Part shown: one piece after another, positions 1-64,000 of the stretch
How positions within the stretch are numbered: position 1 is the stretch's first letter
Layout of the letters: the number at the start of each line of letters is the position of its first letter
Source of the DNA: Flagellimonas hadalis
GTDB taxonomy: Bacteria; Bacteroidota; Bacteroidia; Flavobacteriales; Flavobacteriaceae
Reading direction: 5' to 3'
NCBI RefSeq assembly: GCF_007785775.2
Contig: NZ_VNIK02000001.1
Location: 360,678 to 424,677 of the forward strand
Length of the DNA: 64,000 bases
The notes under the pieces: model-generated
The model's input: only the letters and a program-made list of their open reading frames with translations
What the model was told of the DNA's origin: nothing
Database searches by the model: none
Program-made: the position numbers and the translations under genes

Positions 1-201
1 TTTTAGTCTCTTCCGACCTCGAACACTAAGTGCCAAATTCCAAATCCCAATAGTCCAGTTTGCAGTAGGCAGTGATCAATAACCCAATAACTGAATAACC
101 AAATCACCAAAAGGCTAAGTCTATTCTCTATCGTCTATTTTCTATTGTCTTTTGTCTATTCGGACTCCTGACTTCGGACCACCGACTTCAAACTTCTCAC
201 A
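1..201. other. Noncoding low-complexity intergenic sequence
   Basis: No gene is visible. The stretch is made of short degenerate runs: AATAACTGAATAAC-like words around 60-115, then repeated TCTATTNTCTAT-like words around 120-160, then GACTTCGGAC-like words around 165-190. The word at 86-99 recurs with one change at 4467-4480. It looks like decayed intergenic filler at the 3' end of the minus-strand esterase gene. Confidence 0.6.
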
Positions 202-861
202 TCAAAGTCGCTCCACGAGCCATTTTCGGAAGGAAAAGAAATTTTGTTGGGAGACCCCGTGGCCAATGGGGAATTCTTCATAGGTGTAGGCAATGCCCAG
301 ATGTTCCAGAAAATCTGGTGTTTTTTGCGCCCATTCCAAAGGAATGACCTGATCCACCTGTCCGTGCGAGGCATAAAAGTCTAAGTGGCCCAAATCTTTT
401 TCGGCATAGCCGTCCACTAGGATTTTTTCGTTGATATATCCGCTCAGGGCAATCACGTTCTTGACCTTTTCAGGGTAGGAAAGGGCCACGGCATAGCTCA
501 GGATGGTGCCTTGGCTGAAGCCCAAGAGGGTAATGTTTTTCGCATCCAAATTATAGGCTTCAATGGCCTCATCGATGAACTTCACAATCTTGTCCCGGGA
601 TTCCCTTGCCTGTGCATCATCACTCCATTTGCCTTGCTCGGCATCAAAATTGATGGCATACCAGGCATGTCCGAAAGGTTCCAGGTCATAGGGTGCACGT
701 ACCGAGATCACCATCAATTCCTCAGGAAGTTCCGGGGCAAAGGAAAACAAATCTTCCTCATTGCTGCCATATCCGTGGAAGAGGAAAATGGCCGGAGGTT
801 TTCCGGTTGTCAGTTGGGAGGGGCGTATCAGGTGTTCCAGGGACAGTGGGGTGGGGGACAT
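202..861 (-). CDS. Alpha/beta hydrolase, phospholipase/carboxylesterase-type esterase
   Basis: A 219-residue serine hydrolase of the phospholipase/carboxylesterase family, probably cytoplasmic since no signal peptide is visible. The oxyanion segment is FHGYGSNEEDL near residue 28. The nucleophile elbow is GFSQG with Ser116, and Asp170 (GQVDQV) and His201 (GHGVS) complete the triad. Length fits the family. It is the last gene of a minus-strand run starting with the BatA-like gene; only 10 bases separate it from the gene upstream. Natural substrate unknown; small carboxyl or acyl esters are likely. Confidence 0.88.
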   Translation of the reverse strand: MSPTPLSLEHLIRPSQLTTGKPPAIFLFHGYGSNEEDLFSFAPELPEELMVISVRAPYDLEPFGHAWYAINFDAEQGKWSDDAQARESRDKIVKFIDEAIEAYNLDAKNITLLGFSQGTILSYAVALSYPEKVKNVIALSGYINEKILVDGYAEKDLGHLDFYASHGQVDQVIPLEWAQKTPDFLEHLGIAYTYEEFPIGHGVSQQNFFSFRKWLVERL

Positions 862-871
862 TGTTTAGTTT

Positions 872-1195
872 TTATGAAATGAAGGTGAACCATTTTTGAA
901 AATAGGAACCAATCACAGGTAAGGGCTTTGTTTTTCCGTTCAGTGCCTGTACGAAGCCCAGCACCCATAGTACCATATATACAATGTAGGCTATGATCGA
1001 TACATAGGCCAAGCCCGAATAGGTCAACAGTATGGCCAGCGCATGGAAAAGCAAATGTATGCCAAAGGCCTGTCGGATATGGAACCGGGCAAAAGCATTT
1101 TTGGGTTCCAAATTCATGGTGATGGCGATGAGACAACCCACAATGGTGATGTAGGCCACAATGGCCGTCGTTTTTCCGGTCTCAATCCCGCTCAT
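872..1195 (-). CDS. Small membrane protein, DUF4870/Tic20-like
   Basis: About 107 residues with three or four hydrophobic helices (about residues 11-27, 41-60, 63-82) and a conserved-looking NAFARFHIRQAFG segment before the second helix. This pattern matches small DUF4870/Tic20-like membrane proteins common in Bacteroidota. An alternative ATG lies two codons upstream at 1201; I prefer MSGIETGK. The start overlaps the 3' end of the dihydroorotase-like gene by 14 bases, so the two are probably translationally coupled. No catalytic residues are evident and the function is unknown. Confidence 0.75.
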   Translation of the reverse strand: MSGIETGKTTAIVAYITIVGCLIAITMNLEPKNAFARFHIRQAFGIHLLFHALAILLTYSGLAYVSIIAYIVYMVLWVLGFVQALNGKTKPLPVIGSYFQKWFTFIS

Positions 1196-2447
1196 GTACA
1201 ATGATTTGGTCTTTATTGATGGTTCCGTACACTTTTCCCTTCAGTTCCGTGCCCAGAAACATGCTGTTTTTCGAAGTGGACAGGATATTGCTTTGCCCAA
1301 AGGTGTAGGTTTCGTCCGGGTTGAACAGGGTGATATTCGCCTTGGCCCCTTCCTTGAACGAAGGATTTTCTATTCCAAACCGGGAGCGACCTTTGGTCAT
1401 CAAGGCGATGGCTTCCTTGGTGCCGAGCAGTTGGTTGAGGCTGCCAAATGCAGATTCCAGTCCAAGGGTGCCGTCCATGGCATTGTCAAACTCCACACGT
1501 TTGTGTTCTATATCGATAGGTACGTGGTCCGAGGTCACCAAATCGATGGTGCCGTCCTTCAAGCCCTTGATGAGGGCCTTGCTGTCCGCTTTGCTGCGAA
1601 GGGGAGGGGATACTTTAAAATGGGTATCGAATCCTTTCAATTCCCCATCCGAAAAGAATAGGTTGTGAATGGCCACGCTACAGGTAACGTCCAGTCCCTT
1701 CTTTTTCGCATTGGCAATCAGTTTTACCGATCCGGCCGTGGAGATGGTCGGGATATGGAGTTTCCCTCCGGTGTATTCCAGTATAAAAAGATCACGGGCA
1801 ACCTGAAGTTCCTCGGCAAGGGCGGGAATTCCCTTCAACCCCAGGGTGGTGGACACTTCACCTTCATGGGCGACCCCTGTTCCCTTGATGCTCCCATCTT
1901 GGGGAAAGGAAAAGACCAGTCCATCAAAATTTTGGGCATATAGCAAAGCTATTTTGAGTAGATTGGGATTGGATACCTGTTTTTTAAAGTCGAAAAAGGC
2001 GACCGCACCGGCGTTTTTCATGTCAAAAAGTTCAGCCAGGTCAACTCCTTCCGAGTTTTTGGTCAATGCCCCCATCGGGTGTATGTTGGTGGGTTTTCCC
2101 AGTCCGCGTTCCTTCAAAAAGACCACATCCGAGCTGGTGTCCGGCACGGGATGGGTACTTGGGTATAGCAAAATATCAGTGAAACCGCTGCTTGCCGCTA
2201 CCCGGAGTCCGTTGGCGATGGTCTCGCGTTCCTCAAAACCGGGCTCACCAAAACTCACACCACTGTCAAACCATCCTACCGATACGTGGAGGTTCTTGAG
2301 GTTGATCGATTTTGTGTTGGCAGGAGCTTCGATGGAAGCGGCCATCTTTTCGATCATCCCATTTTTGATGAGGATGTCCCGCTTTTTCAAGTGAAGTTCC
2401 TTGTTCTCCGGACAAACAATTTTTGCAGCCTTCAGCAGAATGTTCAT
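1182..2447 (-). CDS. Dihydroorotase-like protein lacking metal ligands (probable non-catalytic paralogue)
   Basis: 421 residues, clearly of the type I dihydroorotase/amidohydrolase fold: EPGFEERETI after strand 1, a TSDHVP segment and a C-terminal composite beta domain are recognisable. The metal-binding HxH of family members (as in D-x-HVH-x-R-EPG) reads GVS here, and the substrate Arg reads Gly. The later His of the 'HVST' block is Thr, and 'TPHH' reads AIHN. Only the DH-P aspartate region is kept. I infer an inactive homologue, comparable to the pseudo-DHOase subunits that pair with aspartate transcarbamoylase elsewhere. The start ATG at 2447 overlaps the BatA-like stop by 4 bases; the longer upstream reading frame lies inside that gene. 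Confidence 0.85.
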   Translation of the reverse strand: MNILLKAAKIVCPENKELHLKKRDILIKNGMIEKMAASIEAPANTKSINLKNLHVSVGWFDSGVSFGEPGFEERETIANGLRVAASSGFTDILLYPSTHPVPDTSSDVVFLKERGLGKPTNIHPMGALTKNSEGVDLAELFDMKNAGAVAFFDFKKQVSNPNLLKIALLYAQNFDGLVFSFPQDGSIKGTGVAHEGEVSTTLGLKGIPALAEELQVARDLFILEYTGGKLHIPTISTAGSVKLIANAKKKGLDVTCSVAIHNLFFSDGELKGFDTHFKVSPPLRSKADSKALIKGLKDGTIDLVTSDHVPIDIEHKRVEFDNAMDGTLGLESAFGSLNQLLGTKEAIALMTKGRSRFGIENPSFKEGAKANITLFNPDETYTFGQSNILSTSKNSMFLGTELKGKVYGTINKDQIIVHERD

Positions 2448-4366
2448 GTAACGAATTTTTGAATGATAACCTCTATCAGTGCCAGAAGCAACGCTAAAAT
2501 AACAAACCATTTCCAATAAGCGGTGATATTGCTGTCCGCTTCCAATCGGTCAAAAAGGGACGCTATGGAGTCTTGGGTGGTCGTATGTGGCAGATTGTCA
2601 ACATCCAGGTATTGGAGTTGGCTCTCTTCCCGTGGGTAATTGAAGCTGATATTTTTTAAGGAACGCCCATTTTGTTGGATGGCATAAATGCCATCTTCGG
2701 TCGGGTTTTGGTCAAAAGTGAGCCGGACCCGATTGGGAAATACCTGTTGCAAAGGAATAAATTCATACCCTTCCTTGGAAACTTTCAGAATATCATCGTT
2801 CCCCAGATTTGCGGCAATGTCGATGGAACTGCTGCTCCCCAAAGTATGGTACAATCCGGGTGCCCGTAGGCTTGAATGGGCCATATTGTAGAAGGTGGGG
2901 ACGATCAACGGGGAGTTTTTAAAATTGGAGTTCTCCTGCTCCAAGGAAGCCGAGAATACATAAAGCCCATCGTCGCCGGATAAAAAGGCATCCCCTCCCT
3001 CCAGCGACAGGATCTTGGGCAGCCTTGATTGTATTTTGAAGTGTTCCTTCACGGTGGGGTATTGGAAATTGGCGACCTCACTTTCAAATACGTTCCTGTA
3101 CAGCGGATGGTCGTATGCTATGGTGGTCACTTGGGAGGCCCTGGTCACCGTGTCCGTGTAGCGCGTAGCCGCCAAACTTGCCAGCAGTGCGTTGTAGGAC
3201 GGAAAATCACTCTCCAACGAAGGGGCAATGATCAATGTGCCGCCATTGTCCCTAAAGGTGCGGAGCACGCTTTGCAGATTGTTGGGAATGGCCTTCAGGT
3301 TGTCCAGGACCACTACATTTTGTCCATCCAGAGCACTGTAATCCAATTGGTTCAAAGTGAATTTCTTCAATTCGAATTCATCATCGGTATAGAGGCGCTC
3401 CAAATAGTCACTGTCCGAACCCATTACGGCAACCACTTTGATTTTTTCCTTGGCGTTGATGTTGAAATAGAAGGTGTTATCGTATCCCAGACCATTGTCC
3501 AAAATGGACAATCTGCCATTGATTTCTTGGTTCGATGGAATGGAGAAGACCACTTTGGCCGTTCCGTTGGCTGAAAATTTTGCGGCCGTCTTGGCAATCA
3601 GGTCCTGGCCATTGTAGAGCGAAATGGGCAAGGTGCCCTCTTCCGCCCCTCCGGATAGCAGCACACCCAGCGATTCTTGGTCCGTTGTGCCATCTTCCAT
3701 AAAAACGGAGTCTATGGCCACATTCAGGGCTTCCTCGGGCCTCAAGGGCACCAAATAGGTGTTTTGGGTGGAATCCATGGGGCTACTATTGGAAAGCAAT
3801 CTTTGCTGAAAATCGGAAATGACGATCAGGTTTTTTGTGGTGGTATTGGAGGTGGAAAAAAGGGTATTGGCTTTCAAACCGATCTCATCCAAAGTGAGTT
3901 GTTTGGATGAATAAGGGAGCGATAACAATCGATTCTGTATGTCCTTGATGCGAATGTCTGCAAAAGTCCTTTCATTGGTAAAAAGACTGAAATTGGTTTC
4001 CGCATCCAGATTTTTGATCAGGTCCTGTACCGCTTTTTCCAAAAGGGTGAGCCCATTGTCCTTGGCCTGCATGCTGAAGGAGTCGTCCAGATAGACCACG
4101 GTTTCCTTTTCTTTCAGGGCGGTCACCATTGCGGTAAAAGGTTGCGCAAAAGCAATGATGATGGCGGCCAACAACAGGAGACGGGTGAACAATAGCAACC
4201 ATTTCTTCAACGAATTGCTTTTTCGGGATTCCGAAACCACTTTTTGGAGCATGGCCACGTTGGTGAACGGGGTCTTGGTAAATCGGCGTAACTGAAAAAG
4301 GTGGATGATGACGGGAATGACCAGAAGAAAAAGAGCCCAAAGAATTTCCGGATGTTTAAACTGCAT
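2444..4366 (-). CDS. BatA-domain membrane protein with VWA-like region
   Basis: 640 residues. The N-terminus has the aerotolerance-regulator (BatA) signature: a helix ILWALFLLVIPVIIHLF, then a basic LRRF segment, then a second helix LLLLAAIIIAFAQP. A VWA-like metal site DDSFSM follows, and a single helix closes the C-terminus (about 615-638). This is the architecture of Bacteroidota Bat-like inner-membrane proteins with a large periplasmic domain. The start at 4366 (MQFKHPE) is chosen because the preceding in-frame residues do not resemble the family. First gene of a minus-strand operon of four. Exact role unknown; Bat proteins are linked to envelope stress and MoxR chaperone systems. Confidence 0.85.
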   Translation of the reverse strand: MQFKHPEILWALFLLVIPVIIHLFQLRRFTKTPFTNVAMLQKVVSESRKSNSLKKWLLLFTRLLLLAAIIIAFAQPFTAMVTALKEKETVVYLDDSFSMQAKDNGLTLLEKAVQDLIKNLDAETNFSLFTNERTFADIRIKDIQNRLLSLPYSSKQLTLDEIGLKANTLFSTSNTTTKNLIVISDFQQRLLSNSSPMDSTQNTYLVPLRPEEALNVAIDSVFMEDGTTDQESLGVLLSGGAEEGTLPISLYNGQDLIAKTAAKFSANGTAKVVFSIPSNQEINGRLSILDNGLGYDNTFYFNINAKEKIKVVAVMGSDSDYLERLYTDDEFELKKFTLNQLDYSALDGQNVVVLDNLKAIPNNLQSVLRTFRDNGGTLIIAPSLESDFPSYNALLASLAATRYTDTVTRASQVTTIAYDHPLYRNVFESEVANFQYPTVKEHFKIQSRLPKILSLEGGDAFLSGDDGLYVFSASLEQENSNFKNSPLIVPTFYNMAHSSLRAPGLYHTLGSSSSIDIAANLGNDDILKVSKEGYEFIPLQQVFPNRVRLTFDQNPTEDGIYAIQQNGRSLKNISFNYPREESQLQYLDVDNLPHTTTQDSIASLFDRLEADSNITAYWKWFVILALLLALIEVIIQKFVT

Positions 4367-4494
4367 TCCCAACTTTGATTGGACAAATATAGGGATTAAA
4401 ATAGTTCGGGGTGAAACTTCTGGGGGCAAACTCAAGTTCAAGAGTCAAGTTCAAGTTCAATAATCAAATAACTGAACAACATAATAACTTTCAT
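4367..4494. other. Intergenic spacer with short CAAGTTC repeats
   Basis: The spacer between two minus-strand genes contains direct repeats of CAAGTTC at about 4433-4461 and an AATAACTGAACAAC word at 4467-4480 that matches 86-99 at 13 of 14 positions. No ORF, hairpin terminator or clear promoter is visible. Confidence 0.45.
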
Positions 4495-5502
4495 TCAACA
4501 AAAGAAGAAATAATCCGTCATGGGTTCCTGGCCCAAACTTTGAAAAAAGGCCCTGATCTCTTGTTGGGCAGTTTCGTTGGCCACAGTGACAATGCTTTGT
4601 GGGTTGTTCAGTTTTTGCAATGCTTCAAAATGGGCGAGTTTTTTCTTGTAGATTTTTTTACCTATCTTTTTGGGATTGTCGCACAGCCATGTAAAATCCA
4701 ACCCTTTTTTTTGAAGTCCCCTCGCAATCGCCTTCCCTTTGAAACCAGCTCCCCAAACGACCAAAGGTCGATTCTTGTCATGATCCAACTGTAAGAAGTA
4801 ATGCAGCTTGATGTCCAAAAAATAATTCTGTGCATAGTGCTCGTGTGTCCGCGAGGTGCGGGTGTCATAATCCCGCCATAGGTGCAGTTCTTGCGCACAG
4901 GGGATGACTTTCAGCCCTTGTTCGTAAAACCGGAACGTGAGGTCATAATCCTCTGGATAACGATTGGGATGAAAAGCTCCACAGCGTTCAAAATCAGCTC
5001 GGTGCACCATCCAACAAGGGGAGGGGATTACACATTCTTTGTAGATTTCACTATAATTCTTCCCGGTCGCCGTCAATTGGTTCAGCCATTTCTCGTAACG
5101 GTCGTAGCCATTGCTGATGCCCCTGTCCGAAAAATACCTTACTTGCCCCACGGCAACATGCCCTTCTCCTGTTTTCAACAAAGATTCCACCATGACCTCG
5201 AGCCTGTTGGGTTTCATGATGTCATCGGAATCCATCCGCGTCACAAATCCACCAGTACTTTTTGCATATCCTGTCCGCAAGGCAGGAATGATGCCGTTTC
5301 CTTCGTTTTGGAATACCTTGATTCTTGGATCTTTTTGGGCATAATTGGAAAGCAGGTCAAAACTATGGTCACTGGAATGATCGTTCACGGCCAGGACTTC
5401 CCAATTCCCGTAGGTCTGCGCCAGAATGGAGTCCAAACAATCGGGCAAAAAATGGGCCGTGTCCTTGAACGGAATGATGATGCTGACCTTGTTTTGTTGC
5501 AT
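4495..5502 (-). CDS. Glycosyltransferase family 2 with C-terminal Rossmann-like extension
   Basis: 335 residues. Residues 1-220 are a GT-A family 2 domain: VSIIIPFKDTA at the start, the nucleotide-binding NDHSSD near 40, and the metal-binding DSDD at 91-94. An unusual C-terminal part (about 250-335) begins VVWGAGFKGKAIARGL, a nucleotide-binding-like GxGxxG element, and ends in a small alpha/beta domain. Such extensions occur in surface-polysaccharide glycosyltransferases. No membrane segment. It stands alone rather than in a polysaccharide cluster, so donor and acceptor sugars cannot be predicted. Confidence 0.87.
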   Translation of the reverse strand: MQQNKVSIIIPFKDTAHFLPDCLDSILAQTYGNWEVLAVNDHSSDHSFDLLSNYAQKDPRIKVFQNEGNGIIPALRTGYAKSTGGFVTRMDSDDIMKPNRLEVMVESLLKTGEGHVAVGQVRYFSDRGISNGYDRYEKWLNQLTATGKNYSEIYKECVIPSPCWMVHRADFERCGAFHPNRYPEDYDLTFRFYEQGLKVIPCAQELHLWRDYDTRTSRTHEHYAQNYFLDIKLHYFLQLDHDKNRPLVVWGAGFKGKAIARGLQKKGLDFTWLCDNPKKIGKKIYKKKLAHFEALQKLNNPQSIVTVANETAQQEIRAFFQSLGQEPMTDYFFFC

Positions 5503-5544
5503 TTTACAAAGTAACTGAAAAACAATGGCTGATCAATAGAACCA

Positions 5545-5937
5545 TCAAAAAGGAAGCAAATCAGGAGCTACATATTCATTTTTTGCCTTTGGGTCGAAAA
5601 ATAAATCAAAGCCATAATGTTGATTCAACAATTCCTTGAAAGAAGTCTTCAATCTGGGGAATTCCCGGATGAAATCCGCAAATTGATGGGACTTGGACTT
5701 TTGCATAAAATGGTTCACCGTCTTGATGGAGGCCACGGTCAGGGTCGTGTGGAACTTACTGCCATCCCCGTGGAGTGCATCAAAATTCCTAATGCTTTGA
5801 CACACATTTTCAATGGCCTTTTCTTCCCCATACTGTTTCAAGTTGATCCAAGCCAATCGCAAATGGGCCCCATGGTCGAACAAACTGGGAGGAAAGTTTC
5901 CCGACTCAAATGCGTTCAAGAATTCCAGATCGTTCAT
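5545..5937 (-). CDS. Conserved hypothetical protein with FDHGAHLRLAW motif
   Basis: 130 residues, no signal or membrane segment. I do not recognise a named domain. Conserved-looking His residues occur in FDHGAHLRLAW (about 20-30), KFHTTLTVA (about 61-69) and LLNQHYGFDL near the C-terminus, which could together form a metal or catalytic site. The start overlaps the stop of the upstream GDSL hydrolase gene by 4 bases, so the two are probably co-translated. Confidence 0.7.
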   Translation of the reverse strand: MNDLEFLNAFESGNFPPSLFDHGAHLRLAWINLKQYGEEKAIENVCQSIRNFDALHGDGSKFHTTLTVASIKTVNHFMQKSKSHQFADFIREFPRLKTSFKELLNQHYGFDLFFDPKAKNEYVAPDLLPF

Positions 5938-6632
5938 TTTTTCGAAAGGGTTGTTTGGATGGCTTCCTGCACCAATTTCTCCATCACGGCATAGCCGGCC
6001 TTGGTCAGGTGTACTTCATCCGTGGTCAATTCTTTGGGAAGTCCGTTGCGGTCATCGGACATGGCTGAAAAATAATCCAGATACATGACTTTTTCTTGGG
6101 CAGCCATCTCCTTGATCATACCGTTCAGTTCAGGAATTTTGATATTGGGTTCTTTTCCGGGCCGCCATGGATAATCGTAAGCAGGCAGCACCGAACAGAC
6201 AATGGGGGATATGTCGTTGGCCTTGGCCAGTTGCACCATGGAAAGGATGTTGTCCCTGATCTGTGCCAGGGTCATGGGGCCGGTATTTCCTGCAATATCG
6301 TTGGTTCCCGCCAATATGACCACGATTTTTGGGTCAAGGGCGATGACATCCTGCCGAAAGCGCAATACCATTTGGGGCGTGGTCTGCCCGCTGATTCCGC
6401 GGTTAACATAAGGGTTGTCATTGAAAAAATCCGGATTGGCGCCCGACCAGCCCTCGGTGATGGAGTTGCCCATGAAGACAACTCTATTCCCTTCTGCAGT
6501 CGGTGCGGGCAGAGCGGCATTGGCCTCCCTGTACTTTTCCAGATTGGGCCAATCTTGGGCCGTGCTCTTCATCGGGTTCAAAAATCCTAACAATGCGGCC
6601 ATGGTCCAAATCAAGGTTTGTGTTTTCAACAT
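5934..6632 (-). CDS. Secreted SGNH/GDSL-family hydrolase
   Basis: 232 residues with a signal peptide (hydrophobic TLIWTMAALLGFL, cleavage near STAQ-DW at about residue 26). SGNH blocks are all present: block I GNSITEG with Ser57, Gly in GISGQTTP, Asn in AGTNDIAG, and block V DEVHL with Asp205 and His208. This is the acylhydrolase subfamily often active on acetylated sugars or phospholipid-like esters. It is followed with a 4-base overlap by the 130-residue hypothetical gene. Confidence 0.9.
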   Translation of the reverse strand: MLKTQTLIWTMAALLGFLNPMKSTAQDWPNLEKYREANAALPAPTAEGNRVVFMGNSITEGWSGANPDFFNDNPYVNRGISGQTTPQMVLRFRQDVIALDPKIVVILAGTNDIAGNTGPMTLAQIRDNILSMVQLAKANDISPIVCSVLPAYDYPWRPGKEPNIKIPELNGMIKEMAAQEKVMYLDYFSAMSDDRNGLPKELTTDEVHLTKAGYAVMEKLVQEAIQTTLSKK

Positions 6633-6662
6633 CTTTGTTTTTTGTTAAAAATAGAAAACAAT

Positions 6663-6929
6663 TTAGGATAGAAGGAGATAGATGCCCAAAATAATCAACA
6701 CTGTCATCAAAAATGAAACCACCTGGATTTTTAGGTTCCGCTGCTTTTGAAGTTGCATATCCTTTTGGACCCTAAGGATATCTTTGGGAGAGGATTTCTT
6801 AAAACTGAGGAAAGTGGAGTTCTTTTTTCCAAAAACATCATCCACGGACTTGAACTTTCTTTTTTTAAGAAGTTTTCTGTTTTCCTTTACACTGTTGACG
6901 GCATGCATCATGCTTCCTTCTCCTCCCAT
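6663..6929 (-). CDS. Small C-tail-anchored membrane protein, unknown function
   Basis: 88 residues: a basic N-terminal half (KENRKLLKKRKFKSVDD), a PKDILRVQKDMQLQKQ helix, then one hydrophobic helix at the extreme C-terminus (about 70-87). The start is uncertain, since ATG codons at 6911 and 6908 (MHAVNSV) fit equally well. No recognised domain; probably specific to Bacteroidota. An imperfect inverted repeat lies just upstream. Confidence 0.6.
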   Translation of the reverse strand: MGGEGSMMHAVNSVKENRKLLKKRKFKSVDDVFGKKNSTFLSFKKSSPKDILRVQKDMQLQKQRNLKIQVVSFLMTVLIILGIYLLLS

Positions 6930-6946
6930 AGCGATATGTTTTTTGC

Positions 6947-6987
6947 ATTGACACTTGCTATTTTGCTATAGAAGCAAGAATGTCAAT
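6947..6987. promoter_or_regulatory. Inverted repeat upstream of the small membrane protein gene
   Basis: ATTGACACTTGC at 6947-6958 pairs with 6974-6987 (GCAAG, two-base bulge, TGTCAAT), giving 12 bp around a 15-base loop. It lies 18 bases upstream of the 6929 start on the minus strand. It could be an operator or a 5' UTR hairpin. Confidence 0.4.
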
Positions 6988-6999
6988 ATCTTAAAGATA

Positions 7000-7036
7000 T
7001 AAAAAAACGATGATATGAAATTTTCACATCACCGTT
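7000..7036 (-). terminator. Rho-independent terminator of the S10 peptidase gene
   Basis: On the minus strand a 15-bp stem (7022-7036 with 7006-7020, two G-U pairs, very tight loop) is followed directly by a run of seven T. It sits about 27 bases after the peptidase stop codon. Confidence 0.85.
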
Positions 7037-7062
7037 CTTAGAATTTTAGTGTGATCTAACTA

Positions 7063-8547
7063 TCAATACTTCGCACTTTTGCCATTGGCCTGTGTGCGTA
7101 GGATAAAGGCACGAATATCATCATTGGCGGTTTTGAGGTCCTCTTTTCTGAGGTACATCATGTGTCCGGAACGGTATCCTTTGAACTCGAACCTGTCCTT
7201 CATGCGTCCGCTGGGGTCCACTTGGGACATGGTATATTTTGCGGCAAAATAGGTACAGGCTCCGTCATAATAACCGGATTGCACCAATACGTTCAGGTAT
7301 GGGTTCTGCGCCATCGCTTGGCGAAGGTTTTCACGAACATTGTCGTCATCATTGTTCCATGGGTGAACAGGTCCGAACATGTTATATTTGATGTCTGTCT
7401 TGAAACCCAACTCTTCCTGTAAATAATAGTTGATGGCGGGGGTGAAGCTATGCAACCATGAGGTCAGCTCGGGGGCATAATCTGGACGCGAACCGAAAAG
7501 TTGTTTGTCAAACCCTAGATAGCGGCTGTCCAAACGTCCAATAGTGTAGCCGCCTTCATCTTTCAAGAGATTTTTCCAGAAGAATTGCGTAGGCACATCC
7601 AGGTTGTGGTCCAAAATATCTTTTTCGTTCAAACCGGAGTAATAGGCCATTTTCTTTGCGATGGCGGTGCGTTCTGCATCGGGGATAAAACCTCCCTTGG
7701 CAATGGCGGGCAACAGCTCATTGATGGTAAAGGCTTCCGCCTCGGGCAAGATTTCCAATAAATCCTTGCTCTGCAATGCAGCAGGCAGTGCTTTGTGGTG
7801 CCATGCGGCGGCCGTAAAGTAGGGGAGGTTCAACGCACTGGAAACAGGGTCGTTGTCCCTAAAAACCTTATAATCCGCAGGCGACACCATGATCACCCCG
7901 TTCAGGTACATCCATTGCTGGTTCTGAAGCGCCAAGGATAGTCCCATCACCCGGGTACCGCCATAACTTTCCCCTACAATATATTTTGGGGATCTCCAGC
8001 GGTTGTTCCGGGTCACAAAGGTGTTCAGCCATTCGGCCAAATATTTGGTATCGGCATTGATGCCGAAGAATTTTTCGCGATCCACTTCCTTCCCAGTCTC
8101 GGGAATAGTGCGGGAATATCCGGTGTTGGCCGGGTTTACATAAACAATGTCGGTGACGTCCAACACGGAATAAGGGTTTTCCTTGGCTCCATAAGGCTGC
8201 ACAGGATATCCTTCATCATCAATCTTCAGAATACGAGGACCTGTGTAGGCCAAGTGCATCCACACCGAACCTGAACCAGGCCCTCCATTGAAAGAAATCA
8301 ACAAGGGGCGTGCGGCACGGTCCTTCACATCATTTTTGGTGTAGTAGGTGTAGTGCAACGCTGCAATGGGTTTTCCCAGTTCGTCCCAAACAGGCTGTGT
8401 TCCCGTTGTTGCGGTATAGTTGATACGTGTCCCGTTGATGGTCACGGCATGTTGCGTGGTCACTGTGGTGTCCACGGGCAATTTTCGTTCTTGGCCAAAA
8501 GAAACTGCGGCATAAAGGCATATGCCAAAGAGATAAAGTTTTTTCAT
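7063..8547 (-). CDS. Exported serine carboxypeptidase-like peptidase, family S10
   Basis: 494 residues with a signal peptide (LYLFGICLYAAVSFGQ, cleavage about residue 19). The substrate-binding NGGPGSGSVW near 88 and the nucleophile GESYGG (Ser194) are typical of S10; Asp428 (GYYDGA) and His462 (RSGHMM) complete the triad. Bacterial S10 homologues of this size are periplasmic or outer-membrane associated and act on C-terminal residues of peptides, preferring acidic pH. Monocistronic, with its own terminator, and divergent from the oxidoreductase gene. Confidence 0.92.
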   Translation of the reverse strand: MKKLYLFGICLYAAVSFGQERKLPVDTTVTTQHAVTINGTRINYTATTGTQPVWDELGKPIAALHYTYYTKNDVKDRAARPLLISFNGGPGSGSVWMHLAYTGPRILKIDDEGYPVQPYGAKENPYSVLDVTDIVYVNPANTGYSRTIPETGKEVDREKFFGINADTKYLAEWLNTFVTRNNRWRSPKYIVGESYGGTRVMGLSLALQNQQWMYLNGVIMVSPADYKVFRDNDPVSSALNLPYFTAAAWHHKALPAALQSKDLLEILPEAEAFTINELLPAIAKGGFIPDAERTAIAKKMAYYSGLNEKDILDHNLDVPTQFFWKNLLKDEGGYTIGRLDSRYLGFDKQLFGSRPDYAPELTSWLHSFTPAINYYLQEELGFKTDIKYNMFGPVHPWNNDDDNVRENLRQAMAQNPYLNVLVQSGYYDGACTYFAAKYTMSQVDPSGRMKDRFEFKGYRSGHMMYLRKEDLKTANDDIRAFILRTQANGKSAKY

Positions 8548-8691
8548 TTTAATTTAGGTTGAATCATTACACGTTGCTAAAAATACATATTTTGAAACTT
8601 CCCGATTTGTTAAAAGATTCGTAAAAGAAACCGATAGTGCAGAATTAGGAGCTAATGTCTACCTTTAATACCATCACCAAAACCGCAACAC

Positions 8692-9831
8692 ATGAAAACC
8701 ATTACCCGCCGAAATTTCAACACGGTCATCGCCAAAGGAATGGGGGGTGCCGCCCTACTTTCCGCTGCCCCGTTTGCCTGTGCCATGGGCACCAGTCAGG
8801 ATAAAAAGAAACTGGGCATTGCCTTGGTGGGGCTCGGCAGTTACAGCACCTATCAACTGGCCCCTGCTTTGCAAGATACCCAACACTGCTATTTGGCGGG
8901 GATTGTAACAGGAACCCTTGAAAAGGAGAAGGCTTGGGCCGACAAGTATGGCATTCCCGCAAAAAACATCTATAACTACCAAAATTTCGATGACATCGCC
9001 AACAATGAGGACATAGACGTGGTTTACGTAGTGCTCCCCAACAGCATGCATGCCGAGTTCAGCATTCGTGCGGCGCAAGCCGGAAAGCATGTCATCTGTG
9101 AAAAACCCATGGGCATTAGTGTGGAGGAGTGCGATGCGATTATCGATGCATGTAAAAAGGCCGGTGTAAAACTAGGAATGGGCTACCGTTTGCATTCCGA
9201 ACCCTATACGCAGCAAGTGAAGAAATTTGTAAAGGGGAAAACTTTTGGCGACATCCAATTTGTTTCTGCTGAAGCGGCCTATCGCTCCACGGGAAATCCG
9301 GACCAATGGCGATTGGACAAATCGCTATCGGGTGGCGGTGCATTGATGAACATGGGCGTCTACGCTGTGCAAAGTGCCATTTATGGCACGGGAGAAAATC
9401 CCATTTCCGTTTCGGCGCAGGAGTTCAGTACCCGTCCTGAGTATTTTAAGGACACGGACGAGACCATCATGGCCCAATTTGAGTTCCCGAGTGGTGCCGT
9501 CGGCAACATTTCCACCTCGCACAATTTCAACGCCAACAGCATGTATGTTTCCGGGACATCGGGTTGGTTCCAGCTTCAGCCTGCCAACAATTATGGCCCT
9601 CTGAGCGGACGCACTTCAAAGGATGACGAGATCAAATTTCCACATGAAAGCCAACAAAAATTGCAAATGGACGATTTTGCCAAGCATGTATTGTTCGGCG
9701 AACCCAACAAAGCTCCCGGGGACATGGGCAAACGCGATATGATGATCGTGGAGGCCATCTATGAGTCCATTTCCAAAGGAGGCCAAAAAATTCCTTTGGA
9801 TTTTGCCCCTGGTTTTGGATTTGGTGGCTGA
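8692..9831 (+). CDS. Tat-exported Gfo/Idh/MocA-family oxidoreductase
   Basis: 379 residues. The N-terminus TRRNFNTVIAKG is a twin-arginine signal (Arg6-Arg7) followed by a hydrophobic stretch ending near SAAPFACA, so the folded cofactor-loaded enzyme is probably exported. A Rossmann fold follows (GIALVGLGSYST), then the family's CEKPMG motif and a C-terminal substrate domain with YRLHSEPY. It resembles periplasmic glucose-fructose-type oxidoreductases. The sugar substrate cannot be predicted. Confidence 0.9.
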   Translation: MKTITRRNFNTVIAKGMGGAALLSAAPFACAMGTSQDKKKLGIALVGLGSYSTYQLAPALQDTQHCYLAGIVTGTLEKEKAWADKYGIPAKNIYNYQNFDDIANNEDIDVVYVVLPNSMHAEFSIRAAQAGKHVICEKPMGISVEECDAIIDACKKAGVKLGMGYRLHSEPYTQQVKKFVKGKTFGDIQFVSAEAAYRSTGNPDQWRLDKSLSGGGALMNMGVYAVQSAIYGTGENPISVSAQEFSTRPEYFKDTDETIMAQFEFPSGAVGNISTSHNFNANSMYVSGTSGWFQLQPANNYGPLSGRTSKDDEIKFPHESQQKLQMDDFAKHVLFGEPNKAPGDMGKRDMMIVEAIYESISKGGQKIPLDFAPGFGFGG

Positions 9832-9989
9832 TCAATCTATACTCAAAGTATATGGATTAAACCCTTTGTTCAACTTGTTGTCCTACTGTCGAACAGACAC
9901 AAAAAACCATTCCACCTGGAAAAATAATGCTCCGAACATATACATTATGAGGAATTTAGCGTTATTTGCATCAACAAATCTTATCCATT

Positions 9990-10805
9990 ATGAAAAAACT
10001 GATGATACCTACATTGGCCTTACTCTTGTTTGGTTGCGACAAAGAAGATGTGAAAAACGAGACCCCCTCAGATTCTGCCGTTGATGCTTTGGTGGAGTAT
10101 GTAACGGTAAGCAAAATATTCCAAGATATAGGGAACAACAATGGCGATGCGATATTGACGGCTGAGAATGAGACAAACGCTTCACAGGCCAAATCCATTG
10201 AGACCACTTCTGAAAGCCTGCAGATTACCATATCCCCAGCCGATTTTGTCACATTCCCAAAAACCATCAATGTAAATTTTGGAACAGGGGTTCTCGGCAA
10301 GGACGGGGTCACCCGCAAAGGCAGTGTGACCATTGTTTCCACAAATTGGTACGGACAGCCCGATAGTGAACACACCGCCACGTTTACCGACTACTACCAT
10401 AACGAGTACAAAGTGGAAGGAACGCATGTGGTCAAAAATTTGGGCGAAAATGGAGACGGGAATCTAGAGTACAGTGTGGTCATTGAAGATGGAAAAATCA
10501 CCACACAGGCCGGAGCCGTAATCGAATATCAAGAAAATTCCACAAGGACATGGATAGCGGGCAGCGACACGCCTCTTTACATCTGGGATGATGAATATTT
10601 GTTGGAGGGTTCACAAAACGGGACCAGCTCAGCTGGTCTGGATTACACCTTGACCGTTGAGGACCCTTTACATTTTGTACTGTTCCCACGAAACATTGAA
10701 GCAGGTGTTTTGGATGTGGACATTGCTGATATCAAAGATATCAAGATCGATTACTCCAATTCCACCATCACGATTTTAGGGACAACCTATCCGTTTACCA
10801 AATAA
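9990..10805 (+). CDS. Lipoprotein of unknown function
   Basis: 271 residues. The start ATG at 9990 gives a lipoprotein signal, MIPTLALLLFGC with lipidation Cys about residue 14, followed by an acidic linker; the eight codons upstream would spoil the signal. The remainder is predicted beta-rich with no known domain (segments such as ITISPADFVTFPKTINVNFG and GSVTIVSTNWYG). Probably outer-membrane anchored. Monocistronic and followed by a strong terminator. Confidence 0.75.
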   Translation: MKKLMIPTLALLLFGCDKEDVKNETPSDSAVDALVEYVTVSKIFQDIGNNNGDAILTAENETNASQAKSIETTSESLQITISPADFVTFPKTINVNFGTGVLGKDGVTRKGSVTIVSTNWYGQPDSEHTATFTDYYHNEYKVEGTHVVKNLGENGDGNLEYSVVIEDGKITTQAGAVIEYQENSTRTWIAGSDTPLYIWDDEYLLEGSQNGTSSAGLDYTLTVEDPLHFVLFPRNIEAGVLDVDIADIKDIKIDYSNSTITILGTTYPFTK

Positions 10806-10821
10806 GAAAAACAAGAATACA

Positions 10822-10860
10822 AAAAGACCTGCTGATAAATGTTGGCGGGTCTTTTCTTTT
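10822..10860 (+). terminator. Bidirectional intrinsic terminator
   Basis: An 11-bp stem (10822-10832 with 10845-10855, one G-U pair) is followed by CTTTT on plus and preceded by A residues that give a T tract on minus. It lies between the convergent lipoprotein and TIGR02757 genes. Confidence 0.85.
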
Positions 10861-10874
10861 TAAAAAAGTATGGC

Positions 10875-11639
10875 TTAAAACTTCTCAAAAACCCCTAGGC
10901 CGAACAGGGCAAAATCATATTTTACAGGATCCGTAGCATCGAGCTTTCGCAAACTTTTGTCCAATTCCTGAAGGGCTTTGGCATCGTTCTGTTTGCGTTC
11001 GAGCAATTTCAGCTTCCGTGCCACATTGCCAGAATGCACATCCAAAGGACAGGAGAGTTTGGCGGGATCGATCCCTCTCCAAAGCCCAAAATCCACTCCG
11101 GTGCTGTTGTCACGTACCATCCATCGCAAAAACATATTGATGCGCTTTGCGGCAGAACCTTTATTGGGATCCGAAATATGTTTTGTGGTTCGCTGTTCAT
11201 GTTCCAGTTCAAAGAACACTTCCTTAAAATGGAAAATGGCACCCTGCATGGAATCCACAGTTTGGTATTGGGTAAAAACATTTTCCAGGCCACCATGGTT
11301 TGTGTAGATATTTTTCAGACTGGTTACAAAGTAACCAAGGTCGAACCCATTAAAAGTACGGTGTACAAAAGGGACGAGTTTTTCAAGATCATTTTCGGAA
11401 TGGTTCAGCACAAAGTCATAAGGTGCGTTGTCCAAAAGCCCCATCAATTTTGTGGCATTGTTGATGATGCTCTTCCGATTGCCCCACGCAATGGTAGCCG
11501 TTAAAAAACCACTGATTTCGATGTCTTCCTTTTTGGAAAATCGGTGTGGCACCTGAAGCGGGTCATCCTCCAAAAATTTGGGATGGTTGTATTCCTGCAC
11601 TTTGGCATCCAAAAAATCCTTTAGGTCCGCTTTGGTCAT
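10875..11639 (-). CDS. TIGR02757/DUF2400 family protein
   Basis: 254 residues matching the DUF2400 family in length and character: HPKFLEDDPLQVPHRF near the start, ATIAWGNRKSIINN near 50, and NMFLRWMVRD then LDVHSGNVARKL in the second half. The latter resembles the region of HhH-type DNA glycosylases that binds DNA, and the family is thought to be distantly related to them; no activity is established. It starts 1 base after the ABC ATPase stop, so the two form an operon. Confidence 0.85.
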   Translation of the reverse strand: MTKADLKDFLDAKVQEYNHPKFLEDDPLQVPHRFSKKEDIEISGFLTATIAWGNRKSIINNATKLMGLLDNAPYDFVLNHSENDLEKLVPFVHRTFNGFDLGYFVTSLKNIYTNHGGLENVFTQYQTVDSMQGAIFHFKEVFFELEHEQRTTKHISDPNKGSAAKRINMFLRWMVRDNSTGVDFGLWRGIDPAKLSCPLDVHSGNVARKLKLLERKQNDAKALQELDKSLRKLDATDPVKYDFALFGLGVFEKF

Positions 11640-11640
11640 A

Positions 11641-12309
11641 TCAATTTTTGGAAACGATCAGACCATCCACCATGGTGAGCTTGCGGTCGGCCATATCCGC
11701 CAATTCAAGGTTATGGGTCACCAGAACAAAGGTCTGCCCAAATTCATCCCGAAGTTGAAAGAACAGTTTGTGCAGGTTGTCCGCACTTTCGGAGTCCAGG
11801 TTTCCACTGGGTTCGTCCGCAAACACCACAGAAGGATTGTTCATCAGGGATCGTGCCACGGCAACACGTTGCTGTTCACCCCCGGATAGGGCATTGGGCT
11901 TATGGTCGTAGCGATCTTTCAACCCCAAAAAATCCAACAGTTCCTTCGCACGTTTTTCAGCTTGCTCTTTTGGTGTTTTTTTGATAAAGGCAGGAATGCA
12001 GACATTTTCCAAGGCAGTGAATTCAGGCAACAATTGATGGAACTGAAAAATGAACCCGATATGCTCATTGCGGAATTGGGCCAGGTTCTTGTCATTCAAT
12101 TGGTTCACGTCGGTATCATTGATCAACAACGTGCTTTCCCCTTTGTTGGTAGGGGAGTCCAAGGTCCCCAAAATCTGCAACAAAGTGGTTTTCCCCGCAC
12201 CGGAAGCCCCCACAATGGAAACCACTTCCCCTTTTTGGATTTCAATATCGACCCCTTTCAACACCTTGAGGTCGCCATAACTTTTTTGGATATTTGTAGC
12301 CTTGATCAT
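11641..12309 (-). CDS. ABC transporter ATP-binding protein, LolD/MacB type
   Basis: 222 residues, a single nucleotide-binding domain. Walker A is GASGAGKT (34-41), the signature [12 protein letters not shown], Walker [13 protein letters not shown], and the switch His is in VLVTHN. The sequence and length match the LolD/MacB/FtsE-like group that drives lipoprotein release or MacB-type export. The permease is not next to it here, which is common in Flavobacteriaceae. Downstream partner is the DUF2400 gene. Confidence 0.88.
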
Positions 12310-12423
12310 GAAAAACTGCTTCGCTGGGTGAAAGTAATGATTACTGCTGATTGGACAAAGATTACATTTTTATAAATAAAGTTTTTGGTTAGGATACCGA
12401 CTAAGCCTAAAAACATTTTATTT

Positions 12424-12461
12424 CAAAATAGACAAAGAACAATCTATTTTGTTTAACTTTG
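12424..12461 (+). promoter_or_regulatory. Candidate msrA promoter with inverted repeat
   Basis: TAACTTTG at 12454-12461 fits the Bacteroidota -7 element TAnnTTTG, 7 bases before the msrA ATG. A perfect 9-bp inverted repeat (CAAAATAGA at 12424-12432, TCTATTTTG at 12443-12451, 10-base spacer) covers the -33 region, where no good TTG exists. This is a plausible regulator site. Confidence 0.5.
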
Positions 12462-12468
12462 ACGAATA

Positions 12469-13020
12469 ATGAGTGAACAAAAAAATGATTCAGTCGAGAC
12501 CGCCATTTTTGCTGGCGGTTGTTTTTGGTGTACCGAAGCTGTTTTTCAACGACTCAACGGTGTAACAGCAATAGTTCCTGGCTACACTGGTGGAAACATT
12601 AAAAATCCGGCTTATCGGGAAATTTGTACGGGTAGGACGGGCCATGCCGAAGCCATCAAGATTACTTTTGATCCTTCCCAAGTTTCTTACACGGAACTTC
12701 TGGAGGTCTTTTTTGCCACGCATGACCCCACTACGCTGAACAGACAAGGGAACGATGTGGGAACGCAATACCGCAGCGAGATTTTTTATACGACCCAAGA
12801 GCAAAGGTATCTTGCGGAGGAATTCATTGCCCTTTTGGAAAAAGAAGGCATCTTTGCATCACCGATCGTGACCGCCATATCCGAAGAAAAACCGTTTTAT
12901 TTGGCCGAGGAGGAACACCATAATTATTATAATGATCACAGGCAGCAGCTGTATTGTCAGTTCATCATCGACCCAAAGATCAAAAAACTGAATGCCCTAT
13001 TATCACAAAAAAACACTTGA
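12469..13020 (+). CDS. msrA: Peptide-methionine (S)-S-oxide reductase
   Basis: 183 residues. It reduces methionine S-sulfoxide in proteins and free form. The catalytic motif GCFWC begins near residue 17, with Cys18 as nucleophile; family blocks [33 protein letters not shown] and EEEHHNYY all follow. The protein lacks a signal peptide, so it acts in the cytoplasm. Its stop codon shares one base with the folE start (TGATG), indicating translational coupling. Confidence 0.95.
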
Positions 13021-13619
13021 TGGCACCATATAGAAACCTTGAAGAGTACAACATAGAGATTACCAATGAGGTGAAGGACCACTTCGCCAAGATCATGGAC
13101 GACCTTGGGGAAGATGTGACCCGTGAAGGGTTGCTGAAAACGCCCGAGCGGGCTGCCAAAGCCATGCTTTTCTTGACGCAAGGTTACAAACAAGACGCCG
13201 AAGAAATCTTGAAGGGCGCCATGTTTGCCGAGAAATACGACGATATGGTGATCATTAAGGATATTGAGTTGTACTCCCTTTGCGAGCACCATATGTTGCC
13301 CTTCTTCGGGAAGGCCCATGTGGCCTACATTCCCAACGGACATATTGTTGGGCTGAGCAAGATTCCCCGTGTAGTGGATGTGTTTGCCCGTAGGCTCCAG
13401 GTACAGGAACGATTGACGCACGATATCTTGGAATGCATCAACAGCACATTGAAACCCAAAGGTGTTGCCGTGGTGATAGAGGCCTCGCACATGTGCATGA
13501 TGATGCGTGGGGTCCAAAAACAGAACTCTGTGACCACAACCTCCGGTTTTAGGGGACAGTTTGAGAAAATAGAGACGCGCAACGAGTTCCTGAAACTGAT
13601 CAGTGCCGATTTGTCCTAA
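13020..13619 (+). CDS. folE: GTP cyclohydrolase I
   Basis: 199 residues; converts GTP to dihydroneopterin triphosphate, the first step of folate and pterin synthesis. Zinc ligands are seen in [12 protein letters not shown] and [10 protein letters not shown]; the core [20 protein letters not shown] is intact. The start ATG at 13020 is chosen because it overlaps the msrA stop and gives the normal family N-terminus; a longer frame begins inside msrA. Confidence 0.95.
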
Positions 13620-13661
13620 ACTTCATTTTTTCAATTCAAAGGGAATTCCTATTTTTCCTTT

Positions 13662-13949
13662 ATGGCAGAAGAAAAAGACAACAAGTACCGCAACCTTCTT
13701 TTAGGGTTGCTGTTCGATGGCATCGGGATGATATCCTACGCCATCCCTGGAATAGGGGAGTTTTCCGATGTAATCTGGGCACCCGTGGCCGGATGGCTGA
13801 TGACCCGATTGTACAAGGGCAGGGTGGGGCAGGCCGCCGGTCTCATCACCTTTGCCGAGGAGCTCATTCCCGGTTTGGATGTGATTCCCACCTTTACGCT
13901 CACTTGGATCTATACTTATCTGTTGAGCAAAAAGAAAAGCAGCAAGTAA
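13662..13949 (+). CDS. Small membrane protein of unknown function
   Basis: 95 residues with hydrophobic segments at about 10-30 and 68-88 and the Gly-rich elements LLLGLLFDGIGMISYAIPG and FAEELIPGLDVIPTFTLTW. Conserved-looking in Flavobacteriaceae but without assigned function. Its 3' end contains one arm of a terminator that acts on the opposite strand. Confidence 0.72.
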   Translation: MAEEKDNKYRNLLLGLLFDGIGMISYAIPGIGEFSDVIWAPVAGWLMTRLYKGRVGQAAGLITFAEELIPGLDVIPTFTLTWIYTYLLSKKKSSK

Positions 13950-13966
13950 ATTCAATTACCTGCTGC
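13929..13966 (-). terminator. Intrinsic terminator for the TonB-module transcript
   Basis: An 11-bp stem pairs 13939-13949 with 13956-13966 (one A-C on plus becomes G-U on minus). On the minus strand it is followed by TTTTCTTTTT. It overlaps the 3' end of the convergent small membrane protein gene. Confidence 0.75.
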
Positions 13967-13997
13967 TCCAATTGTATCATTAAAATATACAGTTGAT

Positions 13998-14558
13998 TTA
14001 TTCCACTGTCAACATAAATGTTTCAGTAAAATCTGTTTCACCACCCGCATCGGCCAAGGTTCCGTCATTTGGTTTTTTGGGCTCATGGCGCAAGGTTGCT
14101 GCCAATGTTGCATCTCCTGCAGCTCCGGTTACAAGGGTGAACTCCAAACCAACAGGATTGCCATCATCATCCTCATCATCATAGGTCACGCTTTCAATAC
14201 TACCCGTGGTCACATAAAAGAATTGATGCTCTTCATCCTCTTCTTCAACTTCTTCGGTAATGTTCTCTGCTGGTGATTCCGTTTCGTTCAACAAAACAAC
14301 AGACCCGCTATAAGTGGTGCTTGCTGCCAGGTTTCCAGATACCGTAATCTCGGGAGCGTTGGGGCCATCACCGTCCAAATCTTGGGATTGAAGGGTTATG
14401 GTTGTTCCGCCGCCATCGGGAACCAAAGAAATGGTCATGGTTGTGATGGTCTCTTCTTCGTTGATTACTTCAGGAGCGTCATCGTCACTTGAACAAGCCA
14501 TGAAGGTTGTTCCTGCAAATGCCAAAAGCGATAGGATTTTAATTGTTTTCATGTTCAT
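13998..14558 (-). CDS. Acidic lipoprotein paired with a TonB receptor
   Basis: 186 residues. The lipoprotein signal ends FMACSSDDD, so it is probably a surface or periplasmic outer-membrane lipoprotein. Very acidic (EEVEEEDEEHQFFYV, DDEDDDGNP). It resembles Flavobacteriia proteins annotated 'type 1 periplasmic binding fold superfamily', which regularly sit directly behind a TonB receptor. Here the receptor gene stops 10 bases upstream. A substrate-capture role for the receptor is inferred; the acidic and His residues would suit a metal cation. Confidence 0.8.
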   Translation of the reverse strand: MNMKTIKILSLLAFAGTTFMACSSDDDAPEVINEEETITTMTISLVPDGGGTTITLQSQDLDGDGPNAPEITVSGNLAASTTYSGSVVLLNETESPAENITEEVEEEDEEHQFFYVTTGSIESVTYDDEDDDGNPVGLEFTLVTGAAGDATLAATLRHEPKKPNDGTLADAGGETDFTETFMLTVE

Positions 14559-14567
14559 AGGAATTAA

Positions 14568-16979
14568 TTAATAATTGAGTTTTAATTGTAGTATAAAATT
14601 TCGTCCCAAATCGTCGGCAAACAAGCGTTGACGGTTCAGGTAATCTCTATAACTGGTATTCAATAGGTTGTTGATTGTCAGTGAGGTGGTCAGTTTGGTC
14701 CTGTCGGAAATCGGGAACTCGATTTTGGACCTAAATCCCAATAAATGGTATGCCGCTGGTGGTGTATTGATTTCCAATACCACATCTTCTTGCTGTTCTG
14801 GCGAAAAAACAGTGATATTTTCGGGGGCTTCATTTTGGCGAAACACATATTGGCTCTCCAATGATGCCTCAAAACCGTTCCATTTTGGCCTTGAAAAAGT
14901 TATTGAATTCCTCAGATTGGCGGCAGGCATGTTGATAAGGGGCGTTTCGTTTTCCACATCCTGGCCCTTGACCAATGAAAATTTATGGTTCGTTGTCCAC
15001 TGCTCCGTCCAATACGAATAGGCAGAAAAATCAATCCCCAACAACCGGGCATCGGTCTGTCGGTATTCCCATACAGGAAATGCACCCCTCACGGTATATT
15101 CCACACCCGTGGGCTCCAAAACGATGAAATTTTGAACCCAATTGGCATAGGGTTCAACAAGGATGCCCCAATTTGAAAAGTCTTTTTCAAATGTAGTGGT
15201 CACTTTATGTGAGGTTTCACTATCGTTTCTCAAATCCCCAAGTTCAATTCTGGCGGCAGAGTGGTGCAGTCCATCACTAAACAGCTCGGATGGATTGGGG
15301 CCGCGTTGGGCCAAAGCATAGTTGAACTTGATCGTAGAGCGATTGGAGGTGACATATTTACCGCCAATGGTTGCAGAAACGTTATGGAAATCCAGGACGG
15401 GATTCACCAATAGTTGCGTGCCCAGATCTTCTACGATGAAATCCTGAAACTCATCATCATACCCACGTTCTTCCCAACGTGAGGTCTGGTAATATTTTTG
15501 TGCGTTCACCCGATTGTAATCATATCGTAGGCCTACATCCACCAAAAACTGATTGCTGACCCTGTATTCCCCAATCAAAAAGCTTCCGAAATCAACTTTC
15601 TCATAGTCAGGGATCAAGCGGCGCACCCCGGTATCGGGATTGGCAAAATTATCTTGGTATCTCCCCATAAGGCCAACGAGTATGTTCAAATCATCTTTGG
15701 TGTCCCATTTGAAATCTGTGGACAATGTATGGGTGGTCAATTCCAGATCTATGGATGGCGTGTTGTCCCTTTCGCCTCTACGGATATCGTATTCAAATCT
15801 TCTATTGCTTTGAAAGTCATATTGAAGATTAAGTTTTCCCAATCCCTCAAAACGTTTGTAAAATTTAAGTTTTCCCAAATGATGGGTCACATCTTGTCTA
15901 GGGTTTTGTAGATTGTGGGTAAAGGGTCTTATAACTCCCGGTTCGCCACTATTAATGCTGCGTATCAAATCATCCACATTGCCAATATGCGATGCGCGCA
16001 AAATGGCGATTTCGGTGTTAAAATAGGAATACCTTGCATCCCATCCCCATGTAAATGTATGTTTGCCCAATTGTAGCGAGGCCGCTATTTCGCGTACCCC
16101 GGTATTGGACAATACATAATCCGGGGCTTCATGGTCACCCATTATTTTATAAGATCCCTGGGCTTTGACAAACCACCCGGAAGCATACGCCTTGGTCAAC
16201 TCGGAAACAATATTTCCCCCTCTACCGTTCGATACGCCGTTCAAGATTGTTTTCCCATATAGGGTGTCCTTGGAGGGAATCCGAGCTTGTTCGGCCACGA
16301 TCACCCCTCCAATGGCGTCACCTCCATATTGAAGCGCAGAGGCACCTTTGATCACGGATACGGAACCAGCGGAATTGATATCGATGGTCGGGGCATGTTC
16401 GGCCCCCCATTCCATGTCCTGCATCCGAACACCATCGTTCAATACCAATACACGGCTGCCGTTTAACCCATGAATGGCCGGTTTTACAATATTTGCGCCA
16501 GTGTTAAGGGTAGAGACCCCTCCGAGCTCTTTAAGGGCATCACCCAAGTTTCCTGCACTATAATTTTCCAAAGTGTTCAACGTGAGTGTTTCTTCTTGTG
16601 CGGAATTCGTCTTGTCCCTTAGAATGTTACCCACTACTTTGACTTCATCCAGCTCTTCCAGGTGATGCTCCAATTTTACATCTATTTTGGTGTCCCCATC
16701 GACCTGGATATCCATAAGTATGGTCCTACATTCGGGGTGGGACACCTCCAAGGTATAGCTTCCCGGGCAGAGATTCTCAATGCTGAAATTTCCCTTGGCG
16801 TCTGTTCGGCTCTCAAGCTTATTTTGAAAGATAAAAAGAGTGGCACCTTCGAGCGGTGTTTTGTTATGGTAATCGATCACCTGTCCCGACAATGTGTTTT
16901 TACACTGTTGGGAATGACCATAAAATGAAAATGCCAGAATGAATGCAATGCTGTACATTGCTTTGAATCTAAATACCAA
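14568..16979 (-). CDS. TonB-dependent outer-membrane receptor with CarboxypepD_reg domain (possible metal/zinc uptake)
   Basis: About 803 residues: signal peptide ending GHSQ, a CarboxypepD_reg-like beta domain (SGQVIDYHNKTPLEGA, residues about 31-110), plug domain (LGDALKELGGVSTLNTG; IHGLNGSRVLVLNDGVRM), then a 22-strand barrel ending in aromatic Tyr. The segment LFSDGLHHSAARIELGD resembles the family of ZnuD-type zinc receptors, and His/Asp-rich plug text (MEWGAEHAPTID) is also ZnuD-like. An alternative start is MYSIAF at 16958. Zinc is inferred, not shown; copper or another metal remains possible. Confidence 0.88.
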   Translation of the reverse strand: MVFRFKAMYSIAFILAFSFYGHSQQCKNTLSGQVIDYHNKTPLEGATLFIFQNKLESRTDAKGNFSIENLCPGSYTLEVSHPECRTILMDIQVDGDTKIDVKLEHHLEELDEVKVVGNILRDKTNSAQEETLTLNTLENYSAGNLGDALKELGGVSTLNTGANIVKPAIHGLNGSRVLVLNDGVRMQDMEWGAEHAPTIDINSAGSVSVIKGASALQYGGDAIGGVIVAEQARIPSKDTLYGKTILNGVSNGRGGNIVSELTKAYASGWFVKAQGSYKIMGDHEAPDYVLSNTGVREIAASLQLGKHTFTWGWDARYSYFNTEIAILRASHIGNVDDLIRSINSGEPGVIRPFTHNLQNPRQDVTHHLGKLKFYKRFEGLGKLNLQYDFQSNRRFEYDIRRGERDNTPSIDLELTTHTLSTDFKWDTKDDLNILVGLMGRYQDNFANPDTGVRRLIPDYEKVDFGSFLIGEYRVSNQFLVDVGLRYDYNRVNAQKYYQTSRWEERGYDDEFQDFIVEDLGTQLLVNPVLDFHNVSATIGGKYVTSNRSTIKFNYALAQRGPNPSELFSDGLHHSAARIELGDLRNDSETSHKVTTTFEKDFSNWGILVEPYANWVQNFIVLEPTGVEYTVRGAFPVWEYRQTDARLLGIDFSAYSYWTEQWTTNHKFSLVKGQDVENETPLINMPAANLRNSITFSRPKWNGFEASLESQYVFRQNEAPENITVFSPEQQEDVVLEINTPPAAYHLLGFRSKIEFPISDRTKLTTSLTINNLLNTSYRDYLNRQRLFADDLGRNFILQLKLNY

Positions 16980-17007
16980 TGAGATGTAATTTTGTTGGAA
17001 CTCCGTT

Positions 17008-17025
17008 ATTCTCTCTAGAGAGAAT
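17008..17025. promoter_or_regulatory. Perfect 18-bp palindrome, candidate operator
   Basis: ATTCTCTCTAGAGAGAAT is a gap-free palindrome lying 28 bases upstream of the TonB receptor start and 26 bases after the stop of the small His/Cys-rich gene. There is no T tract, so it is not an intrinsic terminator. A dimeric metalloregulator site is the simplest explanation. Confidence 0.6.
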
Positions 17026-17051
17026 GAAAATGATTATCGAAGAATCGGATT

Positions 17052-17387
17052 TTAGCAAGGTGGAGCGCGTAACGTGCGCATGACACCCTCCACGGGCTCA
17101 AAAATAAAAGCATATACTGTTGGAATATGCCCAATTTTAGGTGCATTCAATGCAGTATAGTGGAAAGCCGTATTGAAAAATATTTTATTGACAAGGGTAA
17201 AATCTTGAAAATCACAATCCAAGACAACATCGTGGATGTGATTGACACCTTGGGCAAGGCATTGCTTTTCTTGGTTATGCCCATGCAAAGCATGTCCTAA
17301 TTTTATGAAGGAGGGTGCCAATATTGCCACCACCATCAATAGGGAACCTAATGTAAGTATACGCTTGTAAGGGTCAATACTCATCAT
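17052..17387 (-). CDS. Small exported His/Cys-rich protein
   Basis: 111 residues. One hydrophobic segment (LTLGSLLMVVAILAPSF) acts as signal or anchor. The following part has closely spaced potential metal ligands: HALHGHNQEKQC, NHIHDVVLDCDF. It precedes the TonB receptor and lipoprotein genes on the same strand, so a role in metal binding for the same uptake module is inferred. Start at 17387 or 17384; a TACTTTTG -7-like element at 17392-17399 lies immediately before it, which would leave almost no 5' UTR. Confidence 0.68.
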   Translation of the reverse strand: MMSIDPYKRILTLGSLLMVVAILAPSFIKLGHALHGHNQEKQCLAQGVNHIHDVVLDCDFQDFTLVNKIFFNTAFHYTALNAPKIGHIPTVYAFIFEPVEGVMRTLRAPPC

Positions 17388-17439
17388 CTAACAAAAGTAA
17401 CCAAGGTACTTGCTCCTTATGTGTTAAAAAAAGCATAAA

Positions 17440-17955
17440 CTATGGAAGCAGGAAGCCCAGACCCATTCGTCTGAGCATTTTTTTCTCAAATTCCCAAAAG
17501 AATCTGAACTGCCCGAAGAGCCATCCCACGATGACCAGGATGATTTTATAAATGGGAAGGATAAGGACAATCCGTGCGGTCCAATACAAAACGGGATGTG
17601 TCATTTCGCGCCCCAGACCCAACAATTCCACCAATGGCCCGGCCAATTTTCCAGATAGGGATCCGGTTATGGCAAAAACAATGAAAATGGCGATCATTTC
17701 CCACTTGTAGGTTACTTTCCATCTGTTCTCCAATTTTTTGAAGCACCATAGGAAAAAGCGGACCAAGCCAAAAGATATCATCGTGCAAAAAGCGATAAGA
17801 ATGACCCATTCATAGCCACTGTTTTCCACACCAAACCATTTGGGGGAATTCCTGACAATAAGAAAAGCAGCTAAAACGGTCAGCATAATGCCAAGAACAG
17901 GGAAAAGTAACTGCCAGTTTTTCTGGATTTCCCAACGCTTTTTCAATTTTTCCAT
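17440..17955 (-). CDS. Integral membrane protein, DUF6787-like
   Basis: 171 residues with about four membrane helices (20-35, 50-70, 88-108, 125-148) and conserved-looking RFFLWCFKKLENRWKVTYKW between helices 2 and 3. It resembles a Bacteroidota membrane family that I recall as DUF6787, though I cannot confirm the number. No catalytic motif. The upstream neighbour on the same strand is the small DUF6146-like lipoprotein gene, 32 bases away. Confidence 0.72.
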   Translation of the reverse strand: MEKLKKRWEIQKNWQLLFPVLGIMLTVLAAFLIVRNSPKWFGVENSGYEWVILIAFCTMISFGLVRFFLWCFKKLENRWKVTYKWEMIAIFIVFAITGSLSGKLAGPLVELLGLGREMTHPVLYWTARIVLILPIYKIILVIVGWLFGQFRFFWEFEKKMLRRMGLGFLLP

Positions 17956-17987
17956 TGCCTAGAAATAGTTGGCACAAAAATAAGACA

Positions 17988-18446
17988 TTAAATCCTAGGA
18001 AAGAAAGGGCCTAAACGTTGGTTGTATTTTCGTTGGAAATAGACAAAATAGTTGTAAAGCTTGTAGTTGACCTCATACCCATAATCGATATTGGGGTCGT
18101 AATTGATCTGCATTTCGTACAGATTCGGATTGTACATGGAGGGTTGCAAAACCCGTTGGTTCCAATTGGTGACCATAATGGCATTCCGGTTTTCCAGAAA
18201 ACTCTGGGAATAATAGCCTTCTGGCCTTGCAATGGACTGCAGCCATGTGTAAAACCCGGGCTCAATGATGATGATCTCATATTCGGTCTCCTCATCCTTG
18301 ATTTCCACAGGCTGTTCATCATCGGAATTGAATACGGCCTGTTCCTCATTCGAAACATCCACGGCCTGCTTCTGGGTTGTGCAGGACACTAAAAAAATGG
18401 CTGCAAGCAGAGCGCTCGACAAAAGTTTTAAATAGTTCTTTTCCAT
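17988..18446 (-). CDS. Small lipoprotein, DUF6146-like
   Basis: 152 residues from the ATG at 18446 (MEKNYLK); the in-frame ATG five codons upstream is less likely. The lipobox is AIFLVSC. An acidic linker is followed by a Tyr/Asn-rich conserved domain: EPGFYTWLQSIARPEGYYS, NRNAIMVTNWNQRV, and INYDPNIDYGYEVNYKLYNYF. It resembles a family I recall as DUF6146, found in Flavobacteriaceae. Outer-membrane or periplasmic location is likely; function unknown. Confidence 0.72.
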   Translation of the reverse strand: MEKNYLKLLSSALLAAIFLVSCTTQKQAVDVSNEEQAVFNSDDEQPVEIKDEETEYEIIIIEPGFYTWLQSIARPEGYYSQSFLENRNAIMVTNWNQRVLQPSMYNPNLYEMQINYDPNIDYGYEVNYKLYNYFVYFQRKYNQRLGPFFPRI

Positions 18447-18459
18447 ATCATTAATATAC

Positions 18460-18488
18460 AAAAAAAGCCGTCTGAATCTTCAAACGGC
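18460..18488 (-). terminator. Intrinsic terminator of the DUF937 gene
   Basis: On minus a 10-bp stem (18479-18488 with 18467-18476, one G-U pair, tight loop) is followed by seven T. It separates the DUF937 gene from the DUF6146-like gene. Confidence 0.85.
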
Positions 18489-18513
18489 CCTGTTAAATAT
18501 CGTTAAGTGGGTC

Positions 18514-19155
18514 TTATTTCCCGAAAAGTCCGCCGAGCATACCACCCAATCCACTTTTCTTGGTATTTCCGCTGTTCAGTACCATTCCGGCCAAATCATC
18601 AATGACGCTGCCATCACCATCGGAATCCAAAAAAGTCTCGATAAGGGATTGCTGTTTTGTGGCCTTTTTGTTTCCCCCCATCAAACCACCCAAAAGACCA
18701 TTGAGGCCATCAGGGCTGTTCACGTTTTGCTGACGGGTCTGTTTGCCCAGATAACCCAATAGGATAGGGGCGGCAATTTTCAATATTTGGGATATGGTTC
18801 CCGCATCCAGACCGGATTTACTGCTCAGGGCATTTTCCACTTGTGGCTGTTTGGATCCCAGCACATGGCCAAGTATGCCTGCACCATCGTTCACCACACT
18901 TTGGTCCACTCCGCCACCAAAAAGTCCGCCCAGATCGTTCAAAATGCTACCGTCATGTTTGGAAGACAGGGCATCCATCAGTCCCTGTGCGCCACCCGGT
19001 GTTGAAGCGTTTTTTTTCATGGCACCCATCAAAAGGGGCATGGCCATGCTCAGAACGTCCGCGGTCTTGCTCTCAGGTTGCCCCGTTTGGTTGGCAACTC
19101 CACTGATCATTTGTCTCCCCATGGGGCTGTTCAATAAATCCAATAATCCTGACAT
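18514..19155 (-). CDS. DUF937 domain protein
   Basis: 213 residues. The first 150 residues match DUF937: MSGLLDLLNSPMGRQMISGVA, then ADVLSMAMPLLMGAMKKN, then TISQILKIAAPILLGYLGK. Gly-Leu-rich linkers (LLGGLMGG, LGGMLGGLFG) and one DSDGDGS element close to a single EF-hand-like calcium loop follow. No signal peptide. DUF937 proteins have no established function. Monocistronic with its own terminator. Confidence 0.85.
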   Translation of the reverse strand: MSGLLDLLNSPMGRQMISGVANQTGQPESKTADVLSMAMPLLMGAMKKNASTPGGAQGLMDALSSKHDGSILNDLGGLFGGGVDQSVVNDGAGILGHVLGSKQPQVENALSSKSGLDAGTISQILKIAAPILLGYLGKQTRQQNVNSPDGLNGLLGGLMGGNKKATKQQSLIETFLDSDGDGSVIDDLAGMVLNSGNTKKSGLGGMLGGLFGK

Positions 19156-19233
19156 CTTTTCTTTACGTTAAGGTTAGAAGGACAATGTACAAAAAACTAG
19201 GTTTTGAAGTTCTAATCAGACAATAAAAAGCAG

Positions 19234-20187
19234 CTATTTTAGCAATTTGATTACCTGTTGGGCCAATTCTACACTTATGCGTTGCTGTGCCTCGACGGTA
19301 GAGGCGCCAATGTGCGGGGAAAGGGAAATTTTGGGATTCATCAAGATCTTGATCTCCGGCTTCGGTTCGGATTCGTACACATCCAGCCCGGCAAACGATA
19401 GGTGTCCATTGTCCAAGGCATCCACCAAGGCCACTTCGTCCAGCACGCCGCCCCGGGAAGTATTGATGATTCCTGTCCCATGTTTCATTTTTGCAAGCTC
19501 CTTTTTCCCGATGATGTATTTTTCCTGTGCGGGCACGTGGATGCTCACAAAATCGGATTGTTTCAGCACGACATCCAGATCCACCGCTTCCAGATTGAAA
19601 TTTATGGATTGTCCGTCATAAAAAGAGACGTTCAACGTGACCTTGTCGGTATGGTGATCCGTGAAGAGGACCTTCATTCCCAATGCCAGGGCCATCTTTG
19701 CCGTAGCTTGTCCAATTTTGCCAAAACCAACAATACCCAACGTTTTGCCCCGCAGTTCAACTCCGCCTGCATAGCTTTTTTTCAATTGTTTGAACATGCT
19801 GTCCCCATCCAAGGGCATATTCCGGTTGGAATCGTGCAGGAACCGAACTCCGTTGAATAGGTGTCCGAATACCAGTTCAGCCACCGATTCCGAAGAGGCT
19901 TCAGGGGTGTTGATGACATGGATTCCCTTGGATTCGGCATGCTTCACATCAATATTGTCCATACCCACACCACCACGACCGATCAATTTCAGGCCAGGGC
20001 ATGCATTTATGGTTTTCTTATCGACCTCCGTGGCACTACGGACCAAAAGACCGCTGATTCCGTTCTTATTGATAAAGTTGGCCAGTTGTTCTTGGGCAAC
20101 ATGCGTAAGGTTTACCTCAAAACCAGCTTTTTCAAGCAAAGAAATGCCTTCATTTGCCAACCCATCGTTGGCCAGTATTTTCATCAT
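19234..20187 (-). CDS. serA: D-3-phosphoglycerate dehydrogenase (short form)
   Basis: 317 residues of the D-2-hydroxyacid dehydrogenase family. The NAD-binding GFGKIGQATAKMA is near 155; catalytic Arg is in NTSRGGVLDE and His in LSPHIGAST. It has no C-terminal ACT domain, so it should not be feedback-inhibited by serine in the E. coli manner. Function is assigned from the neighbour serC, which lies 4 bases upstream: together they oxidise 3-phosphoglycerate and transaminate the product. Start at 20187 or one codon later. Confidence 0.88.
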   Translation of the reverse strand: MMKILANDGLANEGISLLEKAGFEVNLTHVAQEQLANFINKNGISGLLVRSATEVDKKTINACPGLKLIGRGGVGMDNIDVKHAESKGIHVINTPEASSESVAELVFGHLFNGVRFLHDSNRNMPLDGDSMFKQLKKSYAGGVELRGKTLGIVGFGKIGQATAKMALALGMKVLFTDHHTDKVTLNVSFYDGQSINFNLEAVDLDVVLKQSDFVSIHVPAQEKYIIGKKELAKMKHGTGIINTSRGGVLDEVALVDALDNGHLSFAGLDVYESEPKPEIKILMNPKISLSPHIGASTVEAQQRISVELAQQVIKLLK

Positions 20188-20191
20188 TATA

Positions 20192-21256
20192 TTATCCTTT
20201 CTTTTCCAATTCGCTCATGATATCCACCAAGACCCCAACGCTTTCCATGGGCAGGGCATTGTACATGGAAGCCCTGTAACCGCCTACGGATCGGTGTCCA
20301 TTGATCCCACTGATTCCAGCCTCTTTACACATGGTATCAAAAGTGTCCTTCAACGCATCGTCGGTAATGTTGAAGGTCGCGTTCATGAGGGAACGGTCTT
20401 CCTTGGCTGCATAACCGGAAAACACAGGGTTAAGGTCAATTTCCGAATAGATCAGGTTGGCCTTACGTTCATTGATCTCCTCAATGGCGGCGATCCCACC
20501 AAGGTCCTTGAGCCATTGCAGGGTAAGCATGGACACATAGACCGCAAAAACAGGAGGGGTGTTGAACATGCTCTCCTGCTTTACATGGATGGAATAATCC
20601 AGCATGGAGGGAATTTTTCGGGATACCTTGCCCAAAATATCTTCCTTCACCACCACCAAAGTGGCCCCGGCAGGACCCATGTTCTTTTGCGCTCCGGCAT
20701 AGATCAGGTCAAATTTGGAAAAATCGAGCTGACGGGAAAAGATGTCCGAGCTCATATCGCAGACCAATGGCACATTGGTTTTGGGAAATTCCTTGATCTG
20801 TGTACCAAAAATAGTATTGTTGGAGGTCAGGTGTAGGTAATCTAGGTCCGACGGCACGGAATATCCCTTTGGGATATGGTTGAAATTTTGTTCCTGTGAG
20901 GAAGCGACTTCCACCACATCACCCAACAAACGGGCCTCTTTGATGGCTTTTTGGCTCCACGTTCCCGTGTTCACATAACCCGCTTTTTTGTCCAAAAGAT
21001 TGTAGGCCGTCATCAAAAACTGCAGACTGGCCCCTCCATGTAGGAAGAGGGCTTGGTACCCTTTTCCCTCAAGACCCAATAGCTCCAATGCCAAGGAACG
21101 GGCCTTGTCCATTATGGCCACAAATTCCTTGCTGCGATGCGAGATCTCAATGAGTGAAAGACCGATGCCATCCAGTTCCAGAACGGCCTCGGATGCCTTT
21201 TGCATTACCTCTTTTGGCAAAATGCAAGGGCCTGCGCTAAAGTTGTGCTTTTTCAT
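20192..21256 (-). CDS. serC: Phosphoserine aminotransferase
   Basis: 354 residues, PLP-dependent class V aminotransferase. It starts HNFSAGPCILPKEVMQKA as in the family. The PLP lysine is in YAGAQKNMGPAG; NTGTWSQKAI contributes phosphate and cofactor contacts, and GHRSVGGYRASMYNA near the end binds the substrate phosphate. It produces phosphoserine for the serine pathway (and possibly the pyridoxine pathway). Cotranscribed with serA. Confidence 0.95.
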   Translation of the reverse strand: MKKHNFSAGPCILPKEVMQKASEAVLELDGIGLSLIEISHRSKEFVAIMDKARSLALELLGLEGKGYQALFLHGGASLQFLMTAYNLLDKKAGYVNTGTWSQKAIKEARLLGDVVEVASSQEQNFNHIPKGYSVPSDLDYLHLTSNNTIFGTQIKEFPKTNVPLVCDMSSDIFSRQLDFSKFDLIYAGAQKNMGPAGATLVVVKEDILGKVSRKIPSMLDYSIHVKQESMFNTPPVFAVYVSMLTLQWLKDLGGIAAIEEINERKANLIYSEIDLNPVFSGYAAKEDRSLMNATFNITDDALKDTFDTMCKEAGISGINGHRSVGGYRASMYNALPMESVGVLVDIMSELEKKG

Positions 21257-21327
21257 TTCCTTGGTTTAAGGGGTAAAGGTCTAAAAAAAACTTGGATCAA
21301 AAAACGAATCCGGTGGTTAGGGTTTCC

Positions 21328-22365
21328 TTAAAGTTTCAAAAGAAATTCCATGGTGTCCACACCATCGGCATAGTCTTGAAGTTTTGGCTTTTGGGTCTCG
21401 CCAAAACCGATGCCTCCTTTTTTGGAAACAATGCACTGGATCTGTTCTTCCTGTGCGTTCAATTCCTGTTCCAACGTTTCTTCCGCATCATAATATGCAT
21501 AAAAAAGGACCGAAATAGGAGAGGCTTGTCCATCATCTTCCTTCAATATCAAAAAGCCATTGTCCAGGATCTTGAAATTGCTCATCAGATATACCGCCTT
21601 GTTGTAATCGTAATTGTTGGCATACTTGTGCTGGTCGACGATGTCCTTATATGAGAAAATGGCATTGAAAAAAGGTTCAAAATCATAGCCCTTCGGCACA
21701 TAGATCTTGGACACGTTTCTGCAGCCCAGACCATAGTACCTAAAAATATCCTCTCCGAGAGCGGTAAGCTCCTCGGTAGATTCCTTTCCAGTCAATATGG
21801 CGACCGAGTTCCGGTTCTTTCGGATGATGTTCGGTTTTTTTCCGAAATAGTATTCAAAATAGCGGCTGGTATTGTTGCTCCCCGTGGCTATGACTACATC
21901 AAAACCTTCCATTTTTCCTTCCGTAAACTTAATTCGAGTGGCCAGCGAGGGTTCTTGTTGTATCAGATAATTTGAAAGATAGGGCAACAACACCTTATCG
22001 TTGGACGACAGTTTCGCCAATACGTTGTTCCCGGAAAGCAGCACGCACAAAAAATCGTGAAACCCGACCAGTGGGATGTTTCCTGCCATCACAATGCCCA
22101 CCGTTTTCGGTGAAGATGTTTCCTTAATAGGGTAGTGGGACAGCCAATCCGTAAGGTTTTCTTCGGTCAACAAAGCACCCCATTGCGCCAGTGCATGCAG
22201 GATATTGTCTTTGGTGAACCAACCGTTCATCTGCCCGGCCCTTGTGACGACTTCGTTGAAATCCGCATCCAAATTTCCATCATTCGAATAACATTTTTCA
22301 CAAAAATCCGTTAGGTGTTTTCCGAGTTTAACAAAAGCTTGGATGGTTTCCATATACGGTGTCAT
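21328..22365 (-). CDS. LuxC-like acyl-CoA reductase
   Basis: 345 residues of the LuxC/acyl-CoA reductase family. Seen: GIVMAGNIPLVGFHDFL near 95, KLSSNDKVLLPYL, then ATGSNNTSRYFEYYF, and the catalytic cysteine block YYGLGCRNVSKIYVP. Such enzymes reduce activated acyl groups to aldehydes; Flavobacteriaceae carry one without any lux genes. It is transcribed divergently from the ferredoxin gene with overlapping promoters, suggesting a redox partnership that remains inference. Confidence 0.85.
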   Translation of the reverse strand: MTPYMETIQAFVKLGKHLTDFCEKCYSNDGNLDADFNEVVTRAGQMNGWFTKDNILHALAQWGALLTEENLTDWLSHYPIKETSSPKTVGIVMAGNIPLVGFHDFLCVLLSGNNVLAKLSSNDKVLLPYLSNYLIQQEPSLATRIKFTEGKMEGFDVVIATGSNNTSRYFEYYFGKKPNIIRKNRNSVAILTGKESTEELTALGEDIFRYYGLGCRNVSKIYVPKGYDFEPFFNAIFSYKDIVDQHKYANNYDYNKAVYLMSNFKILDNGFLILKEDDGQASPISVLFYAYYDAEETLEQELNAQEEQIQCIVSKKGGIGFGETQKPKLQDYADGVDTMEFLLKL

Positions 22366-22369
22366 TATA

Positions 22370-22401
22370 TTTGTACACTAAATTACTAGGGTTTATTTTT
22401 G
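22370..22401 (+). promoter_or_regulatory. Ferredoxin gene promoter, Bacteroidota consensus
   Basis: TTTG at 22370-22373, a 20-base spacer, and TATTTTTG at 22394-22401 match the TTTG-N19-21-TAnnTTTG promoter of Bacteroidota very well. The start codon of the ferredoxin lies at 22451. Confidence 0.8.
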
Positions 22402-22402
22402 T

Positions 22403-22430
22403 CAAAAGTAAGCATGCTGAAAAGAATCAA
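22403..22430 (-). promoter_or_regulatory. Divergent promoter of the acyl-CoA reductase gene
   Basis: On minus, TTG (22430-22428), 17 bases, then TACTTTTG (22410-22403) fits the same consensus. The element overlaps the start region of the ferredoxin transcript, so the two promoters may interfere. Confidence 0.6.
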
Positions 22431-22450
22431 CCCAAAAGGAAAGGAAAATT

Positions 22451-22804
22451 ATGGCGATAATTATAACAGATGAATGCATAAACTGTGGTGCTTGTGAGCC
22501 AGAATGCCCAAACACTGCAATTTATGAGGGTGCGGACGAATGGAGGTACAGTGATGGCACTTCCCTCGAGGGAGATGTGGTCCTGCCCAATGGAAAAGCG
22601 GTGAACGCCGAAGAGGTGCAAGAGCCCGTCAGTGACGAAATATATTATATTGTTCCCGATAAATGCACAGAGTGCAAGGGTTTCCACGAGGAACCCCAAT
22701 GTGCGGCGGTCTGCCCGGTGGATTGTTGTGTGCCCGATGAGGACCATGTGGAAAGCGAAGAAGTGTTGCTGGGCAAGCAGCGTTTTATGCACCCGAACGG
22801 ATAA
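22451..22804 (+). CDS. Ferredoxin with two [4Fe-4S] clusters
   Basis: 117 residues. The first cluster motif is [12 protein letters not shown] (about 11-22); the second has a longer loop, [18 protein letters not shown] (about 73-90). The 4Fe-4S dicluster fold with a 50-residue insertion is characteristic of Bacteroidota and Alvin-type ferredoxins. It acts as a low-potential one-electron carrier. Followed immediately by an intrinsic terminator. Confidence 0.93.
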
Positions 22805-22827
22805 GCAATAAAAAACATGTAATTTAG

Positions 22828-22853
22828 CCCCGGACCTTAGTTCGGGGTTTTTT
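22828..22853 (+). terminator. Intrinsic terminator after the ferredoxin gene
   Basis: An 8-bp stem (22828-22835 with 22840-22847, one G-U pair), CTTA loop, then six T. The T run ends directly at the ATG of the following small ORF. Confidence 0.85.
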
Positions 22854-22982
22854 ATGGAAGAAACAGAAAAAGAATACGGCGGAATATGGAAACAGGCAGG
22901 GTGCATCCTGTCCTTGGTGGCCATTCTGGGGATCATTGTCCTGTTCGGTATAGGCATCTATCTTTTACTGAAAGGATTTTAA
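22854..22982 (+). CDS. 42-residue single-pass membrane protein
   Basis: The frame reads MEETEKEYGGIWKQAGCILS, then a hydrophobic helix with LVAILGIIVLFGIGIYLLL, ending KGF. A short acidic cytoplasmic head plus one membrane segment looks like a real small protein. The ATG follows the T tract of the ferredoxin terminator with no recognisable ribosome-binding site; expression would require read-through. Unknown function; homologues in related genomes would confirm it. Confidence 0.6.
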   Translation: MEETEKEYGGIWKQAGCILSLVAILGIIVLFGIGIYLLLKGF

Positions 22983-23005
22983 GTCCCTATACCAAAACTT
23001 CAACT

Positions 23006-23013
23006 TATATTTG
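23006..23013 (+). promoter_or_regulatory. Candidate -7 element for ychF
   Basis: TATATTTG fits TAnnTTTG and lies 26 bases before the ychF ATG. No convincing -33 TTG is seen at the expected distance. Confidence 0.45.
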
Positions 23014-23039
23014 CAGCCTCAAAAATAGAATAGTATCCA

Positions 23040-24134
23040 ATGAAAGCCGGTATTGTAGGATTGCCCAACGTAGGAAAATCAACTTTGTTCAATTGTCTTT
23101 CCAATGCAAAGGCACAAAGTGCCAATTTCCCATTTTGTACCATTGAGCCCAATATTGGCGTGGTGAACGTGCCCGACCAGCGTTTGGAGAAACTGGAGGA
23201 GTTGGTCCACCCCGAGCGAGTGGTTCCTGCAACGGTAGAGATCGTGGACATTGCCGGATTGGTCAAAGGAGCCAGCAAGGGCGAAGGTTTGGGCAACCAG
23301 TTTTTGGGAAATATCCGCGAAACCAATGCCATCCTACATGTGTTGCGCTGTTTTGACAATGACAATATCGTTCACGTGGATGGTTCCGTAAACCCGATCC
23401 GTGACAAAGAGACCATCGATATGGAACTCCAACTCAAGGATCTGGAAAGTGTGGACAAAAAACTTGAAAAAGTAAAAAGGGCCGCCAAAACTGGGAACAA
23501 GGAAGCCCAAAAGGAAGAGGCGGTGCTCAATGCCATCAAACAAGGCCTGGAGTCTGGAACTTCGGTCCGTGCTATTGAAATCAGTGAAGAAGATCGTGAC
23601 GAATACGTCAGCCCCATGCAATTGATCACCGACAAACCCGTCATGTACGTGTGCAATGTAGATGAAGGTTCAGCCACTACGGGCAATGCCTATGTGGAAA
23701 AGGTGAAGGAGGCCGTGGCCAATGAAAATGCCGAGGTCATCTTCCTGGCCGTAGGGACCGAAGCCGACATCACCGAGTTGGAAACCTACGAAGAGCGCCA
23801 GATGTTCTTGGAAGATTTGGGCCTTTCCGAGCCAGGTTCGGCCAAACTCATCCGTGGTGCCTATAAATTGTTGGATCTGGAAACTTATTTCACTGCTGGT
23901 GTAAAAGAAGTGAGAGCCTGGACCATTCCCGTTGGTGCCACTGCGCCCCAGGCCGCAGGGGTCATCCATACCGATTTTGAAAAAGGCTTCATCCGAGCCG
24001 AGGTCATTTCGTATGATGACTACATCAAATATGGTAGCGAATCCAAAGTAAAGGAAGCTGGCCGTATGCGGGTCGAAGGCAAGGAATACATTGTGAAAGA
24101 TGGTGATATCATGCACTTTAGGTTCAATGTGTAA
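23040..24134 (+). CDS. ychF: Redox-regulated P-loop ATPase YchF/Obg-like
   Basis: 364 residues. P-loop GLPNVGKST at 7-15, the DIAGLVKGASKGEGLGNQFL switch region, the family's NVDE in place of the GTPase NKxD (explaining ATP preference), and a C-terminal TGS domain ending in the FRFNV tail. YchF binds ribosomes and influences translation and oxidative-stress responses. Length is exactly that of the family. Confidence 0.96.
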   Translation: MKAGIVGLPNVGKSTLFNCLSNAKAQSANFPFCTIEPNIGVVNVPDQRLEKLEELVHPERVVPATVEIVDIAGLVKGASKGEGLGNQFLGNIRETNAILHVLRCFDNDNIVHVDGSVNPIRDKETIDMELQLKDLESVDKKLEKVKRAAKTGNKEAQKEEAVLNAIKQGLESGTSVRAIEISEEDRDEYVSPMQLITDKPVMYVCNVDEGSATTGNAYVEKVKEAVANENAEVIFLAVGTEADITELETYEERQMFLEDLGLSEPGSAKLIRGAYKLLDLETYFTAGVKEVRAWTIPVGATAPQAAGVIHTDFEKGFIRAEVISYDDYIKYGSESKVKEAGRMRVEGKEYIVKDGDIMHFRFNV

Positions 24135-24201
24135 GCACTGACCGTTGTAATTCCACCCATTTCCATTCGCCAAAAATTTAGACCAAGCATAGCTTTGATG
24201 T

Positions 24202-25104
24202 ATGTCAGTCAAAAGCTTGGGTATTTTCTATGGGATTTTTGGGGTGATTCTCTTTTCCTCCAAGGCCGTTATGGTCAAATTGGCCTACGAATACCATGTG
24301 GACACCTTGGACCTGCTCTTGTTTCGAATGCTCTTTTCACTTCCATTTTATCTTTACATTCTCTTTCTGATACGAAAGAAAAAACCATCTGTCGAAATCA
24401 AACCAAAGGATTATGCGTGGCTGTTCCTTTTCGGGTTTGTGGGCTATTACCTGGCCAGCTATTTTGATTTTTTGGGACTGAATTACATCAAGGCAGGGTT
24501 GGAACGGATCATACTGTTTGTATACCCCACCATTGTCGTATTTCTCTCTTGGCTATTTTTCAAACAGAAAATCACCAAAGTCCAGACCGTCGCCATTATT
24601 ATCACCTACATTGGCGTGGTCATCACCTTTTGGAACGAATTGGACATCAGCGGTAACGGGGTGTTATGGGGAGGCTTTTTGGTATTGCTGAGTGCCATCA
24701 CCTATGCTTCTTATTTGGTGGGCAGTGGTTGGCTGATCCCTAAATTTGGGATGTTGCGTTTTACGTGTTACGCCATGATTGTTTCAACCTTTTGCATTAT
24801 GATCCATTACCTCATTGCAGGAAACTGGCAACTTTTGGAATATCCTTTACCGGTTTACTTATACGGCATTGCCATGGCCATTTTGGCGACTTTGGTCCCT
24901 TCTTTTCTGGTCTCGGCATCCATAGAACGCCTGGGAGCCTCCAATTTTTCCATCTTGGGAAGCTTAGGTCCGGTTTCCACCATACTTTTGGCTTTTGTAT
25001 TTTTGAACGAAAGATTGACGTATGGTCAATTACTTGGAATGATGGTGGTGATTTTTGGGGTCACCTATCTCTCCATACAGCAAAAAAAGAAGGCCAAGGC
25101 TTGA
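24202..25104 (+). CDS. EamA/DMT-family transporter
   Basis: 300 residues with ten predicted membrane helices in two EamA repeats (about 5-140 and 150-292). The first repeat contains LGLNYIKAGLERIILFVYP, the second ASNFSILGSLGPVSTILLAF, both typical family ends. Likely a metabolite or amino-acid exporter in the inner membrane; substrate unknown. Lies between ychF and parE on the same strand. Confidence 0.9.
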   Translation: MSVKSLGIFYGIFGVILFSSKAVMVKLAYEYHVDTLDLLLFRMLFSLPFYLYILFLIRKKKPSVEIKPKDYAWLFLFGFVGYYLASYFDFLGLNYIKAGLERIILFVYPTIVVFLSWLFFKQKITKVQTVAIIITYIGVVITFWNELDISGNGVLWGGFLVLLSAITYASYLVGSGWLIPKFGMLRFTCYAMIVSTFCIMIHYLIAGNWQLLEYPLPVYLYGIAMAILATLVPSFLVSASIERLGASNFSILGSLGPVSTILLAFVFLNERLTYGQLLGMMVVIFGVTYLSIQQKKKAKA

Positions 25105-25211
25105 TGTATATTAACAATTGAAGGTTTTCATTGTTGATTACTTTCTTGGTTCTTCGCCTTAATTTTTGCCCCTAAATTTTATATTAGCAAGGATTAACCC
25201 TTATTAGATTC

Positions 25212-27071
25212 ATGGCAGAAACCCAGTATACAGAGGATAATATCCGTTCCCTGGATTGGAAGGAGCATATTCGTATGCGCCCCGGCATGTACATTGGTAA
25301 ATTGGGCGATGGATCGTCCGCAGATGATGGCATCTACATATTGCTCAAAGAAGTGATAGACAACTGTATCGATGAATTTGTCATGGGTGCAGGAAAGACC
25401 ATCGAGATCACCATAAAGGACAATTTGGTGAACGTGCGGGATTATGGACGGGGCATTCCTTTGGGCAAAGTGGTGGATGTGGTCTCCAAAATGAACACCG
25501 GGGGCAAATACGATACCCGTGCCTTTAAAAAATCTGTCGGATTGAACGGGGTAGGTACCAAGGCCGTAAACGCCCTATCTTCTTTTTTCAAGGTGGAATC
25601 CAATAGGGATGGGCAATCCAAGTCTGCGGAATTCAACATAGGAAACCTCGTCAACGAAGAGCTTTTGGATGAGACCTCCAGAAGAAGGGGCACCAAGATC
25701 AGCTTTACGCCGGACGATACCATTTTCAAAAATTACAAATATCGGAACGAGTATGTGGAACGCATGCTCAAAAATTACGTTTACCTCAATCCCGGGCTCA
25801 CCATTATTTTCAATGGAGAAAAATATCAGTCCGAGAATGGGTTGAAGGACCTTTTGGAGGACAACAACAACGAGGACGACTTCCTCTACCCGATCATTCA
25901 CCTGAAAGGGGAGGATATCGAAGTGGCCATGACCCACAGCAAGACCCAGTACAGCGAGGAGTACCATTCCTTTGTGAACGGGCAGCACACCACACAGGGC
26001 GGAACGCACCAAGCTGCTTTCAGGGAAGCCGTGGTAAAGACCATCCGCGATTTTTATGGCAAGAATTATGATGCTTCGGATATTCGAAAATCCATCATTT
26101 CCGCCATTTCCATTAAGGTGATGGAACCTGTTTTTGAAAGTCAGACCAAGACCAAACTGGGTTCCACCGACATGGGCGGTGACCTCCCCACGGTCCGCAC
26201 CTACATCAACGACTTTTTGGGCACCTATCTGGATAACTACCTGCACAAGAATCAACAGACCGCTGAAGCACTTCAGCGAAAAATCGTCCAGGCAGAGCGG
26301 GAACGAAAGGAACTGTCCGGAATCCGGAAATTGGCTCGTGAACGCGCCAAAAAGGCCAGCCTGCACAACAAAAAATTACGCGATTGCCGTGTCCACCTTC
26401 AGGATATGAAAAGCGACCGACGATTGGAGAGCACCCTTTTCATCACCGAGGGCGATTCCGCATCCGGATCCATCACCAAATCAAGGGACGTGAACACCCA
26501 AGCCGTGTTCAGCCTTCGTGGTAAACCGTTGAATTCCTACGGGATGTCCAAAAAAATCGTCTATGAGAACGAGGAGTTCAACCTGCTACAGGCGGCCTTG
26601 AACATCGAGGAGTCCATGGAAGACCTGCGATACAACAATATCGTGATCGCTACCGATGCCGATGTGGACGGGATGCATATCCGTTTGTTATTGATCACGT
26701 TCTTTCTCCAATTCTTTCCGGAATTGATCAAGGAAAACCACCTCTACATTTTACAGACCCCACTTTTTAGGGTGAGGAACAAAAAAGAGACGATCTACTG
26801 CTACAGCGAAGAGGAGAAAAGGAATGCCATCACAAAATTGACCGGAAAACCAGAAATCACAAGGTTCAAGGGATTGGGTGAAATTTCTCCGGATGAGTTC
26901 AAGCATTTCATAGGTGACAATATCCGTCTGGAACCTGTAATGCTCGACAAGGCGATGAGCATTGACAATATGTTGGAGTTTTATATGGGAAAAAACACTC
27001 CGGACAGGCAGGAATTCATCATAAACAACCTTAAAGTAGAACTTGACCTGATTGAAGAAAACCAACTATAG
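25212..27071 (+). CDS. parE: DNA topoisomerase IV subunit B
   Basis: 619 residues. GHKL ATPase N-domain with [11 protein letters not shown] and GRGIPLGKV, transducer domain, Toprim motif [10 protein letters not shown] near residue 410, and the acidic [13 protein letters not shown]. It partners the next gene (25 bases downstream) to decatenate daughter chromosomes. The topoisomerase IV rather than gyrase assignment rests on gene pairing and the short length compared with GyrB. Confidence 0.92.
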
Positions 27072-27096
27072 AACAAATAAATGCACATCCTTCTAA

Positions 27097-29724
27097 ATGG
27101 AAGAGAACGAAGAACTGAACGATGAAGGCCTAGGAAACCCCGACAATTCCCAGGACAGCTTGGTGAAGGTGACGGGCATGTACAAAGACTGGTTCTTGGA
27201 CTATGCCTCCTATGTGATTTTGGAACGCGCCGTGCCCGCTATTGAGGATGGCTTCAAGCCGGTGCAGCGCAGGATCATGCATTCCCTCAAGGAACTGGAT
27301 GATGGAAGGTATAACAAAGTGGCCAATGTCGTGGGCCACACCATGCAGTACCACCCCCATGGCGATGCCAGTATAGCCGATGCCATGGTGCAGATCGGCC
27401 AAAAAGACCTGCTGATCGACACCCAGGGAAACTGGGGAAATATCCTGACAGGAGATGGGGCGGCAGCACCCCGTTACATTGAGGCGAGGCTTTCCAAGTT
27501 TGCCTTGGAGGTCATTTACAGTCCCAAGATCACCGAATGGCAACTTTCTTACGATGGCAGAAAAAAGGAACCTGTCAACCTTCCCGTAAAATTTCCGTTG
27601 TTATTGGCCCAAGGGGCCGAGGGAATTGCCGTGGGGCTTTCCACCAAAATATTGCCCCACAATTTTGTGGAGTTGATCGATGCTTCCATCAAGCACTTGA
27701 AAGGGCAACGTTTTACCTTATATCCCGATTTTCCCACGGCGGGCATTATCGATGTGACCAACTACAACGAAGGATTGAGGGGTGGAAAGGTGCGCGTCCG
27801 GGCCAAAATCTCGACCTTGGATAAAAACACGTTGGTCATCAACGAGATACCCTACGGGACCAATACATCAAGTTTGATTGATTCCATCTTGAAGGCCAAC
27901 GAAAAAGGTAAGATCAAGATCAAGAAAATAGAGGATAACACAGCGGCAGAAGTGGAAATACTGGTCCATCTGCCCCCAGGATTGTCCCCCGACAAGACCA
28001 TTGATGCCCTCTACGCCTTTACGGCCTGCGAATCGTCCATATCACCATTGGGCTGTATCATCGAGGACAACAAACCTCTGTTCATTGGGGTCAAGGAAAT
28101 GCTGGAACGCTCCACTGACAATACCGTGGAGTTGCTTAAAGCAGAACTTGAACTACAATTGGATGAACTGGAAGAACAGTGGCACTTTGCATCCCTCGAA
28201 CGCATTTTTATCGAAAATAGGATCTACCGGGACATAGAAGAAGAGGAAACCTGGGAAGGTGTGATCGCTGCCATCGACAAAGGTCTGAAACCACATACCA
28301 CACACCTAAAAAGGGCAGTGACCGAGGAAGACATTGTCCGGTTGACCGAGATCCGGATCAAACGGATTTCCAAATTCGATCTGGAAAAGGCCCAACAACT
28401 CATCGAGGGCCTCGAAGAAAAGATTGCGCAGACCAAACACCATTTGGCGCATTTGGTGGAGTTTGCGATCGATTACTTCAAGGAACTCAAGAAGAAATAT
28501 GGTGATGGTAGGGAACGTAAATCAGAGATCAGGATCTTTGACGACATCGAGGCCACCAAAGTGGTCATCCGCAATACCAAACTCTATGTGAACCGGGAAG
28601 AGGGATTCATCGGAACTTCCTTGAAACGGGACGAATATGTGGCCGATTGTAGCGACATTGATGATGTCATTGTCTTTACTGAAAAAGGGGAGATGATGGT
28701 CACCAAAGTGGACTCCAAGGTCTTTGTGGGCAAAAATATCATCCATGTGGCCGTGTTCAAGAAAAAAGATAAGCGGACGGTGTACAACATGATCTACAAA
28801 GAGGGCAAGGGCGGCCCCAGCTACATCAAAAGGTTCAATGTCACCAGCATCACACGGGACAAAATGTACCCCTTGGCGGGCGAAAATGCCTCGTCCGAAG
28901 TGTTGTATTTTTCAGCAAACCCCAATGGCGAGGCCGAAGTGGTCACCGTGTTGCTGCGCCAGTCGGGCAGTATAAAAAAATTGAAATGGGACCTCGATTT
29001 CGCCGATGTGCTCATCAAAGGAAGGGCATCTAAGGGCAATTTGGTCACCAAATACCCGGTCAAGCGTATCGAACTGAAAGAAAAAGGCGTATCCACCCTT
29101 AAACCCAGAAAGATTTGGTTCGATGATATTGTCAGCCGGTTGAACGTGGACGGAAGAGGGGAACTGCTTGGAGAATTCAAGGGCGACGACCTGTTGCTGG
29201 TCATTGACCAAAAAGGCACAGTGAAGACCATACCGCCCGATTTGCTCACCCGTTTCAGCGACACCATGGTGGTCCTGGAAAAATGGAATCCCAACAAACC
29301 CATTTCCGTTGTGCATTACGAAGGGGAAAAAGAACGCTATTACCTCAAACGCTTTTTGGTGGAAAGCCCCAACAAGGAGGAACTGGTCATCTCGGAACAT
29401 CCAAAATCCTTTATGGAACTGGTGACCACGGACTGGAGACCCGTTCTGGAGGTTGAATTTATAAAACCTCGTGGAAAAGATGCCAAGCCCAACCTCGAGA
29501 TCAATGTGGAGGATTTTATATCGGTCAAAGGAATCAAGGCATTGGGGAACCAATTGACCACAGAAAAAGTGAAGAGCATCAACGTAATGGAGCCATTGCC
29601 TTTTGAGGAACCTGAGGAGATGCGGACAGAGGACATTGAAGTGGTAGATGAAGAGCGTCTAGACGATCCAGATGACGATATTGAAACAAATAATGACACT
29701 TCTGATCAAACCACTTTGTTTTGA
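27097..29724 (+). CDS. parC: DNA topoisomerase IV subunit A
   Basis: 875 residues. The catalytic region contains ILERAVPAIEDGFKPVQRR, YHPHGDASI and the DNA-linked tyrosine Tyr127 in AAPRYIEARL. A long coiled coil (about 340-470) and a C-terminal beta-pinwheel follow, with an acidic tail (last 45 residues, many Glu/Asp). The C-terminal domain lacks an obvious GyrA box, which supports topoisomerase IV. Operon with parE. Confidence 0.93.
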   Translation: MEENEELNDEGLGNPDNSQDSLVKVTGMYKDWFLDYASYVILERAVPAIEDGFKPVQRRIMHSLKELDDGRYNKVANVVGHTMQYHPHGDASIADAMVQIGQKDLLIDTQGNWGNILTGDGAAAPRYIEARLSKFALEVIYSPKITEWQLSYDGRKKEPVNLPVKFPLLLAQGAEGIAVGLSTKILPHNFVELIDASIKHLKGQRFTLYPDFPTAGIIDVTNYNEGLRGGKVRVRAKISTLDKNTLVINEIPYGTNTSSLIDSILKANEKGKIKIKKIEDNTAAEVEILVHLPPGLSPDKTIDALYAFTACESSISPLGCIIEDNKPLFIGVKEMLERSTDNTVELLKAELELQLDELEEQWHFASLERIFIENRIYRDIEEEETWEGVIAAIDKGLKPHTTHLKRAVTEEDIVRLTEIRIKRISKFDLEKAQQLIEGLEEKIAQTKHHLAHLVEFAIDYFKELKKKYGDGRERKSEIRIFDDIEATKVVIRNTKLYVNREEGFIGTSLKRDEYVADCSDIDDVIVFTEKGEMMVTKVDSKVFVGKNIIHVAVFKKKDKRTVYNMIYKEGKGGPSYIKRFNVTSITRDKMYPLAGENASSEVLYFSANPNGEAEVVTVLLRQSGSIKKLKWDLDFADVLIKGRASKGNLVTKYPVKRIELKEKGVSTLKPRKIWFDDIVSRLNVDGRGELLGEFKGDDLLLVIDQKGTVKTIPPDLLTRFSDTMVVLEKWNPNKPISVVHYEGEKERYYLKRFLVESPNKEELVISEHPKSFMELVTTDWRPVLEVEFIKPRGKDAKPNLEINVEDFISVKGIKALGNQLTTEKVKSINVMEPLPFEEPEEMRTEDIEVVDEERLDDPDDDIETNNDTSDQTTLF

Positions 29725-29794
29725 CGCTTTTTCTACCTATTTTGTCACAAGAGTTACATATACACATCTAAAACAGTTATCTTAAAACCTCTTT

Positions 29795-30751
29795 ATGGAT
29801 TTCACCAACCCGCTGGTTTACGGCGTACCCGTATTTATTGCCTTTATTTTACTGGAGTTGACATACAGCAAGGCACATGGGGACGACCACATTTACAATT
29901 GGAAAGATTTGGCCGCCAGCGGCTTTATGGGAGTAGGGTCCGCCATTTTGGGCCCACTGTTCAAAGTGGCCTTTGCCATAGTCCTGTTCGAAGGCGTCTA
30001 CGAACTCTGCAACCCTGTGGTCAATGGGACAAGGACCAATTTTTTGGGCTACGAATCCTTTGGCTACGCTTGGTATATCTGGATCATCTGTCAACTTGCG
30101 GATGATTTCACCTATTATTGGTTCCACAGGGCCAACCACGAAATCCGCATCCTTTGGGCCGCACATATCGTGCATCACTCTTCGGACAACTTCAATTTGG
30201 GAACAGCAGTCAGGAACGGATGGTTCACCATTCTCTACAAACCGTTTTTCTATGCATGGTTGCCCGCCATAGGTTTTCCGCCCGAAATGGTAGTGGTCTG
30301 TTTGGGTATCGAAGCCTTGTGGCAGTTCCAGTTACATTCCGTTTATGTGCCCAAATTGGGCTTTTTGGAAAAGTTCATGAACACGCACACCATGCACCAG
30401 GTGCACCACGCACAGAATGTGGAATACTTGGACAAGAACCACGGTGGGTTTCTCAGCATTTTTGACAAAATGTTCGGTACGTGGAAAGAACTGGATGATG
30501 ACATCGATGTGAAATATGGTGTGATCCATTCGCCGGACTCCTATAATCCGATGGTCATTTTGACCCATGAGTTCAAGGATATTTGGAACGATGTGAAAAA
30601 AGTGGACAAATTATCGCACAAGTTCATGTATGTTTTTGGCCCTCCAGGTTGGAGCCATGATGGCAGCACCCTTACCGTGAAACAGCAACAACGATTGTGC
30701 AAAAAACACAAGGAGGCCAACCCTGAACTTCTGTTCCAACGACCGAATTAG
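29795..30751 (+). CDS. Sterol desaturase/fatty acid hydroxylase-family membrane enzyme
   Basis: 318 residues. Histidine clusters of the di-iron hydroxylases are seen: WFHRANHE, HIVHH and HTMHQVHH near 200-210, between four or so membrane helices. Family members hydroxylate or desaturate lipids or carotenoids in the membrane. Bacteroidota homologues are often of unknown substrate. The C-terminus ends in a basic soluble segment. Convergent with the lipoprotein gene downstream. Confidence 0.9.
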   Translation: MDFTNPLVYGVPVFIAFILLELTYSKAHGDDHIYNWKDLAASGFMGVGSAILGPLFKVAFAIVLFEGVYELCNPVVNGTRTNFLGYESFGYAWYIWIICQLADDFTYYWFHRANHEIRILWAAHIVHHSSDNFNLGTAVRNGWFTILYKPFFYAWLPAIGFPPEMVVVCLGIEALWQFQLHSVYVPKLGFLEKFMNTHTMHQVHHAQNVEYLDKNHGGFLSIFDKMFGTWKELDDDIDVKYGVIHSPDSYNPMVILTHEFKDIWNDVKKVDKLSHKFMYVFGPPGWSHDGSTLTVKQQQRLCKKHKEANPELLFQRPN

Positions 30752-30764
30752 ATCCGTTTAAATT

Positions 30765-31142
30765 TTATTGGATTTTGTGGGCAGTGCCCTTGAATTTCTT
30801 AGTGTCCCCAACCACGCCGTATTCGAATGTGTAAGAAGACTCGGTGGTGCTCAATATCTTGATGTGGATGGATTTCTCCTCAGCCTTGTTCTTTGGGTTC
30901 AAATTCTTTAGCACATATTCGCAATCATTGATCCATCGGATGGAGGAAGAGTCTTTTTTTCCCTCAAATTCATCCACTTCAATATCCAAAGTCCTATGAA
31001 AAGTGGTCATTTTTTCCTCCCCATTGATGGTTGCGGTAAAGATGAACCTGCCTGTTTTAAAATCGGTACAATTGCGTTGGGGAGCTTCTCCACATGCTAA
31101 AAGGAACAAAAGGACAAGTCCAGAAAAGAGATATTTTACCAT
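30765..31142 (-). CDS. Small lipoprotein, unknown function
   Basis: 125 residues from ATG 31142, giving a clean lipoprotein signal, FSGLVLLFLLAC. The mature part is beta-rich with a Cys near the start (RNCTDFKTGRFIFTATINGE) and INDCEYVLKNL later, a possible disulfide pair. Homologues of such proteins in Flavobacteriaceae databases are sometimes mislabelled 'DNA topoisomerase IV' because of the neighbouring genes; the sequence shows no topoisomerase feature. The longer in-frame extension upstream is not needed. Confidence 0.75.
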   Translation of the reverse strand: MVKYLFSGLVLLFLLACGEAPQRNCTDFKTGRFIFTATINGEEKMTTFHRTLDIEVDEFEGKKDSSSIRWINDCEYVLKNLNPKNKAEEKSIHIKILSTTESSYTFEYGVVGDTKKFKGTAHKIQ

Positions 31143-31173
31143 AGCACAAAGAAACGGAAAGAACTCGAACGGG

Positions 31174-31569
31174 TCAATCTTTTTTGCCCTTGTAGGTTTG
31201 AAAAGTCCCGTCCTCAAACAACAGGACAATGGTATGCGGCGTATTGGGGACAATTTCCCTTACGGGTGGTGGCGGAACATCAACCGATTGACCCTCCACC
31301 TTTTTCTCAGGCACAGGAATTTTAGGGCTTTCCGGTTTTACATCTTTACTTTCAGGAAAGCTGCCCTCACCCTTTAGTAGCCAATACAGGTTTACTTCAG
31401 GGTAGGCGTTGACCAGTTTCATCACAAAATCCAGACTGGGTTTGTTCCTTCCGCTGAGCAAATGTGAAATGCTGGAACGCTGTACCCCGATCTCATCCGC
31501 AAAAGCAGAAACCGATAAGCCGTGGTGTGCGATCACAGTCTGAATCCGGGAAATTATTTCATCATCCAC
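31174..31569 (-). CDS. XRE-type helix-turn-helix regulator with Pro-rich linker
   Basis: About 131 residues if translation begins at the GTG at 31569 (VDDEIISRIQ), which gives a normal Cro/C1-type domain: LSVSAFADEIGVQRSSISHLLSGRNKPSLDFVMKLV (split here as LSVSAFADEIGVQRSSISH and LLSGRNKPSL). After YWLLKGEGSF comes a Pro/Lys-rich linker (about 75-105) and a short beta-like C-terminal tail IVLLFEDGTFQTYKGK. An ATG 25 codons upstream adds a non-conserved segment. Several related AT-rich motifs lie upstream, suggesting autoregulation. Confidence 0.75.
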   Translation of the reverse strand: MDDEIISRIQTVIAHHGLSVSAFADEIGVQRSSISHLLSGRNKPSLDFVMKLVNAYPEVNLYWLLKGEGSFPESKDVKPESPKIPVPEKKVEGQSVDVPPPPVREIVPNTPHTIVLLFEDGTFQTYKGKKD

Positions 31570-31809
31570 AAATGTAAATTTTCGTATTTCAAATGTACAA
31601 ACCAGATTTCTAAAGTGAGAAATAAATCTTTGAATTATTTTCAAAGACTAAAACAAGTACATCATATAAATTGACACATATGACTGATATTTAAATAATT
31701 AGATGTTTTTTGATTTACATTGTTTACAAATGTGGTCAAATCAAGAATATCACTTACCAATAAGTACACATATGTAAATTTTTGAGATATTGAATAATTA
31801 CAATTGTAA
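31568..31809. promoter_or_regulatory. AT-rich intergenic region with a cluster of ACAnnTGTAA-like motifs
   Basis: The 280-base divergent spacer between the HTH gene and the M14 gene has no ORF of note. It holds related words: ACAAATGTAAA (31568-31578), CAAATGTACAA (31590-31600), TTTACAAATGTGG (31723-31735), ACATATGTAAA (31768-31778) and the perfect palindrome TTACAATTGTAA (31798-31809). They could be operators for the adjacent regulator. A TATTTTTG -7-like element on plus (31823-31830) precedes the M14 start. Confidence 0.5.
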
Positions 31810-31849
31810 AATAATACATGATTATTTTTGTGGCCAAATAACATAAGAA

Positions 31850-32953
31850 GTGATTGACCATTCAGTATATAAAGAGCATTCCATAAGCGGCAGGTACATT
31901 ACCCAAGAGATGTTGGAGGAAAGCTGCTTTTCCAAACTATCCGTTCCTTTGATGGAAATTGGAAATGCTGTCAGCGGCAAAACCCTATATGGCTTCTCCT
32001 TGGGGAAAGGCAGCAAAAAGATATTGATGTGGTCCCAAATGCACGGGAACGAGTCCACGACCACAAAAGCAGTTTGGGACATGGTCAACTTTCTACAATC
32101 TGATGAGGATGTCGCTGAACACATATTGAAGAAGTGCACGCTCATGATCGTACCCATGCTCAACCCTGACGGTGCCAAGGCTTACACCCGCGTGAACCAA
32201 AATGGGATTGACCTTAATAGGGACGCAAAGATGCTCACCCAACCAGAAAGTGTTGCATTGCGCCAACTGTTTGAGGAATTCCAACCTGACTTCTGTTTTA
32301 ATCTCCACGACCAGCGAACCCTTTTTAGTGCAGGTGCAACGGACAAACCCGCCACGGCCTCCTTTTTATCGCCCGCCAGCAACGAAGCGCGGGAGGTGAC
32401 CCCCACACGTGAGACGGCCATGAAGATCATTGTGGCCATGGATACCTTCCTCCAAAAGCTCATTCCAGGGCAGGTGGGGAGGTACGATGACGGTTTTAAT
32501 GATAATTGCGTAGGCGATGCCTTCCAGATGACAGACACACCGACCATCTTGTTCGAGGCGGGGCATTTTCCAAAGGACTATGAAAGGGAAAGGACCCGGC
32601 ATTTCATTTTTTATGCCCTTATCGAAGCACTGAAAACCATTGCCATGGATCTAGTGGAAAATTTCAGTCCAAAAGATTATTTCAAGATTCCCGAAAACGA
32701 TAAACTTTTCTTTGATGTTCTGGTCAAGAATCCGAGCGTGCTGAACCCGGAATTGGGCGAAGAAATGGTCGGGATTCGATATAAGGAAGTACTGGAGGGT
32801 GAAAAAATCATTTTTGAACCTGAAATCATTGAAATGGGCACGCTTGAAGGATTTTACGGTCATGAAACAATAGAATGTATTGATTTAAAGGATTTTGGAC
32901 TTGTGCCGGAGCACCATAAAATTGTTAATTTATTGCTCCAAATCAAAAATTAA
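31850..32953 (+). CDS. M14-family zinc carboxypeptidase-like protein
   Basis: 367 residues from a GTG start (no in-frame ATG for 20 codons; AAGAAG precedes it). Zinc ligands: HGNES with His65 and Glu68, and His in FNLHDQRTLFS; the catalytic glutamate is probably in ILFEAGHFP. No signal peptide, so a cytoplasmic peptidase or deacylase of the succinylglutamate-desuccinylase type. A C-terminal domain of about 90 residues (from KIPENDKLFFDV) is unrecognised. Confidence 0.85.
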   Translation: MIDHSVYKEHSISGRYITQEMLEESCFSKLSVPLMEIGNAVSGKTLYGFSLGKGSKKILMWSQMHGNESTTTKAVWDMVNFLQSDEDVAEHILKKCTLMIVPMLNPDGAKAYTRVNQNGIDLNRDAKMLTQPESVALRQLFEEFQPDFCFNLHDQRTLFSAGATDKPATASFLSPASNEAREVTPTRETAMKIIVAMDTFLQKLIPGQVGRYDDGFNDNCVGDAFQMTDTPTILFEAGHFPKDYERERTRHFIFYALIEALKTIAMDLVENFSPKDYFKIPENDKLFFDVLVKNPSVLNPELGEEMVGIRYKEVLEGEKIIFEPEIIEMGTLEGFYGHETIECIDLKDFGLVPEHHKIVNLLLQIKN

Positions 32954-33028
32954 GTAACTATCCACAAGGCTTTCTTGCATTTTATTTAAAAAAGAACCAA
33001 TTTTATTACGTAAATTTCCTCAATTCAC

Positions 33029-33036
33029 TAATTTTG
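33029..33036 (+). promoter_or_regulatory. Candidate -7 element of the Lrp-type gene
   Basis: TAATTTTG matches TAnnTTTG, 17 bases before the start codon at 33054. Confidence 0.45.
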
Positions 33037-33053
33037 CTGAAAATTTCAAGATA

Positions 33054-33533
33054 ATGAACAAAGTTAAGTTAGACGAAGTCGACCACCAGATATTGGACAT
33101 GTTGATAGACAACACCCGTACACCCTTTACCGACATTGCCAAAAAGTTGTTGATTTCGGCGGGCACGGTCCATGTTAGGGTCAAAAAAATGGAAGAAGCA
33201 GGAATCATTCGTGGTTCTTCACTTACCTTGGACTATGTGAAACTGGGCTATTCCTTTATCGCATATGTGGGCATTTTTCTGGAAAAGACCCATCAGACCA
33301 AATTTGTGCTCGAAAGGCTCAACCAGATTCCATACGTCACCGTGGCCCACATCACCACAGGAAAGTTCAACATTTTCTGCAAGATCAGGGCCAAGGATAC
33401 CACCCATGCCAAGAACATCATCTTTAAGATCGATGATATTGATGGTATCAGCAGAACGGAGACCATGATTTCGTTGGAAGAGAGCATCAACGACAAAAAG
33501 CGTTTGATGCACACGATCTTTAACGAGATGTAA
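33054..33533 (+). CDS. Lrp/AsnC-family transcriptional regulator
   Basis: 159 residues. N-terminal winged HTH (DEVDHQILDMLIDNTRTPF; AKKLLISAGTVHVRVKKME) and a C-terminal RAM/AsnC ligand-binding domain (VAHITTGKFNIFCKIRAKD). Such proteins form octamers and sense amino acids. The neighbouring aroB, proline dehydrogenase and alanine dehydrogenase genes are possible targets, but this is inference. Confidence 0.93.
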   Translation: MNKVKLDEVDHQILDMLIDNTRTPFTDIAKKLLISAGTVHVRVKKMEEAGIIRGSSLTLDYVKLGYSFIAYVGIFLEKTHQTKFVLERLNQIPYVTVAHITTGKFNIFCKIRAKDTTHAKNIIFKIDDIDGISRTETMISLEESINDKKRLMHTIFNEM

Positions 33534-33551
33534 TTTACTTACCAAAGGACC

Positions 33552-34070
33552 ATGTTTCTTTCAGAGTTGCCCACGTCTGAGTACAATCCTTTTTACCATA
33601 CCTATATCATGGCATTGGGGGAAGTTTCCCTAATGGATGCTTTGATGGATGGAAAAGAGGAATTGTTGTCCCTTTTGGGAAAAATCCCTGAAAGCAAGCT
33701 CTCTTTTGCCTATGCGGAAGGAAAATGGACCTTGGCCGAAGTATTGGTACACATCATAGACACCGAGAGGATTTTTCAGTATCGTGCGCTTCGTTTTGCC
33801 CGTAACGACAAGGTTGACTTGCCTGGATTTGATCAGGATCTCTTTGTACCCTATTCCAACGCCAATGGCAGGAAGGTTCAGGACTTGATGGCGGAGTACA
33901 AGGCCGTTCGGGATTCCACCATCACCCTTTTCAAATCTCTTGATGAAGAGGCGCTTAAGCGCAAAGGGTTTGCCAGTGGCTCACCGATGAGCGTAAGGGC
34001 GATGGGGTTCATTATAAGCGGACACCAAGCGCACCACCTTCGGATAATCAGGAAACGATACCTGGTTTAG
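33552..34070 (+). CDS. DinB-family putative metalloenzyme
   Basis: 172 residues, the four-helix DinB fold. Metal ligands are likely His in VHIIDTERIFQYR and the two His of SGHQAHHLRII near the C-terminus. The family includes thiol S-transferases dependent on bacillithiol or similar thiols. Follows the Lrp-type gene after 18 bases, probably cotranscribed. Confidence 0.85.
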   Translation: MFLSELPTSEYNPFYHTYIMALGEVSLMDALMDGKEELLSLLGKIPESKLSFAYAEGKWTLAEVLVHIIDTERIFQYRALRFARNDKVDLPGFDQDLFVPYSNANGRKVQDLMAEYKAVRDSTITLFKSLDEEALKRKGFASGSPMSVRAMGFIISGHQAHHLRIIRKRYLV

Positions 34071-34071
34071 C

Positions 34072-34404
34072 TCAATAGTCGTCGTTGTCCATCTCTTCGG
34101 ATTCGAAGGTCGAATCGGGAAGGGGGTCCTCATCCATATCGGCAACAGGTTCAAGGTCAAATTCCCTGTCCAGTTCCTTTTCGATAGCTTCCTCAAAATT
34201 GGCCATGAAATTGGAGAGGCTCTTGCTGATTTTTACCAAGTAAATGGTGTCATCGGTCCTCACTTCCACAGCTTCTATGATTTCCCCATTGGGCTTTTTG
34301 ATGGTCAGGAGGTCATCGTCCCCATACCCGTGAGGGTAGGAATCAATCAAGGCAGCGGCCACCTTGTGGTCCATCTTTTTGTAGTCGATCAATATTCGTT
34401 TCAT
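34072..34404 (-). CDS. Acidic conserved hypothetical protein
   Basis: 110 residues: a compact N-terminal part (ILIDYKKMDHKVAAALIDSYPHGYGDDDLL) given here only by its key words KVAAALIDSYPHGYG and ITIKKPNGE-like TIKKPNGEIIEAVEV, then an acidic tail rich in Glu/Asp. No domain recognised. A perfect 7-bp inverted repeat lies 4 bases before its start, in the 5' UTR. Its stop sits 1 base from the stop of the convergent DinB gene. Confidence 0.7.
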   Translation of the reverse strand: MKRILIDYKKMDHKVAAALIDSYPHGYGDDDLLTIKKPNGEIIEAVEVRTDDTIYLVKISKSLSNFMANFEEAIEKELDREFDLEPVADMDEDPLPDSTFESEEMDNDDY

Positions 34405-34407
34405 AAT

Positions 34408-34428
34408 GGTCAGTTATTTATACTGACC
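34408..34428. promoter_or_regulatory. Perfect inverted repeat next to the start codon
   Basis: GGTCAGT (34408-34414) and ACTGACC (34422-34428) flank a 7-base AT loop, ending 4 bases upstream of the 110-residue protein's ATG. In RNA it would hold the start region close to a hairpin; as DNA it could be an operator. Confidence 0.5.
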
Positions 34429-34497
34429 TAAACTATGCTTTTTTGTAGTGGGGCAATCAAGAGAGTTGCCAACTGAAAAATTCAGTACATGTAACTA

Positions 34498-35553
34498 TCA
34501 TTCCGCGTAGTAATCGAACGCCTTACGGAAGAGTTCTTCGGGCACTTTGATGTCCGTGACCGCATCGCCAATGGACTGGAGGAGTACAAAATTGATGTCC
34601 CCATGCGAATTTTTCTTGTCGTATTTCAAGAGTTTCAGAATGGAGTCAATATCATCCTTATCAAAAACCACTTTTTCAAAATAGTGTAAAAACGTTTCCT
34701 TGATCTCGTCAAGCGCCAATTTTGGCAAACCTTTCAATTCATGGGACAGATAACCTTCCAAGATCATGCCGACGGCGATAGCCTCACCGTGCAGAAGGGT
34801 TTTCTTGTTATGATTTTCTAGACAGTAGGATTCAATAGCATGTCCCAAAGTATGGCCAAAATTCAAGATTTTGCGCAATCCCTTCTCAGTGGGGTCGATC
34901 AACACCACATCATTCTTGATGAAAATGGATTTTTGAATACTGGAGGCGTCCGTGAAATTGTTTTTCTCCTTTAAATCAGCCCAATATGCAGCATCCCTGA
35001 TGAGTCCATGCTTTAGCATTTCCGCATACCCGCTCGTGACCTGTCTTGGATCTAGCGTTTGTAAAAATTCAGGGAACACCAATACCATTTGAGGTTGGTT
35101 GATGACCCCGATCTGGTTCTTCAAGGCTCCAAGATCAACGCCGTTTTTCCCGCCAATGGACGCATCCACCATGGAAAGCAGGGTAGTGGGAATGTTGATG
35201 AAATCGATGCCCCGTTTAAATGTGGAAGCCACAAACCCGCCAAGATCGGTGAGCACACCACCGCCAAGATTGATCAAGAGGCTTTTTCGGTCCCCATCAA
35301 AGTTGGAAAGATGTTCCCAGACCTGAAGACAGGTATGGATATGCTTGTTTTCCTCGCCGGGGTCAATTTCGAAAATGGAATCAATGGGCGCACTGAACAT
35401 TTTCTTGAATGCCGGCAAACAATGTTTCTTGGTGTTGGTATCGACCAGCAAAAAGATCTTGGAGTAATTTTTTTTGGCAATATGCTGGTTCAGGGCCGCT
35501 TGCGCCAACTCCCCGATATGTACTTCGTAGGTTTGTGATTTGACCGATTCCAT
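34498..35553 (-). CDS. aroB: 3-dehydroquinate synthase
   Basis: 351 residues; second step of the shikimate pathway, converting DAHP to 3-dehydroquinate with NAD and a metal. Seen: the NAD-binding LINLGGGVLTDLGGFVAS, IPTTLLSMVDASIGGKNGVD, and the metal ligands in LNFGHTLGHAIE and LLHGEAIAVGM. Divergent from the proline dehydrogenase gene. Length is typical. Confidence 0.95.
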   Translation of the reverse strand: MESVKSQTYEVHIGELAQAALNQHIAKKNYSKIFLLVDTNTKKHCLPAFKKMFSAPIDSIFEIDPGEENKHIHTCLQVWEHLSNFDGDRKSLLINLGGGVLTDLGGFVASTFKRGIDFINIPTTLLSMVDASIGGKNGVDLGALKNQIGVINQPQMVLVFPEFLQTLDPRQVTSGYAEMLKHGLIRDAAYWADLKEKNNFTDASSIQKSIFIKNDVVLIDPTEKGLRKILNFGHTLGHAIESYCLENHNKKTLLHGEAIAVGMILEGYLSHELKGLPKLALDEIKETFLHYFEKVVFDKDDIDSILKLLKYDKKNSHGDINFVLLQSIGDAVTDIKVPEELFRKAFDYYAE

Positions 35554-35614
35554 AATTTCAATTTCACCACTAAATAAAGACTATTTTTATAGAAAAGGTT
35601 ATAGATTCCGTACT

Positions 35615-35622
35615 TATATTTG
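35615..35622 (+). promoter_or_regulatory. Candidate -7 element of the proline dehydrogenase gene
   Basis: TATATTTG fits TAnnTTTG, 22 bases before the ATG at 35645. No clear -33 element. Confidence 0.45.
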
Positions 35623-35644
35623 GATCTTAAATAGATTACAAATA

Positions 35645-36817
35645 ATGCTGCCGAATTTTGAGAATACCGCAATAGCTTTTGAGCTGAAGACCGACTCCCA
35701 ATTGGAGCGCGCCTACTTCCTTTTTAAGATGATAGCCAATGAACCCTTGGTGCGCATAGGCACTGCAGTGACCAATTTTGCCATAAAGGCCCACCTACCT
35801 GTTGAAGGTCTGATCCGGGCCACGGTATTTGACCATTTTTGCGGTGGGGTAAATGAAGAGGATTGTCTCCCCATTATTGATAAAATGTATGAAAAAGGCG
35901 TCTGTTCCATTCTCGATTATTCCGCTGAGGGTAAGGAGGTGGACAACCAGTTCGATTTTGCCATGGAAAAGACCTTGGAGGTGCTCGATTTTGTCAAGGA
36001 AAAGGATGCCATTCCCTTTGCGGTGTTCAAACCTACCGGTTTTGGTCGATTCAAACTGTTTGAGAAAGTGAGTGCAGGCCATACGTTGAACGATAGCGAA
36101 ACAGCGGAATGGGGCCGATTGGTGAACCGGTTTGACAGGGTATGTAAAAAAGCCCATGACCTGGACGTTTCGCTGCTCATCGATGCAGAAGAAAGTTGGA
36201 TGCAGAATGCCGCCGATGACCTGGTGCTGGAAATGATGCGCAAATACAATAAACAGAAGGCCATTGTGTTCAATACCTTCCAAATGTACCGTTGGGACCG
36301 ATTGGATTATATCAAAAAACTAAGGGATATTGCCGCTTCGGAACAATTTAGCATCGGCGCCAAGGTGGTGAGAGGAGCCTATATGGAAAAAGAGAACGAC
36401 AGGGCCAAGGAAAAAGAATACCCAAGCCCCATCTGTGCCTCCAAAAAAGAGACCGATGAAAACTTTGATGCCGCCATTGACTACATGATGGACAATTTAG
36501 ATCGATTTGTACTCTTTGCAGGGACCCACAATGAGCAGAGCTGCCTCAAATTGATCTCAAAAATGCAGGAAAAGGGCATAGAGCCATCGGACAGTAACAT
36601 TTGGTTTGGCCAGTTGTTCGGGATGAGCGACCATATAACCTACAATTTGGCCGCACTGGGTTACAATGCGGTGAAATATGTGCCCTATGGCCCGGTACGT
36701 GATGTGATGCCTTATCTGATACGCCGGGCAGAGGAAAATACATCGGTAGCCGGGCAAACGTCAAGGGAGTTGGCATTGTTGCAAAAAGAACGAAAGCGCA
36801 GGAAGTTGGAGGATTAA
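35645..36817 (+). CDS. Proline dehydrogenase (monofunctional)
   Basis: 390 residues; oxidises proline to pyrroline-5-carboxylate with FAD. Conserved: VRGAYMEKEN, GTHNEQSC, and the C-terminal FGQLFGMSDHIT plus YVPYGPVRDVMPYLIRRAEEN. It carries only the PRODH domain, unlike bifunctional PutA. ATG 35645 (MLPNFEN) is chosen; the longer frame starts within the aroB promoter. Its stop codon overlaps that of the convergent DUF4258 gene by 4 bases. Confidence 0.93.
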   Translation: MLPNFENTAIAFELKTDSQLERAYFLFKMIANEPLVRIGTAVTNFAIKAHLPVEGLIRATVFDHFCGGVNEEDCLPIIDKMYEKGVCSILDYSAEGKEVDNQFDFAMEKTLEVLDFVKEKDAIPFAVFKPTGFGRFKLFEKVSAGHTLNDSETAEWGRLVNRFDRVCKKAHDLDVSLLIDAEESWMQNAADDLVLEMMRKYNKQKAIVFNTFQMYRWDRLDYIKKLRDIAASEQFSIGAKVVRGAYMEKENDRAKEKEYPSPICASKKETDENFDAAIDYMMDNLDRFVLFAGTHNEQSCLKLISKMQEKGIEPSDSNIWFGQLFGMSDHITYNLAALGYNAVKYVPYGPVRDVMPYLIRRAEENTSVAGQTSRELALLQKERKRRKLED

Positions 36818-37188
36818 TCCAAAAGGGCTGTTTCCTCAACAATCAGTTCTTCTTGGCAATTTCTGATCTGTAGTTCCATATTCTGGTCCGCAATCTTTTT
36901 TGAAACATAGTAGACCTTACAGGGTTCTGCCTTGGTGTCGCTTTTCCCAAAATCCACATTGCCATCGGTCAAAATGGATTTGACCATGATTGTGTCCCTT
37001 AATTCTTGTGGAACGGCATCTCCAAAGGAGATGGGTTTGGAGCGCATGTCTTTCAACACCCTGCAATTGGGAAAATAACAGAAATCCATGCCTTCACCAC
37101 CTGATTTTTTCTTCAAGAAGAACACCAAAAACACAATTCCAATGGACAGTCCAACTAAATACCATCCCAATCGCCTTAAAAATCCCAT
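36814..37188 (-). CDS. DUF4258-family membrane-anchored protein
   Basis: 124 residues: one N-terminal helix (LGWYLVGLSIGIVFLVFFL), then a soluble domain with Cys residues in DFCYFPNCRV and later KAEPCKVYYVS and RNCQEE. It fits the DUF4258 family, of unknown function, seen next to alanine dehydrogenase in Flavobacteriaceae. The gene begins 6 bases downstream of the ald stop, so the two are probably cotranscribed. Confidence 0.78.
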   Translation of the reverse strand: MGFLRRLGWYLVGLSIGIVFLVFFLKKKSGGEGMDFCYFPNCRVLKDMRSKPISFGDAVPQELRDTIMVKSILTDGNVDFGKSDTKAEPCKVYYVSKKIADQNMELQIRNCQEELIVEETALLD

Positions 37189-37194
37189 GCGTAT

Positions 37195-38394
37195 TTAAAA
37201 AATAAGAAAGTTAATATCGCTGTAACTCAGTCCAAACCATTCCCCCACCGATTTATTGGTGAGGATACCGTGATACATGTAAAGCCCGCTACGCAATCCT
37301 TTGTCGAAACGTAGCGAATGCTCCAAGCCGCCATCCTCACCAATTTTCAGTAGATAAGGGGTGAAAATATTGCTGATGGATATGGAAGAGGTCCGCGGAT
37401 AACGGGACGGAATATTGGGCACCCCGTAATGGATGACCCCATATTTTTCAAAAGTAGGTTTGGTGTGCGTGGTCACCTCAGAAGTTTCGAAACAACCGCC
37501 CATGTCTATGCTCACATCAATGATCACGGCTCCTTTTTTCATGTTTTCCACCATGGAACTGCTCACCACAACCGGGGAGCGGTCCTTGCCCCTCGTGGCA
37601 CCGATGGCCACATCGCACCGTTTCAAAGACTTTATCAGGTTTTTGGGTTGGATGGTGGAGGTATAGACGGTACGGTTCAGATTGATCTGTAAATTCCTGA
37701 GTTTGCTGATGGAGTTGTCGAACACCTTGATGTTGGCCCCAAGTCCCAAAGCGGAACGGGCGGCAAATTCCCCAACGGTACCTGCTCCTATGATCACTAC
37801 TTCCACTGGTGGCACCCCACTGATGTTCCCGAACATCAGCCCATTGCCCTTGCCCGTGGCGGCCATCAATTCTGAAGCAATGAGGATGGAGGAAATGCCC
37901 GCAATCTCGCTCAGGGAGCGTACGGCCGGGTAGTTGCCATCATCGTCCCGAATGAATTCAAAAGCGATGGCGGTCAGCCTTTTTTTGGCCAAGACCTCAA
38001 AATATTCTTTTCGCTGGGTCTTTATCTGCAATGCAGAAATGACAATGGTCTGGGGATTCAGCAAATCGATTTCAGATAGGGTGGGGGGCTCCACTTTTAG
38101 GATGATGGGGCACGAAAACACTTTTTTGGTATCCCGTGTGATCTCTGCTCCTGCATTGGTATAGTCAATGTCCGAAAAATTGGCACCATCCCCGGCCCCG
38201 GATTCCATGAGTACCCGGTGGCCATGTGCCGTGATGGCATTTACGGCATCGGGGGTAAGGCAGACCCTCTTTTCCTGGTATTGGTTTTCCCTTGGGATTC
38301 CTATAAATAGTTCGCCCTTTTGTTTAAGGACTTCCAAAGTTTCTTCTTGGGGCAGCAATTGCTGTTTGCTAAAGGGGGAAGAAGGCTGGTTCAT
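37195..38394 (-). CDS. ald: Alanine dehydrogenase
   Basis: 399 residues of the alanine dehydrogenase/PNT N-terminal family; deaminates alanine to pyruvate and ammonia with NAD. Family features: GIPRENQYQEKRVCLTPDAV, VLMESGAGDGANFSD, and the NAD site VVIIGAGTVGEFAARSA. It is longer than Bacillus Ald (about 370), as is usual in Bacteroidota. Together with proline dehydrogenase it suggests amino-acid catabolism in this region. Confidence 0.87.
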   Translation of the reverse strand: MNQPSSPFSKQQLLPQEETLEVLKQKGELFIGIPRENQYQEKRVCLTPDAVNAITAHGHRVLMESGAGDGANFSDIDYTNAGAEITRDTKKVFSCPIILKVEPPTLSEIDLLNPQTIVISALQIKTQRKEYFEVLAKKRLTAIAFEFIRDDDGNYPAVRSLSEIAGISSILIASELMAATGKGNGLMFGNISGVPPVEVVIIGAGTVGEFAARSALGLGANIKVFDNSISKLRNLQINLNRTVYTSTIQPKNLIKSLKRCDVAIGATRGKDRSPVVVSSSMVENMKKGAVIIDVSIDMGGCFETSEVTTHTKPTFEKYGVIHYGVPNIPSRYPRTSSISISNIFTPYLLKIGEDGGLEHSLRFDKGLRSGLYMYHGILTNKSVGEWFGLSYSDINFLIF

Positions 38395-38432
38395 AAGCAG
38401 TAAATCTGTTCAGCATACCATCAGGTATTTAA

Positions 38433-38440
38433 CAAATTTA
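38433..38440 (-). promoter_or_regulatory. Candidate -7 element for ald
   Basis: On minus TAAATTTG fits TAnnTTTG, about 38 bases before the ald start. It overlaps the end of the upstream gene. No clear -33. Confidence 0.4.
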
Positions 38441-38980
38441 CATTTTTTTTGAAAGGGTCTTTTGCCGTTGTTCGAGTTTCTCCCGTTCCTTACGCAATTC
38501 CTCTTTTTCCTTCAATATTTGGAGTTCGGTGTCCATGGCATCCAGATCTATGCCATGCACATGTTTGTCCACAAGTTTCAACCTGATGAAATAGACTACG
38601 GGTACCACTACCATGGTAACGGCGACAACATACAATATTTCATTTTCATCAATTTTACTTGAACTATAGTTCAGTACGGTAAAAAGTTGAAAACTATACA
38701 TGGAAATCGGAATCAGTATAGCGTGGTACCACCAGTTCTTGGAGGTGATAAACCATATGACCAAAAGAAGCAAGGGGACAATTTTATTGAAGTAATAATA
38801 AAATGCATCGCTTATATCATTAAAACCATTCGAAGTGAATTCTATGCCTAAAAAACTCCAAGACTGGCTGTCAATTGGCAAGTATTTATAAAAATAAAAC
38901 ATCAAAGGAGAAATGGCTATCAAGAGCGATATAATTCCTTCGATAATGAGCTTTTTCCTAATGGTAGTTTTGTCCTTCAT
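38438..38980 (-). CDS. Integral membrane protein of unknown function
   Basis: 180 residues with about four hydrophobic helices (13-30, 58-80, 84-105, 118-138) and a highly charged C-terminal coiled coil (LQILKEKEELRKEREKLEQ). No domain recognised. A+T content is higher than the neighbours. The arrangement suggests a small inner-membrane protein with a cytoplasmic coiled coil. Confidence 0.65.
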   Translation of the reverse strand: MKDKTTIRKKLIIEGIISLLIAISPLMFYFYKYLPIDSQSWSFLGIEFTSNGFNDISDAFYYYFNKIVPLLLLVIWFITSKNWWYHAILIPISMYSFQLFTVLNYSSSKIDENEILYVVAVTMVVVPVVYFIRLKLVDKHVHGIDLDAMDTELQILKEKEELRKEREKLEQRQKTLSKKM

Positions 38981-39017
38981 TACTCTAGTAAACTAAAAAA
39001 ATGAAGGAATATTGTGT

Positions 39018-39049
39018 AAAAAAATAATCCCTTCGCTAAAAGGGATTAT
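39018..39049 (-). terminator. Intrinsic terminator of the small exported peptide gene
   Basis: A perfect 10-bp stem (39024-39033 with 39040-39049), CGCTAA loop, followed on minus by a seven-T run. Confidence 0.88.
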
Positions 39050-39073
39050 CAGATTTGTCGATCGAAAAGAAAT

Positions 39074-39205
39074 CTACAATTTCTTAAGATCCCTTTTCTC
39101 GATGCTAACGGTTTGGTTCTTGTCAATCGTTACTGTTGTAGAAACAGCGGTCATTGCCAAAAAAGCAACAGCTAGCAATCCAAAAAAAACTTTTTTAGTG
39201 TTCAT
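39074..39205 (-). CDS. 43-residue exported peptide
   Basis: Reads MNTKKVFFGLLAVAFLAMTA followed by VSTTVTIDKNQTVSIEKRDL and KKL. The N-terminus is a good signal peptide (basic start, hydrophobic core, Ala-x-Ser/Thr region), leaving a mature part of about 23 residues that is charged and amphipathic. It has its own -7-like promoter (TACATTTG, 39255-39248) and a strong terminator, so a short monocistronic transcript is likely. Function unknown: a secreted peptide or the remnant of a larger protein are both possible. Confidence 0.72.
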   Translation of the reverse strand: MNTKKVFFGLLAVAFLAMTAVSTTVTIDKNQTVSIEKRDLKKL

Positions 39206-39247
39206 CGTAAAAGAGTTTTTGGTTAATAAATGAATTCATTCACAGGG

Positions 39248-39255
39248 CAAATGTA
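39248..39255 (-). promoter_or_regulatory. Candidate -7 element for the small exported peptide gene
   Basis: On minus TACATTTG fits TAnnTTTG, about 42 bases upstream of the ATG at 39205. Confidence 0.5.
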
Positions 39256-39285
39256 GGAAAATATTTCAACCTCACCTACGTTTCA

Positions 39286-39330
39286 TCGATAAAATTAGTT
39301 TTTTAACGCAAAAAATAGTCCTTTTATCGA
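39286..39330. repeat. Spaced 9-bp inverted repeat
   Basis: TCGATAAAA at 39286-39294 and TTTTATCGA at 39322-39330 are perfect inverted copies with a 27-base spacer, between the tsaE stop and the small exported peptide gene. Possible regulator site; no T tract, so not a standard terminator. Confidence 0.4.
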
Positions 39331-39381
39331 AAAATGGTTGCTCTGTACAATAATCTGGTTTGAAGATAGATGAATGAGTTG

Positions 39382-39798
39382 TTAAGAAACATTTAACTCG
39401 ATTGAGCGTGTGTTTTCATCGACAAAGTGCAGGAATACGCCCACAGCATCTTCAGGGATCAACGACTCGATTTTTTCCGGCCATTCAATGAACACCCATG
39501 TATCTTGTGCCAAGTAGTCCTCAAAACCCATGTCCAGTGCTTCCATTTCATCGTTCAACCTATAAAAATCAAAATGAAAGGCGATAAGTTTGTCGTTTTC
39601 ACCGCGATATTCGTTTACCAATCCAAAAGTGGGGCTATTGGCCTCGTCCATGGCACCGAGTTCTTTAACCATGGCCTTGACCAGTGTGGTTTTTCCCACG
39701 CCCATATCCCCATAAAAACAAAGGATCTTTCCCGGTGTGGTCCCAATAATTTCCTTGGCCACTTCCCGGATTTCGTTCAATTGAAAAGTTTTTTTCAC
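39382..39798 (-). CDS. tsaE: tRNA threonylcarbamoyladenosine biosynthesis ATPase TsaE
   Basis: 138 residues. Walker A is GDMGVGKTTLVKAM near 30; the family's SPTFGLVNEY and FDFYRLNDEMEALDMGFEDY follow. TsaE supports TsaBD in making t6A37 of ANN-decoding tRNAs. It begins 7 bases downstream of the porX stop, an arrangement typical of Flavobacteriaceae. Confidence 0.94.
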   Translation of the reverse strand: MKKTFQLNEIREVAKEIIGTTPGKILCFYGDMGVGKTTLVKAMVKELGAMDEANSPTFGLVNEYRGENDKLIAFHFDFYRLNDEMEALDMGFEDYLAQDTWVFIEWPEKIESLIPEDAVGVFLHFVDENTRSIELNVS

Positions 39799-39805
39799 CA
39801 GTGCA

Positions 39806-41350
39806 TTATTTTGCTTCCAAAACTACGAAAGGAACGATCATTTCTTCCAAGGAAACCCCTCCATGCTGGTAGGTATTCCGGTAATAGCTCACATAATGGT
39901 TGTAGTTGTTGGGGTAGGCGAAGAAGAGGTCGTTTTTCGCAAAGATGAAACTGCTGCTCAGGTTGATGTTGGGCAGGTGAATTTCCTGCGGATTTTTGGT
40001 GGCCAGCACTTCTTTTTCCTCGTAGGTAAGGCTTTTCCCTGTTTTGTAGCGCAAGTTCAAGCTGGTTTCCCTGTCCCCGATCACTTTTGAGGGCTGTTTC
40101 ACATTGATGGTACCATGGTCCGTGGTCAGGATAAGCTTCATGCCCAAAACCTGTGCCTGTTGGATGATCTCCAGCAAGGGGGAGTTCTTGAACCAACTCA
40201 ATGTAAGGGAACGGTAGGCCTTGTCGTTGGATGCCAATTCCTTCACCACCTCCATTTCGGTCTTGGAATGGGACAGCATGTCCACAAAATTATAGACCAC
40301 CACGGTGAGGTCATTTTCCTTTTGGGATTTGAAGTTTTGGGCCAATTGTTTGCCTTGTTTAAGGTTGTTGATCTTGTGATATTCCCATTTCAGGTCGAGT
40401 CCCAATCGCTTTAGTTGCGCCCCGAGGAACTCGGCCTCAAAAAGGTTCTTGCCCCCATCATCCGTGTCGTTTTTCCACCAATTGGGATACTGTTTTTCCA
40501 TATCCAGCGGCATAAGCCCTGAAAAAAGTGCATTACGGGCATATTGCGTAGCGGTCGGAAGAATACTGAAATAGGCACATTCCTGCTTCTTTTTATAATG
40601 TGCGGAAAGAATCTCTTCAAAAGCCATCCATTGGTCGTATCGAAGGTTATCGATGACCACCATCAAGGTTTTGCCTCCTTTCAGTTCGGGCTGTACCTTG
40701 CTCCGGAACAGGGTGTGTGACATGATGGGTGCATTCCCTTCCTTGAACCAGCTTTTGTAGTTTTTGTCCACAAATTTGCCGAATTGGGAATTGGCCTCCA
40801 CTTTTTGCGATTCCAAGATCTCGAACATCCCGGTATCCTCTATATGTTCCAATTGAAGTTCCCAATAGATCAATTTTTTGTACAGATCCACCCATTCCTC
40901 ATGGGAATTGACCATGGAGAGGTCCATGGCTATCTTTCGGAATTCCTGCTGGTAATTGGAGGTTGTCTTTTCCGAGATCAATCGGGAGTTGTCCAAACTT
41001 TTCTTCAGGGAGAGTAAAATCTGGTTGGGGTTCACGGGCTTGATCAGGTAATCTGCAATCTTGGAGCCAATGGCCTCATCCATGATGTACTCCTCCTCGC
41101 TCTTGGTGATCATGACCACTGGGATGGAAGCATCATACTTTTTGATCTCGTTCAAGGTTTCCAGACCGGATATGCCCGGCATGTTCTCATCCAGAAAAAC
41201 AATATCGAAAAATTGTTCCCTGATCTCTTCCAGGGCATCTTGTCCGCTTTGGCTGGTGACCACCTCGTAGCCTTTGTCCTCCAAAAAAAGTATATGTGGT
41301 TTGAGCAGATCGATCTCATCATCTACCCAAAGAATTGTAATCTTGTTCAT
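39806..41350 (-). CDS. porX: T9SS regulator PorX (response regulator with PglZ domain)
   Basis: 514 residues. The receiver domain has DDE at 10-12 and phospho-acceptor Asp54 in VFLDENMPG. The remaining two thirds is a PglZ/alkaline-phosphatase superfamily domain (TLMVVIDNLRYDQWMAFEE; ILTTDHGTINVKQ). PorX with sensor PorY controls type IX secretion and gliding genes and has phosphodiesterase activity on oligonucleotides in other species. ATG 41350 (MNKITIL) is the correct start; an extra ten codons upstream are not conserved. Confidence 0.93.
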   Translation of the reverse strand: MNKITILWVDDEIDLLKPHILFLEDKGYEVVTSQSGQDALEEIREQFFDIVFLDENMPGISGLETLNEIKKYDASIPVVMITKSEEEYIMDEAIGSKIADYLIKPVNPNQILLSLKKSLDNSRLISEKTTSNYQQEFRKIAMDLSMVNSHEEWVDLYKKLIYWELQLEHIEDTGMFEILESQKVEANSQFGKFVDKNYKSWFKEGNAPIMSHTLFRSKVQPELKGGKTLMVVIDNLRYDQWMAFEEILSAHYKKKQECAYFSILPTATQYARNALFSGLMPLDMEKQYPNWWKNDTDDGGKNLFEAEFLGAQLKRLGLDLKWEYHKINNLKQGKQLAQNFKSQKENDLTVVVYNFVDMLSHSKTEMEVVKELASNDKAYRSLTLSWFKNSPLLEIIQQAQVLGMKLILTTDHGTINVKQPSKVIGDRETSLNLRYKTGKSLTYEEKEVLATKNPQEIHLPNINLSSSFIFAKNDLFFAYPNNYNHYVSYYRNTYQHGGVSLEEMIVPFVVLEAK

Positions 41351-41366
41351 ATAGTGATTATCTTTG
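41335..41366 (+). promoter_or_regulatory. Promoter of the HD phosphohydrolase gene
   Basis: TTG at 41335-41337, 21 bases, TATCTTTG at 41359-41366, matching the Bacteroidota consensus. It overlaps the first codons of porX on the other strand, and the gene begins with TTG at 41387. Confidence 0.6.
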
Positions 41367-41386
41367 TGGGATAAAAACAAAAATCC

Positions 41387-42613
41387 TTGGTAAAAACCAA
41401 TAAGCTTAACGTTTTTAACGACCCAATTTACGGTTTTATTGGAACTCCCAACGAACTAATTTTTAGACTCATCGCCCATCCTTATTTTCAAAGGTTGCGG
41501 AGGATATCCCAAATGGGTCTTTCCTATTTGGTGTATCCAGGGGCCCATCATACCCGATTTCACCATGCTTTGGGAAGCATGCATTTGATGACAAGGGCGA
41601 TTCAGGTCCTGAAGATGAAAAACGTTGAGATCACGGAGAAGGAAGAAAACGGACTGCTCTGCGCCATACTGTTGCACGACATGGGCCACGGCCCATTTTC
41701 ACATGCGCTGGAAGGCGTAGTTGCAAAAGACCTGAGCCATGAAAAGCTGTCGCTACAGTTCATGAAAGCCCTCAATGATGAATTTGAGGGTCAACTTGAT
41801 ACCGCTATTTCCATATTCAAGGGCGATTATCCCAAACCTTATATGAACCAACTGGTGTCGAGCCAATTGGACATGGACCGTTTGGATTACCTGAAAAGGG
41901 ACAGTTTCTATTCGGGGGTCACCGAGGGCAACATCAATTCCGAGCGCCTCATTTCCATGCTCAATGTGGCCAATGGCAATTTGGTGGTGGAGGAGAAGGG
42001 AATCTATGCCGTGGAGAAGTTCCTCATGGCCCGAAGGTTCATGTATTGGCAGGTATATCTTCACAAAACGGGTCTGGCTGCAGAGCAGTTGTTGATACGG
42101 GTCATGCAGCGTGCCAAGATATTGCTCGCCAAAGGCGAAGAGCTTTCAGCGAGCCAATCGTTGTTGTTTTTTCTGAAACAGGAAGGAGCCATTGCCTTCA
42201 ACACGGAGATTCTTGAAAAATTTGCCCAACTGGATGATGTGGACATACTGGGTGCCATAAAATCATGGCAGTTCCATGATGATTTTGTGCTTTCGAAAAT
42301 GTGCCAGATGCTGCTGAACCGAAAACTATTGCACATCAAGATCAAAAACCGTCCCTCCGAACCAGAAAAATTGAACGGAAAATTGGAAAGAATCATGCAA
42401 AAACACGATCTTTCACTTGAAGAAGCCTCCAACTTTGTATTTGAGGGAGAAATATCGAACAAGGCCTATAGTATGGAACAACAGGCCATTTACATTCTCA
42501 AAAAGAGTGGAAGAATAACCGATGTGCTCAAAGAATCCGATCAGCTCAGCTTGAAGGCACTTTCCAAAACCGTTACCAAATATTACAGCTGCTACCCGAA
42601 GGAAGCTGTTTGA
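41387..42613 (+). CDS. HD-domain phosphohydrolase (dNTPase/SAMHD1-like)
   Basis: 408 residues. HD motif pieces: HTRFHHALGSMHLM, ILLHDMGHGPFSHALEG and DMDRLDYLKRDSFYSG, arranged as in dGTPase/SAMHD1-like enzymes that hydrolyse dNTPs. The start is TTG at 41387 (LVKTNKLNVFNDPIYGFI): no ATG or GTG lies between the preceding stop and the conserved NDPIYGFI start. Divergent from porX with a 36-base spacer, followed by lpxD after 23 bases. Confidence 0.9.
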   Translation: MVKTNKLNVFNDPIYGFIGTPNELIFRLIAHPYFQRLRRISQMGLSYLVYPGAHHTRFHHALGSMHLMTRAIQVLKMKNVEITEKEENGLLCAILLHDMGHGPFSHALEGVVAKDLSHEKLSLQFMKALNDEFEGQLDTAISIFKGDYPKPYMNQLVSSQLDMDRLDYLKRDSFYSGVTEGNINSERLISMLNVANGNLVVEEKGIYAVEKFLMARRFMYWQVYLHKTGLAAEQLLIRVMQRAKILLAKGEELSASQSLLFFLKQEGAIAFNTEILEKFAQLDDVDILGAIKSWQFHDDFVLSKMCQMLLNRKLLHIKIKNRPSEPEKLNGKLERIMQKHDLSLEEASNFVFEGEISNKAYSMEQQAIYILKKSGRITDVLKESDQLSLKALSKTVTKYYSCYPKEAV

Positions 42614-42636
42614 CAAATTTTGTTACTTTTGCACAA

Positions 42637-43677
42637 ATGAAATTTACAGCTACCCAAATTGCCGGAATCCTAGAGGGGGAAGTTGAGGGAAATCCTCAAA
42701 TCGCTGTCCATAAATTATCCAAGATCGAAGAAGGCGAAAAAGGGTCGCTGACCTTTTTGGCCAACCCAAAGTACACCTCTTACATCTATTCCACAAAGGC
42801 GTCCATAACCATCGTGAACAAAGACTTTGTGCCGGAACAGACCTTGTCCACCACTTTGATAAAAGTGGACGATGCCTATAAGTCGTTCTCCAAATTGCTG
42901 GAATATTACAACCAAGTCAAGAAGAACAACAAAGTTGGGATTGAAAACCCGGCTTTTGTGTCTGAAAGTGCGGTCTATGGTGAAGGTTTTTACTTGGGCG
43001 CATTTTCCTATTTGGGCGACAATGTGAAGATTGGCGACAATGTGAAGATATATCCCAACGTATATATAGGGGACAATGTGACCATAGGCAACAACGTTGT
43101 GGTCTTTGCCGGGGCCAAGATCTATTCGGAATCCTTGATCGGGAACCATTGTGTCATCCACAGTGGAGTGATCATCGGGGCCGACGGTTTTGGTTTCACC
43201 CCCAATGCCGATGGGGAGTACAGTAAAGTGCCCCAAACAGGGAACGTGATCCTGGAGGACAATGTCGATGTAGGCGCAGGCACCACCATAGACAGGGCTA
43301 CTTTAGGCTCTACCATATTACGAAGGGGCGTGAAACTGGACAACCAGATACAGATAGCCCATAATGTTGAAATAGGGGAGCACACAGCCATTGCTGCTCA
43401 AACAGGCATAGCAGGTTCCACAAAGATTGGCAAGAACTGTCTCATTGGGGGGCAAGTGGGCATCGTGGGCCATATCACCATAGGTGATAGGGTGAAGATT
43501 CAGGCCCAATCGGGAATCGGAAGAAACGTAAAGAATGATGAAGTGCTCCAGGGGTCACCGGCCCTTAGTTATGGGGACTTCAACAAATCATATGTACATT
43601 TTAAGAATTTGCCCAAGCTGGTAAATCAAATCTCCAACATAGAAAAAAAGGTTGAAGGTGAGCAAAACAAGCAATAA
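42637..43677 (+). CDS. lpxD: UDP-3-O-acylglucosamine N-acyltransferase
   Basis: 346 residues; third step of lipid A synthesis. N-terminal uridine-binding domain, then a left-handed beta-helix of hexapeptide repeats. The catalytic His is in LDNQIQIAHNVEIG and GADGFGFTP is the substrate loop. ATG 42637 (MKFTATQ) gives the usual start. First gene of a lipid A cluster; lpxC-fabZ overlaps its 3' end by 20 bases. Confidence 0.95.
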   Translation: MKFTATQIAGILEGEVEGNPQIAVHKLSKIEEGEKGSLTFLANPKYTSYIYSTKASITIVNKDFVPEQTLSTTLIKVDDAYKSFSKLLEYYNQVKKNNKVGIENPAFVSESAVYGEGFYLGAFSYLGDNVKIGDNVKIYPNVYIGDNVTIGNNVVVFAGAKIYSESLIGNHCVIHSGVIIGADGFGFTPNADGEYSKVPQTGNVILEDNVDVGAGTTIDRATLGSTILRRGVKLDNQIQIAHNVEIGEHTAIAAQTGIAGSTKIGKNCLIGGQVGIVGHITIGDRVKIQAQSGIGRNVKNDEVLQGSPALSYGDFNKSYVHFKNLPKLVNQISNIEKKVEGEQNKQ

Positions 43678-45070
43678 ACAACGCACCATTGCAAAAAAAG
43701 TGTCCCTACAGGGCGTGGGCCTGCATACAGGGGAGAATGTGACCATGAGTTTTTTACCTGCAAAGGAAAACCATGGATTCGCATTCAAGAGGATAGATCT
43801 GGAAGGAGAACCCATCATTGAGGCCGATGCCAATTACGTGGTCAATACACAGAGAGGCACCAATTTGGAGAAGAACGGAGTGAAGATCCACACTTCGGAG
43901 CATGTTCTCGCTGCATTGGTAGGATTGGAAATAGACAATGTCCTTATAGAACTGGATGCTCCAGAGCCCCCGATCATGGACGGTTCCTCAAAATTCTTTG
44001 TGAAGGCTTTGGAAGAGGCCGGCATTGTTGAACTGGAAGAAGAAAGGGAAGAATACATCGTGAAAGATGTCATCTCGTACAAGGACGAGGCTACGGGCAG
44101 CGAAATCACGGTTATCCCATCCGATGAATACCAGATAACCACCATGGTCGATTTTGGGACCAAAGTATTGGGCACCCAGAATGCGACATTGGAAAAAATG
44201 AGCGACTTTAAGGAAGAAATTGCCGAAGCCAGAACCTTTAGTTTCTTGCATGAGCTGGAAATGCTATTGGAGCATGGCCTCATAAAGGGGGGTGACCTCA
44301 ATAACGCCATTGTATATGTGGACAAGGAAATATCCGAATCCACCATGAAAAAATTGGAAAAGGCTTTTGACAAGAAAAAGCTGTCCGTGAAGCCCAATGG
44401 AATACTGGACAACCTTACCCTACATTATCCCAACGAGGCCGCACGCCACAAACTGTTGGATGTGATGGGTGATTTGGCTTTGGTGGGTTCCCGGATAAGA
44501 GGAAAGGTCATCGCGAACAAACCCGGCCACTTTGTGAACACCCAGTTTGCAAAGAAACTTTCTAAAATCATCAAGATCGAAAAAAGAAACAAAGTACCCA
44601 CTTATGATCTGAACCAGACCCCATTGATGGATGTCACCCAGATTATGAACATGTTGCCACACAGACCGCCATTCTTGTTGGTGGACAAAATATTGGAACT
44701 TTCCGACTCCCATGTGGTGGGCGTAAAGAACGTGACCATGAACGAACCTTTCTTCGTGGGGCACTTTCCCGGAGCACCTGTAATGCCTGGTGTTCTTCAA
44801 GTCGAAGCCATGGCACAGACAGGGGGGATCCTTGTGCTGAGCACGGTCCCCGACCCTGAAAACTACTTGACCTTCTTTATGAAGATTGACAATGTGAAGT
44901 TCAAGCAGCAAGTGGTTCCCGGGGATACCTTAATATTTAAATGCGATTTGATTTCCCCTATCCGTAGGGGCATCTGCCACATGCAGGCCTATGCCTATGC
45001 CAATGGGAGATTGGTGTCTGAGGCCGAACTGATGGCACAGATCGTTAAAACAAAAAACACAGACTCGTAG
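43658..45070 (+). CDS. lpxC/fabZ: Bifunctional LpxC/FabZ: UDP-3-O-acyl-GlcNAc deacetylase and (3R)-hydroxyacyl-ACP dehydratase
   Basis: About 470 residues. Residues 1-310 are LpxC: zinc ligands in HTSEHVLAAL and ARHKLLDVMGDL, plus KPGHFVNTQ. Residues about 315-470 are FabZ: LPHRPPFLLVDKI with the catalytic His, and GHFPGAPVMPGVLQVEAMAQ. The fusion is a known Bacteroidota trait that ties lipid A to fatty-acid synthesis. The start is GTG 43658 (VSKTSNKQ) or TTG 43652; no ATG is available. lpxA begins at the base after the stop. Confidence 0.95.
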   Translation: MSKTSNKQRTIAKKVSLQGVGLHTGENVTMSFLPAKENHGFAFKRIDLEGEPIIEADANYVVNTQRGTNLEKNGVKIHTSEHVLAALVGLEIDNVLIELDAPEPPIMDGSSKFFVKALEEAGIVELEEEREEYIVKDVISYKDEATGSEITVIPSDEYQITTMVDFGTKVLGTQNATLEKMSDFKEEIAEARTFSFLHELEMLLEHGLIKGGDLNNAIVYVDKEISESTMKKLEKAFDKKKLSVKPNGILDNLTLHYPNEAARHKLLDVMGDLALVGSRIRGKVIANKPGHFVNTQFAKKLSKIIKIEKRNKVPTYDLNQTPLMDVTQIMNMLPHRPPFLLVDKILELSDSHVVGVKNVTMNEPFFVGHFPGAPVMPGVLQVEAMAQTGGILVLSTVPDPENYLTFFMKIDNVKFKQQVVPGDTLIFKCDLISPIRRGICHMQAYAYANGRLVSEAELMAQIVKTKNTDS

Positions 45071-45856
45071 ATGAACCAACCTTTAGCATACGTTCACCCA
45101 GGGGCCAAGATTGCCAAAAACGTGGTCATTGAGCCCTTTACCACTATCCATAACAATGTGACCATTGGAGAGGGGACTTGGATAGGTTCCAACGTGACCA
45201 TCATGGAAGGCGCGCGGATCGGCAAAAACTGCAACATTTTTCCCGGAGCCATAATTTCAGCCATGCCGCAAGACCTCAAATATCAAGGAGAGGAGACCAC
45301 GGTTCATATTGGCGACAATACCACGATCAGGGAGTGCGCCACCATCAATAAAGGTACCTCGGACCGCATGAAAACCGTGATAGGCAACAACTGTCTCATC
45401 ATGGCCTATTGTCACGTCGCCCACGATTGCGTAGTGGGTGATGGTTGCATTTTTAGCAACAACTCCACTTTGGCAGGACATGTCACCATAGGAACCAACG
45501 TAGTTTTGGCCGGAATGGTAGCCGTACACCAATTCGTATCCATTGGCAACCATGCCTTTGTGACCGGGGGCTCCTTGGTCAGAAAGGATGTACCCCCTTA
45601 TGTGAAGGCGGCAAGGGAACCCTTGTCCTATGTGGGGATCAACTCCATAGGGCTACGAAGAAGAGGGTTTGAAGCGGACAAGATCAGGGAAATCCAGAAT
45701 ATCTACCGAATCCTTTATCAAAAAAACTACAACAATTCACAAGCGGCATCCATTATAGAAGCAGAAATGGAAGCCACCCCAGAGCGTGATGAGATCTTAC
45801 AGTTCATCAAAGACTCGCAAAGGGGCATTATGAAAGGCTATTTCAGTACAAATTAA
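45071..45856 (+). CDS. lpxA: UDP-N-acetylglucosamine acyltransferase
   Basis: 261 residues; first step of lipid A synthesis, transferring a hydroxyacyl chain from ACP to the 3-OH. Hexapeptide repeats run to about residue 190, with catalytic His in YCHVAHDCVVGDG. The C-terminal helical domain (EADKIREIQNIYRILYQ) completes the family. Immediately adjoins the lpxC-fabZ gene. Confidence 0.96.
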   Translation: MNQPLAYVHPGAKIAKNVVIEPFTTIHNNVTIGEGTWIGSNVTIMEGARIGKNCNIFPGAIISAMPQDLKYQGEETTVHIGDNTTIRECATINKGTSDRMKTVIGNNCLIMAYCHVAHDCVVGDGCIFSNNSTLAGHVTIGTNVVLAGMVAVHQFVSIGNHAFVTGGSLVRKDVPPYVKAAREPLSYVGINSIGLRRRGFEADKIREIQNIYRILYQKNYNNSQAASIIEAEMEATPERDEILQFIKDSQRGIMKGYFSTN

Positions 45857-45860
45857 ATAT

Positions 45861-46427
45861 ATGGCAAATACTTCTGATATACGAAAAGGGTTGTGCATCC
45901 GATACAACCACGATATCTTCAAGATCATCGAGTTTCTTCATGTGAAACCAGGCAAAGGCCCAGCCTTTGTGCGTACAAAACTAAAAAGTGTGACCACGGG
46001 AAAGGTCATTGACAACACTTTTTCCGCAGGACATAAAATAGAGGATGTAAGGGTAGAGACACGTACCTACCAATACTTATATCCAGAGGGCGATACCTTT
46101 CATTTTATGAACACGGAGGACTATAACCAAATCTCTTTGCCAAAGGATTCACTTGATGCACCAGATTTGCTAAAAGAAGGGGAGGTTGTAACCATTATCT
46201 TCAATGCTGAGGATAACAGTCCGCTGTCCGTGGAAATGCCTGCCAGTGTTATTTTGGAAGTGACCCATACCGAACCAGGAGTGAAGGGCAATACAGCGAC
46301 CAATGCCACAAAACCCGCTACAGTGGAGACCGGGGCCAGGATCAATGTGCCACTTTTCATCAACGAAGGGGACAAGATCAAGATCGACACCGAGAAGGGT
46401 GCCTATCTGGAACGTGCTAAAGAATAG
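45861..46427 (+). CDS. efp: Translation elongation factor P
   Basis: 188 residues, three beta domains. The modification loop reads VKPGKGPAFVRTK with Lys32 at the tip, the residue lysylated by EpmA in other bacteria. It relieves ribosome stalling at polyproline. Its place within the lipid A cluster, 4 bases after lpxA, is common in Bacteroidota and may link envelope and translation. Confidence 0.96.
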   Translation: MANTSDIRKGLCIRYNHDIFKIIEFLHVKPGKGPAFVRTKLKSVTTGKVIDNTFSAGHKIEDVRVETRTYQYLYPEGDTFHFMNTEDYNQISLPKDSLDAPDLLKEGEVVTIIFNAEDNSPLSVEMPASVILEVTHTEPGVKGNTATNATKPATVETGARINVPLFINEGDKIKIDTEKGAYLERAKE

Positions 46428-46430
46428 GGA

Positions 46431-47366
46431 ATGAAATTTCCCAGGACCCATTCATTAAAGGAGATTGCCGAAATCATCGGTTCCGGATTTGTCGGGGATG
46501 AAGCATTTCCGGTTTTGGGGATGAACGAGATCCATGTGGTGGAAGAAGGCGACATTGTGTTTGTGGACCATCCCAAATACTATGACAAGGCCTTGCAGTC
46601 CAGAGCTACTGTGGTGCTCATCAACAAAGAGGTGGAATGCCCCGAAGGCAAGGCGCTCTTGGTCTCCGATGATCCCTTTAGGGATTTCAACAAATTGACC
46701 AAGCACTTCAAACCCTTCAAAAGGGCGAACAGCAACATTTCGGAAACCGCTGAAATAGGCGAGGGTACCATCATCCAGCCAGGGGCCTTCATTGGCAATC
46801 ATGTAAAGATTGGCAAGAATTGCGTCATCCATCCCAACGTTACCATTTATGATGGCTGCGTGATCGGGGACAATGTCACCATTCATGCGAACACGGTTTT
46901 GGGGGCGGATGCATTCTATTATAAAAATCGACCCGAAGGGTTTGACAAATTATTGTCAGGTGGAAACGTCGTCATTGAAAACAATGTGGATATCGGGGCC
47001 TCTTGTACCATAGACAAGGGAGTGACTGCGGCAACGACCATCAAGGAGGGATCTAAACTGGACAACCAGATCCAAGTGGGCCACGATACCATCATCGGGA
47101 AAAAATGCCTGATCGCATCCCATGTGGGTATTGCAGGCTGTGTCGTGATCGAGGACGAGGTCACCCTTTGGGGGCAGGTTGGGATTACCAGCGGTGTCAC
47201 TATCGGAAAAAAAGCCGTCATTCTGGCCCAGAGCGGGGTATCAAAATCCTTGGAAGGAGGAAAGAGCTATTTTGGAAGTCCCGCCGAGGAAGCACGCGAA
47301 AAGCTAAAGCAAATGGCCTCCGTGAAAATGATTCCGGAAATCTTTCAAAAACTCAAAAAGAATTAA
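46431..47366 (+). CDS. Second LpxD-like N-acyltransferase
   Basis: 311 residues with the same architecture as lpxD but shorter and divergent. The catalytic His is retained in LDNQIQVGHDTIIG, while the loop GADGFGF of LpxD reads GADAFYY here. It may use another acyl chain or act on another sugar nucleotide. Its C-terminus ends SVKMIPEIFQKLKKN. Starts 3 bases after efp. Confidence 0.9.
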   Translation: MKFPRTHSLKEIAEIIGSGFVGDEAFPVLGMNEIHVVEEGDIVFVDHPKYYDKALQSRATVVLINKEVECPEGKALLVSDDPFRDFNKLTKHFKPFKRANSNISETAEIGEGTIIQPGAFIGNHVKIGKNCVIHPNVTIYDGCVIGDNVTIHANTVLGADAFYYKNRPEGFDKLLSGGNVVIENNVDIGASCTIDKGVTAATTIKEGSKLDNQIQVGHDTIIGKKCLIASHVGIAGCVVIEDEVTLWGQVGITSGVTIGKKAVILAQSGVSKSLEGGKSYFGSPAEEAREKLKQMASVKMIPEIFQKLKKN

Positions 47367-47397
47367 AAAATCGATAGATAAAAACCATTGCAAACCG

Positions 47398-47405
47398 TAT
47401 TTTTG
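47398..47405 (+). promoter_or_regulatory. Candidate -7 element for sucD
   Basis: TATTTTTG fits TAnnTTTG, 22 bases before the ATG at 47428. Confidence 0.5.
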
Positions 47406-47427
47406 CACCTATTATTAAGTTAAACCT

Positions 47428-48300
47428 ATGAGCGTCTTAGTAAACAAAGATTCAAAAATAATTGTACAAGGATTCACTGGTAGTGAAGGAACCTTCCATG
47501 CCGAGCAAATGATCGAATATGGAACCAACGTGGTCGGCGGGGTCACCCCAGGAAAAGGTGGTCAACAACACTTGGGCAAGCCCGTTTTCGATACTGTGGA
47601 ACAAGCCGTTAAGGAAGTAGGTGCCGACACCACAATTATTTTTGTGCCACCCGCATTTGCTGCGGACGCCATCATGGAAGCCGCCAGTGCTGGTATCAAA
47701 GTGATCATTACCATCACTGAAGGTATCCCTGTAGCTGACATGGTAAAGGCCAATGACTATATTAAAGGTATGGACTGTACCTTGATCGGTCCCAACTGTC
47801 CGGGTGTCATCACCCCGGGAGAGGCCAAAGTGGGTATCATGCCCGGATTTGTCTTCAAAAAAGGGAAAGTGGGTATCGTATCCAAGTCAGGTACCCTTAC
47901 CTACGAAGCTGCGGACCAAGTAGTACGCCAAGGTTTGGGCATTACCACCGCCATTGGTATCGGAGGGGATCCCATCATCGGGACCACGACCAAAAAAGCT
48001 GTTGAACTTTTGATCAACGATCCTGAGACCGAATGTGTGGTCATGATCGGGGAAATCGGAGGCCAACTGGAAGCAGAAGCCGCTAGATGGTACAAAGAAA
48101 GTGGCAGTAAGAAGCCCATTGTTGGTTTCATTGCAGGGGAAACCGCACCTGCCGGACGCACCATGGGACACGCCGGAGCCATTGTGGGAGGAAGTGACGA
48201 CACGGCACAGGCCAAGAAAAGGATCATGCGTGAATGTGGCATCCATGTAGTGGATTCCCCCGCGGAAATCGGAGCCAAAGTAAAAGAAGTGGTTGGATAA
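47428..48300 (+). CDS. sucD: Succinate-CoA ligase alpha subunit
   Basis: 290 residues; TCA-cycle enzyme forming succinate and GTP/ATP from succinyl-CoA with SucC (not in this window). CoA-binding [18 protein letters not shown] near 12, and the phosphohistidine in [13 protein letters not shown]. Has its own promoter and an intrinsic terminator, so it can be transcribed apart from the lipid A genes. Confidence 0.96.
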
Positions 48301-48320
48301 CCAACCGTTAAATCCTATAC

Positions 48321-48348
48321 AAATCCCGTTCAATGCGGGATTTTTTTT
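48321..48348 (+). terminator. Intrinsic terminator of sucD
   Basis: 8-bp perfect stem (48321-48328 with 48336-48343), 7-base loop, followed by a T run through 48348. Confidence 0.88.
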
Positions 48349-48370
48349 CGTCTAAACGTAAAACAACAGC

Positions 48371-48378
48371 TATATTTG
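48371..48378 (+). promoter_or_regulatory. Candidate -7 element for fabG
   Basis: TATATTTG fits TAnnTTTG, 29 bases before the ATG at 48408. Confidence 0.5.
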
Positions 48379-48407
48379 GTGGATAACCATTCAAACACAA
48401 TCATCTT

Positions 48408-49157
48408 ATGAAACTTTTGGAAGGGAAAAATGTGATCATTACCGGGGCAAGCCGGGGAATTGGAAGAGGAATTGCCGAAGTCTTTGCAAAGCACGGGGCC
48501 AATGTGGCCTTCACCTATAGTTCCAGCGAGGCACCCGCCTTGGAATTGGAAAAAGAACTTACTGGCATGGGCGTAAAGGCCAAGGCATACAAGAGCAATG
48601 CTGCCAGCTATGCAGATTCCGAAGCCCTCGTGGCCCAAGTTTTGGAAGATTTTGACGGACGTATCGATGTATTGATCAACAATGCGGGCATCACCAAGGA
48701 CAATCTGCTGATGCGCATGGGCGAAGAGGATTTTGATTCCGTGATCGAGATCAACCTGAAATCCGTTTTCAATATGACCAAGGCCGTTCAGCGTACCATG
48801 CTGAAACAGCGCAAAGGATCCATCATCAACATGAGCAGTGTGGTAGGGGTGAAGGGTAACGCCGGACAGACCAACTACGCCGCGTCGAAAGCAGGTATGA
48901 TCGGGTTCACCAAATCCGTGGCACTCGAATTGGGATCTAGGAACATCCGTTGCAATGCCATTGCACCAGGTTTCATAGAGACCGAAATGACCGATAAATT
49001 GGACGAGAAAACAGTCCAGGGCTGGAGGGATGCCATTCCGTTGAAGAGAGGTGGATCTCCCGAAGATGTGGCAAATGCCTGTCTGTACTTGGCGTCCGAT
49101 CTTTCCGACTATGTTACCGGACAGGTGCTGAACGTGGATGGTGGCATGCTAACCTAG
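48408..49157 (+). CDS. fabG: 3-oxoacyl-ACP reductase
   Basis: 249 residues of the SDR family. NADPH site TGASRGIGRGIAE, NNAGITKDNLL and active site S-Y-K (SSVVGVKGNAGQTNYAASK). Reduces 3-oxoacyl-ACP in fatty-acid elongation. The acyl chains feed the lipid A enzymes encoded upstream. VWA protein gene follows 5 bases later. Confidence 0.95.
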   Translation: MKLLEGKNVIITGASRGIGRGIAEVFAKHGANVAFTYSSSEAPALELEKELTGMGVKAKAYKSNAASYADSEALVAQVLEDFDGRIDVLINNAGITKDNLLMRMGEEDFDSVIEINLKSVFNMTKAVQRTMLKQRKGSIINMSSVVGVKGNAGQTNYAASKAGMIGFTKSVALELGSRNIRCNAIAPGFIETEMTDKLDEKTVQGWRDAIPLKRGGSPEDVANACLYLASDLSDYVTGQVLNVDGGMLT

Positions 49158-49162
49158 AATGA

Positions 49163-51193
49163 ATGGAGCTGTACACGGTGTTCCTTATTGTTCTTGCCGC
49201 GATCATCGCGCTAGGCGTTGTATTTTTTCAATACTACTATAGGAACCCGAGAAAAGGTCCGCTTAAGATCATATTGGCCGCATTGAGGTTCATTGCCTTG
49301 TTTTGCGGCCTTTTACTTTTGATCAACCCCAAGTTCGTGGACAATGATTACTATCTGGAAAAAGCGAACCTGATCCTGATGGTGGACCATTCCACTTCCA
49401 TGAAAGAGGCCACAACGGAGAGAAATCTTTCCGAAGTATTGGATAAAATCAAGGGAAATCCACAACTTCAAGATCGTTTTTCCATTCATGGATTTGGTTT
49501 TGGCAATGCAGTGGCACAAACCGACTCCATTGTCTTCAACCAACGGAATACGGATATTTCCAACGCCCTTTCCACTACCAATGAGCTTTTTTTGAACGGT
49601 GCCAATGCGGTCGTATTGATCACGGACGGCAACCAGACACTGGGAAGGGATTATGAATATCTCAATTTGGGTGGGAATCTATCCGTAAACCCCGTTGTGG
49701 TGGGCGACACCACCCAGTATGAGGATATTTCTGTGGGGCTCATCAACACCAACACCTATGCTTTTCTGAAAAATAAGTTCCCTGTGGAAACCACCATTCG
49801 CTACCAGGGTTCGGCCGCCGTTTCCAAAACGGTGACCATTTCCATTAATGGAAACAGGGTCCATCAACAGCGTGTGGAACTGGACGCCTTGAAGAACAGC
49901 CAGACCCTGAACACCCTTGTGGAGGCCCAAAGCGTGGGGATAAAGACCATCAAAGTAGAGGTTGGGACCTTGGAAAATGAAAAGAACACGACCAACAACG
50001 TAAAGGAAGCGGCCATTGAGGTAATCGATGAAAAAACCAATGTGGTGATTGTTTCGGACATGCTCCACCCGGACATCGGGGCACTGAAAAAATCCATTGA
50101 GGCCAATGAGCAACGATCGGTCTCCATCACCAAACCCACTGGAACCGCTCAAGAGTTGGAAGAAGCGGATATTCTGATCCTGTACCAACCCAATAGGAAT
50201 TTCCGTCAGTTATATGAGTTGCTACAAAATTCAAAAGCCAATTATTTCACCATTACAGGAAGTAAAACAGATTGGAATTTTTTGAACGGGGCACAGCAAA
50301 GTTTTTCAGTGGAAAATAGCCAATCCGAGGAAATCCTGCCCATTTTGAACAATGCCTTTGGAGTTTTTGGCCTTGGGGATTTCAATGTGGACGATTTTCC
50401 GCCTTTGGTGGGTAATCTTGGTGATATCGAACTGAAGAAAAGCGGAGAGACCATCATGTACCAACAGATTCGCGGAGTACATCTGGACAAACCCTTGTTT
50501 TCCATCCTTACCGAAGGAAAGCAGCGAGAGGCCGTGTTGTTCGGGGAAAATATGTGGAGATGGCGAGCCCAGACCTATCGGAACGATCAGAGTTTTCAAA
50601 AGTTTGATGATTTCATGGGGACCCTAATGGTCTATTTGACCTCCAATGACCAACGGAGCAGGTTGGATGTGGACTACGCGCTCGTGTTTGAAAATGCCAG
50701 CATGGCCAAGATCAGGGCCTCCTATTTTGACGAAGGCTATCAGTTTGACCCCAATGCCCGTATTTCCATCCAGATCGTGGGAACGGACAATGGTTTCAAC
50801 CGCGAATCGCCCATGTTATTGAAAAGCACCTATTACGAAGTGGACCTGGGCGACCTTGCATCTGGTGAATATCGATTTACAGTTTCCGTAGAAGGCGAAA
50901 ACCATAAACGTTCGGGATCTTTCAGAATCTTGGATTTTGATCCCGAAAAACAGCTTACCTCCGCAGATCATAAAAAATTGGGGCGTTTGGCAGAAAAAAC
51001 CAATGGAAAATTGTACTATACGGACAATGTGGAGGCATTGGTGAGCGACCTGTCATCATCCGAGCAGTATCTTCCTGTCCAAAAGAGCAGAAAGAATGTG
51101 GTATCTTTAATAGATTTCCGTATTTTACTCGGACTGATGGTACTTGTCCTGGCGGTAGAGTGGTTCATCAGAAAATATAATGGATTAATGTAA
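49163..51193 (+). CDS. VWA-like membrane protein
   Basis: 676 residues. Two N-terminal helices (about 4-22 and 33-53), then a von Willebrand factor A-like domain with MIDAS residues MVDHSTSM and LITDGNQ, a long periplasmic beta-rich part, and a C-terminal helix (LLGLMVLVLAVEWFI). It resembles the BatA-like protein at the start of the window in layout. Unknown function; probably an envelope assembly or stress protein. Confidence 0.82.
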   Translation: MELYTVFLIVLAAIIALGVVFFQYYYRNPRKGPLKIILAALRFIALFCGLLLLINPKFVDNDYYLEKANLILMVDHSTSMKEATTERNLSEVLDKIKGNPQLQDRFSIHGFGFGNAVAQTDSIVFNQRNTDISNALSTTNELFLNGANAVVLITDGNQTLGRDYEYLNLGGNLSVNPVVVGDTTQYEDISVGLINTNTYAFLKNKFPVETTIRYQGSAAVSKTVTISINGNRVHQQRVELDALKNSQTLNTLVEAQSVGIKTIKVEVGTLENEKNTTNNVKEAAIEVIDEKTNVVIVSDMLHPDIGALKKSIEANEQRSVSITKPTGTAQELEEADILILYQPNRNFRQLYELLQNSKANYFTITGSKTDWNFLNGAQQSFSVENSQSEEILPILNNAFGVFGLGDFNVDDFPPLVGNLGDIELKKSGETIMYQQIRGVHLDKPLFSILTEGKQREAVLFGENMWRWRAQTYRNDQSFQKFDDFMGTLMVYLTSNDQRSRLDVDYALVFENASMAKIRASYFDEGYQFDPNARISIQIVGTDNGFNRESPMLLKSTYYEVDLGDLASGEYRFTVSVEGENHKRSGSFRILDFDPEKQLTSADHKKLGRLAEKTNGKLYYTDNVEALVSDLSSSEQYLPVQKSRKNVVSLIDFRILLGLMVLVLAVEWFIRKYNGLM

Positions 51194-51204
51194 AAAATAT
51201 ACAC

Positions 51205-52020
51205 ATGGATAAATTACCCAAGATTGCATTACCTGCCATTGCAGGTATCATTATTCTCATCATCTTCATCTCAAAATCCGCAGTGACCATAGGCTCTGGT
51301 GAAGCCGGCGTGCTCTATAGGACATTTGGAGGAGGGGTGGTCACTGATGGGCCCCCACTGGACGAAGGTTTTCATATTGTGGCCCCATGGAACAAGGTTT
51401 TTATCTACGAAGCCCGTCAACAAGAAAGGCTGGAAAAAATGAACGTGCTGTCCTCCAACGGATTGGATATCAAATTGGAAGCTTCGGTATGGTTCCAACC
51501 CAAATACAACGAGTTGGGTAAATTGCACCAAGAAAAAAGCGAGCAGTATGTAGATCGTGTGCTGCTTCCTGCCATACGCTCCGCGGCCCGAAGCGTTGTG
51601 GGACGATACACCCCGGAACAGCTCTATTCCAGCAAGCGGGATGCCATTCAACAGGAAATTTTTGAGGAGACCCAGAAAATTGTGGAGGACCAATACATCC
51701 AACTCAATGAAGTTTTGGTAAGGGATGTGACCCTGCCGCCCACCATCAAGGATGCCATTGAGCGCAAATTGAAGCAGGAACAGGAATCCTTGGAATACGA
51801 ATTCCGATTGGTGACCGCGCAAAAGGAAGCCGAAAAGGTACGAATCGAAGCCCAAGGTAAAGCGGATGCCAACCAAATATTGAGTGCTTCCCTCACAGAC
51901 AAAATTCTTCAAGATAAGGGAATTGAGGCGACTTTGAAACTGGCCCAGTCCCCAAATGCCAAAGTGGTCGTGGTAGGATCAGGCGATGATGGGCTTCCCC
52001 TTATTTTAGGAAATAACTAA
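51205..52020 (+). CDS. Prohibitin/SPFH-family membrane protein
   Basis: 271 residues. N-terminal helix (LPAIAGIIILIIFI), SPFH/Band 7 domain starting VTIGSGEAGVLYRTFGGG, then a helical region rich in Glu/Lys/Arg (EAEKVRIEAQGKAD), typical of prohibitin and HflK/HflC. Such proteins assemble in rings that regulate FtsH proteases or membrane microdomains. Follows the VWA gene with a short spacer; the his leader lies downstream. Confidence 0.9.
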   Translation: MDKLPKIALPAIAGIIILIIFISKSAVTIGSGEAGVLYRTFGGGVVTDGPPLDEGFHIVAPWNKVFIYEARQQERLEKMNVLSSNGLDIKLEASVWFQPKYNELGKLHQEKSEQYVDRVLLPAIRSAARSVVGRYTPEQLYSSKRDAIQQEIFEETQKIVEDQYIQLNEVLVRDVTLPPTIKDAIERKLKQEQESLEYEFRLVTAQKEAEKVRIEAQGKADANQILSASLTDKILQDKGIEATLKLAQSPNAKVVVVGSGDDGLPLILGNN

Positions 52021-52031
52021 ATTCCCCTTTT

Positions 52032-52058
52032 TTGATAAAAAAATATGTCCTACATTTG
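52032..52058 (+). promoter_or_regulatory. his operon promoter
   Basis: TTG at 52032-52034, a 16-base spacer and TACATTTG at 52051-52058 fit the Bacteroidota consensus with a slightly short spacer. It lies 7 bases before the leader peptide ATG, so transcripts would be nearly leaderless. Confidence 0.65.
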
Positions 52059-52065
52059 ACACGTA

Positions 52066-52122
52066 ATGAGAAATAACACAGTACATCATCACCATTTTTA
52101 TACTTGCCCTCAAGCGAGATAG
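52066..52122 (+). CDS. hisL: his operon leader peptide
   Basis: 18 codons: MRNNTVHHHHFYTCPQAR and a TAG stop. Four consecutive His codons (52084-52095: CAT CAT CAC CAT) act as the sensor of charged tRNA-His. A promoter-like element lies directly upstream and a terminator directly upstream of hisG. The length, His run and position match leader peptides of attenuated his operons of Proteobacteria, though the sequence itself differs. Confidence 0.9.
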   Translation: MRNNTVHHHHFYTCPQAR

Positions 52123-52164
52123 AAGTGTATTGTTGTATCTAAACTATATTCTAACCCGTTTGAG
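52109..52164 (+). promoter_or_regulatory. Antiterminator pairing of the his attenuator
   Basis: CTCAAGCG at 52109-52116, inside the last leader codons, can pair with CGTTTGAG at 52157-52164 (8 bp, one G-U). This uses the 5' arm of the terminator, so the two structures exclude each other. A ribosome stalled at the His codons leaves 52109-52116 free and permits antitermination; a ribosome at the stop codon covers it and permits termination. Confidence 0.8.
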
Positions 52165-52186
52165 AAATCAAGCGGGTTTTGTTTTT
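52153..52186 (+). terminator. his attenuator terminator
   Basis: An 11-bp stem (52153-52163 with 52168-52178, one G-U), GAAA tetraloop, then TTGTTTTT. It lies between the leader peptide and hisG, so it is regulatory, not an end-of-operon terminator. Confidence 0.9.
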
Positions 52187-52223
52187 ATGCCCATTTGGTT
52201 TTTTGAACAAAACTATTGAACTA

Positions 52224-53081
52224 ATGACAAAAATTCGGATTGCTGTACAAAAGAGCGGTCGCTTGAACGAGGATTCCCTTCAGATCTTGAAGGATTGTGG
52301 TATTTCCATCGACAATGGAAAGGACCAATTAAAGGCCACTGCCAGAAACTTTCCTTTGGAAGTTTTCTATCTGCGGAACGGGGACATTCCCCAATATTTA
52401 AGGGATGGGGTAGTGGACATTGCCATCATAGGGGAAAATGTATTGGTGGAAAAAGGCAATGACATTGCCGTGGCCGAAAAACTGAATTTCTCCAAATGTC
52501 GCGTGTCCCTTGCAGTACCCAAAGGGGTCAAGTACAATTCCGTCAAGGATTTTGAAGGAAAGAAGGTCGCGACCTCTTACCCAAACACGGTGAACGAATA
52601 CCTCAAATCCAAAGGAGTCACGGCGGAATTGCACATCATCAACGGTTCGGTGGAAATAGCCCCCAACATTGGCTTGGCCTATGGTATTTGCGATATCGTT
52701 TCAAGCGGCAGCACCCTGTTCAAGAACAATTTGAAGGAAGTGGAGGTCATTTTGCAAAGCGAGGCCGTACTGGCCGTTTCGCCCACAATATCCGAGGAAC
52801 GAAGGGAAATCCTGAAGAAAATACAGTTCAGAATCCAATCCGTGCTTCAGGCAAGACAGAACAAATACATCCTGCTGAACGCCCCAAATGACAAACTGGA
52901 TGAAATCATTTCCATTTTGCCAGGAATGCGCAGCCCCACGGTATTGCCCTTGGCCGAGGAAGGTTGGAGTTCCGTACACTCCGTCATCACTAGGGATACC
53001 TTCTGGGAGGTCATCGACGAACTGAAGCAAGCAGGTGCCGAGGGCATTTTGGTCTGCCCCATCGAAAAAATGGTCCTTTAG
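52224..53081 (+). CDS. hisG: ATP phosphoribosyltransferase, long form
   Basis: 285 residues; first and committed step of histidine synthesis. Opens KIRIAVQKSGRLNEDSLQIL; the C-terminal ACT-like regulatory domain is present (about residues 210-285, ending GAEGILVCPIEKMVL), so it is the long, histidine-inhibited form. ATG 52224 (MTKIRIA) is chosen; an earlier in-frame ATG lies in the attenuator T tract. Confidence 0.96.
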   Translation: MTKIRIAVQKSGRLNEDSLQILKDCGISIDNGKDQLKATARNFPLEVFYLRNGDIPQYLRDGVVDIAIIGENVLVEKGNDIAVAEKLNFSKCRVSLAVPKGVKYNSVKDFEGKKVATSYPNTVNEYLKSKGVTAELHIINGSVEIAPNIGLAYGICDIVSSGSTLFKNNLKEVEVILQSEAVLAVSPTISEERREILKKIQFRIQSVLQARQNKYILLNAPNDKLDEIISILPGMRSPTVLPLAEEGWSSVHSVITRDTFWEVIDELKQAGAEGILVCPIEKMVL

Positions 53082-53090
53082 GTTTGGAAG

Positions 53091-53528
53091 ATGGAAGCGC
53101 AGTACACCATAAAATGGATTCCGAAGGAAAAACTCAAGGACATTTTACCGTTGGCGTATATCCTCAACCGAGAAAAAATTCCTCTGGAAGTATTGGAAAA
53201 ACGATTGACTGAAATGATTCCGATGGGCTATAAATGCATCGGGGTATATGACCAAGAAGAATTGATAGGCATTTGTGGCGTATGGGTACTCAACAAACTC
53301 TATGCGGGAAGACACGTAGAGCCCGATAATGTCATGATTTCCCCGAACTATCAAGGGAAAGGTATTGGTCAGCTTATGATGGATTTTTTGTTCAATTATG
53401 CCAAAGAAATTGATTGTGAGACTGCTGAAGTCAACTGCTATGTGCAGAATACCAGAGGAAAGAAGTTTTGGGAGACCCATGGATATGTTCCGATGGGCCA
53501 TCACATGATAAAAAAATTGAAAAAATGA
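53091..53528 (+). CDS. GNAT acetyltransferase within the his operon
   Basis: 145 residues. Motif A reads YQGKGIGQLMMDFLFNY, binding acetyl-CoA; the C-terminal Phe-Trp (KKFWETHGYV) is typical. It is placed between hisG and hisD, its stop overlapping the hisD start by 4 bases, so it is co-expressed with the pathway. No known role in histidine synthesis; substrate may be histidine or an intermediate, or it may be unrelated. Confidence 0.85.
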   Translation: MEAQYTIKWIPKEKLKDILPLAYILNREKIPLEVLEKRLTEMIPMGYKCIGVYDQEELIGICGVWVLNKLYAGRHVEPDNVMISPNYQGKGIGQLMMDFLFNYAKEIDCETAEVNCYVQNTRGKKFWETHGYVPMGHHMIKKLKK

Positions 53529-54814
53529 ACAGAGTCAATGACCCCAAAAGAGAAGACTGGCCCGAAATACTCAGACGGCCCACACAAACGGTGGCCGATA
53601 TTGAAAAAATTGTGGAGTCTATTTTTGAGGAGGTAAGAACAAATGGAGATAGAGCCATCAAAAAGTATACAGACCAGTTTGACCGGGCCCAATTGGATAC
53701 TTTTTTGGTGACGGCAGACGAAATTAAGGAGGCATCCGATTCGGTTCCCTCCGAACTGAAAAAGGCAATTTCCTTGGCGAAATCGAACATTGAAAAATTC
53801 CATGCCGCCCAAAAAACGACCAAAGTGGAACTGGAAACCATGCCCGGGGTGATGTGCTGGCAAGAAAAGAGACCCATCCAAAAAGTGGGACTTTACATTC
53901 CCGGAGGAACAGCGCCCCTGTTCTCGACCATTTTGATGTTGGCTGTTCCTGCGAAATTGGCGGGTTGCAATGAAATTATATTGTGCACACCGCCGGACAA
54001 AAAGGGAAATGTCAATCCGACCATCCTCTACGCTGCCCAACTTTGTGGGGTAACAAAAATATTCAAAGTAGGTGGCATTCAAGCCATTGCAGGAATGACA
54101 TTCGGAACGGAAACCATTCCCAATGTGTACAAAATATTTGGCCCGGGCAACCAATTTGTGACGGTTGCAAAGCAATTGGCCACCAAATATGGGGTTGCCA
54201 TTGACATGCCAGCCGGACCAAGTGAGCTTTTGGTCGTGGCTGATGATTCTGCCAACCCAGCCTTTGTAGCTTCGGATTTGTTGAGTCAAGCTGAGCACGG
54301 AACCGATAGCCAAGTAATCCTGGTTTCCACTTCGGAAAAGTTGATTAATGCCGTGGAACAAGAAATTGAATCACAGATCAAAGAATTGCCAAGGATGGCC
54401 ATCGCAGAAAAATCGATCGGGAACAGCAAGCTCATCTTGGTGAAAGATGATGAAACGGCTATGGATTTGATCAATGATTATGGCCCGGAACATTTCATTG
54501 TCTGTGTGGAAAACGAGGCGTTTTACCTCCAGAACATTCAGAATGCCAGTTCCGTTTTCATTGGCAACTATACGCCCGAAAGTGCGGGTGACTATGCATC
54601 TGGAACCAATCATACTTTGCCCACAAACGGATATGCAAAGCAGTATAGCGGTGTAAATCTGGACAGTTTTATGAAGAGCATGACCTTTCAAAAAATATCC
54701 AAAGAAGGAATGGAAGCGATTGGTCCTTCCATCGAATTGATGGCAGAGGCCGAAGGATTACAGGCCCATAAAAACGCGGTGACCCTTCGCCTAAATGCAA
54801 TAAAATCAAACTAA
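53525..54814 (+). CDS. hisD: Histidinol dehydrogenase
   Basis: 429 residues; last two steps, histidinol to histidine. Conserved: VGLYIPGGTAPLFSTILML near the first third, PGNQFVTVAKQLA, IDMPAGPSELLVVADD, and the zinc/active region QAEHGTDSQ. ATG 53525 overlaps the GNAT stop (ATGA). Followed by a short repeat before hisC. Confidence 0.96.
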   Translation: MNRVNDPKREDWPEILRRPTQTVADIEKIVESIFEEVRTNGDRAIKKYTDQFDRAQLDTFLVTADEIKEASDSVPSELKKAISLAKSNIEKFHAAQKTTKVELETMPGVMCWQEKRPIQKVGLYIPGGTAPLFSTILMLAVPAKLAGCNEIILCTPPDKKGNVNPTILYAAQLCGVTKIFKVGGIQAIAGMTFGTETIPNVYKIFGPGNQFVTVAKQLATKYGVAIDMPAGPSELLVVADDSANPAFVASDLLSQAEHGTDSQVILVSTSEKLINAVEQEIESQIKELPRMAIAEKSIGNSKLILVKDDETAMDLINDYGPEHFIVCVENEAFYLQNIQNASSVFIGNYTPESAGDYASGTNHTLPTNGYAKQYSGVNLDSFMKSMTFQKISKEGMEAIGPSIELMAEAEGLQAHKNAVTLRLNAIKSN

Positions 54815-54840
54815 ATGTCAGGTCGAGCGCAGTCGAGACT
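54815..54840 (+). repeat. Intergenic GTCA-family repeat (hisD-hisC)
   Basis: ATGTCAGGTCGAGCGCAGTC followed by GAGACT, starting at the base after the hisD stop. The core GAGCGCAGTCGA (54825-54836) recurs exactly at 60413-60424. TCGA-6-TCGA can fold as a short hairpin. Dispersed elements with this core are common in Flavobacteriaceae. Confidence 0.65.
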
Positions 54841-54848
54841 TCAAGAAT

Positions 54849-55895
54849 ATGACTAAAACCTTCAACATAAACAACATCGTCAGGGAATCCGTAAAGACCC
54901 TAAAACCGTACTCTTCGGCACGGGACGAATATGTTTCCGATGGATCCACCATGATTTTTTTGGATGCCAACGAAAATCCGTTCGAAAATGGGGTCAACCG
55001 TTATCCCGACCCGTACCAAAGGAGCTTGAAAGCGGTGCTTGCCGAACAAAAAGGGGTTTCCGAGAGCAACATGCTTTTGGGCAATGGCAGTGACGAGGTT
55101 TTGGATTTGATCTACAGGGCCTTCTGTGAGCCCAACCAAGATAACATCATCACCTTGCCGCCAACGTATGGCATGTACAAGGTTTTGGCCGGAATCAATG
55201 CCGTGGAGAACAGGGAGGTTTTGCTTACTTCCGATTTTGAACCGGATGTCCCAGCTATTTTATCGGCTGTGGATGAAAACACCAAACTGATTTTCATTTG
55301 TTCCCCCAACAACCCAACGGGTAATTCCTTTAAAAAGGAATATGTGGAAAAACTATTGGAATCCTTCAGCGGGTTGGTGGTCATTGACGAGGCGTATATC
55401 GATTTTTCAGAGCAGGAAAGTTGGTTGAGCAGTTTGAACAACTATCCCAACCTGATTGTTACCCAAACCTTGTCCAAAGCCTATGGTTTGGCCGGAATCC
55501 GGTTGGGCATTTGCTGCGCATCGGAAGAGATCATTGCCATTTTGAACAAGATCAAACCACCCTACAACGTTAACCAATTGACCCAACAAAAAGCCTTGCA
55601 ACGTGTTCTGAACGAGGATGCCGTGCAACAGGAAGTGGTCCAAATTTTGGAAGAACGGGCGAATCTGAAACAGGCTTTACAGGAATTGGACTTTGTGGAG
55701 CAATTATACCCCTCCAATGCCAATTTTGTGCTCGCCAAGGTTGATGATGCCGACAAACGTTATCAACAATTGCTGAACCAACATGTGGTGGTGCGAAACC
55801 GAAGCACCCAACCCCTTTGCGAGAACACGTTACGGTTTACGGTAGGGACTCCAACGGAAAACAAAGCATTGATAGCCATTTTAAAGAAACTATAA
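54849..55895 (+). CDS. hisC: Histidinol-phosphate aminotransferase
   Basis: 348 residues, PLP-dependent class I/II. Seen: [41 protein letters not shown], and the PLP lysine in [16 protein letters not shown]. Transaminates imidazoleacetol phosphate. Two bases separate its stop from hisB. Confidence 0.96.
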
Positions 55896-55897
55896 AT

Positions 55898-57034
55898 ATG
55901 GGCAAAAAAGTATTATTCATTGATCGCGATGGGACCATCATCAAAGAAACCGTTGATGAACAGATTGATTCCTTTGAAAAATTGGTCTTCTATCCAAAGG
56001 CATTCACGTATTTGGGGAAAATTGCCAAGGAACTGGATTATGAACTGGTGATGATCACCAACCAAGATGGTTTGGGAACCGACATTTTTCCAGAAAACAC
56101 TTTTTGGCCCGTACACAATTTCATCATCAACTCTTTTGAAGCCGAAGGAGTTATTTTCGATAATGTTTTTATCGACAAAACCTTTGCAAAAGACAATGCC
56201 CCGACCCGAAAACCAGGAACCGGAATGCTCACAACCTATTTTTCGGAAGAGTATGATCTTGCCAATTCCTACGTGATCGGGGACCGTTTGACCGATGTGG
56301 AGCTGGCCAAAAACCTTGGCGCGAAAGGGATCTACATCAACGATGAAACCCATTTGGGGACGGGTGAGATTACCGTAAAAAGGGAAGAATTGGACCCTTA
56401 CATCGCCTTGGAGAGCAACGATTGGGAAAAGATCTATGAATTCCTGAAACTGGAAAACCGTGTTGCCGAGATCAGCAGAAAGACCAACGAAACGGATGTC
56501 CAAATCAAGTTGAATTTGGATGGTACCGGTAAAAGTGATATCAAAACCGGATTGGCCTTCTTTGATCATATGTTGGACCAGTTGGCCCGTCACGGACAAA
56601 TGGATTTGACCATTAAGGTAGATGGCGATCTGGAGGTGGACGAACACCATACCATTGAGGATACTGCCATTGCTTTGGGCGAAGTGTTTGCCAAAGCCCT
56701 GGGCAACAAATTGGGTATCGAGCGCTATGGGTTTTGCTTGCCCATGGATGATTGCTTGGCACAGGTCGCCATTGATTTTGGAGGAAGGAACTGGCTGGTT
56801 TGGGATGCCGATTTCAATAGGGAAAAAATTGGTGAAATGCCCACGGAGATGTTCTTTCATTTCTTCAAATCGTTCACGGATGGGGCCAAGGCCAATTTGA
56901 ATGTAAAAGCGGAAGGCACTAACGAGCACCATAAAATAGAAGCCATATTCAAGGCCTTTGCCAAATCCATCAAAATGGCGGTAAAGCGGGATGTGGAGAA
57001 AATGGTATTGCCATCAACCAAAGGAATGCTCTGA
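55898..57034 (+). CDS. hisB: Bifunctional histidinol-phosphatase / imidazoleglycerol-phosphate dehydratase
   Basis: 378 residues. N-terminal HAD phosphatase ([10 protein letters not shown] with Asp9 and Asp11; [14 protein letters not shown]) followed by the IGPD domain ([44 protein letters not shown]). The HAD part lacks the Cys/His zinc loop of E. coli HisB: the region reads [21 protein letters not shown] 55898 is chosen; the longer frame is inside hisC. Stop overlaps the hisH ATG by 1 base. Confidence 0.95.
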
Positions 57035-57618
57035 TGAAAATAGTAATCATTGATTATGGCGCTGGAAACATCCAAAGCATCATCTTTGCCATTAAACGGC
57101 TGGGATATGATGCGGTGCTTTCCCATAATGTCAAGGAAATCCAAGAAGCGGACAAGGTGATTTTTCCAGGAGTGGGAGAGGCCAGTTCGGCCATGGCCAA
57201 ATTGAGAGCAAGTGGTTTGGACGTCGTCATACCAAAATTGAAACAGCCCGTTTTGGGCATTTGTCTCGGCATGCAGCTCATGTGCCGTTCATCCGAAGAG
57301 GGAAACACAGAGGGACTTGGCATTTTTGACCTTGATGTGAAGAAATTTTCAAACCAGGTAAAAGTGCCACAGATTGGCTGGAACCAAATTACCAATCTGA
57401 AAACCGATTTGTTCAATGGGATTCCTGAAAAATCCTATATCTATCTGGTGCATAGTTTTTATGCTCCATTGGACACGGAAACCATTGCCAGTGCTGAATA
57501 CGGATTGAAATATAGCGCCGCCCTTCAAAAAGACAATTTTTATGGGGTACAGTTTCACCCCGAAAAAAGCAGTGAGGCGGGCAGTACCATTTTAAACAAT
57601 TTTCTAACGGTCATTTAG
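57034..57618 (+). CDS. hisH: Imidazole glycerol phosphate synthase, glutaminase subunit
   Basis: 194 residues. Class I glutamine amidotransferase triad: Cys77 in LGICLGMQLM, His175 and Glu177 in VQFHPEKSSEAG. Supplies ammonia to HisF. The GNAT gene starts at the next base after its stop. Confidence 0.96.
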   Translation: MKIVIIDYGAGNIQSIIFAIKRLGYDAVLSHNVKEIQEADKVIFPGVGEASSAMAKLRASGLDVVIPKLKQPVLGICLGMQLMCRSSEEGNTEGLGIFDLDVKKFSNQVKVPQIGWNQITNLKTDLFNGIPEKSYIYLVHSFYAPLDTETIASAEYGLKYSAALQKDNFYGVQFHPEKSSEAGSTILNNFLTVI

Positions 57619-58035
57619 ATGGAATTTTATATTTCAGAAGACAAGGCTAAGTTGGACATCGAAAAAGTCCATAAAGAAATCAAGGCCACTTATTGGGGTG
57701 GGTACAGAAGCCCGGAGGAAACCAAACGAACCATTGACAACAGCATTTGCTTTGGCCTTTTCAACTCTGATGACGAGCAGATAGGTTTTGCCAGGGTGCT
57801 GACTGATTCCGTGGTATTTGCCTACATCATGGACGTGGTGATATTCGACCCCTACAAAGGTCGGGGATTGGGCAAAATGCTGATCAAGCACATCATGGAC
57901 AGACCCGATGTGCAAACTGTAAAAACAGTGGCCCTGAAAACCAAGGATGCCCATGCGTTATATGAGGCGTTCGGTTTTGAAAGAGTAGGAAATTCAGAAA
58001 TGTGGTTGGCCATCGACCGCGCAAAATATGATTAA
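57619..58035 (+). CDS. Second GNAT acetyltransferase in the his operon
   Basis: 138 residues, GNAT fold with acetyl-CoA loop YKGRGLGKMLIKHIMD near 75 and ALYEAFGFERVG near the end. Between hisH (adjacent) and hisA (3 bases). Not closely similar to the other GNAT at 53091. Function unknown; co-expression with histidine synthesis is supported by the tight spacing. Confidence 0.87.
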   Translation: MEFYISEDKAKLDIEKVHKEIKATYWGGYRSPEETKRTIDNSICFGLFNSDDEQIGFARVLTDSVVFAYIMDVVIFDPYKGRGLGKMLIKHIMDRPDVQTVKTVALKTKDAHALYEAFGFERVGNSEMWLAIDRAKYD

Positions 58036-58038
58036 ACT

Positions 58039-58785
58039 ATGAGATTGATTCCGGCCATAGACATTATCGAGGGAAAATGCGTTCGGCTTTCCAAAGGAGA
58101 TTATGGGACCAAAAAAGTCTATAATGAAAATCCGTTGGAAGTTGCCAAACAGTTTGAATCCCACGGTATCCAACACCTCCATTTGGTGGATCTAGATGGC
58201 GCCAAGTCCAAACACATTGTCAACCATAAAGTATTGGAAAGCATAGCTTCCCGAACCAACCTCAAAATTGATTTTGGAGGAGGATTAAAATCGGACGAAG
58301 ACCTGAAAATCGCCTTTGAAAGTGGAGCTTCGCAAATTACTGGAGGCAGCATAGCTGTTAAGGGCAGGGACACCTTCTTGGGCTGGTTACAGACCTATGG
58401 CCCAGAAAAAATCATTTTGGGAGCTGATGCGAACAACGAAAAAGTGGCCGTGTCGGGCTGGTTGGAAGAATCCGAACAGGAATTGGTTCCATTTATCCAA
58501 CATTATCAGCAGGAAGGCATTCACTATGTGATCTGTACGGATATTAGCAAAGATGGGATGTTGCAAGGACCTTCATTCGATTTGTACCAAAAAATCCTGT
58601 CCCGATCGGCAGCAGGGTTGAAATTAATAGCCAGCGGGGGCATTTCTACCTTTGGCGAACTTCCAAAGCTTGCCGAAATTGGGTGCGAGGGAACCATTAT
58701 TGGCAAGGCCATTTATGAAAATAGAATCAGTTTAAAACAATTGGAACGATACATTCTTGAAAATGGACAAGGAACAAGAGCTTAG
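58039..58785 (+). CDS. hisA: ProFAR isomerase
   Basis: 248 residues, (beta-alpha)8 barrel. It opens [20 protein letters not shown]; the second catalytic Asp is in [15 protein letters not shown], with [10 protein letters not shown] and [11 protein letters not shown] phosphate loops. Its 3' end overlaps the next ORF by 23 bases. Confidence 0.96.
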
Positions 58786-59278
58786 GGATGAACTGATCTG
58801 GAACACGGGCTATCGAATGAACGAAAGCCTTCGTATGATCAAAATCTGTTTGGATAAATTGCCCGAGGACAAGATTTGGCAGAAGCCCAACGAGTCCAGC
58901 AACAGCATTGGCAACCTGATCCTGCATTTGTGTGGCAACATCACCCAATATGGGATTGCTTCCATCAAAAATGAGGAGGACAACCGAAAAAGGGACGAGG
59001 AGTTTGAAGCCACATCGGGGTACACCAAAGCGGAACTGATCCAAAAACTGTCCGACACCATTGACGAGGCAAAAAGGGCATTTTATGAAGCTCCCTTGGA
59101 TGAACTGCTGCGTAAAAGATTTGTGCAGGGATTTAATTTTTCAGGGGTGGGAAACATCATCCATGTCACAGAACACTTGTCCTATCATACGGGGCAGATT
59201 GCCCTTTGGACCAAACTATTGGAAAACAAGGATTTGGGCTTTTATGATGGTGTGGATTTAAATGTAAAGAACGAATAA
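58763..59278 (+). CDS. DinB/DUF1572-family protein in the his operon
   Basis: 171 residues, DinB-like helical bundle. Candidate metal His in LILHLCGN and in [19 protein letters not shown] 58763 overlaps hisA by 23 bases. It ends exactly one base before the first repeat of the GIY-YIG cassette. Unknown role; it is distinct from the DinB gene at 33552. Confidence 0.85.
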
Positions 59279-59308
59279 CGTCATGCCGAATTTGTTTCGG
59301 CATCGCAT
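59279..59308 (+). repeat. Hairpin repeat A, GTCA family
   Basis: Perfect 8-bp stem (59283-59290 with 59296-59303), 5-base loop TTTGT, flanked by CGTC and CGCAT. 21 of 30 positions match the reverse complement of repeat B. Confidence 0.75.
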
Positions 59309-59312
59309 AGGA

Positions 59313-59591
59313 ATGGAACAAAGCTTTATTTACATCATGACCAATACGTACAGAACAACATTTTATATTGGGATGACTTCAAATTTAACCAAAAGGGTAG
59401 TGGAACACCAAGAAGGAAGTGGCTCAAAGTTTACTAAAAAGTATAATCTGACAGATTTGGTGTATTTTGAAGTTTTCTCGGATATCGATCAAGCAATTGC
59501 AAGGGAAAAACAATTGAAGAACTGGCACCACGATTGGAAAGTTAATTTGATCAAAGAACAAAATCCAACATTACGAACATTGGATTACTAA
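59313..59591 (+). CDS. Small GIY-YIG nuclease
   Basis: 92 residues, a complete minimal GIY-YIG domain. The two tyrosine motif is FIYIM...TTFYIGMTSN, the catalytic Arg is in LTKRVVEH and the Glu in REKQLKNWHHDWK. ATG 59313 (MEQSFIYI) is preferred; an in-frame ATG at 59283 falls inside hairpin repeat A. Such small nucleases are dispersed in Flavobacteriaceae genomes and are often found without a host system. Here its 3' and 5' ends are one and four bases from hairpin repeats, suggesting that repeats and nuclease move together. Confidence 0.9.
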   Translation: MEQSFIYIMTNTYRTTFYIGMTSNLTKRVVEHQEGSGSKFTKKYNLTDLVYFEVFSDIDQAIAREKQLKNWHHDWKVNLIKEQNPTLRTLDY

Positions 59592-59592
59592 A

Positions 59593-59622
59593 ATGAGACC
59601 CTGAAGCAAGTTCAGGGTGACG
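59593..59622 (-). repeat. Hairpin repeat B, GTCA family, inverted copy
   Basis: Perfect 8-bp stem (59598-59605 with 59611-59618), loop GCAAG. Compared with A read in the same direction, three stem positions on each arm differ and all keep base pairing (T-A to C-G, G-C to C-G, C-G to T-A). Confidence 0.75.
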
Positions 59623-59629
59623 ATAAATT

Positions 59630-60385
59630 ATGCTCACAAAACGAATCATACCCTGTCTGGACATCAAAGACGGACGCACCGTGAAGGGTGTCAATTTTGT
59701 GGACCTTCGGGATGCCGGAGATCCTGTGGAATTGGCTTCCATTTATGCCAAGGAAGGTGCAGATGAATTGGTCTTTTTGGATATTTCCGCCACAGAGGAA
59801 AAGCGAAAGACCTTGGCCGAACTGGTCTATCACGTAGCGGAGACCATCAACATACCATTTACGGTGGGCGGTGGTATTTCTTCGGTGGAAGATGTGGATA
59901 TTTTGCTCAAAAATGGAGCGGACAAAGTTTCCATCAACTCTTCAGCAGTAAAAAGACCGGAGCTCATCAACGAGCTGGTGGCCAAATTTGGTTCCCAGTG
60001 TATTGTGGTCGCCATCGATGCCAAACAGATTGATGGGGTTTGGAAAGTGCACTTGGTGGGAGGAAAAGTTCCAACCGAGATCAATCTATTTGAGTGGGCC
60101 AAAGAAGTGGAAGAGCGGGGAGCAGGGGAGATTTTGTTCACTTCCATGGACCACGATGGCACCAAAAATGGGTTTGCCAACGAAGCCTTGGCCAAGTTAT
60201 CCGAATTGGTGAACATTCCCATCATTGCATCGGGCGGTGCCGGGACCATTTCCCATTTTACCGATACCTTTGTGGAAGGAAAAGCAGATGCCGCCTTGGC
60301 AGCCAGTGTCTTCCATTTCAAGGAGATTGAAATACAAGATTTAAAGAACGAATTGAAGAAGGAAGGGATTCCTGTTAGAGTATAG
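59630..60385 (+). CDS. hisF: Imidazole glycerol phosphate synthase, cyclase subunit
   Basis: 251 residues, (beta-alpha)8 barrel. Catalytic Asp11 in [16 protein letters not shown] and Asp in [25 protein letters not shown] and [11 protein letters not shown] phosphate loops. Forms the synthase with HisH. Separated from the rest of the operon by the GIY-YIG cassette. Confidence 0.96.
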
Positions 60386-60393
60386 TTGATGGT

Positions 60394-60442
60394 CACATCT
60401 AGATGTCATCCTGAGCGCAGTCGAAGGAGCTGTCGAGATGTG
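60394..60442 (+). repeat. Intergenic GTCA-family hairpin (hisF-hisI)
   Basis: CACATCT (60394-60400) pairs with AGATGTG (60436-60442), enclosing GTCATCCTGAGCGCAGTCGA (60405-60424) and AAGGAGC. The core GAGCGCAGTCGA is identical to that at 54825-54836. The head GTCA-N-CCTGA resembles repeat B read in reverse complement, suggesting one superfamily. Confidence 0.65.
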
Positions 60443-60462
60443 GTTTCAAAAAACAATAGCGT

Positions 60463-61059
60463 ATGAAAATAGATTTCGACAAAAACCCAGAAGGCCTGGT
60501 ACCGGCCATCATCCAGGATGCGAAGACCAAGAATGTGCTCATGCTGGGCTATATGGACCAAGAAGCATTCGATACTACCCAGAAAACGGGAAAAGTGACC
60601 TTTTTCAGTCGGTCCAAGCAACGGCTTTGGACCAAAGGCGAGGAAAGCGGCAATTTTCTGAACCTGGTCGACCTAAAGGTCGATTGCGACAACGATACCC
60701 TTTTGGTCAGCGTGAACCCCGTTGGGCCTACCTGTCACACAGGAACAGACACGTGTTGGGCGGAGGACAACGATGAAACCTATGGCTTTTTGTCCACCTT
60801 GGAAAACATTATCGAATCCCGAAAAAATGATCCCGACAATCCAGATAGCTACGTGGCATCCTTGTTCCGAAAAGGCATCAACAAAATAGCCCAAAAAGTA
60901 GGGGAGGAAGCTGTGGAGACCGTTATTGAGGCCAAGGACAACGACGACGACCTTTTCCTGAATGAAAGTGCCGACCTATTGTTCCACTACCTCATCTTGT
61001 TGAAGGCCAAGAACTTTAAGCTCAGTGACGTGGTCAATATTTTGGAGCAGCGACACTGA
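60463..61059 (+). CDS. hisIE: Bifunctional phosphoribosyl-AMP cyclohydrolase/phosphoribosyl-ATP pyrophosphatase
   Basis: 198 residues. HisI part: MLGYMDQEAFDTTQKTGKVT, FFSRSKQRLWTKGEESGN, and metal ligands VDCDNDTLL and GPTCHTG. HisE part: helical, KGINKIAQKVGEEAVETVIEAKD and ADLLFHYLILL. Catalyses steps 2 and 3. Last gene of the operon; 13 bases separate it from the convergent head-GIN gene. Confidence 0.96.
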   Translation: MKIDFDKNPEGLVPAIIQDAKTKNVLMLGYMDQEAFDTTQKTGKVTFFSRSKQRLWTKGEESGNFLNLVDLKVDCDNDTLLVSVNPVGPTCHTGTDTCWAEDNDETYGFLSTLENIIESRKNDPDNPDSYVASLFRKGINKIAQKVGEEAVETVIEAKDNDDDLFLNESADLLFHYLILLKAKNFKLSDVVNILEQRH

Positions 61060-61072
61060 CCACGCCAATGAT

Positions 61073-61795
61073 TCAATTTTTTTTAGTGACATGGGAAGCA
61101 CCGGACAGCTCACTTTTCAATATGGCCGCATTTCCTTTATAATTTAGGGTACTGGCACCAGAGGCCTTCACCCTGATGGTTTCTTCCACGGAGAGAAAGG
61201 CGGTACTGGCACCCGAAAGGTCAATGTCCAAATTGGAAATATCGAGACCAAAATCCAATAGGTCGCTGCTTCCCGAAAGCTCCGCATCCAAGAATGAAAC
61301 ACTTCCGGACACATCGATGGAGGAAGCCCCATCAAGGTCCACCTCCAATCGGTCGGCGATTACCTCCCCGCTGAAATCCGAGGCCCCGGAAACCCCAATT
61401 TTACCGTCCTGCACTTCCCATTGATCGTCCAAGGTCAATCTAGACGCCCCGCCAAGACGAAACGCAGAAAGATCTGTGGTGGTAATGTAAGCGTTCATGA
61501 CTGCCTTACCTTGTATCGAGGTATGGCTTTTCAATCGGATGACCAATTCATCCCCGTCTTTTTCGACCACAATTTTGTCATGCAAGTTGTCATTGGCCGC
61601 AATGCGGATGCCTTGGTCAACTTCGGAAAAATGGACATAGACTTGGAATGCATCTGAAACCCGCAACCTAGTATAACCCTCAATGTCGTGGTAAACAGAG
61701 GTTACCTCGCCATGGGCATGGATGGTGTCATGATCGCAGGAAGAAAAAAGGGCCAACAGCCCACCGAGCAGTATAGCGCTGATTTGTGTTTTCAT
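61073..61795 (-). CDS. Head GIN domain lipoprotein (DUF2807-like)
   Basis: 240 residues from ATG 61795, giving a lipoprotein signal (ILLGGLLALFSSC). The mature part is a right-handed beta-helix-like series of GAS-type repeats: RLGGASRLTLDD, GVSGASDFSGEVI, DGASSIDVSGSV, LSGASTAFLSVEE. Probably an outer-membrane-attached adhesin-like protein. The longer upstream frame is not supported. Confidence 0.85.
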   Translation of the reverse strand: MKTQISAILLGGLLALFSSCDHDTIHAHGEVTSVYHDIEGYTRLRVSDAFQVYVHFSEVDQGIRIAANDNLHDKIVVEKDGDELVIRLKSHTSIQGKAVMNAYITTTDLSAFRLGGASRLTLDDQWEVQDGKIGVSGASDFSGEVIADRLEVDLDGASSIDVSGSVSFLDAELSGSSDLLDFGLDISNLDIDLSGASTAFLSVEETIRVKASGASTLNYKGNAAILKSELSGASHVTKKN

Positions 61796-61979
61796 TTTGT
61801 TCGATTTTTGATTGATGTGATGACTATTTGAAACTACTACTGATTGATGGATGGGACTGAGACCCATTGAAATGGAATGGCCGACCAGTCTTTCTTTCCA
61901 TTTTGTGTAAATACCTGTTCGTTTTTTGAATAGACCCACAATGTGTTGATCGGATGGTGAAAGCGATTGAAATTCCCCA

Positions 61980-62645
61980 TTAGTCCAGTTGTTTTCGATA
62001 TCGGTTACGCCCCATGTTGAAGACTCCCAGTTTTACTCCGATTCCTCCGGAAAAACCATTGATGCGTTCTAGCGGACTTTGTGCGAGGTCGATTTTACTG
62101 GACATTCTGTATCGTATTCCTGCTTCCAATTGGACATATCGGGATACATTGAACAGAACGTTCATGCCAGGTTCCAATACAAATATGGCGTCGATGTCAT
62201 CATCGTCGAGGTCCACATTTTCATCCCTTCGCACGGCATCATGGTCCACATAGCCCATACCACCGCCACCGATCAGCAGAGGAAACGACAGACTCACCCT
62301 GTTCTTTCCAAAAAGAATGGGTTCCAAATGCAATCCTCCATATACGGCAACAATATCATCGTTGTTGACCGTCCGTGGATTGAAAATATCCTGTTGGGAA
62401 TAAAGGATGTTGGCCATAAAACCGACCTCGAACTGTCGGTTGGCAACATAGGCCACTTTTAGCCCCCCGATGTAGGTGTCCTCGCCCTCTATTTCCCCAA
62501 AATAGGTGGACAGGCCCAAATAGACGCCATGGACCACATTCTTGCGGTCGTTGAACGTGATGTATTCCCCATCATCATCCTGGGCAAAGCCCAATAGGCC
62601 CCAGAATAGAAAGAGTAGGGGCAAGGTCGTTTTTTGATTGATCAT
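61980..62645 (-). CDS. Outer-membrane beta-barrel protein
   Basis: 221 residues from ATG 62645 (an ATG two codons upstream is possible). Signal peptide TLPLLFLFWGLLGFAQ. Alternating beta strands with aromatic girdle residues (GVYLGLSTYFGEIEG, VSLSFPLLIGGGGMGYVD, LEAGIRYRMSSKIDL). About eight strands likely. Lies between two beta-rich envelope protein genes on the same strand. Unknown function. Confidence 0.8.
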   Translation of the reverse strand: MINQKTTLPLLFLFWGLLGFAQDDDGEYITFNDRKNVVHGVYLGLSTYFGEIEGEDTYIGGLKVAYVANRQFEVGFMANILYSQQDIFNPRTVNNDDIVAVYGGLHLEPILFGKNRVSLSFPLLIGGGGMGYVDHDAVRRDENVDLDDDDIDAIFVLEPGMNVLFNVSRYVQLEAGIRYRMSSKIDLAQSPLERINGFSGGIGVKLGVFNMGRNRYRKQLD

Positions 62646-62717
62646 ATGCATGCGATTCTTGATTGATTTTTTTCTAAAGACAATGTATTCACCAAAAGGT
62701 TGCACCATTGGTGTTAT

Positions 62718-63812
62718 TTAATCGTTCAATGTTACAATTCCCTTTTGGCCTTGGATGGAAATGCTTCCTTTTTTCTCCGAACCATAAGTGGCTACAATCT
62801 TTCGGAGCCTACGTCCCTTGTCTAGCATTTCTGAGTCCACATTCTCAAAGGATTTGGGCAGGCGAACCACTCCTTCCTCTAAAGTAGCGGTGAAACGGTG
62901 GGAAAAATTGGCGACCGACAATGTGATATCTGCCGATTCCTGTTCTATGGATATTTCTGCGGAAGGGTTGGTGACCTCGTACACCCTAAAATCCGCAATC
63001 TTCATCTTAAGGTCCACTTCTTGGGCCAAACGTTCCAACTTGAATGTGGTGAATTCCAGGCTTCCGTACAAAGTGCCCGCCTCGCTCACCGAAATATGGT
63101 CCTTGTTGGAATAGATTTCCAGTGAACTGACCGAATGGATGTTGATTTCGGTTCCATCACTCCGCAAACGCAGACTTTTGGAATCTTCCATGTCCAGTTC
63201 TCCATTTTTTAGGTCCAGATCGGCATAATTCAGGTTCTTGGCCCTTACTTTCCCATATTTTAAGATAATGTCCGCTTTGTTCAAATTTTCGCCGATCCAC
63301 AGATTTCCGTGCTCGATCAAAGCAGTCAAGGGACCATTGCAATTTTCCAGGACCACATCCCCAAAACGGTTGGTGACCTTTATCCCTGCCTTTGCGGGGA
63401 GATAAATCTCGTAATCGATCTGCACATGGCTTCGGTCAAAATCGATGGGATTGTTCCGATTGAAAAAGTCGGCGAACCAACCTGTATTCTTATTGGATAT
63501 TTCGGAAACAATGGAAACATAGCTATTGCTTGCCTTGATCTCGGGATTGATCCGCTGCAACAGATCTTCGGCATTTTCCTTCTTGCGATGGTTCACCTTG
63601 ATCGAAATAGCTACGGAAACCTTGTTCTGGTTCCATCCTTTTAGGGTAATGTTCCCATATTTGTTCTCCAGTTGCAGTTCACCGGCGTCCGTCAGCGGAA
63701 AACTCTTCTCGATGGTCTTTTGTACCCTTTCCTGTGCTTTTGCCACATGTACCGTGAACAGCACCAAGGCCATCCACAGTGCTTTTTTACAATGTGTACC
63801 CATAATCATCAT
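62718..63812 (-). CDS. Exported DUF4097-like beta-helix protein
   Basis: 364 residues (or three fewer, from ATG 63803). Signal peptide ALWMALVLFTVHVAKAQ. Series of beta-helix turns such as LQLENKYGNITLKGWNQ, IKVTNRFGDVVLENCNG, DIILKYGKVRAKNLNYADL. Similar proteins appear in Bacteroidota operons with a sigma factor and head-GIN proteins. Start overlaps the partial gene upstream. Confidence 0.78.
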   Translation of the reverse strand: MMIMGTHCKKALWMALVLFTVHVAKAQERVQKTIEKSFPLTDAGELQLENKYGNITLKGWNQNKVSVAISIKVNHRKKENAEDLLQRINPEIKASNSYVSIVSEISNKNTGWFADFFNRNNPIDFDRSHVQIDYEIYLPAKAGIKVTNRFGDVVLENCNGPLTALIEHGNLWIGENLNKADIILKYGKVRAKNLNYADLDLKNGELDMEDSKSLRLRSDGTEINIHSVSSLEIYSNKDHISVSEAGTLYGSLEFTTFKLERLAQEVDLKMKIADFRVYEVTNPSAEISIEQESADITLSVANFSHRFTATLEEGVVRLPKSFENVDSEMLDKGRRLRKIVATYGSEKKGSISIQGQKGIVTLND

Positions 63813-64000
63813 CCGGTTTTTTAGAATCGTTCAACTGCCGTAATAAATTCTCAATGAGTTCAATGCGCTTTTTATAATTGCCCACAATGGCTTCCAGCAC
63901 CTGCTCATTGTCAAGGTTCTTTTGCATTTCTTTTTTTAGGACATCATATTCTGCATCCAACTCATCCATAAAGGACAGGAACTCGGCCTTGTTCTCTTCG
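63787..64000 (-). CDS. 3' part of a gene running off the window
   Basis: The last 70 codons of a minus-strand frame that remains open to the window edge. The visible protein is a charged helix with many Glu/Lys/Leu (DELDAEYDVLKKEMQKNLD; YKKRIELIENLLRQLNDSKK), probably coiled coil, ending DDDYGYTL. No domain recognised. It overlaps the start of the DUF4097-like gene by 17-26 bases, so the two are coupled. Confidence 0.7.
   Translation of the reverse strand, partial: EENKAEFLSFMDELDAEYDVLKKEMQKNLDNEQVLEAIVGNYKKRIELIENLLRQLNDSKKPDDDYGYTL

Follow-up and report, generated by a model that had tools for sequence, protein, structure and literature searches.

Two described systems come closest to the locus reported here: the REPtrons, in which a RAYT (TnpA-REP) gene is paired with GTAG-tagged REPs, and the CGTC-tagged REPs. 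Where several families of GTAG REPs coexist, REPtrons are repeat-specific (PMC3733652, in the part drawn on here). According to the same part of that catalogue, CGTC REPs carry a terminal CGTC, TGTC or CCTC tag outside an 8- or 9-bp stem with a 4- or 5-nt loop, the stem almost invariably starting with AT and the tail being mostly CCA; they occur mostly as head-to-head dimers, heterodimers are common, and Bacteroidetes are among their hosts (Di Nocera et al., 2013, PMC3733652). These pages further state that CGTC REPs "apparently lack a dedicated transposase", no transposase gene flanked by CGTC repeats having been found (PMC3733652). On the side of the nucleases, a survey of the GIY-YIG superfamily asks whether other members may be molecular parasites and, in the portion of its text available, has no occurrence of 'palindrom' (PMC1564403), and a REP survey has neither GIY nor RAYT in its main text (PMC12306157). 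Our literature search, outside which lay most subscription papers and all bioRxiv preprints, found no description joining GIY-YIG nucleases with REPs.

In the window, by which we mean the whole 64-kb stretch of DNA that was analysed, a GIY-YIG gene occupies the spacer of a head-to-head CGTC-REP dimer just upstream of hisF. We consider it probable, with some reserve, that this cassette is a selfish element built like a REPtron, with a single-domain GIY-YIG endonuclease where a REPtron has its RAYT tyrosine transposase. As read from the sequence, the cassette spans 59279-59622 (344 bp) and consists of REP A, a gene for 92 amino acids and the inverted REP B. The operon gene upstream is hisA (58039-58785, plus strand; TIGR00007, 245.6 bits), and directly before the cassette lies an ORF (58763-59278, plus strand) of no NCBIfam family, which we take to be DinB-like and which is found 5' of hisF in many genomes of the genus. 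REP A (59279-59308, plus strand; CGTCATGCCGAATTTGTTTCGGCATC from 59279) comprises the tag CGTC, an 8-bp stem ATGCCGAA/TTCGGCAT, a 5-nt loop and a tail to TCGCAT. The nuclease gene (59313-59591, plus strand; PF01541) runs from an ATG at 59313 to a stop at 59589-59591, this start being chosen by alignment with relatives, and the mechanical ORF starts in frame at 59283, inside REP A. REP B (59593-59622, minus strand; core GTCACCCTGAACTTGCTTCAGGGTC at 59597-59621, tag running to 59622) has another stem, making the pair a heterodimer, and hisF (59630-60385, plus strand; TIGR00735, 360 bits) follows directly with its ATG at 59630. The close packing claimed in the first-pass annotation holds at each boundary, with REP A beginning at 59279 right after the stop codon TAA (59276-59278), the gene ending at 59591, one base before REP B, and the tag of REP B ending at 59622, 7 bases before hisF; the claimed inversion holds likewise, the two repeats being opposed with their CGTC tags outward. 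A repeat of another type, GTCATCCTGAGCGCAGTCGAAGGAGC, lies at 60405-60430, between hisF and the next ORF.

Judged by their sequence, both repeats fit the published CGTC class. The tag stands at 59279-59282 and its complement at 59619-59622, both stems are of 8 bp and both loops of 5 nt; the stems start with AT in REP A and AC in REP B and are followed by CGCA and CTCA, near but not equal to CCA. A degenerate REP pattern allowing three mismatches finds two matches in the window, REP A and REP B, each with 0 mismatches, against a mean of 0.21 in shuffled windows, 2 of 100 of which reach two. Across the complete 4.07-Mb genome, GTCANNCYGAANYYGNTTCRGNNTC is matched 8 times when up to one mismatch is tolerated, and the same pattern reversed 0 times. 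Of the 8 matches, two bracket the GIY-YIG gene, two form a gene-less head-to-head dimer (C1:700569/700612) and four lie on C6, C23, C45 and C57. Across 60 genomes of the genus the count runs from 0 to 98 REPs per genome, and these dispersed, multicopy repeats occur mostly as head-to-head dimers: in the 16 of the 60 with complete REP lists (281 REPs), 73 of the 80 neighbouring pairs less than 110 nt apart are head-to-head. Hairpins of this kind might serve as terminators or mRNA stabilisers for the nuclease gene or the operon, roles that have been hypothesised for REPs (PMC3733652, part consulted), and they do fold stably (REP A -13.2 kcal/mol, REP B -12.6 kcal/mol). However, a hairpin also stands 5' of the start codon, both tags face outward, no T-run follows repeat B, Rfam gave no RNA motif match in 59200-60500, and the subfamily-linked repeat types described below would go unexplained, which leaves this reading barely probable at all. 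Two further observations concern the repeats themselves. At L010, L019, L022, L245, L261, L271 and L274, some REPs have another palindrome (of CCTGCC..GGCAGG type or TCCGCCAGCTGGCGGA) where the loop would be, which looks like insertion of one palindrome family into the loop of another; and at G005:C1 863883-864425, three REPs spaced by 246 and 272 nt all point the same way and may form a tandem array, none of the listed GIY-YIG matches falling between them.

The window protein is likely a DNA-cutting enzyme, its sequence being that of a bare GIY-YIG domain. It matches PF01541 at 61.3 bits (cut-off 22.6), which places it in the GIY-YIG superfamily, and no second Pfam domain was found in it. Residues Y18, G20, R28, E65 and N84, which we take to be the catalytic Tyr, Gly, Arg, Glu and Asn, are invariant in alignments of 10 and of 22 rows. 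No NCBIfam model matched a query lacking the first 8 residues; relatives with solved structures are two UPF0213 proteins (PDB 1zg2, 1ywl) and the UvrC nuclease domain (PDB 1yd6). Six of nine gene pairs, four of them within subfamily A (defined below), gave an estimate of dN/dS, and its range of 0.08-0.21 indicates purifying selection that has kept the protein functional. A role as a defence gene was also considered and gave no PADLOC match. PF01541 occurs at 6 places in the same genome (G000), three being small genes, that of the window included, and three lying within ORFs of 448-610 aa; a check for hairpins at the two other small genes finds them on both sides of L003, and a palindrome on one side of L001. 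At L001 (G000:C23, 1440-1863), the GIY-YIG gene lies between a 5' partial tRNA-Leu copy and an intact tRNA-Leu (1779-1863), and the partial copy is split between GGTGGAA and TTGGTAGACAC by a 20-bp palindrome, CCTGCCTACCGGCAGGCAGG, which looks like a clean insertion without target duplication. Elsewhere in the genus, G047:C6 holds at least three GIY-YIG matches in about 7 kb (34581-41637), one of which, L293, is just before a gene that by eye is trpE-like.

REPs crowd around relatives of the window gene in many phyla. Around 147 genes at 141 loci, REP density is 6.83 per kb at 0-100 nt, 2.1 at 100-200, 1.17 at 200-300, 0.39 at 300-400 and about 0.1 beyond; in intergenic DNA only, it is 6.49 per kb within 200 nt against 0.46 per kb beyond 400 nt, a 14-fold excess within the same loci, which are partly orthologous or duplicated and hence non-independent. 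The near and far intergenic densities are 7.92 vs 0.17 in the genus set, 6.48 vs 0.34 in the named set and 5.42 vs 1.26 in the phylum set, with identical proteins recurring across sets (L019/L105, L028/L106, L120/L189, L134/L207, L176/L209, L196/L239). The named set comprises the best 80 loci of a longer match list ranked by likeness to the window protein, two of them without a phylum. Among these best 80, a CGTC-type REP lies within 150 nt on at least one side of 66, on both sides of 43 and on neither side of 14, and 13 of the 14 named phyla have at least one REP-positive locus. When one positive per genus or title is drawn from them (n = 58), 73 of 96 tags point outward and 30 of 38 pairs of flanks are mutually inverted. 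GIY-YIG genes without flanking hairpins, which the first-pass annotation would have counted against its proposal, are not the general picture: flanking hairpins are frequent.

Starting from the repeats leads back to the gene. In the 16 genomes with complete REP lists, 11 REP pairs are 110-999 nt apart; a GIY-YIG gene lies in 7 of them and in 5 of the 5 that are head-to-head, the five representing two independent sites (the hisF junction three times, trpB-trpA twice). Subfamily A, at 69% identity or more, is present in 19 of the 60 genus genomes, that of the window included. Its carriers have a median of 17 REPs vs 8 in the other genomes (one-sided p 0.011, a modest difference uncorrected for kinship), and genomes with zero REPs number 0 of 19 carriers and 5 of 41 others. 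It tells against the REPtron-like reading that some genomes are rich in REPs without subfamily A (G005, 98 REPs; G029, 74; G039, 29; and G022, 20, in which the query finds no match); there, GAA-type genes such as L306, from another GIY-YIG subfamily with GAA-type hairpins, may do the work, or the gene was possibly lost. As a separate candidate, a RAYT acting in trans is disfavoured, PF01797 (Y1 transposases of the RAYT/IS200 family) being undetected in 50 of the 60 genus genomes, including G000 and the REP-rich G005, G029, G041, G045 and G048; it is present in the other 10, four of which are subfamily-A carriers (G043, G050, G051, G058).

The strongest point of the association is its specificity, and our confidence in the REPtron-like reading rests on the tests of it. 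Two hairpin classes, defined after the hairpins had been seen and with mixed flanks assigned to the nearest hairpin, have GAA/TTC next to the loop (107 genes) or are of GC type (30 genes). These 137 genes remain of 161 once 10 without hairpins and 14 classed as 'other' are set aside; on their poorly resolved tree we count 4 changes of class, whereas 300 shuffles give 27 on average and never fewer than 22. We also compared flanks directly in a genus set of 71 genes, 12 subfamilies and 18 sites, represented by 19 combinations (L034 excluded); some of the genus genes were picked by hand from the list of genus matches rather than at random. Upstream flanks score 13.3 on average against their own downstream flank and 8.37 (sd 0.66) when permuted, with 0 of 20000 permutations reaching 13.3; flanks of the same subfamily at different sites score 22.9 (9 pairs) and those of different subfamilies 9.55 (161 pairs), a same-site pair, L031/L039, whose score of 41 comes from shared host sequence, being kept apart. 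In a similarity comparison of 16 representatives the own flank was best in 8, which reflects how often paired REPs have different stems.

Single genomes and single sites convey the same pattern. G048 holds several pairs: subfamily A with CTGAAC..GTTTCAG, an MSFYVYII type with TTTCCGCGAAGGCGGAAA, a PYFIYITTN type with GTCATTTCGA..GAGAAATC and a GKYYVYILTNQHKT type with GTCATGCTGAGCGTAGCGAAGCATC. At the trpB-trpA junction, subfamily A comes with A repeats (L031, L033) and another subfamily with B repeats (L039). The pairing is not one to one: hairpins of the GAA type accompany both subfamily 0 and subfamily 10, the CCTGCG types of subfamilies 2 and 5 resemble each other, and no matching pair flanks L001. 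Perhaps REPs simply gather in intergenic space, where a dispensable small gene would collect them without any functional tie; REPs and GIY-YIG genes are indeed both intergenic, and some loci are one-sided or REP-free. Such passive company does not lead one to expect the 14-fold excess relative to the remaining intergenic DNA at these loci, the outward orientation, subfamily-linked repeat types inside one genome, a repeat that differs with the gene at trpB-trpA, or the reverse test at 5 of 5 at two sites, and we hold it to be highly unlikely. The analogy that the first-pass annotation drew with REPs and RAYTs gains support, in that other GIY-YIG genes are often hairpin-flanked, the hairpin type follows the subfamily, and empty junctions exist.

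Presence of the cassette at the hisF junction is patchy across the genus. A hairpin finder places a hairpin no further than 150 nt from the gene in all 19 carriers of subfamily A (one copy, in G057, is frameshifted), on both sides in 14 and on one side in the others; by eye, some of the hairpin-negative sides show decayed copies. The junction upstream of hisF could be read in 59 of the 60 genomes, with the gene present in 17 and absent from 42. The latter include bare junctions (G007, G054, G035, G008 and others), junctions holding REP dimers only (G039, G002, G029, G005, G034) or a single REP (G012), junctions that read as REP scars (G011, G038, G033) and junctions with other sequence of about 360-380 nt (G001, G010, G017). 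On a weakly resolved tree of 42 of the 59 genomes (17 were omitted, the upstream-protein motif not being found), presence changes at least 12 times, which is not below the level of shuffled labels (mean 12.9), and the comparison within the genus makes scars of loss at least as visible as gains. A single site shared by all relatives, the other observation that the first-pass annotation would have held against mobility, is borne out for 17 of the 19 genus carriers, which have the gene at the hisF junction, but not for the 2 that carry it elsewhere (G033, G028), nor in other genera, where trp and bio operons are occupied. That most genus copies share one junction tells against movement as a unit, since these copies may be inherited.

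The sequence ATAA, reported in the first-pass annotation on both sides of the cassette, is indeed there (59275-59278 and 59623-59626), but its reading as a target duplication is supported on neither side. The left copy is the end of the upstream stop codon and is also present in empty sites; as to the right copy, G044 and G047 have a further REP dimer, absent from the window genome, and there the ATAA comes after it, the sequence following that dimer being GACGATAAATT-ATG. This dimer is probably missing in G000 through deletion between REP copies. An empty site with a single ATAA had been predicted and does exist, in the bare junction of G007, but that ATAA is the stop-codon end and does not discriminate. 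The cassette likewise departs from a classical insertion sequence with terminal inverted repeats (TIRs) and target-site duplication: its inverted repeats are the REPs, and no duplication is supported.

Beyond the hisF junction, subfamily A and its nearest kin stand in several unrelated biosynthetic operons (his, trp, bio). We surveyed the neighbours at 32 loci, leaving out the frameshifted L034; two of them, L105 and L106 (Muricauda sp., Flagellimonas pelagia), duplicate L019 and L028, their proteins being identical to those of G045 and G047. These two are the named relatives that come out as near-identical, so that the window probably belongs to their genus. Neighbour names rest on NCBIfam matches of 70-residue pieces, whose scores, as fragments of this length would lead one to expect, stay below the cut-offs set for whole proteins. 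The DinB-like gene and hisF flank 18 of the 32 loci, and L114 lies between two members of the hisF cluster, presumably hisA and hisF; trpB and trpA flank L031, L033, L113 and L115, trpB lies upstream of L110, and trpD and trpC flank L112; bioD and bioA flank L107, L109, L111 and L185, and bioF and bioD flank L108; L116 and L117 have other neighbours. The GIY-YIG gene is codirectional with its neighbour in 63 of 64 neighbour calls, and for this reason it probably rides on host operon transcription. Genes at the same site group across genera on the tree (L031, L033, L110, L113), a pattern that suggests infrequent movement and long residence.

Occasional movement of REP-gene-REP as a unit is nonetheless likely. 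Closely similar units lie on four contigs of G222 (L234, L236, L237, L238), and two more are found in G113 (L226, L228). At L238, whose gene has an internal stop, the shared sequence stops at the REPs, a short AT-rich stretch to the left also being similar, and these limits make an insertion at the level of the cassette likely. The other G222 and G113 copies sit inside a larger element with terminal inverted repeats TTGTAGATGTYAGRTAATTC, which may have multiplied them; its gene-less copies have a single palindrome in place of REP-gene-REP. Copies of this multicopy element occur at L226, L228, L234, L236, L237 and several of L274-L288 (G113, G222, G159, G085). It could be argued from these genomes, where most G222 and G113 copies read lie in the TIR element, that other elements, this one of the f23 genomes for example, carry the cassette along and that REP-gene-REP is not itself mobile. 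No such inverted repeats were found around the window cassette or seen by eye around the genus cassettes, however, and the L238 cassette lies outside the TIR element with its boundary at the REPs, so that we give this possibility a very slim likelihood.

We also looked for clean empty sites of other REP dimers, and exact ends or a duplication were seen at 0 of 6 sites of G044 compared with 20 stretches of relatives. At L214, L218 and L219, the relatives read lack the dimer, in surroundings that are rearranged; L216 is occupied in G000; and at L222 and L220, G000 and G007 carry a different repeat, G047 having the same dimer at L222. This last spot (L222, G044:C19; also L321 and L322), where a REP dimer stands in place of the different repeat pair of G000 and G007, lies by eye inside a trpF-like coding sequence and is a reused insertion place.

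How might such a cassette move? GIY-YIG enzymes are considered to hydrolyse DNA without a covalent intermediate, which would leave strand joining to the host, and joining by the host would fit the absence of a visible target duplication. In the REPtron-like reading, we infer that the nuclease drives movement of the repeats: it would recognise the hairpin characteristic of the REP family it is paired with, probably while replication leaves the REPs single-stranded or extruded, and would cut at or near the outward CGTC tags, after which the cassette would be copied to a new place by host break repair. A gene-less REP dimer would be a non-autonomous derivative, copied likewise.

A related possibility reverses the roles of gene and repeat. 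In a homing-type invasion, the repeats would be a target spread by something else, and the nuclease, cutting REP dimers of its own type, would spread itself alone, the gene being copied in by repair with the REPs as short homology arms. The gene does sit inside a REP dimer where the spacer would be, and empty junctions exist in relatives; the PHROG matches are homing endonucleases, weak ones (E 1.8e-4 and 8.7e-4); gene-less dimers are common, also in genomes without subfamily A; and REPs have been described as insertion targets for IS elements (PMC1525189, part consulted). On the other hand, homing leaves the spread of the REPs unexplained, no transposase being tied to CGTC REPs in the catalogue pages cited (PMC3733652) and Y1 transposases being undetected in 50 of the 60 genus genomes, and homology arms the length of a REP, about 25 nt, offer recombination little to work with. 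We regard homing as unlikely, and as the alternative to take seriously.

Returning to the REPtron-like element, a wider proposal is that GIY-YIG endonucleases are the enzymes, so far missing, that mobilise CGTC REPs as well as several other abundant bacterial hairpin repeats: each of many subfamilies would move the repeat family it is paired with, the hairpin guiding the cut and the host repairing it. We offer this tentatively, as an idea that falls somewhat short of probable. If true, it would amount to a transposition route unrelated to HUH or DDE chemistry and would assign a function to the large group of small GIY-YIG genes that still lack an explanation. The partnership of gene and repeat may explain the spread of a common bacterial repeat class: the CGTC catalogue, in its cited part, leaves that spread open (PMC3733652), and the subfamily-linked pairing gives it a named candidate enzyme.

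Set against known systems, the window repeats resemble the CGTC REPs of the catalogue in outward CGTC tag, 8-bp stem, 5-nt loop, heterodimeric arrangement and Bacteroidetes host (PMC3733652, part consulted), and differ in the AC start of the REP B stem and in tails that only approach CCA. A nuclease gene fills the dimer spacer here, whereas the consulted pages of the catalogue report no repeat-flanked transposase (PMC3733652). With GIY-YIG homing endonucleases and UPF0213 proteins the window protein shares its catalytic domain and, with the latter, the form of a small free-standing protein; unlike them, its gene is bracketed by REPs, and no intron or intein was seen. The UvrC N-terminal nuclease domain (PDB 1yd6) belongs to the same superfamily, but UvrC is a large repair protein and the window protein a stand-alone domain. 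REPtrons share with the cassette an enzyme gene flanked by REPs, repeat-specific pairing and gene-less dimers elsewhere in the genome. They differ in that a RAYT is an HUH/Y1 transposase paired with a GTAG tag, whereas the window has a GIY-YIG enzyme and a CGTC tag in a genome, G000, where the Y1 domain was undetected. The architecture is that of a REPtron, and within the literature covered the enzyme class is new for it.
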